Of a stretch of DNA of 64,000 bases, positions 1 through 64,000 are shown piece after piece. Each line of letters starts with the position of its first letter. The first letter of the stretch is position 1. The stretch is from Rhodothermales bacterium. GTDB taxonomy: Bacteria; Bacteroidota; Rhodothermia; Rhodothermales; Bin80. The translations under genes and the position numbers were made by a program. Location of the stretch: contig CATQHT010000003.1 in the NCBI GenBank assembly GCA_958296045.1, positions 2,316,501 to 2,380,500 on the forward strand, written 5' to 3'. The notes under the pieces were generated by a model, which was not told where the DNA came from, searched no databases, and saw only the letters and a program-made list of their open reading frames with translations.

Positions 1-153
1 TCGTACAGGAGCATCGCGTCCATCCTGAAGAATGGACTCGACAAGCATCCGCTGGACTCGGAGTCTCCGCCTCCCATAGACCATGACAACATCCGGGGCC
101 CAAGCTATTACGACACCAAATCGGATTCTCCTCACCAAACCTCGAAGGACTGA
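1..153 (+). CDS. istA: IstA transposase, C-terminal end (partial)
   Basis: An open frame from base 1 to a TGA at 151-153 encodes about 50 residues, beginning with a Tyr-Arg-Ser-Ile-Ala-Ser-Ile-Leu-Lys stretch. That stretch is typical of the extreme C-terminus of IS21-family IstA recombinases. The TGA overlaps the ATG of istB (TGATG at 151-155), the classical translational coupling of this family. The catalytic core is upstream of the window. Confidence 0.8.
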   Translation, partial: SYRSIASILKNGLDKHPLDSESPPPIDHDNIRGPSYYDTKSDSPHQTSKD

Positions 154-932
154 TGCTCCTACACCCTACCCTTGACAAGCTCGAGCAGATGCGTCTGCAT
201 GGCATGGCGCGCGCGCTGCGTGATCAGCTTACCCAACCGGAAATGGAACAGCTCCCGTTCATGGACCGCCTGGGCCTATTGGTTGACCACGAGGAGATCG
301 TGCGATACAACAATCGCCTGCGGTCGCGCCTACGCCGCGCCCGGTTACGCCAAGAGGCCTCCATGGCCGATCTGGACTATCGTCGCGGTCGCAATCTGGA
401 TCGGCGCCTGATGGCCTCGCTTTCCACCTGCGACTGGGTGGGCAAACATCACAATGTGATCATTACCGGACCCACCGGTGTCGGCAAGAGCTTCGTGGCG
501 TGCGCGCTGGCGCATAAAGCCTGCATGGAGGGGTTCACCGTACGCTACCACCGACTGCATCGTCTTCTGGAAGATCTGCAACTCGCGCACGGGGACGGAC
601 GCTTCCTGAAACTGCTGAAGCAGTTGACGCGCTTCCACCTACTGGTTCTCGATGACTGGGGGTTGTCACGAATCAGTGCGCTGCACCAGCGGGATCTGCT
701 TGAGCTAATCGATGATCGGTATCAGAAAGGATCCATCGTCGTTACCAGTCAGATGCCTGTGAGTGTGTGGCACGAAGGCATGGAAGACCCAACACTCGCA
801 GATGCCATCCTGGATCGCCTCATTCACAATGCACACCACATCGCGCTGAAGGGAGAGTCCATGAGACAGCGTCTGCCAAAATGGCAGAACCTTCCAGAGA
901 AGACAAGCGTAACTGACGCCAGACAGCCGTGA
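153..932 (+). CDS. istB: IstB ATPase helper of IS21 transposition
   Basis: A 259-aa AAA+/DnaC-like ATPase that assists the IstA transposase in target capture and strand transfer. It has a Walker A motif GPTGVGKS near residue 107, a Walker B LLVLDDWG near 164, and the family C-terminus that reads ...DAILDRLIHNAHHI. The length is the normal one for IstB, and the start is fixed by the TGATG overlap with istA. The frame is intact, so this copy could be functional. Two broken relatives occur in the window: a C-terminal part at 35104-35473 and an N-terminal part at 50860-51000. Confidence 0.93.
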   Translation: MLLHPTLDKLEQMRLHGMARALRDQLTQPEMEQLPFMDRLGLLVDHEEIVRYNNRLRSRLRRARLRQEASMADLDYRRGRNLDRRLMASLSTCDWVGKHHNVIITGPTGVGKSFVACALAHKACMEGFTVRYHRLHRLLEDLQLAHGDGRFLKLLKQLTRFHLLVLDDWGLSRISALHQRDLLELIDDRYQKGSIVVTSQMPVSVWHEGMEDPTLADAILDRLIHNAHHIALKGESMRQRLPKWQNLPEKTSVTDARQP

Positions 933-1066
933 AAATGGTACCCAGAACAGTCACGATGCAGCGCTATCCAGCGCGGACTCCGCACGCCGAATCAGGTGGT
1001 CGATTAACCGTGGAATCGGTGGTCGCCATACCGTGGAACGAGTGGTTTTTTTCCGTGGAATATGCA

Positions 1067-1361
1067 GACTCTGCCGGAAGTGTACATTAACGAGATCGAT
1101 TACGCGAGTTGCGAGCAATGTTTTTCCACCACCGGTCGGGATCTTGAGGCAAAAGAAGGGAAGATGCTCGCCCAGTCCATTGCGACGTCTCCGGTACTTC
1201 CGCTCCGGTACGACCTTTTCCCAAGCTCGCTCCACCCAATCGAAGCCCCATTCGGGGTCGTGGCTTCTAGCCGCCCTGTCCTTCTCCCTGTCCTCGGCCA
1301 AGCGCCGGAGAAAGTCGCTGACAGTTGCTAGCGTTCGCTTCTGGTAATCCTTCAGAATCAT
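1067..1361 (-). pseudogene. res: Type III restriction enzyme Res subunit, 5' fragment
   Basis: About 98 residues remain of a Res-type helicase/nuclease, beginning MILKDYQKRTL and including the helicase motif I PTGGGKT. The best start is the ATG at 1361, which overlaps the mod stop as ATGA, so the mod-res pair was translationally coupled. A longer in-frame start at 1370 exists but is less likely. The frame runs into the IS21-family end at 1066 and terminates inside it at 951. The remaining ~800 residues of a normal Res, including the nuclease domain, are missing, so restriction activity must be absent. Confidence 0.85.
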
Positions 1362-1983
1362 GCTTCCCACCGATTCATCGCTTCGTAAATCTGGAACGGC
1401 AGTTGCTGGAAGTCGATTCGGTACTTATGAAGAAATTCTCGATCAAGGTACTTAGCAGGTGCGAAGACGAGCTTTCTTCTATTACCAGAGGGCAGTGCGC
1501 GAGCCACCGGCAGCGAAAGCGCAAGACTCTTGAGCATGTCCACATCAGGCTCGTAGAAGAGGAAAACATCGCGGGATGCAGTCCGCCCAATGAAGCCGGT
1601 GTTCCTGTCGGCCATGGCCGGATCGAACTCCTGCCCTGTGGCGGTGAAGAAAACGTATGAGGCCATCTTGTCCCACGACGGCAGGTGGGAGCCATCGAGA
1701 AGCGACTCCTGTTGCATAGGACGCCCCAGCTCGAAATAGCTGAATGTACCGCCAAGGCCTGCCCCAAGGGATTCGTCCCTAGTTCCGGGCACCCCATTGA
1801 TGACGCGCCGAACGCGTTCGGCCGTGATCGTGTGGGCGTAGTCTTCGCACTCGATGAGAATGAAGCGCCGGTTACCGCCATCTTCCAGGTTCTGGGCGAG
1901 TACGGCGTGGGCTGTGGTGCCAGAGCCCGCGAAGGAGTCGAGGACGATGGAGTCGGATTTGGTAGAAAGAAGGATGATCTTAC
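1358..1983 (-). pseudogene. mod: Type III methyltransferase Mod, 3' segment
   Basis: This is the C-terminal part of a type III N6-adenine methyltransferase. On the minus strand it reads ...SIVLDSFAGSGTTAHAVL..., the AdoMet-binding FxGxGT motif of beta-class enzymes, and ends at a TGA overlapping the res start. It is separated from its N-terminal half (4099-5077) only by the IS1634-family insertion 1984-4094. Removing the element and one 4-bp repeat (TTAC) rejoins the frame as ...TDLVRKIILLSTKSDS, so the gene was intact before the insertion. Confidence 0.88.
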
Positions 1984-4094
1984 CCCAAGTTTGTCAATGT
2001 AGTGGATTTTTTTCGTGAGGTAACACATCCCTGACATACAGGGATGGTCAGAAGGGCGGGTCTTACCCGTGTGTTTTACATGTTCACGTGCCCTTTAGCG
2101 GGGCGTCTTGCTTTCATTCTGCGGGTGTACGTGCCGGTTTTGAGCCCCATCGCGCGGAAGACTTTACGGTGGAACGGCTTGAGGTCCTGGTCTTTCTTGA
2201 GCAGGGTGCAATGGGTTGCGTTTTGTGGGAGCACGGTTGTTACACGATGCATCTGGTTGAGCTTGACCTTGAGTGTGCCCCAGCTGCTGTGGATGTCGAC
2301 GGTTCTCAAACGGCTGCGTATCAGATGCGCTGCGTGAAAGGCGAGAATGGACAGGAAGAGGTGGGCTTCTATGCGAAGGTCCCGACTGTGGTAGATCGGA
2401 CGTAATCCGAGATCGGACTTCATGGTGCGGAACGTGCGTTCGATCTCTCCTAGCTGCCAATAGGTCTGTGCGATTTTCTTGACCGACCATTCCGCGTGGC
2501 TGGTGCGCAGTACATACCCGCCGAGGGCCTCCGTACATGCCTCGTAGGCAGGCCTCTGTGTGAGGCAGATCTTTTCGGCGTGGGTGCTACCAGCCTTCCT
2601 GGTCACTTTAACATCATACTGGTAGGCCACCTGCTTGTACTTTTCTATGAGTCGGCCCACCCGGATCTGCACCTTATCGTAGTTTTTCAGACGTCTGGGC
2701 AGCGCAAGTCCCGCGTTCAGGTGCGCGATGGCCTCCTCGAATTTCACACGCTTTGCTCCAACAATCTGGTCGCTGACTGCTTGTCGGGCTTCGCTGTGCA
2801 GATACACGCGCCGTTCTCCTCCTTCGTCTGGGAGTGCCCAGGCACGCACGTCGACATCGCTGGCGGTTTTGAAGACTTGATCCGGTGCGTCTTTGGGTAC
2901 CGGCGGGGACTTCGTACGCTGCACGCAGATCCAGTCCAGATTCTGTTCGTTCAAATACGCCAGATTGGCCTCTGTAGCGATGCCAGCGTCCATAATCACC
3001 GTGGGCTTGGCTCCGTTCAGCTGTGCAATGGCCTGGTGCAACGTGGCAGGCTCACTGGCATTGCCCGGGAGGATTTCCGCCGTGCGGGGGAACCCCGATG
3101 CATCAATCATCAAGGCCAACGTCACCAGTGGGCAATCAGACCGTTTTTCCTTGCTGCGACCATGCCGCAGCAAGTCCCCTTTCTTGCGGCCCGTGTAGAA
3201 CACATTGGTCAGGTCAAAGAAGGCAATGGTTTCGCTGAATCCCAAGAGCTCCTTCGTGGTGCCGAAGAGTGCATCCATGATCGACTGACGGTGCTCGTAG
3301 AGGGCATCTCCGATACGGTAAAGGCTGCTCAGACTGGGGAGGTCGCAGTGCAGTAACTCCAGGATGCTGGATCGTTCGTGCATCCATTCATGCGTATGTC
3401 GTTCACTGCCGGGGGAGAGCATGCGCCCGGCCACCAGCGCCGTCGCCAGGTGAATCTGATCTTCGCGCAACTTCAGCATTCGCAAGAACTTTGCGAATCC
3501 CAACAGCTGCAACGCTTTCAGCGCCACACGTTCGCCTCCGACGGTACGAGTGTCGGTATGATGGACTTCATCAATGATGACAGCATCCCGGTCGTCGCGT
3601 GGGTCGTCCACGTTGTAGCCCTTTTCCAGCAGCTTCTCAACGATGGTCTCGCTGGTATGGCGGAGGCCTTCACTCTCAAACGCTAGGCGGCTCTGCCCTC
3701 GCAAGCCCTCGTCAATATGGAGGATCAATGCGCGCCATTGTTCTTTGGGGATTGCGAAGGATTGGCCCAGGTTGAGGACAGTCCGCTGTTTAGGAGCGCC
3801 CTTGATACGGTGGCATTCGACCAGCGCGTAGCTGGTGGCCTTGGCACCTGATTTAAGGATGCGTGTCTTAGCGCGGATGTACATGCGTGTGAGCGTGCGG
3901 GTATCGGGTGCCCATGCGTCAATATACGGCTTTGCAGCGAAATGGTTCTGGACCATTCCACTACATTGGGTATTTTTGAGAAAAAAAGGTATCAAAGCCA
4001 TATGGATCATAGGTATAACACATAATTTGAGGCCATATTGCCACAAAATAAACTCCGATTTCGCTGCGCATGGAGGGAAATTGACAAACTTGAG
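1984..4094 (-). mobile_element. IS1634-family insertion sequence, copy 1
   Basis: A 2,111-bp element with inverted ends CCCAAGTTTGTCAAT (left) and the complement of CTCAAGTTTGTCAAT (right). It is flanked by a 4-bp direct repeat TTAC (1980-1983 and 4095-4098) and inserted in the type III mod gene. It carries one intact transposase gene. Its ends are nearly the same as those of the 295-bp MITE at 47053-47347, for which it is the obvious relative and possible source of transposase. Confidence 0.88.
2076..3884 (-). CDS. IS1634-family transposase
   Basis: A DDE transposase of the IS1634/IS4-like superfamily. The frame is open to 4046 (656 aa), but the likely start is the ATG at 3884, giving ~602 aa beginning MYIRAKTRILKSGAKATS, as in relatives. 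Visible motifs are the first acidic block (FFDLTNVFYTG), the VIMDAGIATE block and the C-terminal YWQLGEIERTFRTMKSDL block that supplies the catalytic Glu. This is the only undamaged one of three related copies in the window. The copies at 39442-41242 and 51483-53268 belong to a second, somewhat diverged subgroup and are frameshifted. Confidence 0.9.
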   Translation of the reverse strand: MYIRAKTRILKSGAKATSYALVECHRIKGAPKQRTVLNLGQSFAIPKEQWRALILHIDEGLRGQSRLAFESEGLRHTSETIVEKLLEKGYNVDDPRDDRDAVIIDEVHHTDTRTVGGERVALKALQLLGFAKFLRMLKLREDQIHLATALVAGRMLSPGSERHTHEWMHERSSILELLHCDLPSLSSLYRIGDALYEHRQSIMDALFGTTKELLGFSETIAFFDLTNVFYTGRKKGDLLRHGRSKEKRSDCPLVTLALMIDASGFPRTAEILPGNASEPATLHQAIAQLNGAKPTVIMDAGIATEANLAYLNEQNLDWICVQRTKSPPVPKDAPDQVFKTASDVDVRAWALPDEGGERRVYLHSEARQAVSDQIVGAKRVKFEEAIAHLNAGLALPRRLKNYDKVQIRVGRLIEKYKQVAYQYDVKVTRKAGSTHAEKICLTQRPAYEACTEALGGYVLRTSHAEWSVKKIAQTYWQLGEIERTFRTMKSDLGLRPIYHSRDLRIEAHLFLSILAFHAAHLIRSRLRTVDIHSSWGTLKVKLNQMHRVTTVLPQNATHCTLLKKDQDLKPFHRKVFRAMGLKTGTYTRRMKARRPAKGHVNM

Positions 4095-5077
4095 TTACGT
4101 ACCAGATCAGTCGGCTTGGGAGTCGCGAATACACCCTTTCTTCCAAAGATATGATTCAACTCTTTCGTCGCGTTCGTCGCTGTTCCAACATCTTGCCAGA
4201 TCGTCGCCACTGAGCGCCCCTTCTCCCGCGCTTCGTCCAAGAATCGTTTGTAGTAAGGCTTCGCACGTCCTGTCTTACCAAACACGATACGGCCGTTCTT
4301 GAGCGCCTTTCGATACTTTTCCTTGCCGAAACGCCAACACCGACCCTGGGGCGGATAGTATCCCCGACCGGTGGCCGGGTTGACGATTTCGTAGGTGAGA
4401 TTGGGCCGCACGTTTGGAGCATCCATTGGATCGAGAGTCCAAGGGCCGCGCGGGTCATTGTCGAGATTCGAGAAACCACTCTCGTTCACTGGCAATGCTC
4501 GGATCTCAAAGTGGTTACCGTCTTTCGTGTATCCTAAGATGTGATTGTGACCCAACGACACCCCAATGTCGTTTTGCTTGCTCTTCCGGTGATTCCAGAC
4601 GATGCTCGCCAGGAAGTTTTCCTCGCCAAACACTTCGTCCATGAGACAGCGCAGATGATGCACTTCATTATCATCGATGGATACGAAGATCACTCCATCC
4701 TTCCGCAGCAATTCGCGAAGTAGCTTCAGGCGTGGCATCATCATGCAGCACCACTTGTCGTGCCTGGTCAGGTCGTCGCGATCCACGACTTTGCCCAGCC
4801 AGTCACGGATCAAGGGCGAATTCACGCTGTCACTGTACGCCCATCCCTCGTTGCCCGTGTTATAGGGTGGGTCAATGTAGATGCACTTGACTCTTCCGTG
4901 ATTAGTTGGCAGCAAGGATTTCAGAGCGGCTAGGTTGTCTCCGTGTATTATGAGATTGTCGTGCAGACTTGCCCTTGTGCTCAGTCCCTTTTCCCTCACT
5001 GGCAACAGCTCGTGAAAGGGTACGGACAAGTGATGATTCTCCACCAAGATTTTTCCCTTGAATTGAAGCTGCGGCAT
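4095..5077 (-). pseudogene. mod: Type III methyltransferase Mod, 5' segment
   Basis: The N-terminal two thirds of Mod start at an ATG at 5077 (MPQLQFKGKILVENHH). Visible motifs are HGDNLAALKSLL and the catalytic YIDPPYNTGNEGW (DPPY, target-base motif IV). The frame is colinear with type III Mod proteins until 4099, where the IS1634-family element interrupts it; beyond that the translation reads element sequence and stops at 4007. With the other segment, a complete ~530-residue Mod can be reconstructed. The gene is therefore a recent insertional pseudogene, not a decayed one. Confidence 0.88.
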
Positions 5078-5089
5078 GGGATTCCGTAC

Positions 5090-5510
5090 CTATCCGGTCA
5101 ATGCCGCTACCAAGTGCGCCACTTGGTCGGCCGTATCCAAGTTGCGGACATGTGACCTGCCCGCAAATTGCTTCACGTAGCGATCCCGGACCTTCGGGCG
5201 CATCCGGTGATACATACCATGGTGCGCCCGTTTTAGCGAAGCCCAAAACGACTCCAGACCATTCGTGGGGGCCATGCCGTCTATCCACTTGCCCACGCTG
5301 TGATTCACGGTCTTGTGCTCCCTCGGAAATCCCTTGTACGCTAGCGATTTGTCCGTGTACAATTCCGCACTGGAAGCCGCGTAATCCGTTACGAATCCTT
5401 GAAGTGTCACTGTGCCCGTGTGGTCAACTACGTCCGCCACGGTCATACCGGTAGCCTGATTTTTGGCGCCTGCAACGGCCACCTTACGGATTTGTGCACG
5501 GCGTCTTCGT
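5090..5510 (-). pseudogene. IS1595 (ISXO2-like) transposase remnant
   Basis: The C-terminal part of an ISXO2-type DDE transposase: VAVAGAKNQATGM, VTDYAASSAELYTDKS and SFWASLKRAHHGMYHRM, the last being the block with the catalytic Glu in this family. In another frame just upstream (about 5490-5550) lies FPDEDAVHKSVRWP, resembling the N-terminal zinc-finger entry of the same family. The element therefore seems internally deleted and frameshifted. It lies directly upstream of mod, so it may have removed the mod promoter. Confidence 0.75.
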
Positions 5511-6133
5511 CGGGAAACGCGGTCATGATCCGACCAAGAGAAAGTGCCCGCCTATTTGAACGGCCAAGCGCGGATTCGGGCATTCGCATTTTCCTGATCT
5601 TCTTGAAGGAGCCTATACCCAGTTGTACCCGGACGGTTTCACTCAGTGATGTAAGGACCTTAAGCAATCTGAGCAAGCGTTTTAGCGGCAAAGATCTGGT
5701 GAGCATGAGCGTCCTTCCACGCTTGGTGGATTAGCAAGGTGCCCAGCCTGCAACGTAGCCAGCCAAGTGGCACCCAGCCTGTTCACGCCAAAGCGGCAAG
5801 AGCAATTTTGCTCCCTTTCACGCACCTGACATCAGGTAACCCGTATGCGCGCATTTTGGATTCTGGTTGCATAAGGTCGTTAGAAATGGGGATTGCCGAC
5901 CCATAGGGGGTCCGCTGGATGCCCGTGGCTCTGCCTGCTCCGTAGCCCAGGCCGCCTTCTGTGGCCTAAGGCACAGGCTGCTCTCGTAACCCTCATCGGG
6001 AGAGACTCATCGAGGCTTGCCTGCTGCGTCGCGCCGTAACATCAGCAAGTGATATGGTTTGTCAATTCAGGGCACTGGAGCGGACGCCATAAGGTTTCAG
6101 TATGGCAAGGAACGCGCGCGCGGCGGGTGATCG
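5511..6133. other. Gene-free stretch between IS1595 remnant and transporter
   Basis: No convincing reading frame, tRNA or known RNA motif was found by eye in these ~620 bases. Short open frames lack family similarity or a ribosome binding site. The part nearest 5511 probably contains the degraded 5' portion of the IS1595 element. Confidence 0.5.
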
Positions 6134-8335
6134 CTACGCGAAGACGTTTTCGCGGCCGGAGTCGCGCACAAACAAGCAGCCGGCGCCTGTCACCTTTACC
6201 ATGCGGCGCATAAAGTCAAACTTGGGCGTGTCAGTAAGCCCGAAAAGATGCAGCTCGGCGCGCGGCGCCTGCGCCACAAAGGCGGCAAAGTCGCCGCAGT
6301 GGACCACAACCTTCGCATCAGCAATACGGGCCAGATCCATCAGACGCTCCATAAAATGCTCGGCCGGAACACGGTCCTCCTCGCTTTGGATGACGGTAAG
6401 AATCCGCATGGAAACGCCCCAGCTCTTAGAAAGCGTGTAGGCGGTCAGCACCGATAGGTTGAGGTTGCCCACGTCCCAGGACAGGTCCCAGTCGGGACTC
6501 CGGTCGCGAATCCAAATGTTGATATGGCGACGGTGCGCTAGTGCAAATCGTTCATGCGGCGCAAAGATGAGCACCCCCATGCCAAGCGCCGTGGCGCGCA
6601 AAAGTATGGCACGACAGTCCTCTTCACGCTCCTGGATGCGCGGCAAGTCCAAAAACAGGATGTTGGGCTTGAAGAAGTCCGCCTGGAGCACCTGCATGCT
6701 CAACGTCAACCCGTGCGTGAAGGAAGTGTCGTCCAGGACCGTATGGGTGGAAAAGATGCCGCGGCCGCGCAACATCTCCGCTACGCCCGCCAGCGGTTCT
6801 TCCAGTTGACCCGATTGGTGTGCATGGCCCAGCACGAAGAGCTTTACCGCCCCTTGCGGGTGCGCAATGTCTTCGATCAGGGGCAATGTATCGTGTATGT
6901 GCTCAGGATCCTCAACAGGTACCAACAGAACCGGCTTCCATGCACGCTCCTGCTTCGTGGGAAGTGCTACCGCCTTCTTCGCAGCCCACTCCGAAAAGGC
7001 CCGAAATAGGCCGCTGCGGACATCCTCAAACGGCGCGTCAATGTTACGATTGGCGAGAAAAAAGTAGAATACCACTACGACGCCGACCGATACCAGACTC
7101 AGCACCGGGTTGATGATGAACATGGCAAAGATGGACCCGACCAGCCCGACCACCGGCACCACGCGAGGGACGCGCAACAGCGGTCGGAAACTTATCAGCC
7201 CTAGATTCTGCTCGATCAAAACCACCACATTGAGCATCGCATACGTGACAAGAAAGAACACCGTGATGAACGGCGCAATGGCGTTCAGGTCACGAAGCAG
7301 CATGGAAAGAAACACGATGCTCCCGGTGATAAGCATCGCATTGCGCGGCTCCCCGCGCTGCGTCAACTGGCCCACCCACGACGCGCGCGGCACTACGCGG
7401 TGCTCGCCCATCGCCTGCATAATGCGGGCCGCACCCACCATGGAGGCCAGTGCGGAAGAGAAGGTGGCGCCAAAGACGCCCCCGATCACTGCCCACCCCC
7501 AGTATGCCTTGTCCACCATGACATAATAGTTCTCCACCAACTCCTCAGGGGTGGCAGAGCGCGCCACCCAGTACGCGAGTAGCAGGTAGATCACAAGGCT
7601 CACACCGATGGCGGCGATAGTCCCCCGAGCGATGCTGCGCCGCGGATCCTTCAGGTCTCCTGACATGTTGGCACCCGCCATGATGCCGGTGGCCGCGGGA
7701 AAGAAGACCGCAAACACTACCCAGAAAGAGGTGCCCCGGAAGTTGGTTTCGGGTGATCCGCGAAAGTCGCCCCACAGCCGTACCGATCCCAGGTCATACT
7801 GCATGGAGCCCGTAAAGGCGGCCGCAGCGATGGATACCAGCGAAAGGCCGATGACCGCCATCACCAGGTATTGAACCCGTATAGCTAGGTCCGCGCTCTT
7901 ATAGGCGATGCCCCAGAGGGCGAGCAGGACCACTACATCGACAAGAAACCCGGAATGGGCAGGAAACACCCAGAGCCATGCCTCCCTGAAACCAAAGATG
8001 TACAGCGTGATGGCAAGCGCCTGCGAGATATAGCGGGGGATACCCAGGCTGCCGCCCACTTCCAGCCCGAGCGACTGTGAAATGATGGCATAGGCGCCGC
8101 CAGCGCCGATACGCAGGTTAGACGTGATGGACGACATTGACAGGGCCGTGCACAGCGTGATCACGTAGGCAAGCCCGATGATGAGCAGGCCGCCGAGCAG
8201 GCCGGCGTTACCGATCACCCACCCTTCCCGGAGATACATGATGACCCCGAGGATGGTAAGCAGCGTGGGAGTAAAGACGCCGCCGAACGTGCCGAAGCGG
8301 CGTTGCGAGGCCGGCTTGGATTCCAGCTGCTGCAT
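6134..8335 (-). CDS. SLC12-type cation-chloride/amino-acid cotransporter
   Basis: A 733-aa APC-superfamily membrane transporter of the SLC12 (Na-K-Cl cotransporter-like) branch. The N-terminus FGTFGGVFTPTLLTILGVI is the hallmark TM1 of bacterial homologues. About twelve hydrophobic segments span residues ~20-440, followed by a ~290-residue soluble C-terminal domain, as in cation-chloride cotransporters. The substrate cannot be deduced from sequence. The gene stands alone on the minus strand; no good Shine-Dalgarno is visible before the ATG. The length is normal for the family. Confidence 0.9.
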   Translation of the reverse strand: MQQLESKPASQRRFGTFGGVFTPTLLTILGVIMYLREGWVIGNAGLLGGLLIIGLAYVITLCTALSMSSITSNLRIGAGGAYAIISQSLGLEVGGSLGIPRYISQALAITLYIFGFREAWLWVFPAHSGFLVDVVVLLALWGIAYKSADLAIRVQYLVMAVIGLSLVSIAAAAFTGSMQYDLGSVRLWGDFRGSPETNFRGTSFWVVFAVFFPAATGIMAGANMSGDLKDPRRSIARGTIAAIGVSLVIYLLLAYWVARSATPEELVENYYVMVDKAYWGWAVIGGVFGATFSSALASMVGAARIMQAMGEHRVVPRASWVGQLTQRGEPRNAMLITGSIVFLSMLLRDLNAIAPFITVFFLVTYAMLNVVVLIEQNLGLISFRPLLRVPRVVPVVGLVGSIFAMFIINPVLSLVSVGVVVVFYFFLANRNIDAPFEDVRSGLFRAFSEWAAKKAVALPTKQERAWKPVLLVPVEDPEHIHDTLPLIEDIAHPQGAVKLFVLGHAHQSGQLEEPLAGVAEMLRGRGIFSTHTVLDDTSFTHGLTLSMQVLQADFFKPNILFLDLPRIQEREEDCRAILLRATALGMGVLIFAPHERFALAHRRHINIWIRDRSPDWDLSWDVGNLNLSVLTAYTLSKSWGVSMRILTVIQSEEDRVPAEHFMERLMDLARIADAKVVVHCGDFAAFVAQAPRAELHLFGLTDTPKFDFMRRMVKVTGAGCLFVRDSGRENVFA

Positions 8336-8366
8336 AAGGTCAATCGGACGTCGGCTATGAAGGTGT

Positions 8367-8504
8367 CTAGCCCAAGGCCAGTGTGCTGCGGATCTGTGAC
8401 AATATACCTTCGGAGCGGGCGGCAGGAAGGCGCACCATCTGGTCGCGCATCAAGGGGGCATGTTCCGCGTACATGGCCCACCAGTCCCGGTGTGTCTGCC
8501 GCAC
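8367..8504 (-). CDS. Possible small protein, 45 aa
   Basis: A short frame opens at GTG 8504 (or ATG 8474, 35 aa) and encodes a Trp- and Arg-rich peptide beginning MRQTHRDWWAMYAEHAP and ending ...RSTLALG. Third codon positions are strongly G/C, as in neighbouring genes. It lies between the divergent glycogen synthase and the SLC12 gene and is not part of either frame. I do not recognise it. It could be the C-terminal remnant of a longer gene, since the frame is open back into the glgA start. Confidence 0.3.
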   Translation of the reverse strand: MRQTHRDWWAMYAEHAPLMRDQMVRLPAARSEGILSQIRSTLALG

Positions 8505-8518
8505 GCCCTTAGTCCCTA

Positions 8519-9700
8519 GTGTCGATGCATGTAACGATCCTGACCAATGAGTACTCGCCCCATATCTACGGAGGAGCCGGGGTGCATGTGGAATACCTGA
8601 CGCGGGCGCTGGCGCGCCTAGCCCTAGTAGAGGTCATCAGCTTTGGCGATCAGCACCAGCCAGAGGGCAACCCCACGGTGCACGGCGTGCCAACGGGCCA
8701 AGCCCCGGACGCTGCGGACCCTCGCCACGCAAAGCTCTTCGATACCCTCCATCGCAACCTGCAGATGGCGGCCAAGGTGCGCCAACCACATATCGTGCAC
8801 GGACACACGTGGTATTCGCACTGGGCCGGATGCCTGGTTAAGCGGCTCTCGGGCGCGAAACTGGTCCTGACTACCCATTCGCTAGAACCGCATCGCCCCT
8901 GGAAGGCGGAGCAGCTCGGCACCGCCTACCATGTCAGCAGCTGGATAGAAAAAACCGCCTATCAGGATGCGGATGGTGTTATCGCCGTCTCGGAAGATAT
9001 GCGAAAGGATGTGACGGATCTGTACCAGTTGGATCCAGAGCGCGTGACAGTGATCCCCAACGGGATCGATGCCGACGAATATCGCCCGACCTTCAATAGC
9101 GACCTGCTACGCCGCTATGGCGTGGATCCCACACGCCCCTATGTGCTCTTTGTAGGGCGCATCACGCGCCAAAAAGGCATCATCCACCTCGTGCGCGCTA
9201 TCGGGCAGCTGACGCCTGGCACGCAAGTGGTGCTCGCGGCCGGCGCTCCTGACACCGAAGAGATCGCCACCGAAATGTCGGCCAGGGTGGCGGCGGCGCA
9301 GCACGCCGGGACCCACTGCGTAGTGTGGATCCAGGAGATGGTGCCGCGCGCCGACCTCATCGTGCTGTATTCCCATGCGCGGGTGTTCGTATGCCCGTCT
9401 GTGTATGAGCCGTTTGGCATCATCAATTTGGAGGCTATGGCCTGCGAAACAGCCGTAGTGGCATCGGATGTAGGAGGCATCCCCTCCGTAGTGGTCCATG
9501 GGAGTACGGGGACGCTGGTGGATCTTAGTGACCAGGGAAGCACCTTTGCAGCTGCGCTGGCGCGCGCCATCGATGCTCTGATGGCAAATCCAGACCTGTG
9601 CAAAGCCTACGGCACGGCTGGACGCGCACGCGTTGAGGCCCAGTTCAGCTGGGACGCGATCGCGCTGGAGACCTTCCGCTACTACGAATCACTGCTTTGA
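8519..9700 (+). CDS. glgA: GT4 glycogen synthase, actinobacterial type
   Basis: A 393-aa GT-B fold retaining glycosyltransferase (family GT4) of the Corynebacterium-type glycogen synthase group. It transfers glucosyl units from a nucleotide sugar, or to phosphate in GlgM-like members. Evidence: the N-terminal acceptor/donor loop NEYSPHIYGGAGVHVEYL, the VLFVGRITRQKG block and the EX7E-type motif PSVYEPFGIINLEAMACE. The start is GTG 8519 or ATG 8525. The 3' end overlaps the convergent creD gene by 19 bp. GlgA and GlgM (maltose-1-phosphate synthase) cannot be separated from sequence alone. Confidence 0.88.
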   Translation: MSMHVTILTNEYSPHIYGGAGVHVEYLTRALARLALVEVISFGDQHQPEGNPTVHGVPTGQAPDAADPRHAKLFDTLHRNLQMAAKVRQPHIVHGHTWYSHWAGCLVKRLSGAKLVLTTHSLEPHRPWKAEQLGTAYHVSSWIEKTAYQDADGVIAVSEDMRKDVTDLYQLDPERVTVIPNGIDADEYRPTFNSDLLRRYGVDPTRPYVLFVGRITRQKGIIHLVRAIGQLTPGTQVVLAAGAPDTEEIATEMSARVAAAQHAGTHCVVWIQEMVPRADLIVLYSHARVFVCPSVYEPFGIINLEAMACETAVVASDVGGIPSVVVHGSTGTLVDLSDQGSTFAAALARAIDALMANPDLCKAYGTAGRARVEAQFSWDAIALETFRYYESLL

Positions 9701-11004
9701 AGCGCTTCGCGCTCTGGACTATACCATTGCACGCTGCGCGTTAGGTACATCGTCAGCGCAAGCGCAACAAAGAGGCCGATACTTCCGGTCAATAGCGCAT
9801 AGTCCTCCATCTGCAAAAGCAGGTAGATAAACACATACAGCACGACCAGCACGCCACCGGTAATGATACTTAGCATGCGTGAGTGGTACATGCTCTGGAT
9901 GTAGCACGCGATAGCGGTGATGGTGGCTGCGCCAGCCACGACATAGGCCAGGTCAAAGGATACATGCTCCGAAATCGATAGCAGGAGCGTGTAAAAGAGG
10001 CAGAGCATGAGCCCAACCAGTATGTACTGGAAGGGGTGCGCGCGCCGCTTCTGACGCACCTCGATAAGGAAGAAGCTGAGCAGGGTAAGCCCGATCACGA
10101 TAAAGGCGTACCGCGAGGCGCGCAGCGCTTTGCGGTAGTGATCTACCGGCATCACCAGCGCAACCCCGAACGCGGATTCGTCCACGCCATGGGTGGTGTC
10201 GCGCCACCGCTGCGCATACGGTCGGTTCAGGTCTAGCACCTGCCAGTCGGCGCTGAATCCCTCTTTGCCCACTTCGCGGCTGTCAGGCAGAAATGCCCCG
10301 TCAAACTTGGGCGAAGGCCAAGAAGAGGCCAGCGAGACGGCTGTTTCGCGGCCGACGGGTACCACCTCAAGCGAACGGCTCCCTTTGAGGCTGAGATCAA
10401 AGGCGAAGCGCCCGCCGGCCTGCGCCGGGATGCGGGCACTGATCCCTGCTTCTACCACGCCGGTGGCTTCCACGCCGCCGCCAAAAGGGATGGCTGTTCC
10501 GTCCCAGTCGAGCGTTATCACCTCGTTGATACCGCGCATGTCGCGGACGCCGGCTATCAGAGCGGCCTCATTCCACAGAATGTCTTCGGCCTTAACGTCC
10601 CAGTCCGCAAAGCTGGGCGGCGCAAAGCTGCCCCCGATGGACAGGTCCGCCGTATAGACGATAACCTCGTACACGCCCCGATAGCGTACTGTGGGCTCAA
10701 TGGTGCCAGACACATCCAGACGCTCGGGCAGGAAGTAGGCATGCCGCGTGACAGGGGCGGTATCGGTGCTGCCTGTGGGCTGCATTTCCCTGTATGGTAC
10801 TACGAGCATCGGGCCCGTAATGACCTGGGAGAGGCCCCACTTCTGGCCAACCTCTTCGGTGGCTTCATCCGCGGTGCGGCTGCGTTCCTCGATAAGAGTG
10901 GAGATGATCACGGACGGGATGATGAGCAGCACGAGCACGACCGCCATCGAAAGCAGTTTGAACGTCACCGAATCCCGCATCCAGGTCCCTGTTTTTTCGA
11001 TCAT
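9682..11004 (-). CDS. creD: CreD-like inner membrane protein
   Basis: A 440-aa cell-envelope integrity protein of the CreD family. It has an N-terminal membrane anchor (residues ~12-34), the conserved IEERSRTADEATEEVGQKWG segment followed by ITGPMLVVPY, a large periplasmic part, and a cluster of five or six membrane helices in the last ~140 residues. Its biochemical role is not known; in enterobacteria it belongs to the CreBC regulon. Here no two-component genes are adjacent. It follows gcvP by 27 bp and is probably co-transcribed with it. Confidence 0.92.
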   Translation of the reverse strand: MIEKTGTWMRDSVTFKLLSMAVVLVLLIIPSVIISTLIEERSRTADEATEEVGQKWGLSQVITGPMLVVPYREMQPTGSTDTAPVTRHAYFLPERLDVSGTIEPTVRYRGVYEVIVYTADLSIGGSFAPPSFADWDVKAEDILWNEAALIAGVRDMRGINEVITLDWDGTAIPFGGGVEATGVVEAGISARIPAQAGGRFAFDLSLKGSRSLEVVPVGRETAVSLASSWPSPKFDGAFLPDSREVGKEGFSADWQVLDLNRPYAQRWRDTTHGVDESAFGVALVMPVDHYRKALRASRYAFIVIGLTLLSFFLIEVRQKRRAHPFQYILVGLMLCLFYTLLLSISEHVSFDLAYVVAGAATITAIACYIQSMYHSRMLSIITGGVLVVLYVFIYLLLQMEDYALLTGSIGLFVALALTMYLTRSVQWYSPEREALQSSDS

Positions 11005-11031
11005 AACAGCCCAAGGTATGGTAAGCAGCGC

Positions 11032-13938
11032 CTACACAACGACGATTCCTTCCTGTTCGTATGCTGACGCATGCTCAGCATACGCATCGACTGGTAGGCA
11101 GGTGCATATCAGGTTGCGGTCGCCGGTCGCGTTGTCTACGCGACGCACCTTCGGCCAGAACTTATGCTCGCGTGTCCACGGTGCTGGAAAGGCCGCCTTC
11201 GCCCGCGTGTACGGCAGCGAATAGTTTTCGGCACTCACCAGGCTTTCGGTGTGGGGCGCCTGCTTGAGCGGGTTCCATTCGGGGTCGAAGGTGCCCGAGG
11301 CCACCGCATCGATCTCCTGGCGGATGGCGCGCATCGCATGCACGAAGCGGTCCAGCTCCGCTTTAGACTCGCTTTCGGTGGGTTCCACCATCATGGTGCC
11401 GACCACGGGCCAGCTCATTGTGGGAGCATGGAATCCATAGTCAATGAGCCGCTTGGCCACATCCAGCGCGTCGATGCCGCATTGGCGCTTGAATGGCCGC
11501 AAGTCGAGGATAAACTCGTGCGCCACGCGTCCACGTGCTCCGGTGAACAGCAGCGGATAATCTTTTGCCAGAAGCTTAGCCAGGTAGTTGGCATTGAGGA
11601 TAGCCACCATGGTGCTGCGACGCAGTCCCCGATCGCCCAAGAGCGCGATATAGGCCCACGAGATGAGCAGGATGCTGGCGCTGCCGTAGGGCGCAGCGGA
11701 CACTGGGCCGATGGCTTGCTCGCCCGCAGGGGTAGCCGGGTGTCCTGGCAGGAAGGGCTCAAGGTGCGCGGCCACGCAGATCGGGCCCATGCCCGGGCCG
11801 CCTCCGCCATGTGGAATGGCAAAGGTCTTGTGCAGGTTCAGGTGGCAGACGTCAGGGCCGTAGCTGCCTGGGCGGCAGAGGCCGACCTGGGCATTCATGT
11901 TGGCACCGTCCATATACACCTGTCCTCCGCTTTCGTGGATAAGGGCGCAGATGTCGCGGATATTTTCGTCAAACACGCCAAAGGTGGACGGGTAGGTCAC
12001 CATGAGGGCGGCTAGTCGGTCCCGATGGCGCGCCACCTTGGTGCCCAGGTCCTTCATATCGATGGCTCCTGCACTGGTGGTGCGTACCACTATCACCTTC
12101 ATGCCGGCCATCACGGCGCTGGCGGGGTTGGTGCCGTGCGCCGAGTCGGGGACGATGCATACGTTGCGGTCGTGGTCGCCGCGGCTGTCGTGCCAGGCGC
12201 GAATCACCAGAAGTCCTGCATATTCGCCGGTGGCGCCTGAGTTGGGCTGCAGTGACACCCCCGGGAGTCCCGTGATGGTGGCCAGCCAGTCTTTCAGGTT
12301 GCCAATGATGCGCGCATATCCCTGAGCCTGTTCAGGGGGCGCAAACGGATGCATCCTGCTGAACCAAGCCCAAGTGACCGGGGCCAGTTGCGTGGCGGCA
12401 TTCAGCTTCATGGTGCATGAGCCCAAAGGGATCATGCTGGTCGTGAGCGAGAGGTCACGGGATGCCAGCCGGTGCAGGTAGCGCATCAGCTCGGTTTCCG
12501 AGTGGTACTTCTCGAACACGGGGTGCTCCATAAAGGAGGTGTTGCGCCTGTGGGCACCCTGGTACCCGGATTCCAGGTTGTGTGCCACCATCTCGGCCGT
12601 AAGGTGTGCTTCTTTGCCCGCAGCTTTGCCGAAGATGTACAGGAGGCGCGAGAGGTCGGATGCCAGCACCGTTTCGTCGAGTGCCACAGAGACGGCGCCA
12701 TCGGGCAGGTAGCGCAGGTTGACCTCTTCATGTTCGGCGATTTTCCGCAGGACGGGAGGCGTCTTTGTCACGCATACCGTATCGAAAAAGTCGTCGTGGC
12801 GCACCGCATACCCCAGCCTTTGGACTCCAGCGGCCAGTACGCGCGCCAGGTTGTGGACGCGCGTGGCGATGCGGTGTAGGCCTCGTGGTCCGTGATACAG
12901 CGCGTATGCCTGGGCGAGGACGGCCAAAAGCACCTGTGCGGTGCAGATGTTGCTGGTAGCACGTGCCCGCTTGATGTGTTGTTCGCGCATCTGCAGCGCC
13001 ATGCGCAGTGCCGGTCTACCGTCGGCGTCGACCGAAACGCCGATCATGCGTCCAGGCACTTGGCGCTTATTGGCGCGCCGCGTAGCAAAGAAGGCGGCAT
13101 GCGGGCCGCCGTAGCCCAGCGGCACCCCGAAGCGCTGGGAGCTGCCCACCACGGCGTCGGCTCCGAAGGTGCCTGGGGCTTCCAGGATGGCCAAGCTCAA
13201 CAGGTCTGCGCACACAGATACCCGGGCCCCATTGGCATGCGCTGCTTGGATGGTGTCACGGTAGTCGTACAGCGCTCCGTCGGTCGCAGGGTACTGTACC
13301 AGCGCACCGAACACCGCAGGATCAAAGCGCCACTGGCGGTGATCTCCAACGTGCACGCGGATGCCGAGTGGGCGCGCACGCGCCGTAACCACCGCGATTG
13401 TTTGCGGGTGGCAGGCTTCGGAAACCAGGAAGGTGTCCTTCTTTTGACGTCGCGCCAGCCGGTGAAACATCATCATAGCTTCCGCCGCGGCAGTGCTCTC
13501 ATCCAAGAGCGAGGCGTTGGCGATCTCCATTCCGGTCAGGTCGATCACCATGGTTTGGAAGTTGAGCAACGCTTCCAGCCGGCCTTGGGAAATTTCTGCT
13601 TGGTAGGGCGTGTACTGTGTGTACCAGGAGGGATTCTCCATGATGCCCCGGAGGATGGGGCGCGGCGTGACGGTATCGTGGTACCCCATGCCGATATAGG
13701 AGCGGAACACTTGGTTTTCGCGGCCGATGTCGCGCACCAAATCCAGGAGGGTATGCTCTGGGCATCCAGGTGGCAGGTCCAGCGGGGATCTGGACCGGAT
13801 GTCGTCCGGGATAGTCTGGCTTACCAGCTCCTCCAGAGAGCGCACGCCTAGCACATCCAGCATGGCCTCAACATCCTTCTCGGAGGGACCGATATGCCGA
13901 TCCTCGAAGCGCTCACCAAAACCCAGATCAATACTCAT
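11032..13938 (-). CDS. gcvP: Glycine dehydrogenase (decarboxylating), P protein
   Basis: A 968-aa full-length homodimeric-type P protein of the glycine cleavage system. It is a PLP enzyme that decarboxylates glycine and loads the aminomethyl group onto lipoylated H protein. The N-terminus [17 protein letters not shown] and the C-terminal-half PLP-lysine region [18 protein letters not shown] are diagnostic. It is a single chain, not the split GcvPA/GcvPB form. It starts 32 bp after the rnc stop in the same orientation, so rnc-gcvP-creD looks like one transcription unit. gcvT and gcvH are not in this window. Confidence 0.97.
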
Positions 13939-13970
13939 GGTGCGACGGGGCTGGCATTCGGGGGCGCCGT

Positions 13971-14975
13971 TTAACGGGGGGCAGCCTGGCCTGTTCGTTG
14001 TTCCAGCTTCAGCAGCAGATCGCGTGCGGCTTTGTGCTGGGCCGCCTTCTTGCTACCGGCCGCCTGCTTTGCGCTGCCCATCTTGTCGATTCGAACCTCC
14101 ACGGTGAAGGTAGGGGCGTGTGCTGGCCCTTTCTGACCCACGAGGCGGTACTGGGGTTTGGGCCACTTTGCGCTAGCCGCCATGCGGTACAGTTGATCTT
14201 TATGACCCTTTTTGATGGCCTGGGCGTCGTCTTGTCTTCTGAGTGTCATGAGGGCGGCTCGTGCAGCGAACTGTTCCGCCTGTTTTCTGGACTTTGCGCG
14301 TCCCTGGCTCTTGACGATGCCGGCGATTTCCACGACCACACGGAGCTCTCGCTTGTGGGGTGGTCCTTTGGTATTGATCAGAGAGTAGGTGGGTTTAGGC
14401 CATCCGCGCTGCTGGACGAGTTGCTGAAGTGCGGTTTTGAAGTTGTCTTCCCGAGCGGCGAGTGCTTCCAGGTTGACCCCTTCGAGCATGGTACGATGGA
14501 TGAAGCGGCGGGCCCCAGCGAGTCCGCGATCCATATACACCGCGCCGATCACGGCTTCTAAGGCATCTTCGAGCACGGGGTCTTTATCTTTCGCGCCCTG
14601 CTGCGCCGCGTTGTTGCTCATCTGGATCACATCTCCCAGGTCTAGGCTTCGAGCCACTTCGGCCAGCTTCGTGCCGTTAACCATCTTGGTGCGCATCCGT
14701 GACAGGAATCCTTCCATCTCTTCAGGAAAGGTCAAATAGAGGTGCTCCGCGATCACCAGGTTCAGGACTGCGTCTCCTAGGAATTCCAGGCGTTCGTTGG
14801 ATCGGAGGCGGCTGCCTTGTTCCTTGGACTTATAGGACCGGTGCCGAAGGGCTTGATGGTAGACGGAGGGGTTGCGGACAGGTTCGCCAAGTAGCTCGTC
14901 CAACTGGCGGCTGGCGGCGTCGCGAGGGCGGAAAAGGGTGAGTAGGCGACGAATGGCGGGGATCATAGGCAACAT
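13971..14975 (-). CDS. rnc: Ribonuclease III with two dsRNA-binding domains
   Basis: An endonuclease that cleaves double-stranded RNA (rRNA processing, mRNA turnover). The preferred start is ATG 14975 ([15 protein letters not shown]), 334 aa; the frame is open to 15101 but the extra 42 residues look unlike the family. The catalytic signature [12 protein letters not shown] and the second acidic block [14 protein letters not shown] are present. Unusually, two dsRBD-like segments follow. The first runs from about [18 protein letters not shown] to AARAALMTL. The second runs from [17 protein letters not shown] to [10 protein letters not shown]. Ordinary bacterial RNase III (~225 aa) has one. Confidence 0.93.
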
Positions 14976-15039
14976 GCAGGCTGTGCGTTTGTAAACATGC
15001 TCTACCGTAAGGTAAGCATCGACATCCTCTTTCTCCTTT

Positions 15040-15321
15040 ATGATTTGGGTTTTGGTCCCGCTGGGCGCGTTTGCCATGTCGGCCTTCATTTTTTGGACCA
15101 TTTACAAGGGCGGTCGATCCGTGGACGACGCTGAGATTTTGGACCGCCTGGAGCGGCAGGATGCGGCGCTGAAGGCTGCTCAGCGCAGGATCTCGAACCT
15201 GGAAGCCATCGTCGCGGACGGTCTTGACGAGCGGCTTGGCGGCCGCGCGGGTGTCACGGGCGACGAGCCCATCGGTGAGCGTTTCGGGCCTCCTCGCGTG
15301 CGGCAGGCTGTTAAGCGCTGA
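15040..15321 (+). CDS. PspB-like small membrane protein
   Basis: A 93-aa protein, divergent from rnc. One N-terminal membrane helix (residues ~3-22, IWVLVPLGAFAMSAFIFWTI) is followed by an acidic coiled-coil-like segment (DDAEILDRLERQDAALKA). This resembles envelope stress protein PspB in layout and in the LEAIVADG-type end of the coil. The final ~30 residues are basic and variable. No pspA or pspC is adjacent, so the name rests on architecture only. A protein of similar design is encoded at 61581-61808. Confidence 0.6.
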   Translation: MIWVLVPLGAFAMSAFIFWTIYKGGRSVDDAEILDRLERQDAALKAAQRRISNLEAIVADGLDERLGGRAGVTGDEPIGERFGPPRVRQAVKR

Positions 15322-16078
15322 TCGTGACCAGGCCGGGTAGGCTGGTGCCAGCGGGCTCTGGAAAGGACGCGTTCTGAAGCGTAGCCTAGCTTTGTCGTGT
15401 AAGGTATTGAGGTTAAACGTGCTTGCGGGCGCATTCGGGTTGTTGCGGGTGGGCGGGAGTCCGCCCGGAAACCGGAAGCCAAGGTGCATCAATGGGGGGC
15501 GCACGAGTCGGCAACGCCCACCCATGTTTGTGCTTGAGCCCAATGATACCAACGCCATCTGCGGTTGGTTGAAGCTCCAGATGCTGTGCCATGCGTGACG
15601 AAAGCACGAGGTGGTGCGGCCCTGCCCTGATGCGGGGATGTGGGACAGCGCATGCCGGTCTGGTGTCGTCACGGGTGCAGGGAGCAAAGGGATTGCCGCT
15701 TCAAGGAGGGCTTGCCCGAACCGGTGCCGCCACAGGCAGAGGGGACTCGGTGCGGGACAACAAGGATGCCTGCAGGGCGAGGATATGCGCACACCCGGCC
15801 GGATCCGATTGGTACACCATCGGTGCGTCCAGTTGATCCTGACCGTGGGAGGGGCCAGCACCAGCGTAGCAGGCTTGCAGTGCCCGTCACAAATGGCCAT
15901 GCCACAGCCATCAGCACGACAGGCTTGGGAGCCTTTTGGAAAGCGCTGGCGGACATGCGCAGCTTTCACACTTCTTCGGTAACAACGTTCACGCGTCTCC
16001 TGAAGTAACATGTATTCGTGTGACCTGCTTACGCGCACCGAATTGCACCCGGCAGGACCTGTCTTTGCGGTCTTCCAT
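15322..16078. other. Gene-free stretch
   Basis: No frame in these ~760 bases shows recognisable family features or a ribosome binding site. The longest frames (e.g. minus strand 14830-16038) run antisense through rnc and have no coding signature. I see no tRNA or clear terminator. Confidence 0.45.
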
Positions 16079-16939
16079 TCATGGCATCTCCACCTTGATG
16101 CGCTTGTGCAACCTGATCACCTTCTTGTACACGACTGCCGCGATATCTCTGTCTACGGTCCAGCCGGTCTTGATATTGATTTGACGTAATCGCTTAAAGG
16201 AGTATCGATCGGACTTTGTACGGTTGCACGGTCCGCAGATCAACACTCGGTTATCAATGAAATTGGAGCCACCATCAGAGTTTGCGCGAATATGTTCCAG
16301 CTGCATGAATGCCTGTTCCAATTGCCTTCCGCAGGCTGCACAGTATATGAATCCTGGTTTGTCTGCAACAGCCTGTACGGTTTCTAGGCGTTCACGTATT
16401 TGTGCAGGTTTCAATGCTACCCATCCGTACGGCTTACGTTTGTACTGCGTCGGATCATCCAACAACGTGACAGGAAGAGGATCAGTAAGCCTTGGTGGGT
16501 CCTTGGTGTAGTACACCTGTCTCCCCTGCAATGAGTGAGATGCCTCTTGTAACCTTGCCACGACTAACCTGTGCGCGCCCTTCCAGATATCGATACCCGC
16601 CCACTTTCTGCCCAGTCGCTCAGCTGCAACACACGTAGTAGCGCAACCAGCGAACGGATCAATGACAACATCACCCTTGGATGAGCCAGCAGAAATGATA
16701 CGTTCGTACAGTGCGAGCGGCTTCTGGGTAGGATAGCCGCAGCTTTCCTTGCCTCTTACTGGCTTGATGTTGGTCCAAAGATCGCTCATCTTTATGCCTT
16801 TGGCATCTGATAAGTACTTCTTGTACCGGAATGGAGATTCAGAAGAGGCCTGGGTGAGTCGACCGTCCTCATACAGCGCCTGCATACGCTGCGGACTGAA
16901 CCGCCATGCTCTCTTGATACCCCTAAAGGTGTAAGGCGT
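16079..16939 (-). pseudogene. DNA methyltransferase-HNH fusion, 3' segment
   Basis: The C-terminal part of a beta-class DNA methyltransferase. It includes GYPTQKPLALYERII and DPFAGCATTCVAAERLG (AdoMet motif), followed by a C-terminal HNH/zinc-like module with CAACGRQLEQAFMQLEHIRA and CGPCNRTK. The gene is split from its 5' part (20204-20863) by the 3,260-bp element 16940-20199. Deleting the element and one copy of the repeat GCGT rejoins the frame as ...EKGGNTPYTFRGIKRAWRF. The fused HNH domain suggests modification and cleavage in one chain, but it may be only a recognition module. Confidence 0.85.
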
Positions 16940-17186
16940 GAGCCTCTTGCAAATTGCATTTCTGGCTCCTCCTCCAGCACCGGCAATCGGCGCCTAAATG
17001 TCACGTGCATTACGGGGATTGGAGCAATAGTGATCCCAAGGCGATAGACGTACACCAGAATCGTGGACTAACTCGGTGAGGTTGACCTCAAAAAGACAGA
17101 TGTCGGGCCTTAGCGATGACAATTACGCATACCTATCCCACTACACGTGCCACTACAACCGCAATTCTGTGCGCCGGTGAAGCCAG

Positions 17187-18272
17187 TTAGCACACAAGTC
17201 GCGCCATTTGGTCGATCGTCAACGCGAGTATGCCGAACCCAAGATGACATAGCACCTTCGCATGACCACGTACGCGAATATGGCGACCGCCATATTCGTC
17301 CTTGAGACGACCAAAGACGCGCTCGACGGTCGAACGCTCGTTGTAGCGTACGCGCTCTGGTGGTACCCATCCGGCCGCACGCTGCGCCTTCGCCTCACGC
17401 TTTTTCGCCGCCTTACGTGCGCGTGTACGCGGGTTCGCATCAATGATCGGCACATGCCCAAGGCTCTCGCTGTGAAGGCGTATCTCCTTCGCATCATAGG
17501 CGCTATCCATCACATCATACAAATTCGTGACCCGCTTCGCAGACTTCGTAGCCAAGGGAATGGCCACCTGACTATCATGCACCGACGCAGACGTTACCAG
17601 GTAGCTGATTGGTACACCCCCGTCGGCCACATCTGCGTGCAGCTTATAGCCGTTCCAGCTCTGCCGGTAACCCTTAGCATTGCGCTTAGCGCCTCGGTTG
17701 CACTCCCCGGGCAAATCTTCTTCCATCTCCGGCAGACTCATGTCCAACTGACGTACAAGGCGTCGTTGCTTTTTTGGAGGTGTTTCTCCCTTACACGGTT
17801 GATCGTGCGTGTCTTTGGCCAGCGCGGACTTCTTCGTAGCAGGGCGCTCGCGCGCCTTAATCGCCGTAGAATCACGTGAAAGATGTCCGACGATCTCTCC
17901 TTCGTAGGACTCGTCGATCAGTGCACGATGCACCTGATCGGGCAGACACGACTGCGCAAACTCCCCGAAAGCGCGTGAAAAGGTCGACTCGCTGGGAACC
18001 TCGTGTTGATGCGTCCACCCACACATGCGGCGCAGCTGTGGGTCCGAGCAAATCCGTTCGATCAGCGCGCGTGTCGTATCGATGTTGTAAACCGCCTTAG
18101 CAACAAACGCCCGCGCAAGCGCCGCACGACTCTTCCGCGGACGCCCGCGCAAGGCCTTCGAATCATCGTCAATAAAGCGCTCAACGCGAGCGATCTCCAA
18201 CACGCCCAGTAGCTTCTTCTGCGGCGCGGTCAGAGAACCGAGCAGTTCCTCCGCAAAGGAGAAGAGCATCAC
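17187..18272 (-). CDS. DDE transposase (IS4/IS5 superfamily), copy 1
   Basis: A 361-aa transposase with a DUF772-like N-terminal region (VPSESTFSRAFGEFA), a first acidic block around GHLSRDSTAIKA, a second at VMDSAYDAKEI and the C-terminal ERSTVERVFGRLKDEYGG block with the catalytic Glu. It starts at ATG 18272, only 97 bp from the divergent IS110 start. It differs from the copy at 27016-28101 by two residues (Ser/Arg and Ala/Thr in the C-terminal third). The frame is intact. Confidence 0.9.
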   Translation of the reverse strand: MMLFSFAEELLGSLTAPQKKLLGVLEIARVERFIDDDSKALRGRPRKSRAALARAFVAKAVYNIDTTRALIERICSDPQLRRMCGWTHQHEVPSESTFSRAFGEFAQSCLPDQVHRALIDESYEGEIVGHLSRDSTAIKARERPATKKSALAKDTHDQPCKGETPPKKQRRLVRQLDMSLPEMEEDLPGECNRGAKRNAKGYRQSWNGYKLHADVADGGVPISYLVTSASVHDSQVAIPLATKSAKRVTNLYDVMDSAYDAKEIRLHSESLGHVPIIDANPRTRARKAAKKREAKAQRAAGWVPPERVRYNERSTVERVFGRLKDEYGGRHIRVRGHAKVLCHLGFGILALTIDQMARLVC

Positions 18273-18369
18273 TTGGCGACTTATCCAAGAACATAGGTAA
18301 TATCAAAAAGGGCGGTCGCGCTGTCTGGCGCGTATACGGTTCAGGTTTCACCAAACAAGGAGGCACGTT

Positions 18370-19440
18370 ATGAGGCAGGTAGTCTACTTCGGCTTGGATG
18401 CCCATGTCCGCAACAGCGCTCTGGCGGCGGTGGGGATGGATGGCAACCTGTTCATGAGCAAGCAGCTCAGGACACGCGAGCTGTCGATAGTGAGTCGCAT
18501 TGTTGCGGTAGATGCTAAGGAAAAGATCTTGGCCCTGGAGGAGTCCACATTGGCTGCGTGGCTGGCAGGCATGCTGCGTGGTTACGTGGATAAGCTGGTG
18601 GTCTGTGATCCACGCCACAATGCGCTGATTAGCAAGAGTGCGAACAAGGACGACTTAGCGGATGCATTCCGCTTGGCCCGTCTGCTGCGGATGGGTGAGC
18701 TGCGACCGGTCTATCACTCGGATCATCAACACCGTGCCACCTTCAAGGCTATCGCGCAGCAATATCTCAAGCTGCGCGATAGCCAACGCAGTCTGAAGAC
18801 CATCATAAAGGCGAAGTATCGGAGAGCGGGTGTCTTGCGCGTAGACGGGACAACGGTTTTCAGCGCGGCACACCGCAAGAGTTTTTTGGAGCAGCTGCCG
18901 AACGCTCCCACTCGCGAGATGGTATCGGATGATTATGATGTGCTGGATTCAACGATCGCGGCACAGCAGAAGGCGCAAGACCGGATGATCCGAGAGGGCA
19001 GACGGTACCCAGAGATTCAGCAGTTCATGAAGATGCCCGGAGTGGGACCGATCAGTGCTCATGTCTTTGATGCGTTCATTCAGACGCCGCACCGTTTTGC
19101 GACCAAGCAGCGGCTTTGGCGCTACTGCAGGCTGGGCATTCGCACACGCAGTTCTGCTGGAAAGCCGCTGGCGTATAAACGTCTGGATCGCTCGGGCAAT
19201 GGCGAGCTCAAGGCCCTTAGCTATCGCGCCTGGATGAACGGCATACGCGGCGGTAAGGACTCGAATGAGGTGAAGCGCTTTTTTGAGGCCTCGCTGGATC
19301 GCACGAACAACCGCACACATGCGCGCCTGAATACGCAGCGCAAGATTCTGGCCGTGCTGTGGACCATCTGGAGAAAACAGACAGCCTACGACCCCAACCT
19401 ATTCTTTCCATTGACCCCAACCGCACAAGCGGTCTGCTGA
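18370..19440 (+). CDS. IS110-family transposase (DEDD recombinase), copy 1
   Basis: A 356-aa IS110-family recombinase. The N-terminal RuvC-like DEDD domain is visible as YFGLDAHVRN, LALEEST, VVCDPRHN and DDLADAFRLA. The C-terminal transposase_20 domain has MKMPGVGPISAHVF and the serine segment TRSSAGKPL. A strong Shine-Dalgarno AAGGAGG precedes the ATG. The family works with an RNA guide encoded in its non-coding end. Here the upstream gap is short and the downstream non-coding stretch is long, as in the IS1111 subgroup. The copy at 28199-29269 encodes an identical protein. Confidence 0.92.
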   Translation: MRQVVYFGLDAHVRNSALAAVGMDGNLFMSKQLRTRELSIVSRIVAVDAKEKILALEESTLAAWLAGMLRGYVDKLVVCDPRHNALISKSANKDDLADAFRLARLLRMGELRPVYHSDHQHRATFKAIAQQYLKLRDSQRSLKTIIKAKYRRAGVLRVDGTTVFSAAHRKSFLEQLPNAPTREMVSDDYDVLDSTIAAQQKAQDRMIREGRRYPEIQQFMKMPGVGPISAHVFDAFIQTPHRFATKQRLWRYCRLGIRTRSSAGKPLAYKRLDRSGNGELKALSYRAWMNGIRGGKDSNEVKRFFEASLDRTNNRTHARLNTQRKILAVLWTIWRKQTAYDPNLFFPLTPTAQAVC

Positions 19441-20199
19441 GCCATTAGCAGCAGCGAAGGCCTTGTGCATGGCAGCCGCGACAGGCGGATACGGGTAGCC
19501 GGGAAATGCTCCACAGCGAGTATAAATGCCGTACGGTAAGTTCGAAACATAGCGTAGCACCCCGGCCTCCATGCCCCATATGACTATAGATCCCATTAGT
19601 GGGAATCTCACAAACGAGCCTGGCAATCGAAAAGCCCTACCAACCGTCATGCACATCCGTTACCCCGCTGGCTACCAGCCCATGCACTGACCCCTCGCCT
19701 ACGCACGGCTCTACTGCAGATGCGGTCCTGACCGGGAGTCACGCGCGACCTGAAAAATCTCGCCCATTTTTCAGGATGGGGGACCTATGGGCTTGACTTT
19801 CTTTTTGAAACGAGCCTCGCCGCTCCAGTGGACATGGCTGTCCCGTTATGTTAGGGATTGTCTTCGCCCAACACCACGACCTCGCTCAACGCCACATTGC
19901 TCGGATCACACCAAGCCCCTCGCGCACGTTCGCGGGCTTTTGCTGGACGACTCCGTCCGGTTTGCGCATACATGCTTCGCGCTCCAGACGCAGCGTGTCT
20001 TTTACTGCGCGGCACCAATCAAGTTGCATTGTTGCTTCGCGATTCCGAAACTATCCAACATTCGCGATCAGGCCCGTTCCCCCACAAGGTATACCCTAAC
20101 GGGCGCATACTATTACGATACCCACGACGGAGGTGCCACCTCTTCTCCCGCGCCTGCGGAGGGAGTACTGGCCGTTTTTCGGGCTTTTGCAAGAGGCTC
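19441..20199 (+). other. Non-coding end of the two-transposase element, possible bridge-RNA region
   Basis: About 760 bp without a convincing gene lie downstream of the IS110 transposase and run to the inverted repeat at 20199. It must contain the IS110 right end, any guide RNA, and the leader of the host DDE element. A perfect 10-bp hairpin (CCTGAAAAAT, 7-nt loop, ATTTTTCAGG) lies at 19749-19775, repeated at 29578-29604. It has no U-tract on either strand, so it is not an intrinsic terminator. Its position fits a structured RNA, which is inference. Confidence 0.4.
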
Positions 20200-20863
20200 G
20201 CGTGTTACCACCCTTTTCGTTTGTGCAGGGAAATGTAGCAAAGCGACCACGAGAATCCACATGATTATAGTGCTGCTCTATATAGTCGTCATCGTAGGGG
20301 AGATACAGTACATGGTATCTTGCCTTGGGCGATGCGCTATACCAGAGAATGGAATCATATGTCTTGGTCATCTGAAGCTTCGCCAGATTATGCGATTCTG
20401 CACGCCGCTTCCAGATAATGTTATTTCGGAATTGCTTCCACCCGAAAACAGCATCCATGCATGCCTTCAGGTAATGAGACGCAGACGTATCACAGTGCAG
20501 AAAAATTATGCCAGTTGGCTTAAGAATGCGCTTCATTTCAATCAGCCTGATGGCCATGAAGCACATGTAGGCACCCATGCCTTGCGAGTGAGCGTGCACC
20601 GCACTCTCGATGGCCTCCATCAAACGTGGATGCTTGTTCTTCAGGTCCCTTACCCAGTCGTCGTGCACGTCCTCATCCCAATTCCACCTGTCTTGAAAGC
20701 TTGCCCCTTTTGCCAAGCTATCCGGGGTGGCGTGAAAGTCCCTGCTCTTGTTGAATGGCGGATCGGTGGCAATCAGATCAACCGTCTTGGCATTCATGCC
20801 ACGCATCACATCCAAATTATCTGCGTGAAATACCGTTCTGTTGTTCCAGTTGGGTTCTGCCAT
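20200..20863 (-). pseudogene. DNA methyltransferase-HNH fusion, 5' segment
   Basis: The N-terminal half of the split beta-class methyltransferase starts at ATG 20863 behind a very good ribosome binding site (AGGAGGT, 9 nt upstream). Motifs are VFHADNLDVMRGM and the catalytic LIATDPPFNKSRDF (DPPF), then MKRILKPTGIIFLHCD. The authentic sequence ends near GGNTR at 20204, after which translation enters the mobile element and stops at 20096. Together with 16079-16935 it encodes a complete ~490-residue enzyme. Its disruption parallels that of the type III mod gene. Confidence 0.87.
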
Positions 20864-20926
20864 TAGCCTGATACCTCCTGTCGTGTGGCTCGTTGGAATG
20901 GCAGGTTATCTGCCATATGGTTCGCC

Positions 20927-21126
20927 TTATGCAAAGTGGCCATGTCTCGAATGCTGACGCATCGCGCCAAACGCCCTGCCTGCCTCCTCCAAGTAGTCCC
21001 ATCCCCAGCTAAGGTTCCATGCCGGGGCCACGATCGCACTAGCCTCGTCGAGCATGTTATCGGTAATCAGCCTGCGTGTGTCACGTACTCTACGGTGAGG
21101 TGGTGGAGAATCGTTCGGCGTCCAAT
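20927..21126 (-). pseudogene. Fragment of an unrecognised gene upstream of the methyltransferase
   Basis: About 65 residues in good coding context end at TAA 20927, e.g. ITDNMLDEASAIVAPAWNLS and WGWDYLEEAGRAFGAMRQ. The fragment lies 64 bp upstream of the methyltransferase in the same orientation. Upstream it is cut by the group II intron fragment at ~21122. I do not recognise the family. Its position suggests a component of the same modification or defence operon, which is inference. Confidence 0.4.
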
Positions 21127-21529
21127 AACCCATGGAAGCATGCACGTACTACGTCGGGACCTGAGGGGGCTCCTTGCGGCCCAGCGCTTTGGGTGGGGCC
21201 GCAAAAGTCAAGGCGCAAGCCGAGCGGAGACTGTACGGCAAGGAGAATCAGATTCCATGATAGTAGCGAAGGAAGCTTGGCGAACAAAGTGTGGATGTCC
21301 ATATGGCGGAGCGAAGCTTCGTACCCAAGGAAACCGTGCAGTCATTCCAGGTACCAGACGCAGTGCTGAATACCGACTGCGCGTCCCATGGGATGAATTG
21401 GGTGCGGCTGCGGGTTGGCTTGCCGACTTACTTAGCGTCATGCGCGGCAGTGCTACCCAAGGGAAGAGCCAGATGCGTTAGTGCGCACATCCAGATCTGT
21501 GCGCCCCACCGGGGAGACCTCGGGGCTAC
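21122..21529 (+). mobile_element. Group II intron lineage A, 5'-truncated and ORF-less
   Basis: The sequence matches the inner part of the lineage A introns at 41893-47422: the GCACGTACTACG..GGGACCTG segment of domain I, then directly domain V/VI without a reverse transcriptase ORF. Domain V reads GAGCCAGATGCG ... CATCCAGATCTG (about 21463-21500), followed by the GC-rich domain VI hairpin ending CTACC near 21530. The first ~370 nt of the intron are missing, so it cannot splice alone. Confidence 0.7.
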
Positions 21530-21639
21530 CGCGAAGGCTTTTTCAGCGGTCCTCCCGAAGCCGGGCAAGGACACTGAGTATATCGTGCGCGACCTCCTGC
21601 ACCTCGACAGCGACCCGGGGCTGTATGCTCATCTCGAGC

Positions 21640-21904
21640 TCGAATGCGGTAGTGAGGGCAAGTAGTCGATCAGGGGGGTGGTGCCATACCAGTAGCAAGG
21701 CTTCTTGCTGGCACCCTTTCTGCTGTAGCGTTTGCCGCAAAGCGCTTCGACCTCCGCAGCCATGACGGTCAGGATCATTTTCAGATGCAGACTCGGCCAG
21801 TTGACCACGTGAGCGATGAGGTCAACCAAGCTCATCTTCGAAAAGGCTTCCTGAAGCCCTGTTATTCGCCCGTCAGCCGTGATTGTGATCGTAAACGCGC
21901 TCAT
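21640..21904 (-). pseudogene. IS256-like transposase, N-terminal fragment (copy B)
   Basis: The fragment starts at ATG 21904, whose first bases overlap the stop of the upstream dead paralogue (ATGA at 21901-21904). It encodes ~85 residues ending in the IS256/mutator N-terminal block AAEVEALCGKRYSRKGASKK and WYGTTP, homologous to EAEVDAICGARGKHNKTG in copy A. Beyond ~21690 the sequence leaves the family, and about 110 bp further lies the group II intron fragment. The catalytic domain is entirely absent. Confidence 0.75.
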
Positions 21905-22983
21905 ATTCTCGTAGAGTGGGATTGATTTAAGCCGGTAAGCTGCTCACGCAGCGCCGGAAGATACGCGGCGTGGCCCAAGCGGTACATCCCTGCTTCCGTG
22001 GCCATCAGATCAAGGGCCATAAAGGCACTGCGCTGATCCGATGGCATCCAGTCTGAGCGTTGGCGCAGGCGCCCACAGAGTCGCTGGCTGCGCCAGACGC
22101 GTAATCACGCGCGTCGTCGCTAAGCTGCGCCCCAATGCCATATAGGCCCCAGCACGGTGCAAGGTGCGCGTCTCTTCCAGCCCCTTGGCTAACGCGCGGC
22201 CAGCCGACTCATTGATGCGGTGCACCCGTTGCTGCAGCCGCTTCAGGGCCCCAAGAGCATCACCATATTCCAGCGCGCCCATGCATGATGCAGCGCACGG
22301 CCCACCTTCAGACGATACTCCTGCGGCAGAAAGCTCAGTACCCGCGCACGCTTCTCAGCAAGGCAGCGCTGCACAACGATGCGGTCACCCGAGTGGGCCA
22401 CCAACGCCCGCCTGAGCCCCACGGCGCCTGGTATTGCGTACAACAGGCTCTCGCTCATGTGCAACCCGCGGCGCGCAAGCTGCTCCAGCATTCCCTTTAA
22501 TGCCTCCGTATGCTGCAACGAGCAGGCTGCCAGGCTCAATATCCGCTTGTACCCGACTTCCGTGACGCCCACAACGAAGGTGTATTGCACCGCCTGGACG
22601 CATGCGGCACTCATCCAGAGAGCCACGAAGTTCTCGTCAGTAAACGAGCGTGTGCAAAACTCCTCATAAGCACGATCCGCACGGTCTGCTTCCAGCCGAT
22701 AATCCGATAAGAGCGGGTCTTCAGCTTTCTCTTGACGCTCGGAATCGCTACCACATGTCGAACACAATGGTGCATCCGACTTACCATCTGTGTTACCCTG
22801 CGTCTCTGAACCCGCATCGTCAGCTGCCACCAGAGATTGCAATGGAGGATCGGGCCACTCGCGACCCAGAAGCTCAACTATCAGGTTGCATTGCTTCAAG
22901 AGATACAACAGCCAGTCGCCGACGCCCGCCAAAGCGTCGCCGGATACCGCGGGTGTTACAGGATTCTGTTCAGTTAGTGGCAT
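21901..22983 (-). pseudogene. Catalytically dead IS256 transposase paralogue (copy B)
   Basis: The start is ATG 22983 (MPLTEQNPVTPAVSG) and the stop TGA 21901-21903, 360 codons overall. Two compensating frameshifts (about 22260 and 22065) make it a pseudogene. After an N-terminal extension of ~110 residues it aligns with the IS256 catalytic domain (ARRGLHMSESLL, VVQRCLAEKRARVLSFLP, LAKGLEETRTLHRAG). The three catalytic acids are replaced: Asp to Ser in the WMSAACVQ segment, Asp to Pro in AIPGAVGL, Glu to Thr in SLATTRVITRL. The paralogue in copy A shows the same losses, so they predate the frameshifts. Confidence 0.8.
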
Positions 22984-23039
22984 CGATAAAGAGGGCGATG
23001 TGGTAAGGGAATTCAGACATCCCTCCCTCTCCCGTGAAG

Positions 23040-23684
23040 CCGACTTTCCACTAACAATGGCTCACCCCCCGGTGACCCAGCACGACCTTCTCGCCCTCGG
23101 TCGTGATGCCCATGGCGATTATCATCTGCATACCGGCCAGGTACTTGCCGTCAAGTAGGAGCACCGCAAAGGTCTGATCGTCGAACCGGCGAGCCTTAAA
23201 GTCCTTCAACAGCGCGGCCGTGCGAGCAACAAACGCACGGCCTACGCTGCTGGCGCTCAATCCCGTGCTTTCTGCAAAGAACCTGCGCCGCCTGTCTGTA
23301 GTTGCGCCGCGACAAGCCACTGAGCAACCCAAGGGTCACCTGTACCTTATCAATAATCCCATGCTTGCTCATAAGACGGTACGTTTCCAGGGGCCGCTCC
23401 TTTATTGTACGCACATTTCGTACTCGCGGAACGCGAATCGGCAGCCGCTTCAAACCGATGCGGATGGAACCGGGATTCGTACCCCAGCGCTGAAAACCAG
23501 TCTTGTTGTGCTTTCCACGAGCGCCGCATATGGCATCAACCTCGGCCTCCATGGCCCTTGTGGCGAGCTTGAGAAGAAAACGATCGAAGTATACAAGGCA
23601 ACGGGCCAGATTGATATAAGCCCTTTGCGCAAGTTCCCAGAAGCTATCAAAGAGGGATGGAGTCGGCGTACAAGTATCAGTCAT
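23040..23684 (-). pseudogene. IS256-family transposase, frameshifted and truncated (copy A)
   Basis: The start ATG 23684 overlaps the stop of the dead paralogue (ATGA). The N-terminus reads SFWELAQRAYINLA, then EAEVDAICGARGKHNKTG and WGTNPGSIRIGLKRLPI, clearly IS256/mutator type. A one-base frameshift near 23285 moves the frame into RFFAESTGLSASSVGRAF and FAVLLLDGKYLAGMQM, which contains the intact first catalytic Asp. The sequence stops after GHRGVSH at ~23045, so the second Asp and the Glu are missing. Copy B's leader follows immediately. Confidence 0.82.
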
Positions 23685-23798
23685 CGGACAGGGGTAAGGT
23701 TGAACAACGTCTTACGGAGTTGGGGAAGATAGGCTCGGAATGTGCCAACGTTTTTGCAACACATTTTGGATTGGGATTAGGGAGTATTGAAGGCGTGA

Positions 23799-24860
23799 TC
23801 ATGGCTGGTTGGGGTTGTTCTGCTCGGCGGTTCCGGGGCTTGATCCGGGTTGGCTTTGTCGTCGGTAAGGGTGAGGGTCTTGCGGCTTGTTGATCCAGGC
23901 GGCTTTAGGTGGCATAGGCACGAACGGCACGCCGTTTGGAAAGCGTTCCGGATGGTTTTGGTATGCCTCTCGGAGCGTCTTTTGCCGTCCATCCCGCACC
24001 GCTTCTACTTCGCCGTAGTGCACAATGGCAGGGCGCATCAGCGCTAAGCCTGTATGATAGTGCTCGTGATTGTACCAGTCGAGGAAGCGGCTGGCCCAAG
24101 CCTTGGCATGTTCCAGCGAGCCAAAGTGTTTCGGGTAGGTCGGCCGATACTTCATCGTCTTGAACTGCGCCTCTGAGTAGGGATTGTCGTTGGAGTTGTA
24201 CGGACGCGTGAGCGACCGGTCGACACCCAGCTCGGCCAGCAGTTGGGCCACCGTTTTTGACGTCATGGCACTGCCACGGTCGCTGTGGATGATCAGCTGG
24301 TTGGGCTCAATACCCTGTGGGAAGCATGTCGTCTCGATCAGCGTGCGTGCGAGCAGGCCAGACTCACCTGGCGCAATAGCCCACCCCACCACGTAACGGC
24401 TGTAGACGTCCATGATCACGTATAACGCATAGTGAACCCACTTCTGTGGCCCGCGCAGTTTTGTGATGTCCCAAGACCATAGCTGGTTGGGCGCCGTCGC
24501 CAGCAGCTCCGGCTTGCGGTATGGTGGGTGCGTTCGCTGATGGCGTCGCTCGCCGACTTCATTCCGCTCTGCCAGTATCCGGTACATGGTTCTCCAGTGA
24601 CACAGATAGCATGCTTCATCCAACAGCGTCGCGTAAATCTGACGAGGCGGCATGTCGTAGAACCGGGCACTGTTGAGTATGGCACGGATCCGTTCGCGCT
24701 CCGCCGAAGGTATACGGCGGAGCCCTGCGCGCTTCTTGCTGGGACGTGACCGTGACTTCGGATTCATGGCCCGATACAACCACCACCGGGATACCCCCAT
24801 CCACCTGCAAGCCTCGGCCTTCGGGATCGCCGGTGTACCCATGGTTAGTAACTGCATCAT
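23799..24860 (-). CDS. IS3 transposase OrfB
   Basis: A 353-aa retroviral-integrase-like (rve) transposase. The independent start is ATG 24860, two bases after the orfA stop; the frame is open further upstream so that a -1 shift in orfA makes an OrfAB fusion. DDE blocks are visible: LWSWDITKLRGPQKW (first Asp), IIHSDRGSAMTSKTVA (second Asp) and NSNDNPYSEAQFKTMKYRP (Glu). The proline- and asparagine-rich tail is longer than usual. The frame is intact. Confidence 0.92.
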   Translation of the reverse strand: MMQLLTMGTPAIPKAEACRWMGVSRWWLYRAMNPKSRSRPSKKRAGLRRIPSAERERIRAILNSARFYDMPPRQIYATLLDEACYLCHWRTMYRILAERNEVGERRHQRTHPPYRKPELLATAPNQLWSWDITKLRGPQKWVHYALYVIMDVYSRYVVGWAIAPGESGLLARTLIETTCFPQGIEPNQLIIHSDRGSAMTSKTVAQLLAELGVDRSLTRPYNSNDNPYSEAQFKTMKYRPTYPKHFGSLEHAKAWASRFLDWYNHEHYHTGLALMRPAIVHYGEVEAVRDGRQKTLREAYQNHPERFPNGVPFVPMPPKAAWINKPQDPHPYRRQSQPGSSPGTAEQNNPNQP

Positions 24861-24862
24861 GG

Positions 24863-25276
24863 CTATTCTCCCGGGCCGATCTCGTCGGTCCCAAACAGCG
24901 CGCAGAGTTTTTTTTGGACATCCATGATCGTTTCTGCATTCGCCAACTGTCGCTTCAGCCGCTTGATCTCCACTTTGTGCTGCCGCAGTGCCTCCGTATG
25001 CCTTTTGCAAGACCCGCATTCTTGTTGGGACCCCTCAGACGAGGCCCGCAGTTGACGTCGCCATCTCGTTAGTGCGGAACTGTACAGTCCTTCGCGTCGC
25101 AGCAGAGCGCCGATCTGCCCTGGCTCCGTACAAGATTCCACCTCCTGTAGGATCCGCCGCTTATACGCCATGGAGTAGCGCCGCCGCTTCGGACGTAGGG
25201 GCACCTCAGTGGGCGGCACGCCAGGGCGGCTATGCTGGGCGGTTGAATCAGGCTTTTTCATGGTTGTTGCATTCAT
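24863..25276 (-). CDS. IS3 OrfA (helix-turn-helix)
   Basis: A 137-aa DNA-binding OrfA. It has the basic RRRYSMAYKRRILQEVESC entry, a helix-turn-helix around LLRREGLYSSALTRWRRQL and a C-terminal leucine-zipper-like coil (HKVEIKRLKRQLANAE). The start is ATG 25276. Near its end the coding strand carries eight consecutive A (plus-strand T8 at 24908-24915). Confidence 0.9.
   Translation of the reverse strand: MNATTMKKPDSTAQHSRPGVPPTEVPLRPKRRRYSMAYKRRILQEVESCTEPGQIGALLRREGLYSSALTRWRRQLRASSEGSQQECGSCKRHTEALRQHKVEIKRLKRQLANAETIMDVQKKLCALFGTDEIGPGE
24908..24915 (-). promoter_or_regulatory. A8 slippery site for -1 frameshifting in the IS3 element
   Basis: On the minus strand orfA reads CAA AAA AAA CTC. 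Slipping back one base continues as ACT CTG CGC in the OrfB frame (KKTLRAVWD...), yielding an OrfAB fusion transposase. This is the standard expression strategy of IS3-family elements. Any stimulatory hairpin was not assessed. Confidence 0.7.
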
Positions 25277-26378
25277 TTAGTGGACGAGGAAATCCAGCCG
25301 CATACCCGTCGCGCCATGTGCAATGCTGCATAATCGCTGAGTCACAAAGTGTTGCGCATATTATAGGCACACAGAGGCTGAATAGGCCACACGGCGCAGC
25401 TGCGCTTCGTGTTCCAGAAGGGCCAAAGCCATCCGTTCGCGTCGCTGGAAGACCACGCTGGCAGGGGTCTGCAGGCTACGACCAATGGCATTCATGAAGT
25501 GCATCACACGCAGTCCCCGGTCGAGTCTAAGCAGCATGCCGGTGCGCTGAACCGTCAGCGATTGCTCCAGACCCTCCGCTAACACCTTCGCTGCGGGACG
25601 ATTGACGCGCACCAAGTTCTGGTGAATATGAGTGAGAACGCGTTCAGCTTCCAGGGCATCATACCCATTCCATGCAAGGCGGAGACGATGGCGATACACG
25701 GGAATAAGATCTTCTGGAAGACCACAGGTGACGTGATCCAACAGCGTATTGAGACAGCGCTGTATCACGACCTTGGGGCCAAACACCTCCTGCACCGCCG
25801 ATTGAAGTCCGGTACCGCTGGGCAGCACACAGAGCAATCCCTTGGCGGCTGATAAACCACGGTCCGACAGCGACCGCACGAAGGATACAAGCGTGGAGAC
25901 GTTCTCAGGGTAGCACTCAATGAGGCCGAGCATGCGTCGGTAGCCCGTTAGGGTCAAACCTACGCCAAGCACGATGTTCACACCGCGAGGGCACAACCCA
26001 CGTAGCCAGATCGCTACGATCGGGTCGCCGTCCAGACTGCGCGAATGCAACAGCTGCCATGCTTCCTTCAACGGTGCGGCATCCGGCTCTGTATCCTCGG
26101 CCGCCGCAGTAGCTCGGACCTCTACGGACGGTGGTACAGGGGGCTGCTGCACTGGGCCAATCGGCCAATCGGCCGTCAATTGTTGCAGTATGTCGGTGCA
26201 AAGCTTCATCAGAAGCCTACGCGAGTCATCCGGGGGAGTAATCTGACCATCTACAGGAGCCTCAGTGCTCCCCAAGACAGGCTGGGACGAGTTCATATGA
26301 ACGAAAAGTAAGGGTGGAAAATATCGGCCACCCCCACAGCAACTCACCGAAACTCACCTAATCCATGGCGCAATGCCG

Positions 26379-26768
26379 CATGGGGCGATCTGCAGTCTTA
26401 TCAATGATTGCTCTTACCCTGGTCACCAACGCCATCGAAAGGGCCATGCGCACGGTCGCAATCGGCCGCAAGAACTACCTCTTCTGCGGATCCCACTACG
26501 CAGCCAATCAGATGGCCACCTTCTACACGCTCCTGGCAACGTGCCGGTTGCACGGCGTTAATCCCGTAAAATGGCTCGAAGATGTGCTGCCACGCATTGC
26601 TGCGGGCCATCCAGCCAAGGAGATCCACCTGCTGCCTCCCCACCAGTGGCAGCCACTCCATCCCCGGCGCCTCCATAGAAGAATACGCGGAGCAAGGCCA
26701 TGAACCATTCTCTGCTACCGGCCATCCGTACGTAATACTGCACCAACGATCCGTTCTTGCACTACCCG
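26379..26768 (+). pseudogene. IS66 TnpC C-terminal fragment (first locus)
   Basis: From 26428 the plus strand encodes NAIERAMRTVAIGRKNYLFC, then LATCRLHGVNPVKWLEDVLP. This is the C-terminal end of IS66-family TnpC, which contains the last catalytic Glu. It is fused at its 5' side to a ~49-bp segment (26379-26427) that also occurs at 38073-38121 without IS66 sequence. The two-transposase element has inserted downstream (target CCCG), and the IS66 non-coding end resumes at 30033. Confidence 0.8.
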
Positions 26769-27015
26769 GAGCCTCTTGCAAATTGCATTTCTGGCTCCTC
26801 CTCCAGCACCGGCAATCGGCGCCTAAATGTCATGTGCATTACGGGGATTGGAGCAATAGAGATCCCAAGGCGATAGACGTACACCAGAATCGTTGACTAA
26901 CGCAGTGAGGTTGACCTCAAAAAGACAGATTTCGGGCCTTAGCGATGACAATTACGCATACCTATCCCACTACACGTGGCACTACAACCGCAATTCTGTG
27001 CGCCGGTGAAGCCAG

Positions 27016-28101
27016 TTAGCACACAAGGCGCGTCATTTGGTCGATCGTCAACGCGAGTATGCCGAACCCAAGATGACATAGCACCTTCGCATGACCACGT
27101 ACGCGAATATGGCGACCGCCATATTCGTCCTTGAGGCGACCAAAGACGCGCTCGACGGTCGAACGCTCGTTGTAGCGTACGCGCTCTGGTGGTACCCATC
27201 CGGCCGCACGCTGCGCCTTCGCCTCACGCTTTTTCGCCGCCTTACGTGCGCGTGTACGCGGGTTCGCATCAATGATCGGCACATGCCCAAGACGCTCGCT
27301 GTGAAGGCGTATCTCCTTCGCATCATAGGCGCTATCCATCACATCATACAAATTCGTGACCCGCTTCGCAGACTTCGTAGCCAAGGGAATGGCCACCTGA
27401 CTATCATGCACCGACGCAGACGTTACCAGGTAGCTGATTGGTACACCCCCGTCGGCCACATCTGCGTGCAGCTTATAGCCGTTCCAGCTCTGCCGGTAAC
27501 CCTTAGCATTGCGCTTAGCGCCTCGGTTGCACTCCCCGGGCAAATCTTCTTCCATCTCCGGCAGACTCATGTCCAACTGACGTACAAGGCGTCGTTGCTT
27601 TTTTGGAGGTGTTTCTCCCTTACACGGTTGATCGTGCGTGTCTTTGGCCAGCGCGGACTTCTTCGTAGCAGGGCGCTCGCGCGCCTTAATCGCCGTAGAA
27701 TCACGTGAAAGATGTCCGACGATCTCTCCTTCGTAGGACTCGTCGATCAGTGCACGATGCACCTGATCGGGCAGACACGACTGCGCAAACTCCCCGAAAG
27801 CGCGTGAAAAGGTCGACTCGCTGGGAACCTCGTGTTGATGCGTCCACCCACACATGCGGCGCAGCTGTGGGTCCGAGCAAATCCGTTCGATCAGCGCGCG
27901 TGTCGTATCGATGTTGTAAACCGCCTTAGCAACAAACGCCCGCGCAAGCGCCGCACGACTCTTCCGCGGACGCCCGCGCAAGGCCTTCGAATCATCGTCA
28001 ATAAAGCGCTCAACGCGAGCGATCTCCAACACGCCCAGTAGCTTCTTCTGCGGCGCGGTCAGAGAACCGAGCAGTTCCTCCGCAAAGGAGAAGAGCATCA
28101 C
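27016..28101 (-). CDS. DDE transposase (IS4/IS5 superfamily), copy 2
   Basis: A 361-aa near-identical twin of the protein at 17187-18272, with the same motifs (SRDSTAIKA, VMDSAYDAKEI, ERSTVERVFGRLKDEYGG). It reads Arg in LHSERLGHVP and Thr in DQMTRLVC where copy 1 has Ser and Ala. It is intact and divergently transcribed from the IS110 gene, with 97 bp between the starts. Confidence 0.9.
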   Translation of the reverse strand: MMLFSFAEELLGSLTAPQKKLLGVLEIARVERFIDDDSKALRGRPRKSRAALARAFVAKAVYNIDTTRALIERICSDPQLRRMCGWTHQHEVPSESTFSRAFGEFAQSCLPDQVHRALIDESYEGEIVGHLSRDSTAIKARERPATKKSALAKDTHDQPCKGETPPKKQRRLVRQLDMSLPEMEEDLPGECNRGAKRNAKGYRQSWNGYKLHADVADGGVPISYLVTSASVHDSQVAIPLATKSAKRVTNLYDVMDSAYDAKEIRLHSERLGHVPIIDANPRTRARKAAKKREAKAQRAAGWVPPERVRYNERSTVERVFGRLKDEYGGRHIRVRGHAKVLCHLGFGILALTIDQMTRLVC

Positions 28102-28198
28102 TTGGCGACTTATCCAAGAACATAGGTAATATCAAAAAGGGCGGTCGCGCTGTCTGGCGCGTATACGGTTCAGGTTTCACCAAACAAGGAGGCACGTT

Positions 28199-29269
28199 AT
28201 GAGGCAGGTAGTCTACTTCGGCTTGGATGCCCATGTCCGCAACAGCGCTCTGGCGGCGGTGGGGATGGATGGCAACCTGTTCATGAGCAAGCAGCTCAGG
28301 ACACGCGAGCTGTCGATAGTGAGTCGCATTGTTGCGGTAGATGCTAAGGAAAAGATCTTGGCCCTGGAGGAGTCCACATTGGCTGCGTGGCTGGCAGGCA
28401 TGCTGCGTGGTTACGTGGATAAGCTGGTGGTCTGTGATCCACGCCACAATGCGCTGATTAGCAAGAGTGCGAACAAGGACGACTTAGCGGATGCATTCCG
28501 CTTGGCCCGTCTGCTGCGGATGGGTGAGCTGCGACCGGTCTATCACTCGGATCATCAACACCGTGCCACCTTCAAGGCTATCGCGCAGCAATATCTCAAG
28601 CTGCGCGATAGCCAACGCAGTCTGAAGACCATCATAAAGGCGAAGTATCGGAGAGCGGGTGTCTTGCGCGTAGACGGGACAACGGTTTTCAGCGCGGCAC
28701 ACCGCAAGAGTTTTTTGGAGCAGCTGCCGAACGCTCCCACTCGCGAGATGGTATCGGATGATTATGATGTGCTGGATTCAACGATCGCGGCACAGCAGAA
28801 GGCGCAAGACCGGATGATCCGAGAGGGCAGACGGTACCCAGAGATTCAGCAGTTCATGAAGATGCCCGGAGTGGGACCGATCAGTGCTCATGTCTTTGAT
28901 GCGTTCATTCAGACGCCGCACCGTTTTGCGACCAAGCAGCGGCTTTGGCGCTACTGCAGGCTGGGCATTCGCACACGCAGTTCTGCTGGAAAGCCGCTGG
29001 CGTATAAACGTCTGGATCGCTCGGGCAATGGCGAGCTCAAGGCCCTTAGCTATCGCGCCTGGATGAACGGCATACGCGGCGGTAAGGACTCGAATGAGGT
29101 GAAGCGCTTTTTTGAGGCCTCGCTGGATCGCACGAACAACCGCACACATGCGCGCCTGAATACGCAGCGCAAGATTCTGGCCGTGCTGTGGACCATCTGG
29201 AGAAAACAGACAGCCTACGACCCCAACCTATTCTTTCCATTGACCCCAACCGCACAAGCGGTCTGCTGA
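28199..29269 (+). CDS. IS110-family transposase, copy 2
   Basis: A 356-aa protein identical to that at 18370-19440, with the same DEDD N-terminal and serine-containing C-terminal domains and the same AAGGAGG ribosome binding site. Complete identity to copy 1, while the outer parts of the element differ, suggests recent spread or gene conversion. Confidence 0.92.
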   Translation: MRQVVYFGLDAHVRNSALAAVGMDGNLFMSKQLRTRELSIVSRIVAVDAKEKILALEESTLAAWLAGMLRGYVDKLVVCDPRHNALISKSANKDDLADAFRLARLLRMGELRPVYHSDHQHRATFKAIAQQYLKLRDSQRSLKTIIKAKYRRAGVLRVDGTTVFSAAHRKSFLEQLPNAPTREMVSDDYDVLDSTIAAQQKAQDRMIREGRRYPEIQQFMKMPGVGPISAHVFDAFIQTPHRFATKQRLWRYCRLGIRTRSSAGKPLAYKRLDRSGNGELKALSYRAWMNGIRGGKDSNEVKRFFEASLDRTNNRTHARLNTQRKILAVLWTIWRKQTAYDPNLFFPLTPTAQAVC

Positions 29270-30028
29270 GCCATTAGCAGCAGCGAAGGCCTTGTGCATG
29301 GCAGCCGCGACAGGCGGATACGGGTAGCCGGGAAATGCTCCACAGCGAGTATAAATGCCGTACGGTAAGTTCGAAACATAGCGTAGCACCCCGGCCTCCA
29401 TGCCCCATATGACTATAGATCCCATTAGTGGGAATCTCACAAACGAGCCTGGCAATCGAAAAGCCCTACCAACCGTCATGCACATCCGTTACCCCGCTGG
29501 CTACCAGCCCATGCACTGACCCCTCGCCTACGCACGGCTCTACTGCAGATGCGGTCCTGACCGGGAGTCACGCGCGACCTGAAAAATCTCGCCCATTTTT
29601 CAGGATGGGGGACCTATGGGCTTGACTTTCTTTTTGAAACGAGCCTCGCCGCTCCAGTGGACATGGCTGTCCCGTTATGTTAGGGATTGTCTTCGCCCAA
29701 CACCACGACCTCGCTCAACGCCACATTGCTCGGATCACACCAAGCCCCTCGCGCACGTTCGCGGGCTTTTGCTGGACGACTCCGTCCGGTTTGCGCATAC
29801 ATGCTTCGCGCTCCAGACGCAGTGTGTATCTTACTGCGCGGCACCAATCAAGTTGCATTGTTGCTTCGCGATTCCGAAACTATCCAACATTCGCGATCAG
29901 GCCCGTTCCCCCACAAGGTATACCCTAACGGGCGCATACTATTACGATACCCACGACGGAGGTGCCACCTCTTCTCCCGCGCCTGCGGAGGGAGTACTGG
30001 CCGTTTTTCGGGCTTTTGCAAGAGGCTC

Positions 30029-30230
30029 CCCGGGCATATCTGCGTGACTACGCCGCCTACATGCTAACAAACGCACCTCAATCCCAGTCCGCACTGCAGC
30101 CGCATGGCCGCTCGATCATTGACCAGGTTCGCCCTCAATAGAAGATCACCCGCACCCGCAACCAGACTCCCGAAGAACATCGGCGAATACCGATACCTGT
30201 CAGAGCTACCAGTCATGGCTGCTCTGCCGA
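30029..30230 (+). mobile_element. IS66 non-coding right part (relic)
   Basis: The sequence from CTGCGTGACTACGCC to GCTCTGCCGAG matches the segment 39002-39190 downstream of the second IS66 fragment at about 85-90% by eye. It is the remainder of the IS66 end that was split by the two-transposase element. No gene. Confidence 0.65.
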
Positions 30231-30329
30231 GTTGAAGATACCTCAACCTGCCCGAAGCCGAGGTTACCGCATAGCCATAGAGGACCGCACCCAAACATAA
30301 GCAGGGCAAATCTCCTGGCTTAAATGCTC

Positions 30330-30430
30330 TCTACGGGACGGATACGTAACAGAGGGACCAGTCCGGTTCCTCCCGCGCCTGCGGAGGGAATACTTGCTGT
30401 TGTTCGGGTTTTTACAAGGGGATCTGATGT
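30330..30430 (+). mobile_element. Relic of the right end of the DDE element
   Basis: CCCGCGCCTGCGGAGGGA followed by TGTTCGGGTTTTTACAAGG resembles the last ~70 bp of the two-transposase element (CCCGCGCCTGCGGAGGGA ... TTCGGGCTTTTGCAAGAGG). It is a diverged end left by an older insertion. It lies immediately upstream of the ATPase gene and might influence its promoter. Confidence 0.5.
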
Positions 30431-30544
30431 ATGCCCTTCACGCTGGCACAACTTTGCGCGATGCAGCGTGGTCCAGTTGCCAATTGCCAGTAGCTGGAAA
30501 CCGCCTGTATCACTTGGCGTTCCAGCGCCAAACACGAGCAGGGA

Positions 30545-31867
30545 ATGGGCGATTTAACGGAAGTCTTAGTGCGCGATTTCCGCTGTTTTCGTGATGAGCA
30601 GACTGCGGTCCTCGCCCCGCTGACACTGGTCGTGGGCACTAACAGTACCGGGAAGACGTCTTTTTTGGCCTTGCTGCGCGCCATGTTGGACGCTGTGTAC
30701 GGGCATCGAAGCCCGGATTTCAAGGAAGAGCCGTACGATCTCGGAAGCTTTGATGAGATTGTTCACCACCGCGGGTCAAAGGGTGGGCGAGCGAAGTATT
30801 TTGAAGCAGAGGTACGTGAAAGCAATGGACTGCGTACTCGTATCAGATTCGGTAGTGACGGGGTTGCTCCAGTGCCGGTGCACCGACGCATTACCTTACA
30901 GGACGCTTGGATCGAGGACTGCCCGACCGAGGAGGAGAGATACCCTGTGCGATTCGGGACGGCAAGGGGCTCTTGGGAACGAAGTGTTCCAAGTGTCAAG
31001 ACTCTGAGAAGGAGAGGTACACCGGAGGACGTGCACCTTTTGCCAATGTGGTTTATTACGGACGTGCTTCGTAACGCGCAGGAAAGCGGTGTTGAATCCG
31101 ATGAGTCATCTCCTTATTCGAAGGAGGATTGGCACGCATTGGACCGCATTGGGCGTCTCTCATGGAGGAGCAGTCAGACGAGGCCTTTTGCAAGCGCGCC
31201 TGTGCGATCCAAGCCACGTCGCACCTACGACCCAACCCGTGCTACTATTGATCCTGAAGGGGATTACGTGCCCATGTACCTGGCGCAGGTATTTGCCCAG
31301 GATAAGCAGCGCTGGGCAGATCTAAAACAGAAGCTGGAGGACTTCGGCAGCCAGACGGAGTTGTTCAACGAAATCTTTATCAAGCGGCTGGGCAAGAAAG
31401 GGAGTGGGCCCTTTCAGGTGCAGATACGGAAGTTTGGCAGCAGGCTCAAGGGACCCCGGCGCAATCTAATTGATGTCGGATATGGGGTCAGCCAGGCGCT
31501 ACCAATCATCACAGAGATACTGCGCGCGGGTGCGCCCCGGATATTTCTACTACAGCAACCAGAAGTACACCTTCATCCAAGCGCCCAGGCTGCAATGGGC
31601 AGCATATTTTGCAACGTAGCTAGCGCCAAGAGGCAACTCATCATCGAGACTCACAGTGATCACTTGATAGATCGGGTGCGGATGGATGTTCGCGACCAAA
31701 AGACTAATCTGACGGCGAAAGACGTTTCGATCCTGTATTTCGAGCGCAAGCAGCTGAGTGTTCGTATCCATTCGATCAAGCTGGATAACAGGGGAAACAT
31801 CCACGGTGAGCCCAATGGCTATCGCCGCTTCTTCATGGAAGAAACACGACGAGCACTCGGATTCTAG
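30545..31867 (+). CDS. AAA/OLD-like ATPase of a two-gene ATPase-PIN module
   Basis: A 440-aa ABC/SMC-like ATPase of the AAA_21 (DUF3696-related) type. Motifs are Walker A VVGTNSTGKTSF (~29), signature DVGYGVSQALPI, Walker B IFLLQQPEVHLHPSAQA and the His switch LIIETHSDHLIDR. The Walker B glutamate lies in QQPEVH. It starts at ATG 30545 after GCAGGGA and is separated by only 4 bp from a PIN-like gene. ATPases of this group pair with effector nucleases in phage defence (e.g. OLD/Gabija, PARIS). A defence role here is inference. Confidence 0.85.
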   Translation: MGDLTEVLVRDFRCFRDEQTAVLAPLTLVVGTNSTGKTSFLALLRAMLDAVYGHRSPDFKEEPYDLGSFDEIVHHRGSKGGRAKYFEAEVRESNGLRTRIRFGSDGVAPVPVHRRITLQDAWIEDCPTEEERYPVRFGTARGSWERSVPSVKTLRRRGTPEDVHLLPMWFITDVLRNAQESGVESDESSPYSKEDWHALDRIGRLSWRSSQTRPFASAPVRSKPRRTYDPTRATIDPEGDYVPMYLAQVFAQDKQRWADLKQKLEDFGSQTELFNEIFIKRLGKKGSGPFQVQIRKFGSRLKGPRRNLIDVGYGVSQALPIITEILRAGAPRIFLLQQPEVHLHPSAQAAMGSIFCNVASAKRQLIIETHSDHLIDRVRMDVRDQKTNLTAKDVSILYFERKQLSVRIHSIKLDNRGNIHGEPNGYRRFFMEETRRALGF

Positions 31868-31871
31868 GGAA

Positions 31872-32345
31872 ATGTGTGCAATCATTGATGCAAATGTGGT
31901 TCATCAGGTGTTTAGCGACAGTCCGACGGATGCTGGCAGGCAATTTATGGAGTGGATAGACGCACGGCGTAGCAAGCTGGTAGTAGGCGGAAAGCTCACG
32001 ACTGAAATCGAGAGAGCATCAGAGAGGTTCAGTGCGTGGGCCAAAGTGGCGTGGCAAGATGGCAGGCTTGATAGGTTTGGAAAGAGTGAGATCACGGAAG
32101 CGGCGAACGAGCTTCACCATGAAGGCCTCGCAGTTTCCGATGATGTCCACATACTGGCTCTAGCGAAGGTTAGTCGTGCTCGATTGCTCTACACGAATGA
32201 TGCTAAACTGAAGCAGGATTTTCAGAACAAGAAGATAATTGATAAGCCTCGCGGGAAACTCTATCCTATGGGTACGAGCCAAAAGGCCTGCGTAAGGCGC
32301 AGAAACTTGCTCAATAGGAGAGATCTGTGCGGGACGCAGAATTGA
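31872..32345 (+). CDS. PIN-like nuclease partner
   Basis: A 157-aa protein from ATG 31872, four bases after the ATPase stop (the longer frame from 31758 overlaps the ATPase and is unlikely). Acidic positions typical of PIN ribonucleases are visible: MCAIIDANVVHQVF (first Asp), TTEIERA, SDDVHILALAKVS and LYTNDAKLKQDF. PIN domains cleave RNA, often tRNA or mRNA, in toxin systems. Tight coupling to an ATPase suggests that the ATPase senses a trigger and holds or releases the nuclease. The exact family is not assigned; no separate antitoxin is visible. Confidence 0.75.
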   Translation: MCAIIDANVVHQVFSDSPTDAGRQFMEWIDARRSKLVVGGKLTTEIERASERFSAWAKVAWQDGRLDRFGKSEITEAANELHHEGLAVSDDVHILALAKVSRARLLYTNDAKLKQDFQNKKIIDKPRGKLYPMGTSQKACVRRRNLLNRRDLCGTQN

Positions 32346-32366
32346 TCATTTCGAGTAACTGACGGG

Positions 32367-32419
32367 GTGTGCTAGGCTAACTGGCGTTAGTACAGGGGGT
32401 GCAAGTCCCATAAGCGTTA
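32367..32419 (+). mobile_element. Group II intron lineage A, 5' terminal fragment
   Basis: GTGTGCTAGGCTAACTGGCG followed by TTAGTACAGGGGGTGCAAG matches the first ~45 nt of the lineage A introns at 41893 and 43767. The match is cut at AAGTCCC, where the IS1380-like element begins. It lies 25 bp downstream of the PIN gene. Confidence 0.75.
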
Positions 32420-35101
32420 ACCCGGATAATTCACGTCTGAGAGTTGCATAAAACAGCAGCAAAGTATTGCATGGATACTTTGTTACAATGCATGTTATCC
32501 TGAGTGCGCCGCTTTTCAGTTAGGAAGGGGTTTATATGGTCCCATATTCATGAAGACAGGGACTTTCGCCTATAGATCTACAACGGATGGCCTCTGAACA
32601 AGGGTTTCGGGTGTTTCTACGCGCCGTTTGATGGCATTGAGACCATTGTATAAACATTGTTTATACGCGTTTTGAAGCAGTTGGAGGGATAGTACGGATT
32701 CACCCGGTGGGTGAACGAGACGTGGCCCATTTTGGGCCCTTTTGCCCGTCCTGGCAGGTATCCACTTTCTGGGCAGAGCCGGGGATTTCTGCGCCTGGGC
32801 GAGCTTGAGAGGAGCAGCAAGAGGCAGGCGGACCGGTCTGCTGGGCGGCGGACACTTTCATGGCCGATTCGGCATTGCGAGTGCGGCCTGCATCGGTCGC
32901 AGGCACGGCACTGGGTGCAGGATTGTCATGGGCTGTCTGCGGCGGGCCGGGAGCGCCGTGCCAGGGTTATGGACCCTGGCAGCGATGGCCGAAGCGCCGC
33001 GGACCGTGGCACGCGAAGCGGCATTACGTACGATCCTGACGTCAAACTTAACTGTCACACAAACCATCAGTACCTTTGGACTGTGGCATAGTTGCCGCTT
33101 GTAGGACGTCGCAGCGGCCATGAGGCAGGGAGATCCCTTGCCGCTGGGCGGGCTTGCGCACAACAAGCACGAGCGCGTCACGGTGCCTGAAGCACCGCTA
33201 CACGTACCATCCATGATCCAGTGAGCCCATGTCCGCATCCAACACGTTGAAAACGTTCGCGTAGCACAACCGCTCGGTTAAGGTGAGTTTTGATAAGCCC
33301 GATCAGGTGACGTCCGATGCGGGCGCCCTTATTGGTCGTCGCCTGCTGGACTTGACGGGCTTGATTTCGATGCTGATGAAGGGCTTGGTGGACTCCCGCG
33401 ACGAGCGCCGTGTCCGGCACTCGCTGCGTGAGCTGCTGCAGCAGGTGCTGCTGTCGTTCATGCAGGGATGGGATCGTCTGCGCTCAGCGGAAGACTTAAA
33501 GAACGACCCCGCCTTCCGCGTGGCCTGCCGTGATCAGCGTGGTGCGAAGGTGTTAGAGCCCGAACACCGCTTAGCTTCGCAGCCGACGCTGTCACGCACG
33601 ATTGACCGGCTCTGTGAAGAGCCCAACCTCCAGCATCTGGCCGATACGGTCACCCGGCTGGGAATGGAGACGATATACACCCGCAACGCAGGTTAGCGCG
33701 TGCCGGAGCTGGTCATCGACGTGGATAGCTATCCCGTAGAAGTGTACGGGAAGCAGGAAGGCAGCGAATATAATGCTCACTATAGGCACAGGATATATCT
33801 GCCTATGGTGGCCACATGCGGGCCCACCGGGGATGTGCTGGGAGCAGAACTGCGTCCTGGCGCTATGAATGACGCAAGAGATAGCCATAAAGTCATCCAC
33901 CGGATTGCGATAGCAGCGCAAAAGCACGTCGCCGAACGGATTATCGTGCGTGCCGACGCGGGCTTCAACAGCCCCATCACGTACGAGTGCCTCGAAGACG
34001 ATGGCATCGACTACGTTATGCACCTGAAAAAGAACAAGAAACTGAAAACGTTGATGAAGAAGACCGTGGCCAAGTACGGCGGATCACCTACGCACTGCAT
34101 AGAGCTGACCTATAAAGCGAAGTCTTGGAACCAGGCCCGGCGCGTGGTGATGGTGCCCAAGACGTACTCCAAGGCCGAGCTGGAATACTACTTTCTGCTC
34201 ACGTCCTTGTCAGAGAAAGAATGCGATGCCCAGAGCTTGGCTGACTTCTACCGGATGCGAGGCAAAGCGGAAGCACACCACGCAGAGATCAAATACGCTT
34301 CCTGTCTGTGGTCCTCGGCGGCGCGCCCCAACATGTTCGAGAAAGTGGTCAAGCAATCACTCGGAGACGAGAGCGACAGCAAGACCCAAGACGAGAAGGC
34401 TACCAAGACGGTGCGCCCTCAGAATGCGGTACGCCTGCTACTGAATGTGATGGGCTATCAACTGATCCACATCGGGCGCTGCCAAATGATCGACCCCGAC
34501 TACTTGGCTCCCAGAAACTGGCCCCTGGGACTACCGACCGCCACAGAACCCCCACCAACAGACGTTGGTCCGCTGCCAGAGCCAAGTAGCAAGGGCACCG
34601 CCGAAGCAAACACCGAGAAGTACGGCAAGCAGATGAAGCCTGAGCCCGTACACGCGCCGCTCATGCATGTGCGCAGATTCAGGGAGAACGTGCTCAAGGT
34701 AGGGGGACGCCTGACCAGACATGCACGGCAGCTGCACTTCTATCTCGCCGAGTCCGCAAAGAAGCTGTGGGAGACCTTCTGGGAAAACACATGGAAGCTG
34801 CGCTGGCAGACCCTGTGCTGGCCGAGTCTGCCTAGACGGTGCTAAGAGGCCACCGCCCAGTTTCCTGACCACGTTAACGCACCTCCCCAAGGGCGACCAA
34901 CCAGAGCCCAGCGCCAACCTACGCCCGCGCGACATTAATTCGCCCCGCTGAGCGGCAAAAAGATACCCTGAGCGCGCCGCAAACTCGCAAACTCGCAAAC
35001 TCGCTCCACGACTAGGACCCATCAACGGGTCATACCCCTGCCTCCAAGGCATTACCCCTCAACGGCCGCCCACGAATTCCAACTAGTGAATACGATGGGT
35101 T
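32420..35101 (+). mobile_element. IS1380-family element (approximate limits)
   Basis: The boundaries are inferred from weakly matching inverted ends, ACCCGGATAATTCAC (32420) and GTGAATACGATGGGT (to 35100). Both are flanked by TTA, between an intron fragment and an istB fragment. Inside is an IS1380 transposase with an in-frame stop. About 860 bp upstream of the transposase are unusual for the family; open frames there (e.g. 32742-33104) are unrecognised and may not be genes. The real ends might lie closer to the transposase. Confidence 0.5.
33283..34845 (+). pseudogene. IS1380-family transposase with an internal stop
   Basis: A ~520-codon transposase frame broken only by one TAG (33694-33696) between ...IYTRNAG and CRVPELVIDVDSYPVEVYGK; both halves are in the same frame. 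Motifs of IS1380 are ELVIDVDSYPVEVYGKQEG (first Asp), IIVRADAGFNSPITYECLE (second Asp), MRGKAEAHHAEIKYASC (Glu region) and the typical NAVRLLLNVMGYQLIH. Since everything else is undamaged, the nonsense mutation is young. Stop-codon readthrough is possible but has no supporting motif. Confidence 0.85.
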
Positions 35102-35103
35102 TA

Positions 35104-35473
35104 AAGTGCGCTATTTCCGGGTGCAGCGAATGCTCGAAGACGCTGCGCTGGCGCGAGCAGAGGGCCGGCTCCTGAAGCTGCTGCGTACGTTGTCGCGGCT
35201 TAGCGTGCTGGTTGTTGATGATTGGGGGCTGAATTACTCACCAACGCGCAGCAAGATGATCTGCTGGAAATCTTGGATGACCGACACCAGGTCAGCTCCA
35301 CCATTGCGACCAGCCAGCTCCCGGTGGAACGCTGGCATCAGGCCATGGAAACTCCTACGCTCGCCGATGCTATCCTGGATCGTCTCGTCCACAACGCGCA
35401 CCGCATCCAGCTGACCGGCGACTCGATGCGAAAGCAAATGGCTAACGTGCATGTGCCGGAAAACTCATCTTGA
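35104..35473 (+). pseudogene. IstB C-terminal fragment (IS21 relic)
   Basis: This encodes VRYFRVQRMLEDAALARAEG, LSVLVVDDWGL (Walker B) and, after a frameshift near 35230, LTNAQQDDLLEILDDRHQV to DSMRKQMANVHVPENSS. It is homologous to the C-terminal half of the intact istB at 153-932. The N-terminal half is missing at the IS1380-like boundary. Downstream (about 35555-35650) repeated TCCAGCTT/CCTCGGATT blocks look like the multiple terminal repeats of an IS21 right end. Confidence 0.8.
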
Positions 35474-35729
35474 TTCTAACCACAAACTCTCAGCAACCAC
35501 AGGGCATGGCAGCTTACGTCACCATCATAACGCTGCTGGACAACCTCCAGCGTGGGTGTCCAGCTTACCTCCGATTACCCGTCCAGCTTGCCTCGGATTG
35601 GGTGCACGAATTCGTCGGATTACGCAGCCTTACCGGTCGTTCTAGTATAACGGCCGAATCAGTCCATCCACACGCGCTGGACGACTGGGAATAACTGATC
35701 CGGGCGCACCGGCTCTTGTTGTCGGGCCT

Positions 35730-36350
35730 AGTTCAGACCCTGGCACCCGCCCCAGCGGCTGATACAGCCTGCCGCGCGCCAAAGAAGACGTCTGCCGCTG
35801 TGCGGTGACCCAAGCACTTGCGTGGACAATTGTTCAGTATCGTCTGTACCCGCATTGCCGCTGCTGGCTCAACGGTGTGGAAGTTGGTCGCCTTCGGACA
35901 GTATTACCGTACCAGGCCATTGGTGTGCTCGTTCAGACCACGCTCCCAGGAATGGAACGGTAGCGCAAAGTAGTACGAGGCCGAAAGGGCCTGGGCGATT
36001 TGCTGGTGATGGGCGAATTCCTTCCCTTTGTCCGCCTTAATGGCAAGCACCCTATCCTTCACCGGGTTCAGACACGCTACGATCACGCGGCGGACACCGA
36101 TCGCAGCCTTCGATGGTACCAACGTAAGAAACGTGAAATTCAACGCACGACCGTGTGTCCAGCAAAGGCTGACATGTTCAGCAGCAGTCAGTCCTACCAG
36201 AGTAGAAATCAGAGCTCTCCAGTTCGGGTAGCATGGAAGCGGGAAACTTACTTCATGAAGCCTACCGACACGGCCTCCCTTGGGGAGGTTGCGAGTGTTC
36301 GGGGATGCAGCCGCATACCAGCGGTGCTTATGGTAAAAATGAAGCAACAT
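35730..36350 (-). pseudogene. IS30-family transposase fragment
   Basis: The minus strand reads ADKGKEFAHHQQIAQALSAS, YYFALPFHSWERGLNEHTNG and, beyond a stop or frameshift, LNNCPRKCLGHRTAADVFF. This is the C-terminal catalytic half of IS30 transposases (normal motif TxDNGKEF; Asn is Lys here). Upstream residues (LVPSKAAIGVRRVIVACLNP) fit the same family. The N-terminal helix-turn-helix is not recognisable. Confidence 0.75.
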
Positions 36351-36357
36351 AACGCGT

Positions 36358-36480
36358 TACATCAAGAACAAGCAAGAGGCGATGCGCCTTAAGCAGTGGC
36401 TCCAGGAAGCCTGGGAATTGCCCACCTACGCGGAAGCACGGGCGGCACTTAGGGCTGGCGAAATAATAACCTATCAGATG
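36358..36480 (+). pseudogene. Small IS256-type transposase relic
   Basis: The frame TRYIKNKQEAMRLKQWLQEA followed by WELPTYAEARAALRAGE resembles the helical segment after the QRC motif in mutator-type transposases. Only ~40 codons remain. Confidence is limited by the short length. Confidence 0.35.
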
Positions 36481-37142
36481 TTATTGTAGTGGTATCTGTA
36501 TGAGAATGAACCTGTGCACACGTAATGTATGTGATTGGAGGGTAGTTGGATATCCTCCTTCTCGCCAACCCCAATTCTAATTGTCGCTGAACAAGCATCG
36601 CAGCATCGGCATTCGCGGCCCAGGGTCAGCACAGTGGACTCCTGTCCACACCGGATGCCTGCAGATACGGGGTTGCCATTCTCTTGTGTCCTCGCCACCA
36701 CCCTTCGAAAACCTGCGATTGCTGCCAGCACGCGTGCAGCATCTCTTCGCAGGGCCAGCCAAGCCCGCCTTGCAGATCCGAACATCTATCGCTCGGTCCA
36801 GCCAACGGTCCTTATCGCTTCCCAAGAGTGTAAGCACCATCGTGGGAAGGTGCAGCATATCGCTTCTCTAAGGCTCCGCGGGTGACAGCATGCTCGTTGG
36901 TGATGAATCTACCCGGCCTGGTAGCAGAAGGTGTCCTAACCGCACGGCTTCCCCAATGCGCCTCTGCTGCCTGTACAGCCCGTAGGTGATCGTTGCATCG
37001 TCGGCCAGGCTCGAGCCTGTCAAGCCTCCCAGCCCACATGCCTTTCGTAAACTTGGCTGCTTACCGGCATGCTATAGCATGCAGCCGCTCCACAGTATGG
37101 GAACAAGCTACACGCCCAGATGGGCCACCTATCTCACCTACT
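36481..37142. other. Gene-free stretch
   Basis: No frame in these ~660 bases shows recognisable similarity, a ribosome binding site or a signal peptide. No tRNA was seen. It may be degraded mobile DNA. Confidence 0.4.
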
Positions 37143-38075
37143 TCACCTGCGGCACTCTGCCCGCGCGCTCTCGATGGCATCGCGAGAGCCCGTTAATGGG
37201 AACCGAAAGATGGCCCCATCCGAGTCAAACCACGGCAACTCAAGGGCCATCTCGCTACCAGCAAGGTACTGGCCAATGGCCCACGAATCGTTGCGGAAGT
37301 TAAGATCCTTCGAGTTGCTCCGCTGGATTACGGATCGCCGTGAGACGTTGCTACCCACCGCAACGCGAATCAGAAATTCCTCCGTGTACGTGTCATAGCC
37401 AGACAGGTACTCACCGCCGGTGAGATTGGGCTCGGTGCTAAAGCGCACCCACGCCGTCTCGCTCCCGCCCCAGTTACACTGAAAGAAGAGCTGCGCTGTA
37501 GCGTCAGTGTAAGGCCAGTCCAATCCTTCGCCATGGACACTGGGCGAATTGGCCCCAGAGGCCTGGGTAGCGCGACCCGTGAGCGCATCTGGAGAAAAGG
37601 TGACCGTGTTCCACCTAGGGCCCGTGGGTTGTGGCGTGCTGACAGTTTCAGCGGGCGGAGCCGGTGGGCGTGCGAGAACCGATGCGGCCAGCGTCATGGA
37701 CACATCGGCACGGCGCTCCTGCGTATCCCATCGGCACTCGTATGGATGCTGGACCCATTCCCCGTCGTGCGTGCTGAGCTTGAGGTCCGAACCGCGAAAC
37801 TCGACTACCGTCACCGATGTATCCGTCGCTAACGCATAGGCGGAATCAGGCTCTAGCACGGCAGGCGTTTCTGGGGGCCAGAGAAAATCGTGAGGTGCTT
37901 TGTGCTCAATGGCCGACTTACATTCCACCGCGGCGATGTTGCGAGCGGATGCAAAGTCCAGTGGAGGAAGAAGCTCGGGGGTAGGCGTGCGCTTAGCGGT
38001 GATCGAGATGAGCAAAGCCCCGACAAGGACAATGGCCAACACCGTTAAGCAGCCTACCTGTAGTTGTTTGCGCAT
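37143..38075 (-). CDS. Membrane-anchored protein, weakly VasI-like
   Basis: The preferred start is ATG 38075 (MRKQLQVGCLTVLAIVLVGA), ~310 aa. It has one N-terminal membrane helix, a Pro-rich linker (TAKRTPTPELLPP) and a periplasmic part. The C-terminal half (ATAQLFFQCNWGGSETAWVR ... FRFPLTGSRDAIESARAEC) resembles the VasI-like/DUF family of type VI secretion-associated envelope proteins, which ends in a similar helix with a late Cys. No other secretion genes are nearby. The frame is intact, a rarity in this region. The upstream 46 bp belong to a repeat shared with 26379. Confidence 0.5.
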   Translation of the reverse strand: MRKQLQVGCLTVLAIVLVGALLISITAKRTPTPELLPPLDFASARNIAAVECKSAIEHKAPHDFLWPPETPAVLEPDSAYALATDTSVTVVEFRGSDLKLSTHDGEWVQHPYECRWDTQERRADVSMTLAASVLARPPAPPAETVSTPQPTGPRWNTVTFSPDALTGRATQASGANSPSVHGEGLDWPYTDATAQLFFQCNWGGSETAWVRFSTEPNLTGGEYLSGYDTYTEEFLIRVAVGSNVSRRSVIQRSNSKDLNFRNDSWAIGQYLAGSEMALELPWFDSDGAIFRFPLTGSRDAIESARAECRR

Positions 38076-38121
38076 GGATCGATCTGCAGTCTTATCAATG
38101 ATTGCTCTTACCCAGGTCACC
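38073..38121. repeat. 49-bp repeat shared with 26379-26427
   Basis: GCATGG..CGATCTGCAGTC and CTTATCAATGATTGCTCTTA then CCC(A/T)GGTCACC occur at both loci with about three differences. At 26379 it abuts an IS66 transposase fragment; here it abuts the start of a host-like gene. It may be an element end or a leftover recombination junction. Confidence 0.6.
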
Positions 38122-38487
38122 TAGTGCGACTGGCCCCAACCTAAGCAGGGGGTATGACAGCCTTATGTCAGTGACGAGGCTCCGAATGAAAAAAGCGCGC
38201 GGCAGTTCTAGCAAAGGGTGCCTCTACGCCCAGTTGCGCAGAAATGTATCAGGAATGTGCGCGGGATCACGGTGCAGGGCAGGCCAAGGTCATGCCTGAG
38301 GGTGCCCACGCGCTGTCCCAGAACCCCGAGACTACCATGGCAGGGAGCTCTGGCAATACCCTTGGCGCACCGCCGGGTCTGCGCCCTGATGAGGGTCTGC
38401 TCTGCGTCTTGGACGGTGCCACGAAGGATTACCCGCACAAACGAAGGGGCCTCCCATGAGGGCGTCCGCAACGGAATTCCAATGAGC

Positions 38488-38620
38488 GTGCACCAGGCTA
38501 ACTGGTGCCAGTACAGGGAGTGAAAGTCTCCCGATGTGAAGGACTAACCATCCACGCATCTCCTCGAGCCGTGCGTTGGTACCCGCGAGGGTGCAGGCGA
38601 AGCGTCGGTAGAGGTGCGTG
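38488..38620 (+). mobile_element. Group II intron lineage A, 5' fragment fused to IS66
   Basis: GTGCACCAGGCTAACTGGTG through CTCGAGCCGTGCG to GCGTCGGTAGAGGTGCGTG matches the first ~130 nt of lineage A introns, closest to the copy at 46034. The match ends abruptly, and IS66 sequence follows at ~38621. Confidence 0.75.
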
Positions 38621-39190
38621 TCCAACGACACCGGACGCTTGGAAATTGATACCAACGCCGTCGAAAGGGCCATGCGCACGGTTGCGATCGGTCGCAAAAA
38701 CTACCTCTTCTGCGGATCCCACTACGCAGCCAAGCAGATGGCCGCCTTCTACACGCTCCTGGCAACGTGCCGGTTGCACGGCGTTAATCCTATAAAATGG
38801 CTCGAAGATGTGCTGCCGCGCATTGCTGCGGGCCATCCAGCCAAAAAGATCCACCTGCTACTACCCCACCAGTGGCAGCCACTCCATCCCCTGGCACCTC
38901 CATAGAAGGATGCGCGGAGCAAGGCCATGAACCATTCTCTGCTACCTTCATCCGTACGTAATACTGCACCGACGATCCGCCCTTACATACGCGGCCACAC
39001 CTGCGTGACTACGCCGCCTACATGCCAAAAACGCACTTCAATACCCGTCCGCACTGCAGCCGCATGGCCGCTCGCTCATTTACGAGGTACGTCCTCCATA
39101 GAAGATCGCCCGCGCCCACAATCTGACTCGAAAGAACATCGGCGAATACCAAAAACAGCCAGAGCTACCAGGCATGACTGCTCTGCCGAG
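38621..39190 (+). pseudogene. IS66 TnpC C-terminal fragment (second locus) with non-coding end
   Basis: This encodes LEIDTNAVERAMRTVAIGRK, NYLFCGSHYAAKQMAAF and NPIKWLEDVLPRIAAGHPAK up to 38905, then ~285 bp of element end. The same order occurs at 26428-26768 plus 30033-30230. Both IS66 pieces lack tnpA, tnpB and most of tnpC. Confidence 0.8.
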
Positions 39191-39195
39191 GTAAG

Positions 39196-41503
39196 CCCAT
39201 CTTTATCACTCGGGCTGACACTTCCCGAGTTCGGGTCACTTTCTTCCCTGATTTCTTCTTGGAAGCCGATTGAAGTGCCGTCTTTCACCGTTTCTTGCCG
39301 TTTTTCGCCGGATGCCGCCGGGATCGGGCCGGATTCAGGCTATTTTGCCGTCAATGGCGTTGTAGTGTTACGACTCATGTGTCGGCAATCCGTCGCCAAC
39401 GCTACCGTTATACATGCTCACACCAGACGCGCAAGAGCATCTTCATACGAACCAACAAATATTGCCTCAAGAACGGCCAGGCACGAACCGGATTCGCGCT
39501 CCTTCAAGCCCGACGCATCGAAGGACAGCCCACAAACCGTACCGTGCTTAACCTCGGACAGGATTTCAGTATCCCCAAGTCCGACTGGCTCCAACTCGCT
39601 AAACAGGTCGTCGCCCGACTGAAAGGACAATCCTGCACCCCCTTCAAGGAAGACGATGAGCACTTCCAGAACACGGTCGATGATATCGTCAAAAGACTCC
39701 TGGACAATGGCTTTGACATCAATGCAAAACACCTGGATGGTCGCGACACCATTCTCACAGACAAGGTCCATAACCCCGAGGCAAAGACCGTCGGAGGCGA
39801 GCGCCTAGCGCTGCAAGCGCTCAAACTGCTGGGCATGGAAGAACTCTTGCGTGAACTCGGGTTTCCCGAAAATCATATCAAACTCGCCTGTGCGTTGATC
39901 GTCGGACGTATGCTCTGTCCCGGCAGTGAACGGCACACCCATAAGTGGATGACGCAGGCCTCCAGTATCCTGGAGCTGCTGAATCTCCAGGCGCCAAGTC
40001 TGAGCATGCTGTACCGATGCTCAGACCGGTTGCACCGGCACCGGCATGAGATTACGAACCGACTCTTTGGAAACACAAAGTCGTTGTTGAAATTTGACGA
40101 GACGATCATTTTTTATGACCTGACCAATACGTTCTATCGTGGGCGCAGCAAAGACAAGCGCACCGATTGTCCCCTGGTCACGCTGGCTATGACGCTCGAT
40201 GCCTCGGGATTCCCGCGCAGTGTGGAGATTCTACCCGGCAATGCGAGTGAGCCGGCTACGCTCCAACAGGCCATTGAGAAGCTCAACGGCGCGACGCCCA
40301 CCGTCATCATGGATGCGGGCATCGCGACCGAGGCACATTTGGCATACTTGAAAAAAAAACAACCTCAACTGGATCTGTGTGGACCGCAAAAAGGCGCCTC
40401 CGGTGCCCACTGAGGCACCCGATCAAGCGTTTGAAACCGCCAAAGGGGTACAGGTCAGGGCTTGGAAGTTATCCGAAAAGGAGGGTGCGTTGCGCGTCTA
40501 TGTACACAGTGAAGCCCGGCAAGCCACCGACGAGCAGATCTTACAGACGAAATGCCATCAGTTTGAAGCGGCACTGGAGCACCTCCATGAGGGACTGCCC
40601 GTACCCAGACGCCTGAAAAACTTCAGTAAAGTGGAACGTAAGGTCGGCCGCCTACAGGAGAAGTACCGGTCGGTGGCGCACCTGTATGAGGTTAAAGTGA
40701 AGCAAAAAGAGGGGACGCACCTAGCCGAATTGGTCACGTTGCGCGTGCGCGCCTCCCATCAGAAAAGAACCCAGACCACCGGTGGATATGTGCTTGGCAC
40801 CAGCCATACCACCTGGTCTGCCGAAAAGGTTGCGCGCACCTACTGGCGGCTCACGGAGATTGAGGCCACATTCCGTGTCATGAAGTCCGACCTCGGATTA
40901 CGGCCCATCTATCACAGCAAAGATAAACGCATTGAAGGGCATCTGTTCATAGCCGTGCTGGCCTACCACGTCTCCCATTTGATTCGCATAAAGCTCAAGG
41001 CCAACCATATCCATGAAAGCTGGGATTCGCTCCGCTTCAGGCTCAATTAGATTCTTCGGATTACCACGGTGATGCCCAAGAGTAAGCACCGCTATCTCGT
41101 CCTCAGAGTGGATCAACAGTTAACACCATTGCTGCAGCGGATCGTCCAGAGTCTGGGCATGAGCTACGATCCCGCGGCGACAAGAACCAAGGAGGAGTAC
41201 TCCAGTGAGCCGAGTGATCTCGAAAAACCTCCTGACCCATAAATCCTGTTACGCTCCCCATGCTTCACGCCAGTACCCACTCCAGAAGGAGCAGCGTGAG
41301 CTGTGCCCAATGCGGACCGATCAGGCCCGCTGACGGTGCTTCGATACGATGGAGGACACGCAAAACCGGGGCGACCACCACCGTAAATCAGCAACGACCG
41401 CTCCAGTAAACAGCAAGGTCCTAATAGCCCCGATATAACGCTCCCCAAAGCCGGGGACAGGGGAGGTCCGGCCTTGCATTTCACTACCAGTGACGAAGTT
41501 GGG
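39196..41503 (+). mobile_element. IS1634-family insertion sequence, copy 2 (decayed)
   Basis: The ends are CCCATCTTTATCACT at the left and the complement of CCCAACTTCGTCACT at the right, about 2.3 kb apart, with a broken transposase inside. The flanking 4-mers (TAAG and TTTC) do not match, unlike copies 1 and 3. A later rearrangement has therefore replaced at least one flank, or the element did not arrive as this unit. Confidence 0.75.
39442..41242 (+). pseudogene. IS1634-family transposase, frameshifted and with a stop
   Basis: The N-terminal part (IFIRTNKYCLKNGQARTGFA ... VIMDAGIATEAHLAYLK) shifts frame at a run of nine A (40351-40359). It continues as DRKKAPPVPTEAPDQ to the catalytic block YWRLTEIEATFRVMKSDL. 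A TAG at 41048-41050 separates the last ~64 codons (TTVMPKSKHRYLVLRVDQQL ...). With eight A the frame would be restored. Compared with copy 1 it belongs to a sister subgroup together with copy 3. Confidence 0.85.
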
Positions 41504-41532
41504 TTTCCACTAGTTGTGGTCCACTTCCCTTC

Positions 41533-41620
41533 ATGTCCGTGCGCCTCATGGAGATGCGTCGCGTCCTAAAGCCCACCGGCAGCATCTATCTGCACAGTGA
41601 CGGCCGTGCCAGTCAGCGCA
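41533..41620 (+). pseudogene. DNA methyltransferase fragment
   Basis: MSVRLMEMRRVLKPTGSIYL followed by HSDGRASQ matches the LKPTG..(Y/F)LHCD region of beta-class methyltransferases, such as the split gene at 20200-20863 (MKRILKPTGIIFLHCD). Only ~29 codons remain between the IS1634 copy and intron-associated sequence. Confidence 0.55.
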
Positions 41621-41624
41621 GCGC

Positions 41625-41892
41625 GCCTAGGGCCGGTAGGATGAGGGTCCTTGATATCTTGGGCCAGCGCGTAGCTGCGCAGGAAGTGGGAGCCCGCAGA
41701 TCAGGCACGCACCGGCTTCGCTTGGATTCGTGTGTCACGTACAGGCATGGAGGTGAAAGTATGAGGTAGGAAAAAGAGCCTGAGAACTACGTGAGGGATG
41801 GAGGTAGGCCCTCCGCAGCCGCCAGTCAGGTGGAGGCTGCAAACCGCCCACTGCTGCTGCGCTTAAGAGGCGTGGTGGTTAGCGAGCTGGGA
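41625..41892 (+). mobile_element. Putative third intron-type sequence (lineage C), fragment 1
   Basis: Its last ~100 bp (GGCCCTCCGCAGCCGCC ... CTGCTGCGCTTAAGAGGCGTGGTGGT) match the 43607-43766 segment that begins GTGCGCCACGAAGGCGTGG, a canonical group II 5' end. Both are directly followed by a lineage A intron 5' end. I read it as domain I of a third intron type; no reverse transcriptase of this type is present. Confidence 0.4.
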
Positions 41893-43606
41893 GTGCGCCA
41901 GGCTAACTGGCGTTAGTACAGGGGGTGCAAGTCCCCCGTTGTGAAAGAGAATCCATCTACACATCTCCTCGAGCCGTGCGTCTGTACTCGCGAGGGTGCA
42001 GGCGAAGCGTCGGTAGAGGCGCGTGTGGGCAGGGCTAATGAGCACCGAAAGAGCTATAGTCTGGGATGCCGAGGCTTTTCCCATGGTCGAAGGCAACATC
42101 TTCTTTGCCACTAACGGTGAGGCGGAGGAGGATCCCACGGTGTCTAAGAACCCAGGCACGCACGTACGTACTACGCCGGGACCTGGGAGGTCTCCGTGTC
42201 ACCCTGGAGTCGTTCAGGGTCGCGAAAGAGAGGGTTAATCCCCGTAACTGGAGATGAACGACATGGAGAAGTCCGATACAGGAATAGTAGCTAAGAAAGC
42301 AGCGAACAAGGGGCGTAGCCGCCCGGCGGAGTTGCCGGAGCCAAGTCCTGTACCTGAGGGGAAACTGGAAAACTCTAACACTGTCCGGGCGCGGGATCGG
42401 GTAGCGGTGACACAAGGAGCGGACCGGTTGCGACAATTCGTGAAGCGGAAACCCAAGGAGAAGCTCACGACGCTTCTGCACCATGTTACGGTGAAATCGC
42501 TGCGGCATGCCTTCTATCGTTTAAAGAGGAAGGCAGCGCCAGGCGTGGACGGCGTGACATGGGCGGAGTACGAGGTTGGATTGACAGCGCGTTTGGCTGA
42601 CTTACATGACCGCGTGCACAGCGGAGCGTACCGGGCGATGCCGTCCAGGCGGGTTGAGATACCCAAGCCAGATGGCAGTACACGACCGCTCGGCATTGCG
42701 GCACTGGAGGACAAGATTGTCCAGGCTGCGGTGGCGATCTGTATCCTGCTCCCGATCTATGAGGAGGAGTTTCTTGACTTCAGCTATGGGTTTAGGTACA
42801 AGCGGAAGGCGCATGATGCGTTGGACGCGTTGGCCTATGCGATCGGGCGTACGAAGGTCAACTGGATTGTTGATGCGGACATACGTTCTTTCTTTGACAT
42901 GGTGGACCAGGGCTGGCTGATTCGGTTTCTGGAGCACCGCATAGCGGACAAACGGGTCATTCGGCTGATCATCAAATGGCTCAAGGCAGGCGTAATGGAG
43001 GGCGGTGTTTTGCGGGACAGTCCGATGGGCACCCCGCAAGGCGCGGTAATTTCGCCGATACTGGCGAATGTGTACCTGCACTATGTCCTGGATCTGTGGT
43101 ACGATAAGCGATGGCGCGTGCGGGAGGCGTGGGGGGAAACCTGCCTTGTCCGTTATGCGGACGACTTTGTGGTAGGCTTCCAGCGGAAGCACGACGCGCA
43201 GCGTTTTCTAAGGGACCTAGGGCAGCGGATGGCCAAATTTGGCTTATCCCTGCATCCGAAGAAGACTCGCTTGTTGGAATTTGGGCGGTTTGCGGCGACG
43301 AATCGCCGCAGCCGAGGTGAGGGCCGTCCCGAGACGTTTGACTTTCTGGGTTTTACGCATTATTGCCGTAGGACCCGCCGCGGTTGGTTCGGATTGGGAC
43401 GGAAACCGGTAGGGAAGCGAATGGCACGAAAGCTGAAAAGCCTGCGTCAGGAGCTTCGCCGTAGGATGCATGCACCGTTACACGCTACAGCCCAGTGGCT
43501 GGGGCGCGTACTTGGGGGATGGCTGAACTACTACGCTGTTCCCACCAGCTTTGTGTTTCTACGAAGGTTCTTTACCCGCCTGAAGCGTGAATGGATGAAA
43601 ATAATC
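41893..43606 (+). mobile_element. Group II intron lineage A, 3'-truncated, with IEP
   Basis: The 5' end GTGCGCCAGGCTAACTGGCG is followed by structured domain I-III sequence (~360 nt) and the maturase ORF. The intron stops inside the ORF at 43606, where another GTGCG sequence begins (43607). Domains V and VI are missing, so the copy cannot splice in cis. Confidence 0.8.
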
Positions 43607-43636
43607 GTGCGCCACGAAGGCGTGGAGGGATACTGA
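42254..43636 (+). CDS. Group II intron reverse transcriptase/maturase (C-terminally truncated)
   Basis: A 460-aa protein with an RT core (GVDGVTWAEYE, IPKPDGSTRPLGIAALEDKI, the YADD active site in CLVRYADDFVVGFQ) and a maturase X domain with GGWLNYYAVPTSFVFLRRFF. Its genuine sequence ends at MKII (43606). The last ten codons (VRHEGVEGY ...) are read from the adjoining intron-like sequence. The intact twin at 44129-45637 continues for ~50 more residues. It has no HNH endonuclease domain, as in several bacterial classes. Confidence 0.85.
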   Translation: MNDMEKSDTGIVAKKAANKGRSRPAELPEPSPVPEGKLENSNTVRARDRVAVTQGADRLRQFVKRKPKEKLTTLLHHVTVKSLRHAFYRLKRKAAPGVDGVTWAEYEVGLTARLADLHDRVHSGAYRAMPSRRVEIPKPDGSTRPLGIAALEDKIVQAAVAICILLPIYEEEFLDFSYGFRYKRKAHDALDALAYAIGRTKVNWIVDADIRSFFDMVDQGWLIRFLEHRIADKRVIRLIIKWLKAGVMEGGVLRDSPMGTPQGAVISPILANVYLHYVLDLWYDKRWRVREAWGETCLVRYADDFVVGFQRKHDAQRFLRDLGQRMAKFGLSLHPKKTRLLEFGRFAATNRRSRGEGRPETFDFLGFTHYCRRTRRGWFGLGRKPVGKRMARKLKSLRQELRRRMHAPLHATAQWLGRVLGGWLNYYAVPTSFVFLRRFFTRLKREWMKIIVRHEGVEGY

Positions 43637-43766
43637 TATGTAGTATCCTTCCCAGCTATGCTGCACAGGAGATGAGGGTCGGCCCCTCGGTGCCGCCGTG
43701 CAGACGGAGGCATCAAACCACTTACCGCTGCTGCGCTTAAGAGGCGTGGTGGTAAGCAGGTAAGAA
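43607..43766 (+). mobile_element. Putative third intron-type sequence (lineage C), fragment 2
   Basis: It begins GTGCGCCACGAAGGCGTGGA exactly at the codon where lineage B introns join the lineage A ORF elsewhere (46918, 61223). It runs 160 bp to the 5' end of the next lineage A intron at 43767. It shares its 3' ~100 bp with 41790-41892. Group II identity rests on the GTGCG start and the insertion context. Confidence 0.45.
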
Positions 43767-45687
43767 GTGCGCCAGGCTAACTGGCGATAGTACAGGGGGT
43801 GCAAGTCCCCCGTTGTGAAAGACTAACCATCTGCACATCACCTCGAGCCGTGCGTCTGTACTCGCGAGGGTACAGGCGAAGCGTCGGTAGAGGCGCGTGT
43901 GGGCAGGGCTAATGAGCACCGAAAACGCTATAGTCTGGGATGCCGAGGCTTTTTTCTTTGGTCGAAGGCAACATCTTCTTTGCCGCCAATGGTGAGGCGA
44001 AGGAGGGTCCCACGGTGTCTAAGAACCCAGGCACGCACGTACGTACTACGCCGGGACCTGGGAGGTCTCCGTGTCACCCTGGAGTCGTTCAGGGTCGCGA
44101 AAGAGAGGGTTAATCCCCGTAACTGGAGATGAACGACATGGAGAAGTCCGATACAGGAATAGTAGCTAAGAAAGCAGCGAACAAGGGGCGTAGCCGCCCG
44201 GCGGAGTTGCTGGAGCCAAGTCCTGTACCTGAGGGGAAACTGGAAAACTCTAACACTGTCCGGGCGCGGGATCGGGTAGCGGTGGAACAAGGAGCGGACC
44301 GGTTGCGACAATTCGTGAAGCGGAAACCCAAGGAGCAGCTCACGACGCTTCTGCACCATATCACGGTGAAATCGCTGCGGCATGCCTTCTATCGTTTAAA
44401 GAGGAAGGCAGCGCCAGGCGTGGACGGCGTGACATGGGCGGAGTACGAGGTTGGATTGACAGCGCGTTTGGCTGACTTACATGACCGCGTGCACAGCGGA
44501 GCGTACCGGGCGATGCCGTCCAGGCGGGTTGAGATACCCAAGCCAGATGGCAGTACACGACCGCTCGGCATTGCGGCACTGGAGGACAAGATTGTCCAGG
44601 CTGCGGTGGCGATCTGTATCCTGCTCCCGATCTATGAGGAGGAGTTTCTTGACTTCAGCTATGGGTTTAGGTACAAGCGAAAGGCGCATGATGCGTTGGA
44701 CGCGTTGGCCTATGCGATCGGGCGTACGAAGGTCAACTGGATTGTTGATGCGGACATACGTTCTTTCTTTGACATGGTGGACCAGGGCTGGTTGATTCGG
44801 TTTCTGGAGCACCGTATAGCGGACAAACGGGTCATTTGGCTGATCATCAAATGGCTCAAGGCAGGCGTAATGGAGGCCGGTGTTTTGCGGGACAGTCCGA
44901 TGGGCACCCCGCAAGGCGCGGTAATTTCGCCGATACTGGCGAATGTGTACCTGCATTATGTCCTGGACCTGTGGTATGAAAAGCGATGGCGCGTGCGGGT
45001 GGCGTGGGGAGAAACCTGCCTTGTCCGTTATGCGGACGACTTTGTGGTAGGCTTCCAGCGGAAGCACGACGCGCAGCGTTTTCTAAGGGATATAGGGCAG
45101 CGGATGGCCAAATTTGGCTTATCCCTGCATCCGAAGAAGACTCGCTTGTTGGAATTTGGGCGGTTTGCGGCGGTGAATCGCCGCAGCCGAGGTGAGGATC
45201 GTCCCGAGACGTTTGACTTTCTGGGTTTTACGCATTACTGCCGTAAGACTCGCCGTGGTCGTTTCGGATTGGGACGGAAACCGGTGGGGAAGCGCATGGC
45301 ACGAAAGCTGAAAAGCCTGTGTCAGGAGCTTCGCCGTAGGATGCATGCACCGTTACACGCTACAGCCCAGTGGCTGGGGCGCGTACTTGGGGGATGGCTG
45401 AACTACTACGCTGTTCCCACCAGCTTTGTGTTTCTACGAAGGTTCTTTACCCGCCTGAAGCGTGAGTGGATGAAGGTCATCCGCAGACGTTCGCAGAAGG
45501 ATCGCATGACATGGAGTAAGCTGGAGACCATGGTTACATGGTGCTGGCCTGCGCTCAAGATCAAACACCCCTGGCCTGATCAACGATATGTCGCCATGCA
45601 CGCCGGTGCGACCCAAGGGAGGAGCCGGATGCGTTAACGCGCCCGTCCGGATCTGTGCGGGGGGCCCGGGGAAACCCGGGTCCCTAC
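43767..45687 (+). mobile_element. Group II intron lineage A, full length
   Basis: The 5' end GTGCGCCAGGCTAACTGGCG, the complete maturase ORF (44129-45637), domain V GAGCCGGATGCG ... CGTCCGGATCTG (~45619-45655) and a GC-rich domain VI hairpin (GGCCCGGGGAAACCCGGGTCC) ending CTAC at ~45687. It is the only apparently complete lineage A copy and thus the likely active one. It is followed without a gap by lineage B domain I sequence. Confidence 0.85.
44129..45637 (+). CDS. Group II intron reverse transcriptase/maturase, lineage A
   Basis: A 502-aa intron-encoded protein. RT blocks include APGVDGVTWAEYE, WIVDADIRSFFDMVD, GTPQGAVISPILANVYLHY and CLVRYADDFVVGFQ (YADD). The X domain contains WLGRVLGGWLNYYA. 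The C-terminus WCWPALKIKHPWPDQRYVAM is basic and without HNH. It starts at ATG 44129 within domain IV, after GGAGATGAACGAC. It promotes splicing and, by RT activity, intron mobility. The ORF end overlaps domain V (...TQGRSRMR), as is usual in compact introns. Confidence 0.92.
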   Translation: MNDMEKSDTGIVAKKAANKGRSRPAELLEPSPVPEGKLENSNTVRARDRVAVEQGADRLRQFVKRKPKEQLTTLLHHITVKSLRHAFYRLKRKAAPGVDGVTWAEYEVGLTARLADLHDRVHSGAYRAMPSRRVEIPKPDGSTRPLGIAALEDKIVQAAVAICILLPIYEEEFLDFSYGFRYKRKAHDALDALAYAIGRTKVNWIVDADIRSFFDMVDQGWLIRFLEHRIADKRVIWLIIKWLKAGVMEAGVLRDSPMGTPQGAVISPILANVYLHYVLDLWYEKRWRVRVAWGETCLVRYADDFVVGFQRKHDAQRFLRDIGQRMAKFGLSLHPKKTRLLEFGRFAAVNRRSRGEDRPETFDFLGFTHYCRKTRRGRFGLGRKPVGKRMARKLKSLCQELRRRMHAPLHATAQWLGRVLGGWLNYYAVPTSFVFLRRFFTRLKREWMKVIRRRSQKDRMTWSKLETMVTWCWPALKIKHPWPDQRYVAMHAGATQGRSRMR

Positions 45688-46917
45688 CGCGAGAAGGCCC
45701 GGCAAAGATCGGGTCAGGTGTGATCCATTCAAGTTGAGCGCAAGCGAACCGCTGATGACGTGTCGAAACATCCTTAGACGAGGTCAAAACCGGGGTTGGG
45801 TTATTGCCCCGGGAGCAGTCAGGGAGAGATCTGCTTACTGCCCTGGCGGCCTCCGGCATAGAGGCGGCAAGAGGTCGGATCAGGCTCGTGTGCGGAACGT
45901 GGGAACCTGTCGTTCCGATGTTAAGGGAGACTCGCAAGAGGAAATACCTCAAGCGACTGAGTACCGAAGCGGGGCACAGGGGCGGAGTACTTCGTAGTAG
46001 TGTTGAACCCTCTGTAATGGAGGCGGAGCGAAGGTGCGCCAGGCTAACTGGTGCCAGTACAGGGAGTGAAAGTCTCCCGATGTGAAGGACTAACCATCCA
46101 CGCATCTCCTCGAGCCGTGCGTCGGTACCCGCGAGGGTGCAGGCGAAGCGTCGGTAGAGGTGCGGGTGGGCAGGGCTAATGAGCACCGAAAATGTCATCG
46201 TCCGGGACGCCGAGGGTTTCTTCGTGGTCGAAGGCAACACCTTCTTTGCCGTTAATGGTGAGGCGGAGGAGGGTCCCGCGGTGTCCAAGAACCCAGGCAC
46301 GCACGTACGTACTGCATCGGGACCTGGGAGGTCTCTCCACTACCCATCCCTTCGGGGAGGGTCGCCAAAGCGTAGGCTAAATGCCGATCGGAGGATGTAC
46401 GGTGGAGAGAAGTCAGATGCGACCATAGTAGCTATGAAGCCAGCGAACAACGCGTGGATGACCACGGGGCGGAGCCGGTGGAGCCAAGGGTCGCACCCAA
46501 GGGGAAAGCGGAAAGCTGGATTCATGCCGGACTCTGGGCCGGATTACGTGGATCTGTCCAAGAGCTGTGGACTCAGTGCCACAGTCGGGGCGCAGGTGTA
46601 CCGCTTACGGCTGGAGGTGGGGTTTCCCCACTTCCTAACGTCATGCGCGGGAGCGCGACCTGCGGGAAGAGCCGTGTGCGTTAACGCGCACGCACGGATC
46701 TGTGCGGGGCCCCAGGGGAAACCCTGGGGCTACCGCGATGGAGTACCCTGGTCTGTTGTTGATCTATAGGACAACCGGAAACGGGACGATCCATTGGGAG
46801 GCAGCTCTGGATGGTTGGCAACAACCGTCTGATGGACCGGGAAGAGCCGGATGCGTGGAGACGCGCACGTCCGGTTCTGTGAGGGCCTGGGGGTGAGATT
46901 CCCCCGGGCTACTTGAC
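45688..46917 (+). mobile_element. Group II intron lineage B, ORF-less, interrupted by a lineage A intron
   Basis: Lineage B domain I-III sequence (45688-46033) matches 47423-47760 (GAACCG.TGA.GACGTGTCGAAA, GAGTACC.A.GC..CACAGGGGCGG, TGTAATGG...CGGAGCGAAG). It is interrupted by an ORF-less lineage A intron at 46034-46733. Lineage B then resumes to domain V GAGCCGGATGCGTGGAGACG and domain VI ending CTACTTGAC at 46917. An intron within an intron is a twintron arrangement. The reverse transcriptase ORF of this copy has been lost. Confidence 0.7.
46034..46733 (+). mobile_element. Group II intron lineage A, ORF-less, nested in lineage B
   Basis: The 5' end GTGCGCCAGGCTAACTGGTG lies directly after GGAGCGAAG of lineage B. 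Domain I follows, then about 250 bp with no RT motifs, then domain V GAGCCGTGTGCGTTAACGCG and domain VI (GGGCCCCAGGGGAAACCCTGGGGC) ending CTAC at ~46733. It could be mobilised only in trans, for example by the protein at 44129. Confidence 0.72.
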
Positions 46918-47422
46918 CGCAGACGTTCGCAGAAGGATCGCATGACATGGAGTAAGCTGGAGACCATGATTACATGGTGCTGGCCTGCGCTCAAGATCAA
47001 ACACCCCTGGCCTGATCAACGATATGTCGCCATGCACGCCGGTGCGACCCAACCCAAGTTTGTCACTGTAGTGAAGTTTCTTGGGTGAGGTAACACATCC
47101 CTGACATACAGGGATGGTCAGAAGGGCGGGTTTTACCGGTGTGTATTACATGTTCACGTGCCCTTCAGAACGGTTTGGCAGCGAAATGGTTGAGGAACAT
47201 CGCACTAGATAACACTACATTGGCTACTTGAAAAACAAGAGGTGCCAAAGTTATATGAATCATATATATAACATATGTTTTGAGACTAAATTATCAGAAA
47301 ACAGACCCCGATTTCGCTGCGATTGGGGCGGCATTGACAAACTTGGGCCAAGGGAGGAGCCGGATGCGTTAACGCGCCCGTCCGGATCTGTGCGGGGGGC
47401 CCGGGGAAACCCGGGTCCCTAC
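46918..47422 (+). mobile_element. Group II intron lineage A, 3' part, split by a MITE
   Basis: It starts CGCAGACGTTCGCAGAAGG, which is the coding sequence of the last ~50 residues of the lineage A maturase (from 45482 in the intact copy). It continues through domains V/VI to ~47422. It directly follows the lineage B 3' end CTACTTGAC, so lineage B once inserted within a lineage A ORF. A 295-bp MITE (47053-47347) interrupts it, with repeat CCAA. Confidence 0.75.
47053..47347. mobile_element. 295-bp MITE derived from the IS1634-family element
   Basis: It has perfect 13-bp inverted ends CCCAAGTTTGTCA ... TGACAAACTTGGG and the 4-bp target repeat CCAA (47049-47052 and 47348-47351). Its left ~115 bp match 1984-2098 of IS1634 copy 1 (GTGAGGTAACACATCCCTGA, CATACAGGGATGGTCAGAAG). 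Its right ~170 bp resemble 3930-4094. The transposase gene is deleted. Removing it restores the intron sequence GACCCAAGGGAGGAGCC exactly. Confidence 0.9.
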
Positions 47423-49164
47423 CGCGAGAAAGGCGGGGAAGTACCCCGTCAGGTACGAGTCGTCGAAGTCGAACGAAAGTGAACCGTCGAAGACGTGTCG
47501 AAAGCGATAGACGATGTCAAAACCAGGGTAGGAATCCGTCCCTGGGACGAGGTCGGAGGGGTCCTGAAGCTTGTCCGATCGGCATCCGGCATAAAGGCGG
47601 CGAGAGCGCGACTCAGGCCCTTGCGTGGAACGTGAGAACCTGTCGGAGTGATGCTAAGGGAGCCTGGCAAGTGGGCAATACCCACAAGTCATTGAGTACC
47701 AATGCACTCCACAGGGGCGGACTGTCTCGTAGTAGTGATGATGATCCTGTAATGGGATCGGAGCGAAGGGGACAGCTCGTGCTGCTGACATCATCAGAAC
47801 AACTCAAAAGGGGAGGACTCAGATGAAGAAAGCAAAGCCGTTTCCAGTCTCCCAAGCTCAGGTCTGGGAGGCATGGAAGCGGGTGAAGAGGAACCAAGGT
47901 GGAGCGGGAGTGGATGGCATGACCCTTGCCGACTTTGAAGCTAATCTAGAGGACAACCTCTATAAGCTTTGGAATCGTATGGCATCGGGTAGCTACCACC
48001 CCAAGCCGGTACGACGGGTGGACATACCCAAGGCGGATGGGAGTACTCGTCCGTTAGGGATTCCCACGGTGACGGATCGGATTGCCCAGATGGTAGCGAA
48101 GATGGCGTTGGAGGAGGATATGGAACGCGAGTTTCATGAAGACTCGTACGGTTATCGGCCGGGAAAGTCAGCGCATGATGCCCTGAAGAAGACACGTAAG
48201 CGCTGCTGGGACAGAGCGTGGGTGTTGGACCTGGATATCAAGGCGTTCTTTGACACGATTGACCATACGCTGTTGATGCGTGCTGTACGGAAACATACGA
48301 GCGAGAAGTGGCTGCTGCTATATATTCAGCGGTGGTTGACGGCTCCGGTCGTGATGCCCGATGGCGAGGAGGCAGAGCGGACCATAGGCACCCCGCAAGG
48401 GGGCGTAATCAGTCCGATTCTGGCGAATCTGTTTCTACACTACGCCTTTGACAAGTGGATGACGATCTATTTTCCGACGATACCCTTTGAGCGGTATGCG
48501 GACGACATAGTCTGTCACTGCCATACGGAGCGCCAAGCACGCAATCTATGGGCAGCACTGGAGCGCCGCTTTGCGAAGTGTGCGCTGTCGCTGCATCCTG
48601 AGAAGACCCGGATAGTGTACTGCAAGCAGTCCAACCGGAAGGGTAACTATCCTGACGTCTCGTTCACCTTTTTAGGCTTTACGTTTAGGCCACGAAGAGT
48701 GAAATCCCGAGGCGGAAGGCTATTCACAGGGTATACGCCTGCCATCAGCCGAAAAGCCGCAAAGGCCATTCGGCAAGATGTGCGTAGCTGGCGCCTGTGT
48801 CGGCAGACCTCAAGCAGGATGGAGGATCTCGCACGGCACTACAATGCTAAGATACGCGGATGGCTGAACTACTACGGGGCCCACAGCAAGTGGATCCTGT
48901 ACTATGTGCTGCAATCCATAGATGGCCATCTGGTGGCATGGGCCCGACGCAAATACAAGCGGCTGCGGCGCAGCAAGCGCCGCGGATACCGCTGGCTAAG
49001 GTCTATGGCCTACCGAAACCCGCACCTGTTTGCTCACTGGCTGGAGCTCCACGGACCCTCTTTATTCAAATCCAGGCGGCTGCACGAGAAGAGCCGTGTG
49101 AGGTGAGAGTCTCACGCACGGTTCTGTGAGAGCCTGGAGGTGAGATTCCCCCAGGCTACTTGAC
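47423..49164 (+). mobile_element. Group II intron lineage B, with IEP
   Basis: Domain I-III sequence of ~400 nt, a maturase ORF (47823-49106), domain V GAGCCGTGTGAGGTGAGAGT ... CGCACGGTTCTGTGA and domain VI ending CTACTTGAC at 49164 (AC terminus). The 5' end is joined to lineage A domain VI (CTACCGCGAGAAAGGCGGGG) and lacks a clear GTGCG. The same junction occurs at 45688. The copy may therefore be 5'-truncated by a few bases. Confidence 0.8.
47823..49106 (+). CDS. Group II intron reverse transcriptase/maturase, lineage B
   Basis: A 427-aa protein of the bacterial class D-like type. Visible: NQGGAGVDGMTLADFEANLE, DGSTRPLGIPTVTDRIAQ, DSYGYRPGKSAHDAL, DLDIKAFFDTIDH, GTPQGGVISPILANLFLHYA and the YADD active site in FERYADDIVCHC. 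The X domain contains KIRGWLNYYGAHS, and the protein ends without an HNH domain. It starts at ATG 47823 after GGGGAGGACTCAG. It is clearly distinct from the lineage A proteins and has no intact twin in the window. Confidence 0.92.
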   Translation: MKKAKPFPVSQAQVWEAWKRVKRNQGGAGVDGMTLADFEANLEDNLYKLWNRMASGSYHPKPVRRVDIPKADGSTRPLGIPTVTDRIAQMVAKMALEEDMEREFHEDSYGYRPGKSAHDALKKTRKRCWDRAWVLDLDIKAFFDTIDHTLLMRAVRKHTSEKWLLLYIQRWLTAPVVMPDGEEAERTIGTPQGGVISPILANLFLHYAFDKWMTIYFPTIPFERYADDIVCHCHTERQARNLWAALERRFAKCALSLHPEKTRIVYCKQSNRKGNYPDVSFTFLGFTFRPRRVKSRGGRLFTGYTPAISRKAAKAIRQDVRSWRLCRQTSSRMEDLARHYNAKIRGWLNYYGAHSKWILYYVLQSIDGHLVAWARRKYKRLRRSKRRGYRWLRSMAYRNPHLFAHWLELHGPSLFKSRRLHEKSRVR

Positions 49165-49286
49165 GCGACCATGGGCCCGTGCAGGGTATTTCGTATTCTA
49201 TTACTGAACCCTTGCACCCGCGGTGCCGTAACAGAGCTCATGGTGCTGGCCCGGCTGGGCATTGTCGCAATAGGTTGAGACAGGCC

Positions 49287-50480
49287 ATGACTATAAAGCC
49301 TGACGGACTGGCACGCGGCCCCGCGAAGTACTTTCACGGGCGCAGGCGGATTCTGGCCGCCTTCCAAGATCGCTGCGCTCGTGCGTTGAACGCGAAGAGG
49401 GGCACCACCTTCATGATTCAGGGCGCACCGGGCGCGGGTAAGACGGCGCTGACCTACCAAGGCATGGCACTTGCCGAAGCACACGGATGGATTGCAGCAA
49501 GGATTCGCCCCCCGCACTTGTGTGATGCAGTAGAGCTTGCCCAGATACTGCAGGATGACACGGGAATCAAGGGAAAGTTGCGGTATTGGGAAAAGATTGC
49601 ATCTGAAATAGAGGCCATCGGGCCAGTGACAAGGCGGGATGATTTGCAGAGCCTTGCGCTTTCTCGTTCAACGAGCGCGGCACTCGATCTGATCAGGCGG
49701 GTAGGAAGGGAGCGCGGACTTTTGCTCGTTGTTGATGAAGCGCAACATCTGTTTGCTTATCGCGACGCCGACTACTACCCTGAACTTGTAGGGCAACTGA
49801 ATGCGATTCACAATGGTGAAATAGGCGCACCGGTAATGCTTCTGGCGGCCGGGTTGAGCACTTTGGAGGCCGCTTTCGGCGAGTACGGTGTATCCCGGTT
49901 TGATGAGGACTGCAGGATCTACCTGCAGCGGCTGAATCCCGATTCTGCGCGGGCCGTAATTCGCGACTACCTTACCATCAGTGGCGGCGTGCGTGGGCAG
50001 CAGGTAGAACTGCACGATTGGGTGTATAAGCTGGAGCAGCATACGCAACGCTGGCCGGCTCATATTGCGGCCTGGGGGGAGAAGGCTGCGGCCATACTTC
50101 AGGCCAACGGCAGTCGCCTTACCGCCGAAGCGTGGGAGACGTTGGAACGGAGAGGGCGGCAGCGCGACAATGTTTACTATGCCTCTCGCCTTGTCGGTGT
50201 TGCACAAGCAGATATAGATGTGCTGGGCAGGCTGCTCTCCCGCAAGGAAAGGGGTGCAATTCTGTATGAGCGTGAGGTATTCGCTGCTTTAGCAGAAGAC
50301 CGTACCGAGGCTGAGATCAGGCACGTATTTCAGCGCGTTCTGGAAAAGGGCATTCTGGCATACAACCTCGATCGCAATCTCGTGGTACCGATACCGTCCA
50401 TGCACTATTGGCTGTTAAACCGTTACCAGGAGATGCGAAAGAGCATTGCCCCGACCGTGGGAATGGACGTAGAACAATGA
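49287..50480 (+). CDS. Orphan AAA-type ATPase
   Basis: The preferred start is ATG 49287 (MTIKPDGLARGPAKYFHGR), 397 aa; an upstream GTG at 49179 would add 36 unlikely residues. It has Walker A FMIQGAPGAGKTALTYQ, Walker B LLLVVDEAQHLFAY and a sensor-like VMLLAAGLSTLE. The C-terminal region (AEIRHVFQRVLEKGILAY ... MHYWLLNRYQEM) looks like a winged helix. Such STAND/ORC-like ATPases occur as defence or mobile-element accessory proteins, but I cannot assign a partner. The gene begins 122 bp after the lineage B intron 3' end. The frame is intact. Confidence 0.75.
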   Translation: MTIKPDGLARGPAKYFHGRRRILAAFQDRCARALNAKRGTTFMIQGAPGAGKTALTYQGMALAEAHGWIAARIRPPHLCDAVELAQILQDDTGIKGKLRYWEKIASEIEAIGPVTRRDDLQSLALSRSTSAALDLIRRVGRERGLLLVVDEAQHLFAYRDADYYPELVGQLNAIHNGEIGAPVMLLAAGLSTLEAAFGEYGVSRFDEDCRIYLQRLNPDSARAVIRDYLTISGGVRGQQVELHDWVYKLEQHTQRWPAHIAAWGEKAAAILQANGSRLTAEAWETLERRGRQRDNVYYASRLVGVAQADIDVLGRLLSRKERGAILYEREVFAALAEDRTEAEIRHVFQRVLEKGILAYNLDRNLVVPIPSMHYWLLNRYQEMRKSIAPTVGMDVEQ

Positions 50481-50859
50481 CCTGGGGTTATAGGCTATGC
50501 AAGACAATACCGCACCCACGGGGCTGTTGACGGAGATACCCAACTGACTTGGCAGTCCAGGCAATTCTGACGACCGCTCGACGTCCATGGTAGTCAATCC
50601 AGACACCGCCCTTACGCATGTAGGCCGTCAGAGGCCCTATAAGTCCCCGCAGGTGTGGCGGTACACATCTGGCCAGCCCCTAGGAGCAAGTACGTACTCA
50701 TTGCCCATTTGGCCCGGCGACGCCCGTGCAGTACAGCGTGGCGCGCCCAAGTGCAGCAAAGCCAAAGACCTGTGACCTATTAGGCCATTGTACATTTTGT
50801 TGGCACACAGGGAGGTGCTCAGTGCTATGCCGACACCCCTGACAACAACGCTTAGTACC
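50481..50859. other. Gene-free stretch
   Basis: About 380 bases without a supported gene or RNA. Short frames on both strands (e.g. plus 50587-50775) lack recognisable features. Confidence 0.4.
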
Positions 50860-51000
50860 ATGTTGATACACCCGACGATAGAGTAGTCCGAGAAGCTCCG
50901 CTCTTATGGCATGGCCGACGCCTTGCGCGATCGGATGATCCATCCCAGCATTGAACAGGTGACATTCATGGACGGCCGCCTAGCCCTCCCCCTTCGCCTA
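50860..51000 (+). pseudogene. IstB N-terminal relic
   Basis: It reads MLIHPTIE, a stop, then EKLRSYGMADALRDRMIHPS and EQVTFMDGRLALPL. This parallels the first ~50 residues of the intact IstB at 153 (MLLHPTLDKLEQMRLHGMAR). It is cut at ~51000 by the end of the DruA-transposase element. Confidence 0.7.
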
Positions 51001-51223
51001 TTAATCGACTTGACAACACCGTTTGTGTCCGTTACCTTACGGGCATGCAGGGGCCACTTGGGACCTTGGAAACGCTTCGCAGTGCCGTGCCGGAGGTGTC
51101 GGCTACGGTAGCGGCGCACCGTGATAAGAGTCGGCGTGCACTCGCGGGTATAGTGTGCGAGCAATTCCGTTTGGTCGATGCATGTGGCAAGAAGCGGCTG
51201 GTGGGCTGAATGAAGACCCTTAG
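51001..51223 (+). mobile_element. Truncated left end of the DruA-transposase element
   Basis: From ATCGACTTGACAAC to GAAGACCCTTAG this copies the first ~230 bp of the element at 53590 (including the first ~60 codons of its transposase, with a premature TGA). The IS1634 copy 3 begins directly after the TTAG target, which corresponds to an internal site of the element. Confidence 0.8.
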
Positions 51224-53567
51224 CTCGACTTCGTCACTTGTAGTGAAGTGAGAGGTCTGACCTCCCCTGTCCCCGTTTTTTGGGGCGTTTTTCCGGGTGC
51301 TATGGAGCCTTGCTGATTACCGGAGCGGTCGGTGGTGGCTTAGGGGGTGTTCGCCCCTGTCTTGCGTGTCCTTCGTCGTATTGGGGCCCCTTGATCGGGT
51401 CTCATCTGTCCGAATCGGACACAGCTCACGCTACTTCTTCTGGAGTGGGTACGGGCGTAAGGCATGGGGAGCGTCACAGGATTCATGAATCAGGAGGTTT
51501 TTTCAGATCGTTCGGCTCACTGGAGTATTCCTCCTTGCTTCTTGTCGCCGCGGGATCGTAGCTCATGCCCAGACAATGGACGATCCGCTGCAAGCATGGC
51601 GTCAACTTCTGATCCACTTTGAGGACGATATAGCGGTGCTTACTCTTTGGCAGCACCGTGGTAATCCGATGGATCCGGTTGAGTTTGAAGCGGAGCGCAT
51701 TCCAGCTTTCATGGACATGGTTGGCCTTGAGCTTGGTGCGGATCAAATGGGACACGTGGTAGGCCAGCACGGTAATGAACAGATGTCCTTCAATCCGCTC
51801 ATCTTTGCTGTGATAGATGGGCCGTAATCCCAGGTCGGACTTCATGACTCGGAACGTGGCCTCAATCTCCGTGAGCCGCCAGTAGGTGCGCGCAATCTTT
51901 TCGGCAGACCAGGTGGTATGGCTGGTGCTGAGCACATACCCTCCGGTGGCCTGGATTTTTTTCTGATGGGAGGCACGCTTGCTAAACGTGACCGATGCGG
52001 CAAGCTGTGTCCTCTCCTTCTGCTTCACCTCAACCTCATACAGGTGGGCCACCGACGTGTATTTCTCCTGCAGGCGACCGACCTTACGTTCGACTTTCTT
52101 GATATTGTTCAGGCGTCTGGGCACGGGCAGTCCCTCATGGAGGTATTGCAGTGCCGCCTCAAATTGGTCGCATTTGGTCTGCAAAATCTGCTCGTCGGTG
52201 GCCTGCCGGGCTTCACTGTGTACATAGACGCGCACCGCTCCCTCCCCCTCGGGGAGCTTCCAAGCCTGGACTTTCACTTCATTAGCGGTTACAAACTCTT
52301 GATCGGGTGCCTGGGTGGGCACAGGAGGCACCCTTTTTCGCTCCACACAGATCCAGGTTGTTTTCCTTCAAGTACGCCAGATTTGCTTCGGTGGCAATAC
52401 CGGCATCCATGATGACGGTGGGCGTCGCTCCGTTCAGGTTCTCTATGGCCTTTTGGAGCGTAGCCGGCTCGCTCGCGTTGCCAGGTAGAATCTCCACACT
52501 GCGCACCAATCCCGAGGCATCGAGCGTCAGCGCCAGCGTGACCAGTGGACAATCGCTCCGCTTCTCTTTGCTGCGCCCACGACGAAGGAGCTCTCCTTTC
52601 TGCGGACCGTGATAGAAGGCATTTGTCAGGTCATAAAACACGATCGTTTCGTCAAAATCCAACACCCTCTTTGTGTTTCCAAAGAGGCGGTTCATGATCT
52701 CATGCCGGTGCTTGTGCAACCGGTCTGAGCATCGGTACAGCATGCTCAGACTTGGCTCCTGGAGGTTCAGCAGCTCCAGGATACTGGAGGCCTCCGTCAT
52801 CCACTTATGGGTGCGCCGTTCACTGCCGGGACAGAGCATGCGTCCGGCGATCAACGCACAGGCGAGTTTGATATGATTTTCGGGAAACTCGAGTTCACGC
52901 AAGAGTTCTTCCATGCCCAGCAGTTCGAGCGCTTGCAGCGCTAGGCGCTCGCCTCCGACGGTCTTGGCGTCGGGGTTGTAGACCTTGTCTGTAAGAATGG
53001 TGTCGCGACCATCCGGGTGTTTTGCATTGATGTCAAAGCCTTGGTCCAGAAGTCGTTTGACGATATCATCGACCGCGCTCTTCAGGTGCTCATCCTCTTC
53101 CTGTACGGGGATGCACGCTTGTCCTTTCAGTCGGGCAGTGACCTGCTTGGCGAGTTCGGGCCAGTCTTGCTTAGGGATACTGAAATCCCGTCCGAGGTTG
53201 AGTAGGGTACGGTGGGTGGATTGTCCTTCGACGCGTACGGATTGAAGGAGCGCGAATGAGGTTCGCACCTGGCCGTTTTTGCGGCGGTAATTAGAGGCTC
53301 GTACGAAGATGGCGCTGCGCGTCTGGTCCGGGGTGGTGTTACGGCGCCGATCGCGGCGCGTTCCCGGAGGCCCTATCTATTTCACTACAACGCGATCGGC
53401 GACAATATCGACGAACAACGGCGCTGAAATCGGCCCGCTAGGAGGAAAACGAAGAAAAACGAGGCCCCGCCGTCAGCCTGAGTGACAAAGATGGCCGAAA
53501 TCGGCCCTCCAGGCGGATAATTGAGGGCGAACGAGGCCCCGCCGTCAGCCCGAGTGCCAAAGATGGG
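51224..53567 (-). mobile_element. IS1634-family insertion sequence, copy 3
   Basis: A 2,344-bp element with ends CTCGACTTCGTCACT and the complement of CCCATCTTTGGCACT, and a matching 4-bp target repeat TTAG (51220-51223 and 53568-53571). It was inserted into a copy of the DruA-transposase element. The right end contains two imperfect ~75-bp tandem repeats (about 53418-53492 and 53493-53567, each ending GTCAGCC.GAGTG.CAAAGATG). Confidence 0.85.
51483..53268 (-). pseudogene. IS1634-family transposase, frameshifted (copy 3)
   Basis: The N-terminal part (RTSFALLQSVRVEGQSTHRT ... VIMDAGIATEANLAYLKENN) loses frame near 52360, where five bases seem deleted relative to copy 1. It resumes as ERKRVPPVPTQAPDQEF to YWRLTEIEATFRVMKSDL and the C-terminus. 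All catalytic blocks are present across the two frames. No ATG precedes FVRASNYRRKNGQ, so the start is unclear. Confidence 0.85.
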
Positions 53568-53589
53568 TTAGGGCTCCCCTTCGAGTATC

Positions 53590-56232
53590 AATCGACTTGA
53601 CAACCACGTTTGTGTCCGTTACCTTACGGGCATGCAGGGGCCACTCGGGATCTTGGAAACGCTTCGCAGAGCCGTGCCGGAGGTGTCGGCTACGGTAGCG
53701 GCGCATCGTGATAAGAGTCGGCGTGCGCTCGCGGGTATGGTGTGCGATCAATTCCGCTTGGTCGATGCACGTGGCGAGAAGCGGCTGGCGGGCTGCATGA
53801 AGGCCCTTAGGGTGCTGCATTCTGAAGAGCAGATTGCTTTACCCCCTCCACAGGTGAAGCTTCCAATCGCCAAGCCACGGCTATTGGGTAAACCGGTACC
53901 AGAGGCGGTGGACGTTCCGGCTGATGTGCGCGAGATCGAGGATTTCGAGATCGTCCGAGTAGACAGCGCACAAGATCGCGCCATCTGGAATACGCTCATG
54001 GACGAAGAGCATCCGCGGGGGGTGACCACCTTTGCGGGAGCACAAATGCGCTACCTAATTAAGAGCGCCCACGGTTATCTGGGGGCGGTCGGTTTCTCTG
54101 CCGCTGCGCTTTATCTCAAGGCGCGGGACCGGTGGATGGCCTGGAGTCATGAGCAGCGCAGCGGCCATCTTAAGCGCGTAGTGAACCTGAGTCGTTTTCT
54201 GATTCGTCCAAGTGTTCGGTGCAAGAATCTGGCGAGCTTCGTGCTGGGTCGCGTGTTTCGGCGATTGTCCTCCGACTTCATGGCCCGGTATAAGTATGTA
54301 CCTTACGTGGTAGAGACCTTCGTGGGTCCACGTTACGAGGGTACGTGTTTCAAGGCAGCAGGCTTCCAATACTTAGGTCTCACCCTGGGGCGCGGTCGGC
54401 ATGCACCGAGCGGCGTGGGAAAGCATTCACGGAAGAAGGTATTCGCCTATGAACTGGATCCTGCGTGGCGCGATCGTCTGGGCGTACCGCATGTGGAATT
54501 GCGACCCCGGCTGGAGGTGGGCGCTGGGCTGGCGAGCGACTCTTGGGCGGAACAGGAATTCGGCGGTGCAGAGTTGGGCCATATTCGGCGCACCGCCCGT
54601 CTGGTAAAGAGCGCGGCACTAGTAGCAAAAACGATGGGAAAGCCCGTAACCACGGTTCCCAACCGAGACTTAGCTGCTGTAAGGGGATATTGGCGATTCA
54701 TCGAGAAGGCCGATAGGTTCGGCATCACACCTGCGAAGATACTGGCGCCGCACCGGCAGCGGACCATTGAGCGGATGCGCACCCAGAAAACGGTGCTGTG
54801 CGTGCAGGATGGTACAGACATTAGTTACAGCACACGTCCGCAGTGCGACGGATTGGAAGTAATCGGTAGTAACCAGACCAAGGCACAGGCGCGCGGCGTA
54901 CATCTGCACGCGACCCTGGCGTTGAACGACGAGGGATTGCCCTTGGGAGTATTACGGTGTTCGTACAGAAAAAAGGAAGGGCAAACCACGACGCATCAAT
55001 GGATTGACGGGCTTCGCGACATAGATGAGGCTGCACAGACGCTGCCGCGCAAGACGCGCGTGCTTAGCGTGATGGACCGGGAAGCGGATGCATTCGAGAT
55101 CTTTGCGGCGCAGCGCACTTTGAAGCGGACCGATGTGCTGATTCGGGCCAAACACGATCGGAATCTGGGTAAGAACCATGATCGCCTGTTTAAAGCCATG
55201 CGCCGTGGACCTGCTGCCGGTGTGCTGGAGCTCTTGGTAGAGCGTCTGAGTCTTCGGGCGAAGTCTGGTCGGATCACGCACAAGGGCCGTCCGAAGCGTA
55301 ATGCACGCATGGAGGTGCGTTTTCGCCAAGTGAGGCTGCCAGCAACAGGCGGGTTTGCCGAAGATCCCGTGAAGGTCTCCGCGGTCCACGTTCGTGAGAT
55401 AGCACCGCCCAAAGGTGCAGATCGGATTGAGTGGTTTCTGCTAACCACCGTGGAGGTTACCTCACTACAGGAGGCAGAGCAGATACTGGAATACTACACC
55501 CTGCGCTGGCGCGTGGAGGACACCTTTCGGGTACTCAAGACGGGTTGCCGCGTCGAAAAGCTGCGCATGCAGCAGGCAGAGAACCTGCACCGAGCAATAA
55601 CGCTGCATATCGTCACGTCCTGGCGGCTCATGCTCATGACGCTGTTGGGGCGTGTGACTGCCAACATGGACGCGGAAGTGATTTTCACGGACGCGGAGAT
55701 GCATATGTTGCGGGTCTATGCCCGCAATTACGACCTTCCCGAACTCAAGGACCTCGCCTCGGGAATTTTGTTGATGGCGATGATGGGCGGCTACATGAAC
55801 CGAAAGCACGACCCGCCGCCTGGGCACGAAATCATGTGGCGTGGGTACGCAAGTCTGCAGATGCGCGCCATAGCCTACGAAGAACTCGGAGCGATTTACG
55901 ACCTTGTGGAGCGCCAGCCACCATAGCGCATGGCGTAAGGCTCGGCAATCTCAATGGTTTCGCTCACCGCACGCTCCGCAAGGTGCATGCCCGCAAAGCG
56001 AGGGGAATATACGCGCCCGTCGCGGTCGGCGCATACACCCTTAACTCACGCTCGCTACGCGAATAGCCTTGACCCTTCGCATCTACCACTTAGAATAGCG
56101 TAACATTCACCTCCAGCGTGAAGCTCCGGCCTCCCGCTACGAGGGCTATGCTATTCTTGTCGGGTAACCGCGTGGTGAAGGGCCAAACTCTGCCCGCCCT
56201 ATGCACCTTGAGGGCTCGTTGTCAAGCTGCTT
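53590..56232 (+). mobile_element. IS4-like element encoding a DruA-transposase fusion
   Basis: About 2.64 kb with inverted ends sharing CTTGACAAC (left ATCGACTTGACAAC near 53591; right complement AGCAGCTTGACAAC near 56232). It has one long transposase gene and ~300 bp of non-coding right end. A truncated second left end is present at 51001-51223. Target repeats were not identified with confidence. Confidence 0.7.
53632..55926 (+). CDS. IS4/Tn5-type transposase with N-terminal DruA-like (DUF4338) domain
   Basis: A 764-aa fusion. Residues ~100-270 resemble DUF4338, the DruA domain of Druantia anti-phage systems (WNTLMDEEHPRGVTTFAGAQ, RYLIKSAHGYLGAVGFSAAA, VPYVVETFVGPRYEGTCFKA, AGFQYLGLTLGRGR). 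From ~300 comes a Tn5-type transposase: DNA-binding region SWAEQEFGGAELGHIRRTAR, first Asp VQDGTDISY, second Asp VMDREADAFEIF and the YREK-type block YYTLRWRVEDTFRVLKTG. A normal Tn5 transposase has ~475 aa. The start is ATG 53632. The frame is intact. Confidence 0.85.
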   Translation: MQGPLGILETLRRAVPEVSATVAAHRDKSRRALAGMVCDQFRLVDARGEKRLAGCMKALRVLHSEEQIALPPPQVKLPIAKPRLLGKPVPEAVDVPADVREIEDFEIVRVDSAQDRAIWNTLMDEEHPRGVTTFAGAQMRYLIKSAHGYLGAVGFSAAALYLKARDRWMAWSHEQRSGHLKRVVNLSRFLIRPSVRCKNLASFVLGRVFRRLSSDFMARYKYVPYVVETFVGPRYEGTCFKAAGFQYLGLTLGRGRHAPSGVGKHSRKKVFAYELDPAWRDRLGVPHVELRPRLEVGAGLASDSWAEQEFGGAELGHIRRTARLVKSAALVAKTMGKPVTTVPNRDLAAVRGYWRFIEKADRFGITPAKILAPHRQRTIERMRTQKTVLCVQDGTDISYSTRPQCDGLEVIGSNQTKAQARGVHLHATLALNDEGLPLGVLRCSYRKKEGQTTTHQWIDGLRDIDEAAQTLPRKTRVLSVMDREADAFEIFAAQRTLKRTDVLIRAKHDRNLGKNHDRLFKAMRRGPAAGVLELLVERLSLRAKSGRITHKGRPKRNARMEVRFRQVRLPATGGFAEDPVKVSAVHVREIAPPKGADRIEWFLLTTVEVTSLQEAEQILEYYTLRWRVEDTFRVLKTGCRVEKLRMQQAENLHRAITLHIVTSWRLMLMTLLGRVTANMDAEVIFTDAEMHMLRVYARNYDLPELKDLASGILLMAMMGGYMNRKHDPPPGHEIMWRGYASLQMRAIAYEELGAIYDLVERQPP

Positions 56233-57700
56233 GAGTGATTACCGGGTAGGCCTAGCCTGAATTTCCACGGCGGTGAGTTTATGTGAATGTCAGCGGCAAG
56301 CCATGCTGTGGCGCATCGCAGCTGCAGTTCTTCGGTTATGGGGCGTGAAGGCTTGTACTAGCACGAATTCTGTGTCGGCGGCCGCTTCGTAGTGAGTTTA
56401 AGCGAGGAAGTGCTCCGAGACCTGGGGTAGTTGATGATCGTTGAAGCCACCGCTGGTATATGTAGATTGCTGTGCTCTACTCATGGTTGCGCGAACGCAG
56501 TCTTAGCTTAGTGCTTGTCGGATCGTAAGGTCTTGCGGGCTTCTGAGGATCCGAAGCAGGTTTGGGGGCTGGGTAAGGGATCGATGTGGACGCTGGTCTG
56601 AACGGTATCAGGGGTTGCAAGCGCACGGATCAGCTAAATCTGACCTTCAAGCAGGGCTAGTTTGCTCCTGGCAGGGCAGAATGGATACAGCCCATACCGA
56701 CGGGTCAGAGCCTTCCTTGCCGTAGGAGCGTGCCATCCACAAACAGGGACTACAGGCCGCGCAACACCGCGGCGATATCGTCTCTTGACTTGGGGTCCAG
56801 CTTAATCTCCCCAATCGGTGTGTTTTACCTGTCTGCATTGGTCTAAAGGATGGCTCGCATGCGAATGACTTGGACGAACTTGTGCGTGTTCAGGGCCCAC
56901 AATCGCGATTCTGGCCGACAACAGTTGGATCTGAACCGACATTCGCGGTATCAAGCTTGGGTTCTGCATGGATTTCCCGATGGGCTCAACGGCCCATTAG
57001 ACTGCAGACCATTGCCTTTTGGCGTTTTGTATCCCTGGATGACTCTCACATGATCTCTGCCGCAACGTAGGCACCGGTTTTCTGACAAGAACGAGCTTAG
57101 CCGGGTCGCGGCAGGCATTATCGTATTCCATAGTCGGCGTGTTCCGCGTCTCCGTGCCTGCGGACAGGGTAGTGAACACGCCACACGGGCACATTGCAGT
57201 GGGAATTAGCGCACCGTTTAACCAGGATTGGGCGTTTCTTCGGGAGCCTACCGGAGTGCACCCTCGCAGCGAGGGAAGCTGCGAGGCACGAGGATGTCGT
57301 GCACTACGCATCGCTTAGGCTGCGCGCTACGTTGATTTGGCTTGCTGATGTGGAGTCTTGGTGATGCGGTTTTCTTATGGGGGTTCTAGTCTGTGCGGTT
57401 GCTTCGGGTGGCTCAGAATGCGGTGGTAGCCCTACGTGCCGCGCTGGGGGGCCAACCACGCCATGTATGAGGGCATGGACATGCGGCATGTGGGCCCATC
57501 GTATAATGAGCGACGCGGATGGATGTCAAAGACACATCTATTACGAGGTCGTTAGGTAATATTGTCCACGCTGTTAGTAGTATCAAGCTTACCTACCGCA
57601 GTCCGCGTAAATTCGGTGGTTATGCACATATTCTGACGCAGTCGCGGGCTGACTTGCATTCATCATACCATATTAGTATAGTGGAGAGTATTACCTAACA
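56233..57700. other. Long stretch with only a transposase relic
   Basis: No intact gene was found in ~1.45 kb. A short minus-strand segment (about 56757-56815) reads GEIKLDPKSRDDIAAVLRGL followed by a stop, which resembles the N-terminal region of a transposase group (KLDP(R/K)SRDDIP.LLRGLQ). The remainder shows no coding signature, tRNA or known motif except the inverted repeat at 57551/57689. Confidence 0.45.
57551..57699. repeat. 11-bp inverted repeat upstream of a transposase
   Basis: GTTAGGTAATA (57551-57561) and its exact complement TATTACCTAAC (57689-57699) flank 127 bp that are AT-rich compared with the surroundings. The right arm ends 13 bp before the ATG at 57713. It could be a terminal repeat pair, the left end of the IS with an internal copy, or a transposase binding site. 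Confidence 0.5.
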
Positions 57701-57712
57701 ACGTCTATACCG

Positions 57713-59455
57713 ATGGAAAGCGAGCGAGACTTTTTCCTGAAGCCAAGCAAGACCAGCCACAGGCAGTACGAAGTCATGCGCGCCGTCATCGTGGACAAGG
57801 TTCCCGTCCACCAGGCCGCCCAGCGCTTCGGCTACGCGACTGGCTCGGTACGCAACCTCTTGAAACGCCTGCGCGAGCAGCCCGAGAGCTTTAAACTGTT
57901 CTCGGATGTTAAGCGCGGGCCGAAGCCGCGCCCGGAAGAACCGCTACGCGTGCGCCGAACGCAGCGCATCTTGACGCTGCGCAAGCAGCAGAAGCTCTCC
58001 GTCACTGAAATCCAGCAGCAACTCCTACGTGAAGGTATTCAGGTCGGCACCACCACTATCGCGCAGACCATTCGCCGAGCCGGACTGCCCAAACTGCCCC
58101 GGCGCACAGCCAAACAACTTGCCGCTGCTGGCGCGGAGCGAGTGCCCGCCGCTGATCGGTCCCGCCTAGATTTGACGCCACGACGATTCCAGACACGCTT
58201 TGGGGGACTCTTCCTGTTTGCCTTCGATCTGGTGCGCATGAATCTGGACGACCTGCTCAAACAGTGCCGCTTCCCTGGCAGCAGCCGCATCCCCGCAGGC
58301 TGCGCCGTGCGCACGCTGCTTGGCATGAAACTCTGGGGGATCGGGCGCCCCGTGCACCTGATGCCCGATATCTTGGACGAAGGCATCGCCCTGTTTGCTG
58401 GACTCAACGCCGCTCCAAAGAAGTCAACGCTGTCCGCATATAGCAACCGCGTGGATCCCCCTATGGTGCCCGCGCTCATGCAGTTATGGCACCGAGCCGT
58501 GCATGACCTTGACGTGGACTTGGGTAGCGACGCCTCCTTCGATCTGGACTTCCACACCATCCCATATCATGGGGAAAACGCACTCATGCAGAAGCACTTC
58601 GTCTCCAAACGAAGTCGCCGACAGCGTGGCGTGCTGGCATTCTTGGCCCGCAATGCGGATGGACGCTACTTCGACTATGCCAACACCCGCGTGCGTAAGG
58701 AAGATCAGAACGATGAAGTGCTGCGCTTCATCGAACATTGGTACAAGCGCGCTGGACGCTATCCAAGTGAGTTGGTCTTCGACAGCCGCTTGACCACCTA
58801 CGCCAACTTAGCTTACCTAAATGAAAAGGGCATCCGATTCCTGACGCTAAGGCGGCGCACCAAGAAACTGGTGCAGCAAATCCGCAATGCTCCAGCCAAA
58901 AGCTGGCGGCGCATTCGGCTCAATAACGTCGGTCGCAAGTACCGCAATCCGCGCGTAACTGACAGCACGGTGCACTTGGATCGCTACGGAGGCAACCTGC
59001 GACAGCTCGCCATCATAGACCTCGGCCACGAGAAACCCACGCTGCTCATCACTAATGATACCAAAACCCATGCAGCAACCCTGATTGACCGCTATGCCCG
59101 CCGAATGATTATCGAAAATATCATCGCCGATGCCATCGACTTTTTTCACATGGACGCCCTCTCGGCAGCGGTGCCCTTGAAAATCGACCTCGATGTGCAA
59201 CTGACGGTTATGGCAAGCATGCTCTACCGAATCTTTGCCCACCGGGTCGGAAATGATCGTGTAAATCAAAAATCGCGTACGCTATTCCGCGACCTAGTCC
59301 AATACCGAGCAACCGTACACGTTCAACACGACCACATCACCGTCACCATGGCGCGACGCGCTCATAGCATTACCATGCGCAACACCGACTATCACGACGC
59401 TACCATGCGGATCCCCTGGCTGAATAATCTGCCACTCACGCTGCGGTTCGCCTAG
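57713..59455 (+). CDS. Large DDE transposase with helix-turn-helix N-terminus
   Basis: A 580-aa transposase. The N-terminal ~130 residues hold two helix-turn-helix-like segments (VDKVPVHQAAQRFGYATGSV; KLSVTEIQQQLLREGIQVGT). The catalytic part has SFDLDFHTIPYHGEN (first Asp region), LVFDSRLTTYANLAYLNEKG (second) and RMIIENIIADAIDFFHMD (Glu region), a layout of the IS4/IS1634-like superfamily. I cannot name the IS family. The start ATG 57713 follows an AT-rich leader with an inverted repeat. The frame is intact; a damaged homologue lies at 60247-61075. Confidence 0.8.
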   Translation: MESERDFFLKPSKTSHRQYEVMRAVIVDKVPVHQAAQRFGYATGSVRNLLKRLREQPESFKLFSDVKRGPKPRPEEPLRVRRTQRILTLRKQQKLSVTEIQQQLLREGIQVGTTTIAQTIRRAGLPKLPRRTAKQLAAAGAERVPAADRSRLDLTPRRFQTRFGGLFLFAFDLVRMNLDDLLKQCRFPGSSRIPAGCAVRTLLGMKLWGIGRPVHLMPDILDEGIALFAGLNAAPKKSTLSAYSNRVDPPMVPALMQLWHRAVHDLDVDLGSDASFDLDFHTIPYHGENALMQKHFVSKRSRRQRGVLAFLARNADGRYFDYANTRVRKEDQNDEVLRFIEHWYKRAGRYPSELVFDSRLTTYANLAYLNEKGIRFLTLRRRTKKLVQQIRNAPAKSWRRIRLNNVGRKYRNPRVTDSTVHLDRYGGNLRQLAIIDLGHEKPTLLITNDTKTHAATLIDRYARRMIIENIIADAIDFFHMDALSAAVPLKIDLDVQLTVMASMLYRIFAHRVGNDRVNQKSRTLFRDLVQYRATVHVQHDHITVTMARRAHSITMRNTDYHDATMRIPWLNNLPLTLRFA

Positions 59456-59594
59456 CTATACACGACCCGAATGTTCACATATACTTTTGCCCGTGGAAAT
59501 CTAGGCTAGGCTAGGATAGCTTTCGACTGCGGCAGGCCTACTGATCCCGGAACTGTAAGGTCTGGTTGCTGGCCAATTGAGTCCGAGTGTTCAG

Positions 59595-59840
59595 TCATCG
59601 GTACAGTCGGAAGAATCCACTCGCCACCTTGCCAGGCAACGGATCCACCAAGTCGTCCACAAAGTCGTCTGCATCAATGCTGTAGACGCGGTACCCCCCG
59701 TATGGAGACTTCTCGTATTTTGAAATCATTTTGGGCGCAATACCGCTGCGCCGTCGAACTTCTCTGAGCGCCTCGTCGAGCGTCTTGCAGTATACTGGTA
59801 TTGTCGGGTCTCCCCCAGAAGTCTGATCTGGTCCGGTCAT
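59595..59840 (-). CDS. Hypothetical small protein, 81 aa
   Basis: It starts at ATG 59840 behind a perfect AGGAGG at 10 nt spacing, ending at 59595. The sequence (MTGPDQTSGGDPTIPVYCKT; LDEALREVRRRSGIAPKMIS; YGGYRVYSIDADDFVDDLVD) is balanced and acidic, with no membrane segment or signal. I do not recognise it. It appears to be a real host gene in an otherwise mobile-element-rich stretch. Confidence 0.65.
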   Translation of the reverse strand: MTGPDQTSGGDPTIPVYCKTLDEALREVRRRSGIAPKMISKYEKSPYGGYRVYSIDADDFVDDLVDPLPGKVASGFFRLYR

Positions 59841-60240
59841 GTTTCCAAGTTCCTCCTATGAATTAGCAATACCGATTTCGAAGCCGAAGCTCTGGCGATC
59901 AAAGCAGTCAGCAGCAATCTGGTTCCCCTCCGCCACTCCAACAAAGATTGCCGCTACGCTGCTCATGACTCCAGACCATCCACTAGCCTGAATTTCCAAC
60001 TGACCTGTTGAAGTGACAGTGAAGGTGTGGTAGCGCGCTGTGGGCGGGATCTGATTAGTTATGTGTCACAAAAACGCGTTGTTATAATACTTATACCACG
60101 GCTGTATCAGCACTTCGGCCTCTGTGAAGTAACAGCTTTTGTCGTCGTATTGAAGGTCACCCGCGCGCCCTTCGGAGCAATAACCACGATCGGACTTGAC
60201 TTTGTAACCTGTACGTATTAGCTTGGGATGTTCTGCGTCA
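59841..60240. other. Gene-free stretch
   Basis: About 400 bases between the small gene and the broken transposase. No frame has recognisable similarity. An AT-rich segment with ATAATACTTATACC near 60080 may be the leader of the damaged IS. Confidence 0.4.
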
Positions 60241-60246
60241 TGACGT

Positions 60247-61075
60247 CCAAAAAAGACAAATCAAGATATCGCCCAGCTCTTCTTGAGTCCCGACAACCCT
60301 CGGCAATGGCGCTACGAGGCGCTGCGCGCCCGATTTGTAGATGGTAAACCCTGGGCCCAGATTGCTGAGCAGCTCGGGCTCAATCAAGGGACCTTGCGCA
60401 ATCTGGCCTGTGAACTGCGCAAAACCAAGGTTATCAGCCAGTTCGACGACCGGAAGACCAAGGCCCATTCCAGACGCGACGCCCGGATCATTCAGCTACG
60501 CCAGAAGGAGCAACTCTCCAATGCGGAGATTGCCGAGCGACTGAAGGCAGACAACCTAAAGCCGGAACGACCACCATCGGGCTGGTGCTCAAGAGGGCGG
60601 GATTCCCGAGCCTTCCCCGGCGCGTGGCGCGTGCGGTACCCCGGGTCATTGGTGCGGCCGAATCCGACATCCGCCAGTTCCAGATACGCGCCGACCGATG
60701 GCACACCCGGTTCGGTGGCCTATTCTTATTTGTTCGAGATCTGGCGAACGCTGCGCTGGACCGCGTTGTGGCCGACTGGCCCAGCAGCCAGAAAGTATCA
60801 GCCGACGCCATGGTCCAGGCGCTCTTGGCTCTCAAACTCTGGGGCATCGGACGACCCTACCATGGTATGCCCGACATTCTGGATCAAGGCAGTGCCTTTT
60901 TTGCTGGACTCCATGTGATGCCCAAGAAATCCACGCATACTGAGTACAGCACACGAGTGGATCGCCAGCATCTGTACACCCTGATGGATGACTGGCACAA
61001 AGTGGCCCAGAAGCTGGTGCCAGCCTCCGATGGCTCGTTCGATCTGGATTTCCACACCATACCCTACCATGGCGA
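60247..61075 (+). pseudogene. Broken homologue of the 580-aa transposase
   Basis: The N-terminal helix-turn-helix part (SPDNPRQWRYEALRARFVDG ... LNQGTLRNLACELRKTK) lacks an in-frame ATG. It shifts frame near 60570 into VLKRAGFPSLPRRVARAVPR and ends at DLDFHTIPYHGE (61075). There lineage B intron sequence replaces the C-terminal half. The junction falls just after the first catalytic Asp block. Confidence 0.8.
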
Positions 61076-61222
61076 AACCGGAAACGGGACGATCCTTTGG
61101 GAGGCAGCTCTGGAGGGTTGGAAAACCAACCGTCTGATGGACCCAGAGGAGCCGGATGCGTGGAGACGCGCACGTCCAGATCTGTGAGGGCCAGGGGGTG
61201 AGATTCCCCCGGGCTACTTGAC
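61075..61222 (+). mobile_element. Group II intron lineage B, 3' fragment
   Basis: ACCGGAAACGGGACGATCC to domain V GAGCCGGATGCGTGGAGACG and domain VI ending CTACTTGAC matches 46784-46917 closely. It contains only the end of domain IV plus V and VI. It abuts a transposase pseudogene on the left and lineage A sequence on the right. Confidence 0.75.
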
Positions 61223-61430
61223 CACAGACGTTCGCAGAAGGATCGCATGACATGGAGTAAGCTGGAGACCATGACTACATGGTGCTGGCCTGCGCTCAAG
61301 ATCAAACACCCCTGGCCGGATCAACGATATGTCGCCATGCACGCCGGTGCGACCCGAGGGAGGAGCCGGATGCGTTAACGCGCCCGTCCAGATCTGTGCG
61401 GGGGCCCCCCGGGGAAACTCGGGTCCCTAC
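61223..61430 (+). mobile_element. Group II intron lineage A, 3' fragment
   Basis: CACAGACGTTCGCAGAAGG begins the coding sequence for the last maturase residues at the same junction seen at 46918. It is followed by domain V GAGCCGGATGCGTTAACGCG and domain VI ending CTAC at 61430. It repeats the order B 3' end then A 3' part found at 46734-47422. Confidence 0.78.
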
Positions 61431-61580
61431 CGCGAGGGCGCAGCGTCAGGAAAGCGCCTGACGAGCGCTTACTCCAAAGTGTTGGAATTCTCGCCCACGG
61501 GCAGCCCGGGCGGGCGGAACAGGATGGGCCCAGACCGGTTCGCAACAGGGTTTTCACATCCAGGCAAAGACCGCCTTCGT

Positions 61581-61808
61581 ATGCCATTGCTGCTCTTGCT
61601 TGGTGCCTTGGCCATCGTAGCGGTGGCTACGCTGGTGCTGGTCTGGCAATTCGCCGATCGACGTATGAGGCCCATGCTGACTGCCGGCGAGGCCAAATCC
61701 TTCAAGGGACGGCTGGATGTGGCCGAATCTGAGCGCCAAGAGCTAAGGCGCCGGATAGAGCAGCTGGAAACGATCGCAGCAGAAGAGCCAGAGCGAACAA
61801 GATTCTAG
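61581..61808 (+). CDS. Small membrane protein with coiled coil, 75 aa
   Basis: The start ATG 61581 is preferred because the upstream frame is intron sequence. An N-terminal membrane helix (MPLLLLLGALAIVAVATLVL) is followed by a charged coiled-coil segment (GRLDVAESERQELRRRIEQL). Its layout resembles the protein at 15040-15321 and PspB-like envelope proteins. It converges on the beta-lactamase-like gene with a 16-bp gap. Confidence 0.55.
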   Translation: MPLLLLLGALAIVAVATLVLVWQFADRRMRPMLTAGEAKSFKGRLDVAESERQELRRRIEQLETIAAEEPERTRF

Positions 61809-61824
61809 CCGTCTAGTCTTCACC

Positions 61825-62718
61825 CTAATAGTCTTCGGGCCGCAGGTGGCGATGGACTATGCCCGCGAGACGGGCGCCCAAGGCCGCAGACGTACCATGG
61901 TCTTCCACGCCGCGGGTCAGGATCACCAGCACGTAGGGTCCGCCTTGGACTGGATACACTATCGATGCATCGTGGTGGATGCGCGTGATCCATCCCGTCT
62001 TGTTGGCTACGCGCGTGCCCGGCGGTAGGCCAGCCGGAACCATCTCATCAAACCTGCTGTGAAGCATCACGCTCACCATAGCACTGTCTGCCTGTGAGGA
62101 GACCGCCGTACCCGAAGCCAGACGGGCCAGAAGGTCCGCCAGCGCCCGGGCGGTGGTACGGTTGCTGAGCCCCTTGTCAAAAGCCTTTAGGTCCTCTACA
62201 CCGCGCAGCACACGCATTCCCTCAGCGCCCAGCCGGTCAGTCGTGCGCTGAATGGAGTCCGCCGACAGAAAGTCGATCAGGAGGTTTGTGGCCAAGTTTG
62301 AAGAAACGGTCATCATCTGGTAGATGAGTTCTTGCACCGTCATCTTCTCCCCTAGGCGCTCATAGATCGCATCGTCAGAGTCGTCCCCAATGCTGTACAG
62401 TGAACCGTCCACGATAGAGCGAAACGCATTTTGTACCATGAGACGGTGATCCAGCGACAGGGTCCCTTCGTTGGCACGGCGGAATGATTCAATCATGACC
62501 GGCACCTTCATAGTGCTGGCGGCATGGAATACCTGGTCCGCTCGCAGGTTGAGCTCCGTGCCCGTTGCTAGGTCCCGGATTGCAATGGCCACCTCCGCCT
62601 CGGGCACCGCCTGGATCATCGCCTCCAGTGCATCTGCCAGGGCGGGCTGCGCTGCCGTCACGCGACCGGTGGTAAGCAGCATAAGAATGCAAGACAGCGT
62701 GCGCATAATCCGGGGCAT
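61825..62718 (-). CDS. Class A beta-lactamase-like serine hydrolase
   Basis: About 297 aa from ATG 62718 (MPRIMRTLSCILMLL), with a probable signal peptide ending near GRVTAAQ, so periplasmic; the frame is open to 62754. Class A motifs: S-x-x-K as HAASTMKVPVMI, S-x-N as SSNLATNLL, an omega-loop Glu candidate in RGVEDLKAFDKGLSNRTTAR and the KTG triad in VANKTGWITRIHHD. These make a penicillin-hydrolysing or related peptidase activity likely; spectrum cannot be read. It is a solitary chromosomal gene with no AmpR-type regulator in view. Confidence 0.85.
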   Translation of the reverse strand: MPRIMRTLSCILMLLTTGRVTAAQPALADALEAMIQAVPEAEVAIAIRDLATGTELNLRADQVFHAASTMKVPVMIESFRRANEGTLSLDHRLMVQNAFRSIVDGSLYSIGDDSDDAIYERLGEKMTVQELIYQMMTVSSNLATNLLIDFLSADSIQRTTDRLGAEGMRVLRGVEDLKAFDKGLSNRTTARALADLLARLASGTAVSSQADSAMVSVMLHSRFDEMVPAGLPPGTRVANKTGWITRIHHDASIVYPVQGGPYVLVILTRGVEDHGTSAALGARLAGIVHRHLRPEDY

Positions 62719-62754
62719 ATAGGTGCAAGAAGCTGATCGGATCGCTGATAACAT

Positions 62755-63139
62755 GGCAACTTATTCGCAAGAACCGACATTCACATGGAGCTTATGTCTT
62801 AACCCACGGTGAAGTGTGCTGGCACAATAACGACGCAGACCGTTGCCTGACCGGGTTTAGGTACCGCACAACACGCAGCTGAACCGGTATCAGCGCCTAG
62901 AGCGCCTGGGGGCACAGCCGTGCAACTCGGCGATGGCGTACCGTGGTGACCAGCATAAGCCGAGCAAGAAGCAGCCAGCATTCTATGATCTCTGCAAGTA
63001 GTGAACAAGGCGGTGCCAATTACCTTACAGTGGCAGCCGTGTTGCGGCTGCGGCCCAAGCCATGACATTTAGGCGGAAACACAACGGCTGCAGGCGCTTT
63101 ATGCAGAAGCCTGTCCGGTATCGGAGGCTGGCGCACATG
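62755..63139. other. Intergenic stretch between bla-like gene and hisG
   Basis: About 385 bases. A short plus-strand frame (about 62877-63002) encodes NRYQRLERLGAQPCNSAMAY followed by RGDQHKPSKKQPA and looks like the C-terminal tail of a transposase or other gene. I cannot assign it. No tRNA or clear terminator. Confidence 0.35.
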
Positions 63140-63987
63140 TTAGATGCGACATGTACGCAGATCCATCACCAGGATGCCTTTGGCGCCCAGCACTTCCAGC
63201 TCATCCATAATCCTGTTGGCGTCGCTGCGAAGCACCATGGCCTTGATAGCTACCCACCCCTTGCGGCTTAGCGGTGCCACCGTGGGGGCCTCGATGCCAG
63301 GCGTGATGGCGCACGCCACCTCCAGAAGGCGCGAAGGACAATCATACTCCATCATGACGTAGGCGCGGGCCACGAGGATGCCGCGGAGGCGCAAAAGAAC
63401 CCGTTGTACCACCGGCTCAGAGCTGGGCCCGGATGGCGAGCCACCAGGATGGCCTCCGACGCCAAGATCGGTGTGCCGAAGACCTCCAGGCCCGCCTGCA
63501 TAAGTGTCGATCCGGTCTGCACCAGGTCGGCAATGACATCTAAGACGCCAAGCCTGACAGATACCTCTACGGCTCCGTCCAGACGCACCAAGTGCGCCTT
63601 CAGGTTGCGCTGCTCCAGGTCGCGCGCCACAAGGCTGGGAAACGTCGTGGCGATGCGCAGGCCCGCCAGATCGTTCACGGTGAGCCCCCAGCCGCGCGGT
63701 GCGGTGTAGCAGAGGCGCGCAACGCCAAAGCCCAGCGCCTCAACCTCCTGAAGCGGAATGCCGCTCTCAAGTAGCAGGTCACGACCGGTGAGCCCAAGGT
63801 CCAGCACGCCATTGCCAACATAGGTGGTGATGTCGCGCGGACGCAAAAACGAAAATGTCACGCCATGTGTGCGGTCATGCGCGGTTAGCGCCCGCCCGCT
63901 GCGACGGCAACGGTACCCTGCCGCCTCCACCAGTGCCGAGGCACCCTCGGCCAGCGCTCCCTTATTTGGCAATGCCACCTGCAGCAT
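63140..63987 (-). pseudogene. hisG: ATP phosphoribosyltransferase HisG, frameshifted
   Basis: First enzyme of histidine biosynthesis (ATP + PRPP to phosphoribosyl-ATP), long form with a regulatory domain. It starts at ATG 63987 (MLQVALPNKGALAEGA). Catalytic part: VGNGVLDLGLTGRDLL and the PRPP loop DLVQTGSTLMQAG. Near 63415 the frame is lost after ARHPGPAL and continues in another frame as PVVQRVLLRLRGILVARAY, through the HisG C-terminal domain (GIEAPTVAPLSRKGWVA, IMDELEVLGAKGILVMDL). One indel would restore ~283 residues. It may be a true mutation (histidine auxotrophy) or a sequencing error. The gene begins 13 bp from the window edge. Confidence 0.88.
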
Positions 63988-64000
63988 GGTGCGGCGCCGG

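Follow-up and report, generated by a model that had tools for sequence, protein, structure and literature searches.

A catalytically dead transposase paralogue upstream of an IS256-type transposase forms part of two-gene mobile elements in the Rhodothermaceae

The window (by which we mean the whole 64,000-nucleotide stretch of Rhodothermales bacterium DNA analysed here) carries parts of two kinds of two-gene element, types A and B, in which a transposase-like gene devoid of the catalytic triad (gene 1, dead) precedes an IS256 transposase gene (gene 2, live). Their remains, and what has been inserted into them, are as follows.

25375 to 26377, minus strand: type-B two-gene element, 5' part; left inverted repeat ~26377-26339, ATG of dead gene 1 at 26296; 92% by blastn against the intact B element L004, element bp 1-1001.
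~23751 to 25374, minus strand: IS3-like insertion interrupting dead gene B, with an OrfA-like frame (25276-24863) and an integrase-like one (25019-23799); the name IS3 comes from ORF reading alone.
23681 to 23750, minus strand: dead gene B, 3' end, closing in a TGA that runs into the ATG of live B (ATGA, 23684-23681); intact copies have the same 4-nt overlap.
23070 to 23684, minus strand: type-B IS256 transposase gene, 5' part, frameshifted and interrupted by the type-A insertion; ORFs 23196-23684 and 23051-23332; 94% to B bp 983-1663.
21674 to 23069, minus strand: type-A two-gene element, 5' part (L013/L014 subtype), inside live B; left inverted repeat ~23069-23042; 93-95% to L010 and L013, end sequence as in L014.
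21901 to 22983, minus strand: dead gene A, with a frameshift near 22243-22282 and a stop that overlaps the start of live A (ATGA, 21904-21901); 359 codons when intact (homologues 359 aa).
21629 to 21904, minus strand: live A transposase, truncated to an N-terminal remnant of 91 codons; the blastn match to the A element stops at ~21674.
36295 to 36450, plus strand: a 156-bp piece of a type-B transposase gene, standing on its own and matching bp 1795-1950 of the B element (blastn, 86.5%).

The copies in the window are nested and both are broken. The left inverted repeat of A (~23069) lies within the B transposase gene, hence the type-A element was inserted into the type-B one, and the description of the two as tandem copies, given in an earlier note on this DNA, has to be withdrawn; bp 983-1001 of the B element resume on both sides of the IS3-like insertion (blastn). 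Other parts of that description hold, namely both ATGA overlaps (21904-21901 and 23684-23681, read from the sequence), the 323-aa dead protein reconstructed by joining 26296-25375 to 23730-23681 and the IS256-like nature of the dead frames, which show Pfam Mutator/IS256 similarity (the 5' ORF of dead B, 25361-26347, matches PF00872 with E 1.2e-7). Near-identical blocks in the same orientation (17187-19440 and 27016-29269) flank the nested elements on both sides, each made up of a 361-aa transposase-like ORF and a divergent 356-aa IS110-like ORF, names that we take from ORF reading; a third 356-aa ORF sits at 4007-5077, and a 255-aa ORF at 20096-20863, apparently cut short, has a DPPFNK motif and reads as a site-specific DNA methyltransferase. 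One two-gene element nested in another, as in the window, is also met at L054 (G015 C150), where element C2 seems to have inserted head-on just past the stop of dead gene F1, with ~36 bp between both stops.

PF00872 matches occur at 52 places in the window's genome, many of them paired, and the same genome holds eight intact two-gene elements with both genes open, five of type A (2,462-2,463 bp; dead 359 aa, live 428 aa) and three of type B (2,664 bp; dead 323 aa from ATG, live 433 aa). In all eight, the stop of gene 1 overlaps the start of the gene 2 transposase by four nucleotides (ATGA). Aligned flanks place the ends of the A element at GGCGGTGAGCC...GGCCCACCCCC, with target duplications TGGGTTCAG and CATGGGCAC, those of the remaining A copies being imperfect, and B ends in an inverted repeat of ~39 bp with the duplication GCGCAGGA in one copy. 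Pairs from other genomes, which we assign to lineages C (G015), D (G011) and E (G013), are enclosed by inverted repeats as well, and target duplications were found for E (ATTCAAAG) and C2 (~9 bp); where clear, duplications measure 8-9 bp, and in some copies they are imperfect or absent. From A to E the two genes thus lie within one pair of inverted repeats, in departure from the usual single-gene IS256 organisation, and the dead gene is part of the mobile unit. The overlap of stop and start is confined to A, B and D, the intergenic gaps being 10 nt in C, 27 nt in E and 59-98 nt in F.

Pieces of type A also travel elsewhere. In G000, at C3:813708, 1740164, 2631697 and 2276180 and at C2:704182 (L098-L102), a repeat of >1.6-2.3 kb, its copies 97-99% identical, contains the last 558 bp (3') of the type-A transposase gene, lacking the right end, as an open frame of ~176 codons from CxxH onward; here a type-A 3' piece seems to have been captured and spread by another mobile unit. 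Eight IS256 frames of '197 aa' in the genome were considered as a third kind of dead gene and dismissed, the five that we read being captured type-A 3' pieces inside another repeat.

Measured against D183, D243, H268 and E354 of live A as reference residues, gene 2 has the D, D, E and CxxH-type His in A and their equivalents in B, C, D and E, while the F copies end before the Glu; with 221.5 bits (A) and 197 bits (E) it passes the 150-bit cut-off of the NCBIfam model transpos_IS256 (NF033543). Gene 1 stays below that cut-off (58-90 bits for six dead proteins), its homology being clear nonetheless, and in every scored dead protein the DDE triad is absent. Since profile-profile alignment (hhalign) reaches probability 100 over 252 columns, the residue alignment behind this statement is not in doubt. 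The first Asp is replaced by Ser (A), His (B), Gln (C) or Arg (D) and is Asp in E, F and the partial G003 protein; the second is Pro or Ser in 12 of 12; Thr, Asn, Lys, Ile or Val stand for the Glu in all 11 scorable cases; and the CxxH His, still present in E, F and G003, has gone from A-D. That both Asp, the Glu and the His after QRC are substituted in the window, as first noticed there, is correct, but within type B the Arg in place of the first Asp is peculiar to the window copy, intact B having His. Likewise, the idea of one common set of losses stands across the family for the second Asp and the Glu (all scorable proteins), and falls for the first Asp and the His. We note that in E, F and G003 (L025, L044/L054, L051, L052, L070) these two are kept though the second Asp, and the Glu where that part is present, are gone, and that the transposases partnering E and F read DAT at the first Asp instead of DGK.

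For the architecture of both proteins, ISCth4 TnpA offers a guide, with DD at 1-56, NDB at 56-108, HTH at 108-165 and a catalytic domain with helical insertion thereafter (PMC7780238). Gene 2 encodes a normal IS256 transposase of the order DD-NDB-HTH-DDE, the AF2 model of live A having DD helices at 26-34 and 37-56, NDB strands at 70-96, HTH helices at 106-140 and a long helix at 151-169. The model of dead A, by comparison, predicts a helix (21-40), disorder (42-86), a second helix (90-111) and then, with high confidence, the RNase H fold and insertion helices; its best PDB match by Foldseek is the ISCth4 transposase (E 2.4e-9), and the underlying alignment, a shallow one of 8 sequences, leads to the prediction of no more than a single dimerisation helix. 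This N-terminal helix is similar to the DD helix seen in related transposases (LRLYLLRHFSDLVRHL versus VKLHLLQHYAELARLL), whereas NDB columns are empty or filled by an acidic linker and both end-binding domains, NDB and HTH, are absent. What had been regarded as an added N-terminal extension is therefore the transposase's own dimerisation helix plus a linker in place of NDB/HTH, and the WP motif said to end it, although present in A and B, is not conserved outside these two. The NDB stretch carries a net charge of +3 to +12 in live proteins, and that basic stretch is missing from the dead ones, with whole-protein net charges of -15 to +5 for dead proteins and +10 to +26 for live partners. Some basic residues are retained in ID helix alpha-9, through which the dead protein may contact DNA. 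As modelled, then, the dead protein consists of a dimerisation helix, a disordered linker and an RNase H fold that includes the helical insertion domain; it has no usable DDE triad.

Relatives were sought with an HMM of the dead proteins. Dead proteins with their own type of N-terminal part occur in G011, G013, G015 and, as a partial copy at a contig end, G003, which together with the window's genome gives a range of three genera within one family (Rhodothermaceae). Searches of 245 genomes from the class and 395 sampled from the phylum, both listing matches at E <= 1e-50 only, gave none outside that family; the full-length-type matches there start at ~position 88 or later and are transposases. 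A pattern scan with a 4-row alignment of dead proteins, which relies on two short motifs and to which lineages E and F would be invisible, picked out only Rhodothermaceae bacterium bin80 (G015) among genome contigs and returned no match from viral contigs. Phage records gave no match, and the plasmid tblastn matches listed start at or after ~residue 69 and are IS256 transposases or unannotated IS256-like stretches, none of the four examined being annotated as a two-gene pair. With a near-complete partner defined as a PF00872 match over at least 300 of 379 positions within the family, each of 19 such transposases has a dead-gene match upstream on the same strand (in two, across a later insertion); three of these 19 upstream dead genes are damaged by stops or by loss of the left end.

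Both genes have a shared history. Dead proteins form one clade (support 100/99), which stays intact (98/99) when the catalytic windows are masked, so that convergent losses forcing a false dead clade can be rejected. The masked tree also unites the live partners in a clade of their own (92/91), to which the other IS256 transposases of the phylum do not belong; the unmasked full-length tree does not resolve this clade. Built separately, the dead and live trees have matching topologies, A;(E,F);(B,(D,C)), and dead and live distances are correlated with a Mantel r of 0.96, the best of 720 permutations (1/720; six lineages), as is expected from one founding pair followed by joint descent. Dead genes have dN/dS of 0.12-0.39 in diverged pairs where changes are numerous enough (synonymous sites are saturated in the F1 pairs), and live C genes 0.25-0.29. 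We conclude that the dead gene has a single origin, is under purifying selection and has been kept and evolved together with a working transposase. These results go further than the earlier note, which proposed a conserved accessory gene rather than local decay and asked whether further genomes have homologues without the catalytic acids immediately upstream of a full-length IS256 transposase: such homologues exist in G011, G013 and G015, within shared inverted repeats, and none of the dead family retains Asp/Asp/Glu. Hence the accessory-gene reading is supported, while the function of the subunit is something we infer.

IS256 transposition proceeds through an asymmetric dimer whose protomers do different jobs: in ISCth4, one protomer holds the end by NDB and HTH and the other, its NDB unfolded, gives the active site in trans (PMC7780238). 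ISCth4 TnpA dimerises through DD, is in monomer-dimer equilibrium and alone catalyses all steps (PMC7780238). A DD helix without NDB or HTH could fit the position of the second protomer and would bring no catalysis to it, and for this reason we prefer to see in the pseudo-transposase a built-in, heterodimerising and dominant-negative regulator, a proposal from domain logic to which we would give about an even chance. In such a scheme, translation of gene 1 would feed that of gene 2 via the overlapping stop and start, and the pseudo-transposase would pair with the transposase through the dimerisation domain, standing in for the protomer that has to provide the active site in trans and can do without a hold on the DNA. 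The outcome would be a dimer bound to the end yet inert, and the element would thus encode its own dominant-negative governor, made before the transposase and probably at least as abundantly. The ISCth4 mechanism may, however, not be valid for these proteins, and a subunit present in every copy could equally be required for transposition.

The latter would make the dead protein a structural subunit of an obligately heteromeric transposase with catalysis left to the partner, and could mean that it enforces a one-ended (asymmetric) first strand transfer or holds the recipient end or the target. Strict co-diversification, a dead gene at all 19 near-complete partners, the retained RNase H/insertion-domain fold with its basic alpha-9 positions and the division of labour in the asymmetric IS256 dimer (PMC7780238) all speak for it. 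Yet in a two-subunit complex of the ISCth4 type a protein without end-binding domains or active site could fill the role of neither protomer, its overall positive charge is lost and other IS256 transposases need no partner, ISCth4 TnpA acting alone (PMC7780238), so to our minds an obligate subunit is a possible but somewhat unlikely solution. The specific form of this idea, in which a separate dead protein has taken over one place in the asymmetric dimer, is needed for transposition and determines the end to be cut, strikes us as rather doubtful.

A role outside the transpososome, for example as promoter repressor, target selector or link to host replication, would account for dead genes evolving under constraint, and the first genes of IS1 and IS3-type elements are indeed regulators; given that DNA-binding domains are missing, that no extra domain is present and that conservation sits in the transposase fold itself, we consider it improbable. 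That dead genes are decaying or chance neighbours, i.e. functionless remnants of tandem transposases, might be suggested by the broken copies of the window and by some close A dead-gene pairs with dN/dS of at least 1, which rest on very few changes and are uninformative. Intact ORFs in six diverged lineages, dN/dS of 0.12-0.39 where there is power, a single origin, matching trees and the enclosure of the dead gene in the mobile unit leave this with hardly any credibility. Our preference hence stays with the built-in inhibitor.

Gene 2 is of a known IS256 type, and what is new is the dead paralogue as partner gene within the element. Likeness to the IS256 family (p-MULT 1) extends from the NCBIfam cut-off, D/D/E and CxxH to inverted repeats and 8-9 bp duplications, and the best structural match of the dead fold is a family member, ISCth4 TnpA (PDB 6xg8/6xgw/6xgx). 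All 109 p-MULT 1 elements surveyed are described as simple ISs of IS256-family organisation (PMC3942029), whereas here a second gene, the dead paralogue without DNA-binding part, belongs to the element. Mutator-type elements with genes beyond the transposase do exist in ISAzba1 and ISKra4 (p-MULT 4), their extra genes being recombinases, reverse transcriptase or ORFs of unknown function (PMC3942029), but none of these is described as a dead transposase paralogue. A literature search, with subscription papers and ISfinder outside its scope, retrieved no description of a dead/live two-gene pair for IS256.

As for its working mode, the dead protein may be likened to the Tn5 inhibitor protein (Inh), a form of the transposase without DNA-binding part that pairs with the full-length enzyme and inhibits it. 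Inh is an in-frame product of the transposase gene with active-site residues kept; in contrast, the dead protein comes from a separate, deeply diverged upstream gene rather than from an alternative start in the same gene, and has lost catalysis, too. InsA of IS1 and OrfA of the IS3 family, which are regulators, share with it a gene upstream of, and overlapping, the transposase gene, except that they carry a DNA-binding part and no catalytic fold, while the dead protein has it reversed, a catalytic fold without DNA-binding part.

IS256 elements often mobilise resistance genes, and how their asymmetric dimer is controlled is an open question. A natural, separate and dead transposase half provides a direct handle on dimer asymmetry, and the same pair informs how insertion sequences limit their own spread. 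Contrary to what automatic annotation assumes, a dead transposase gene next to a live one is not necessarily junk.
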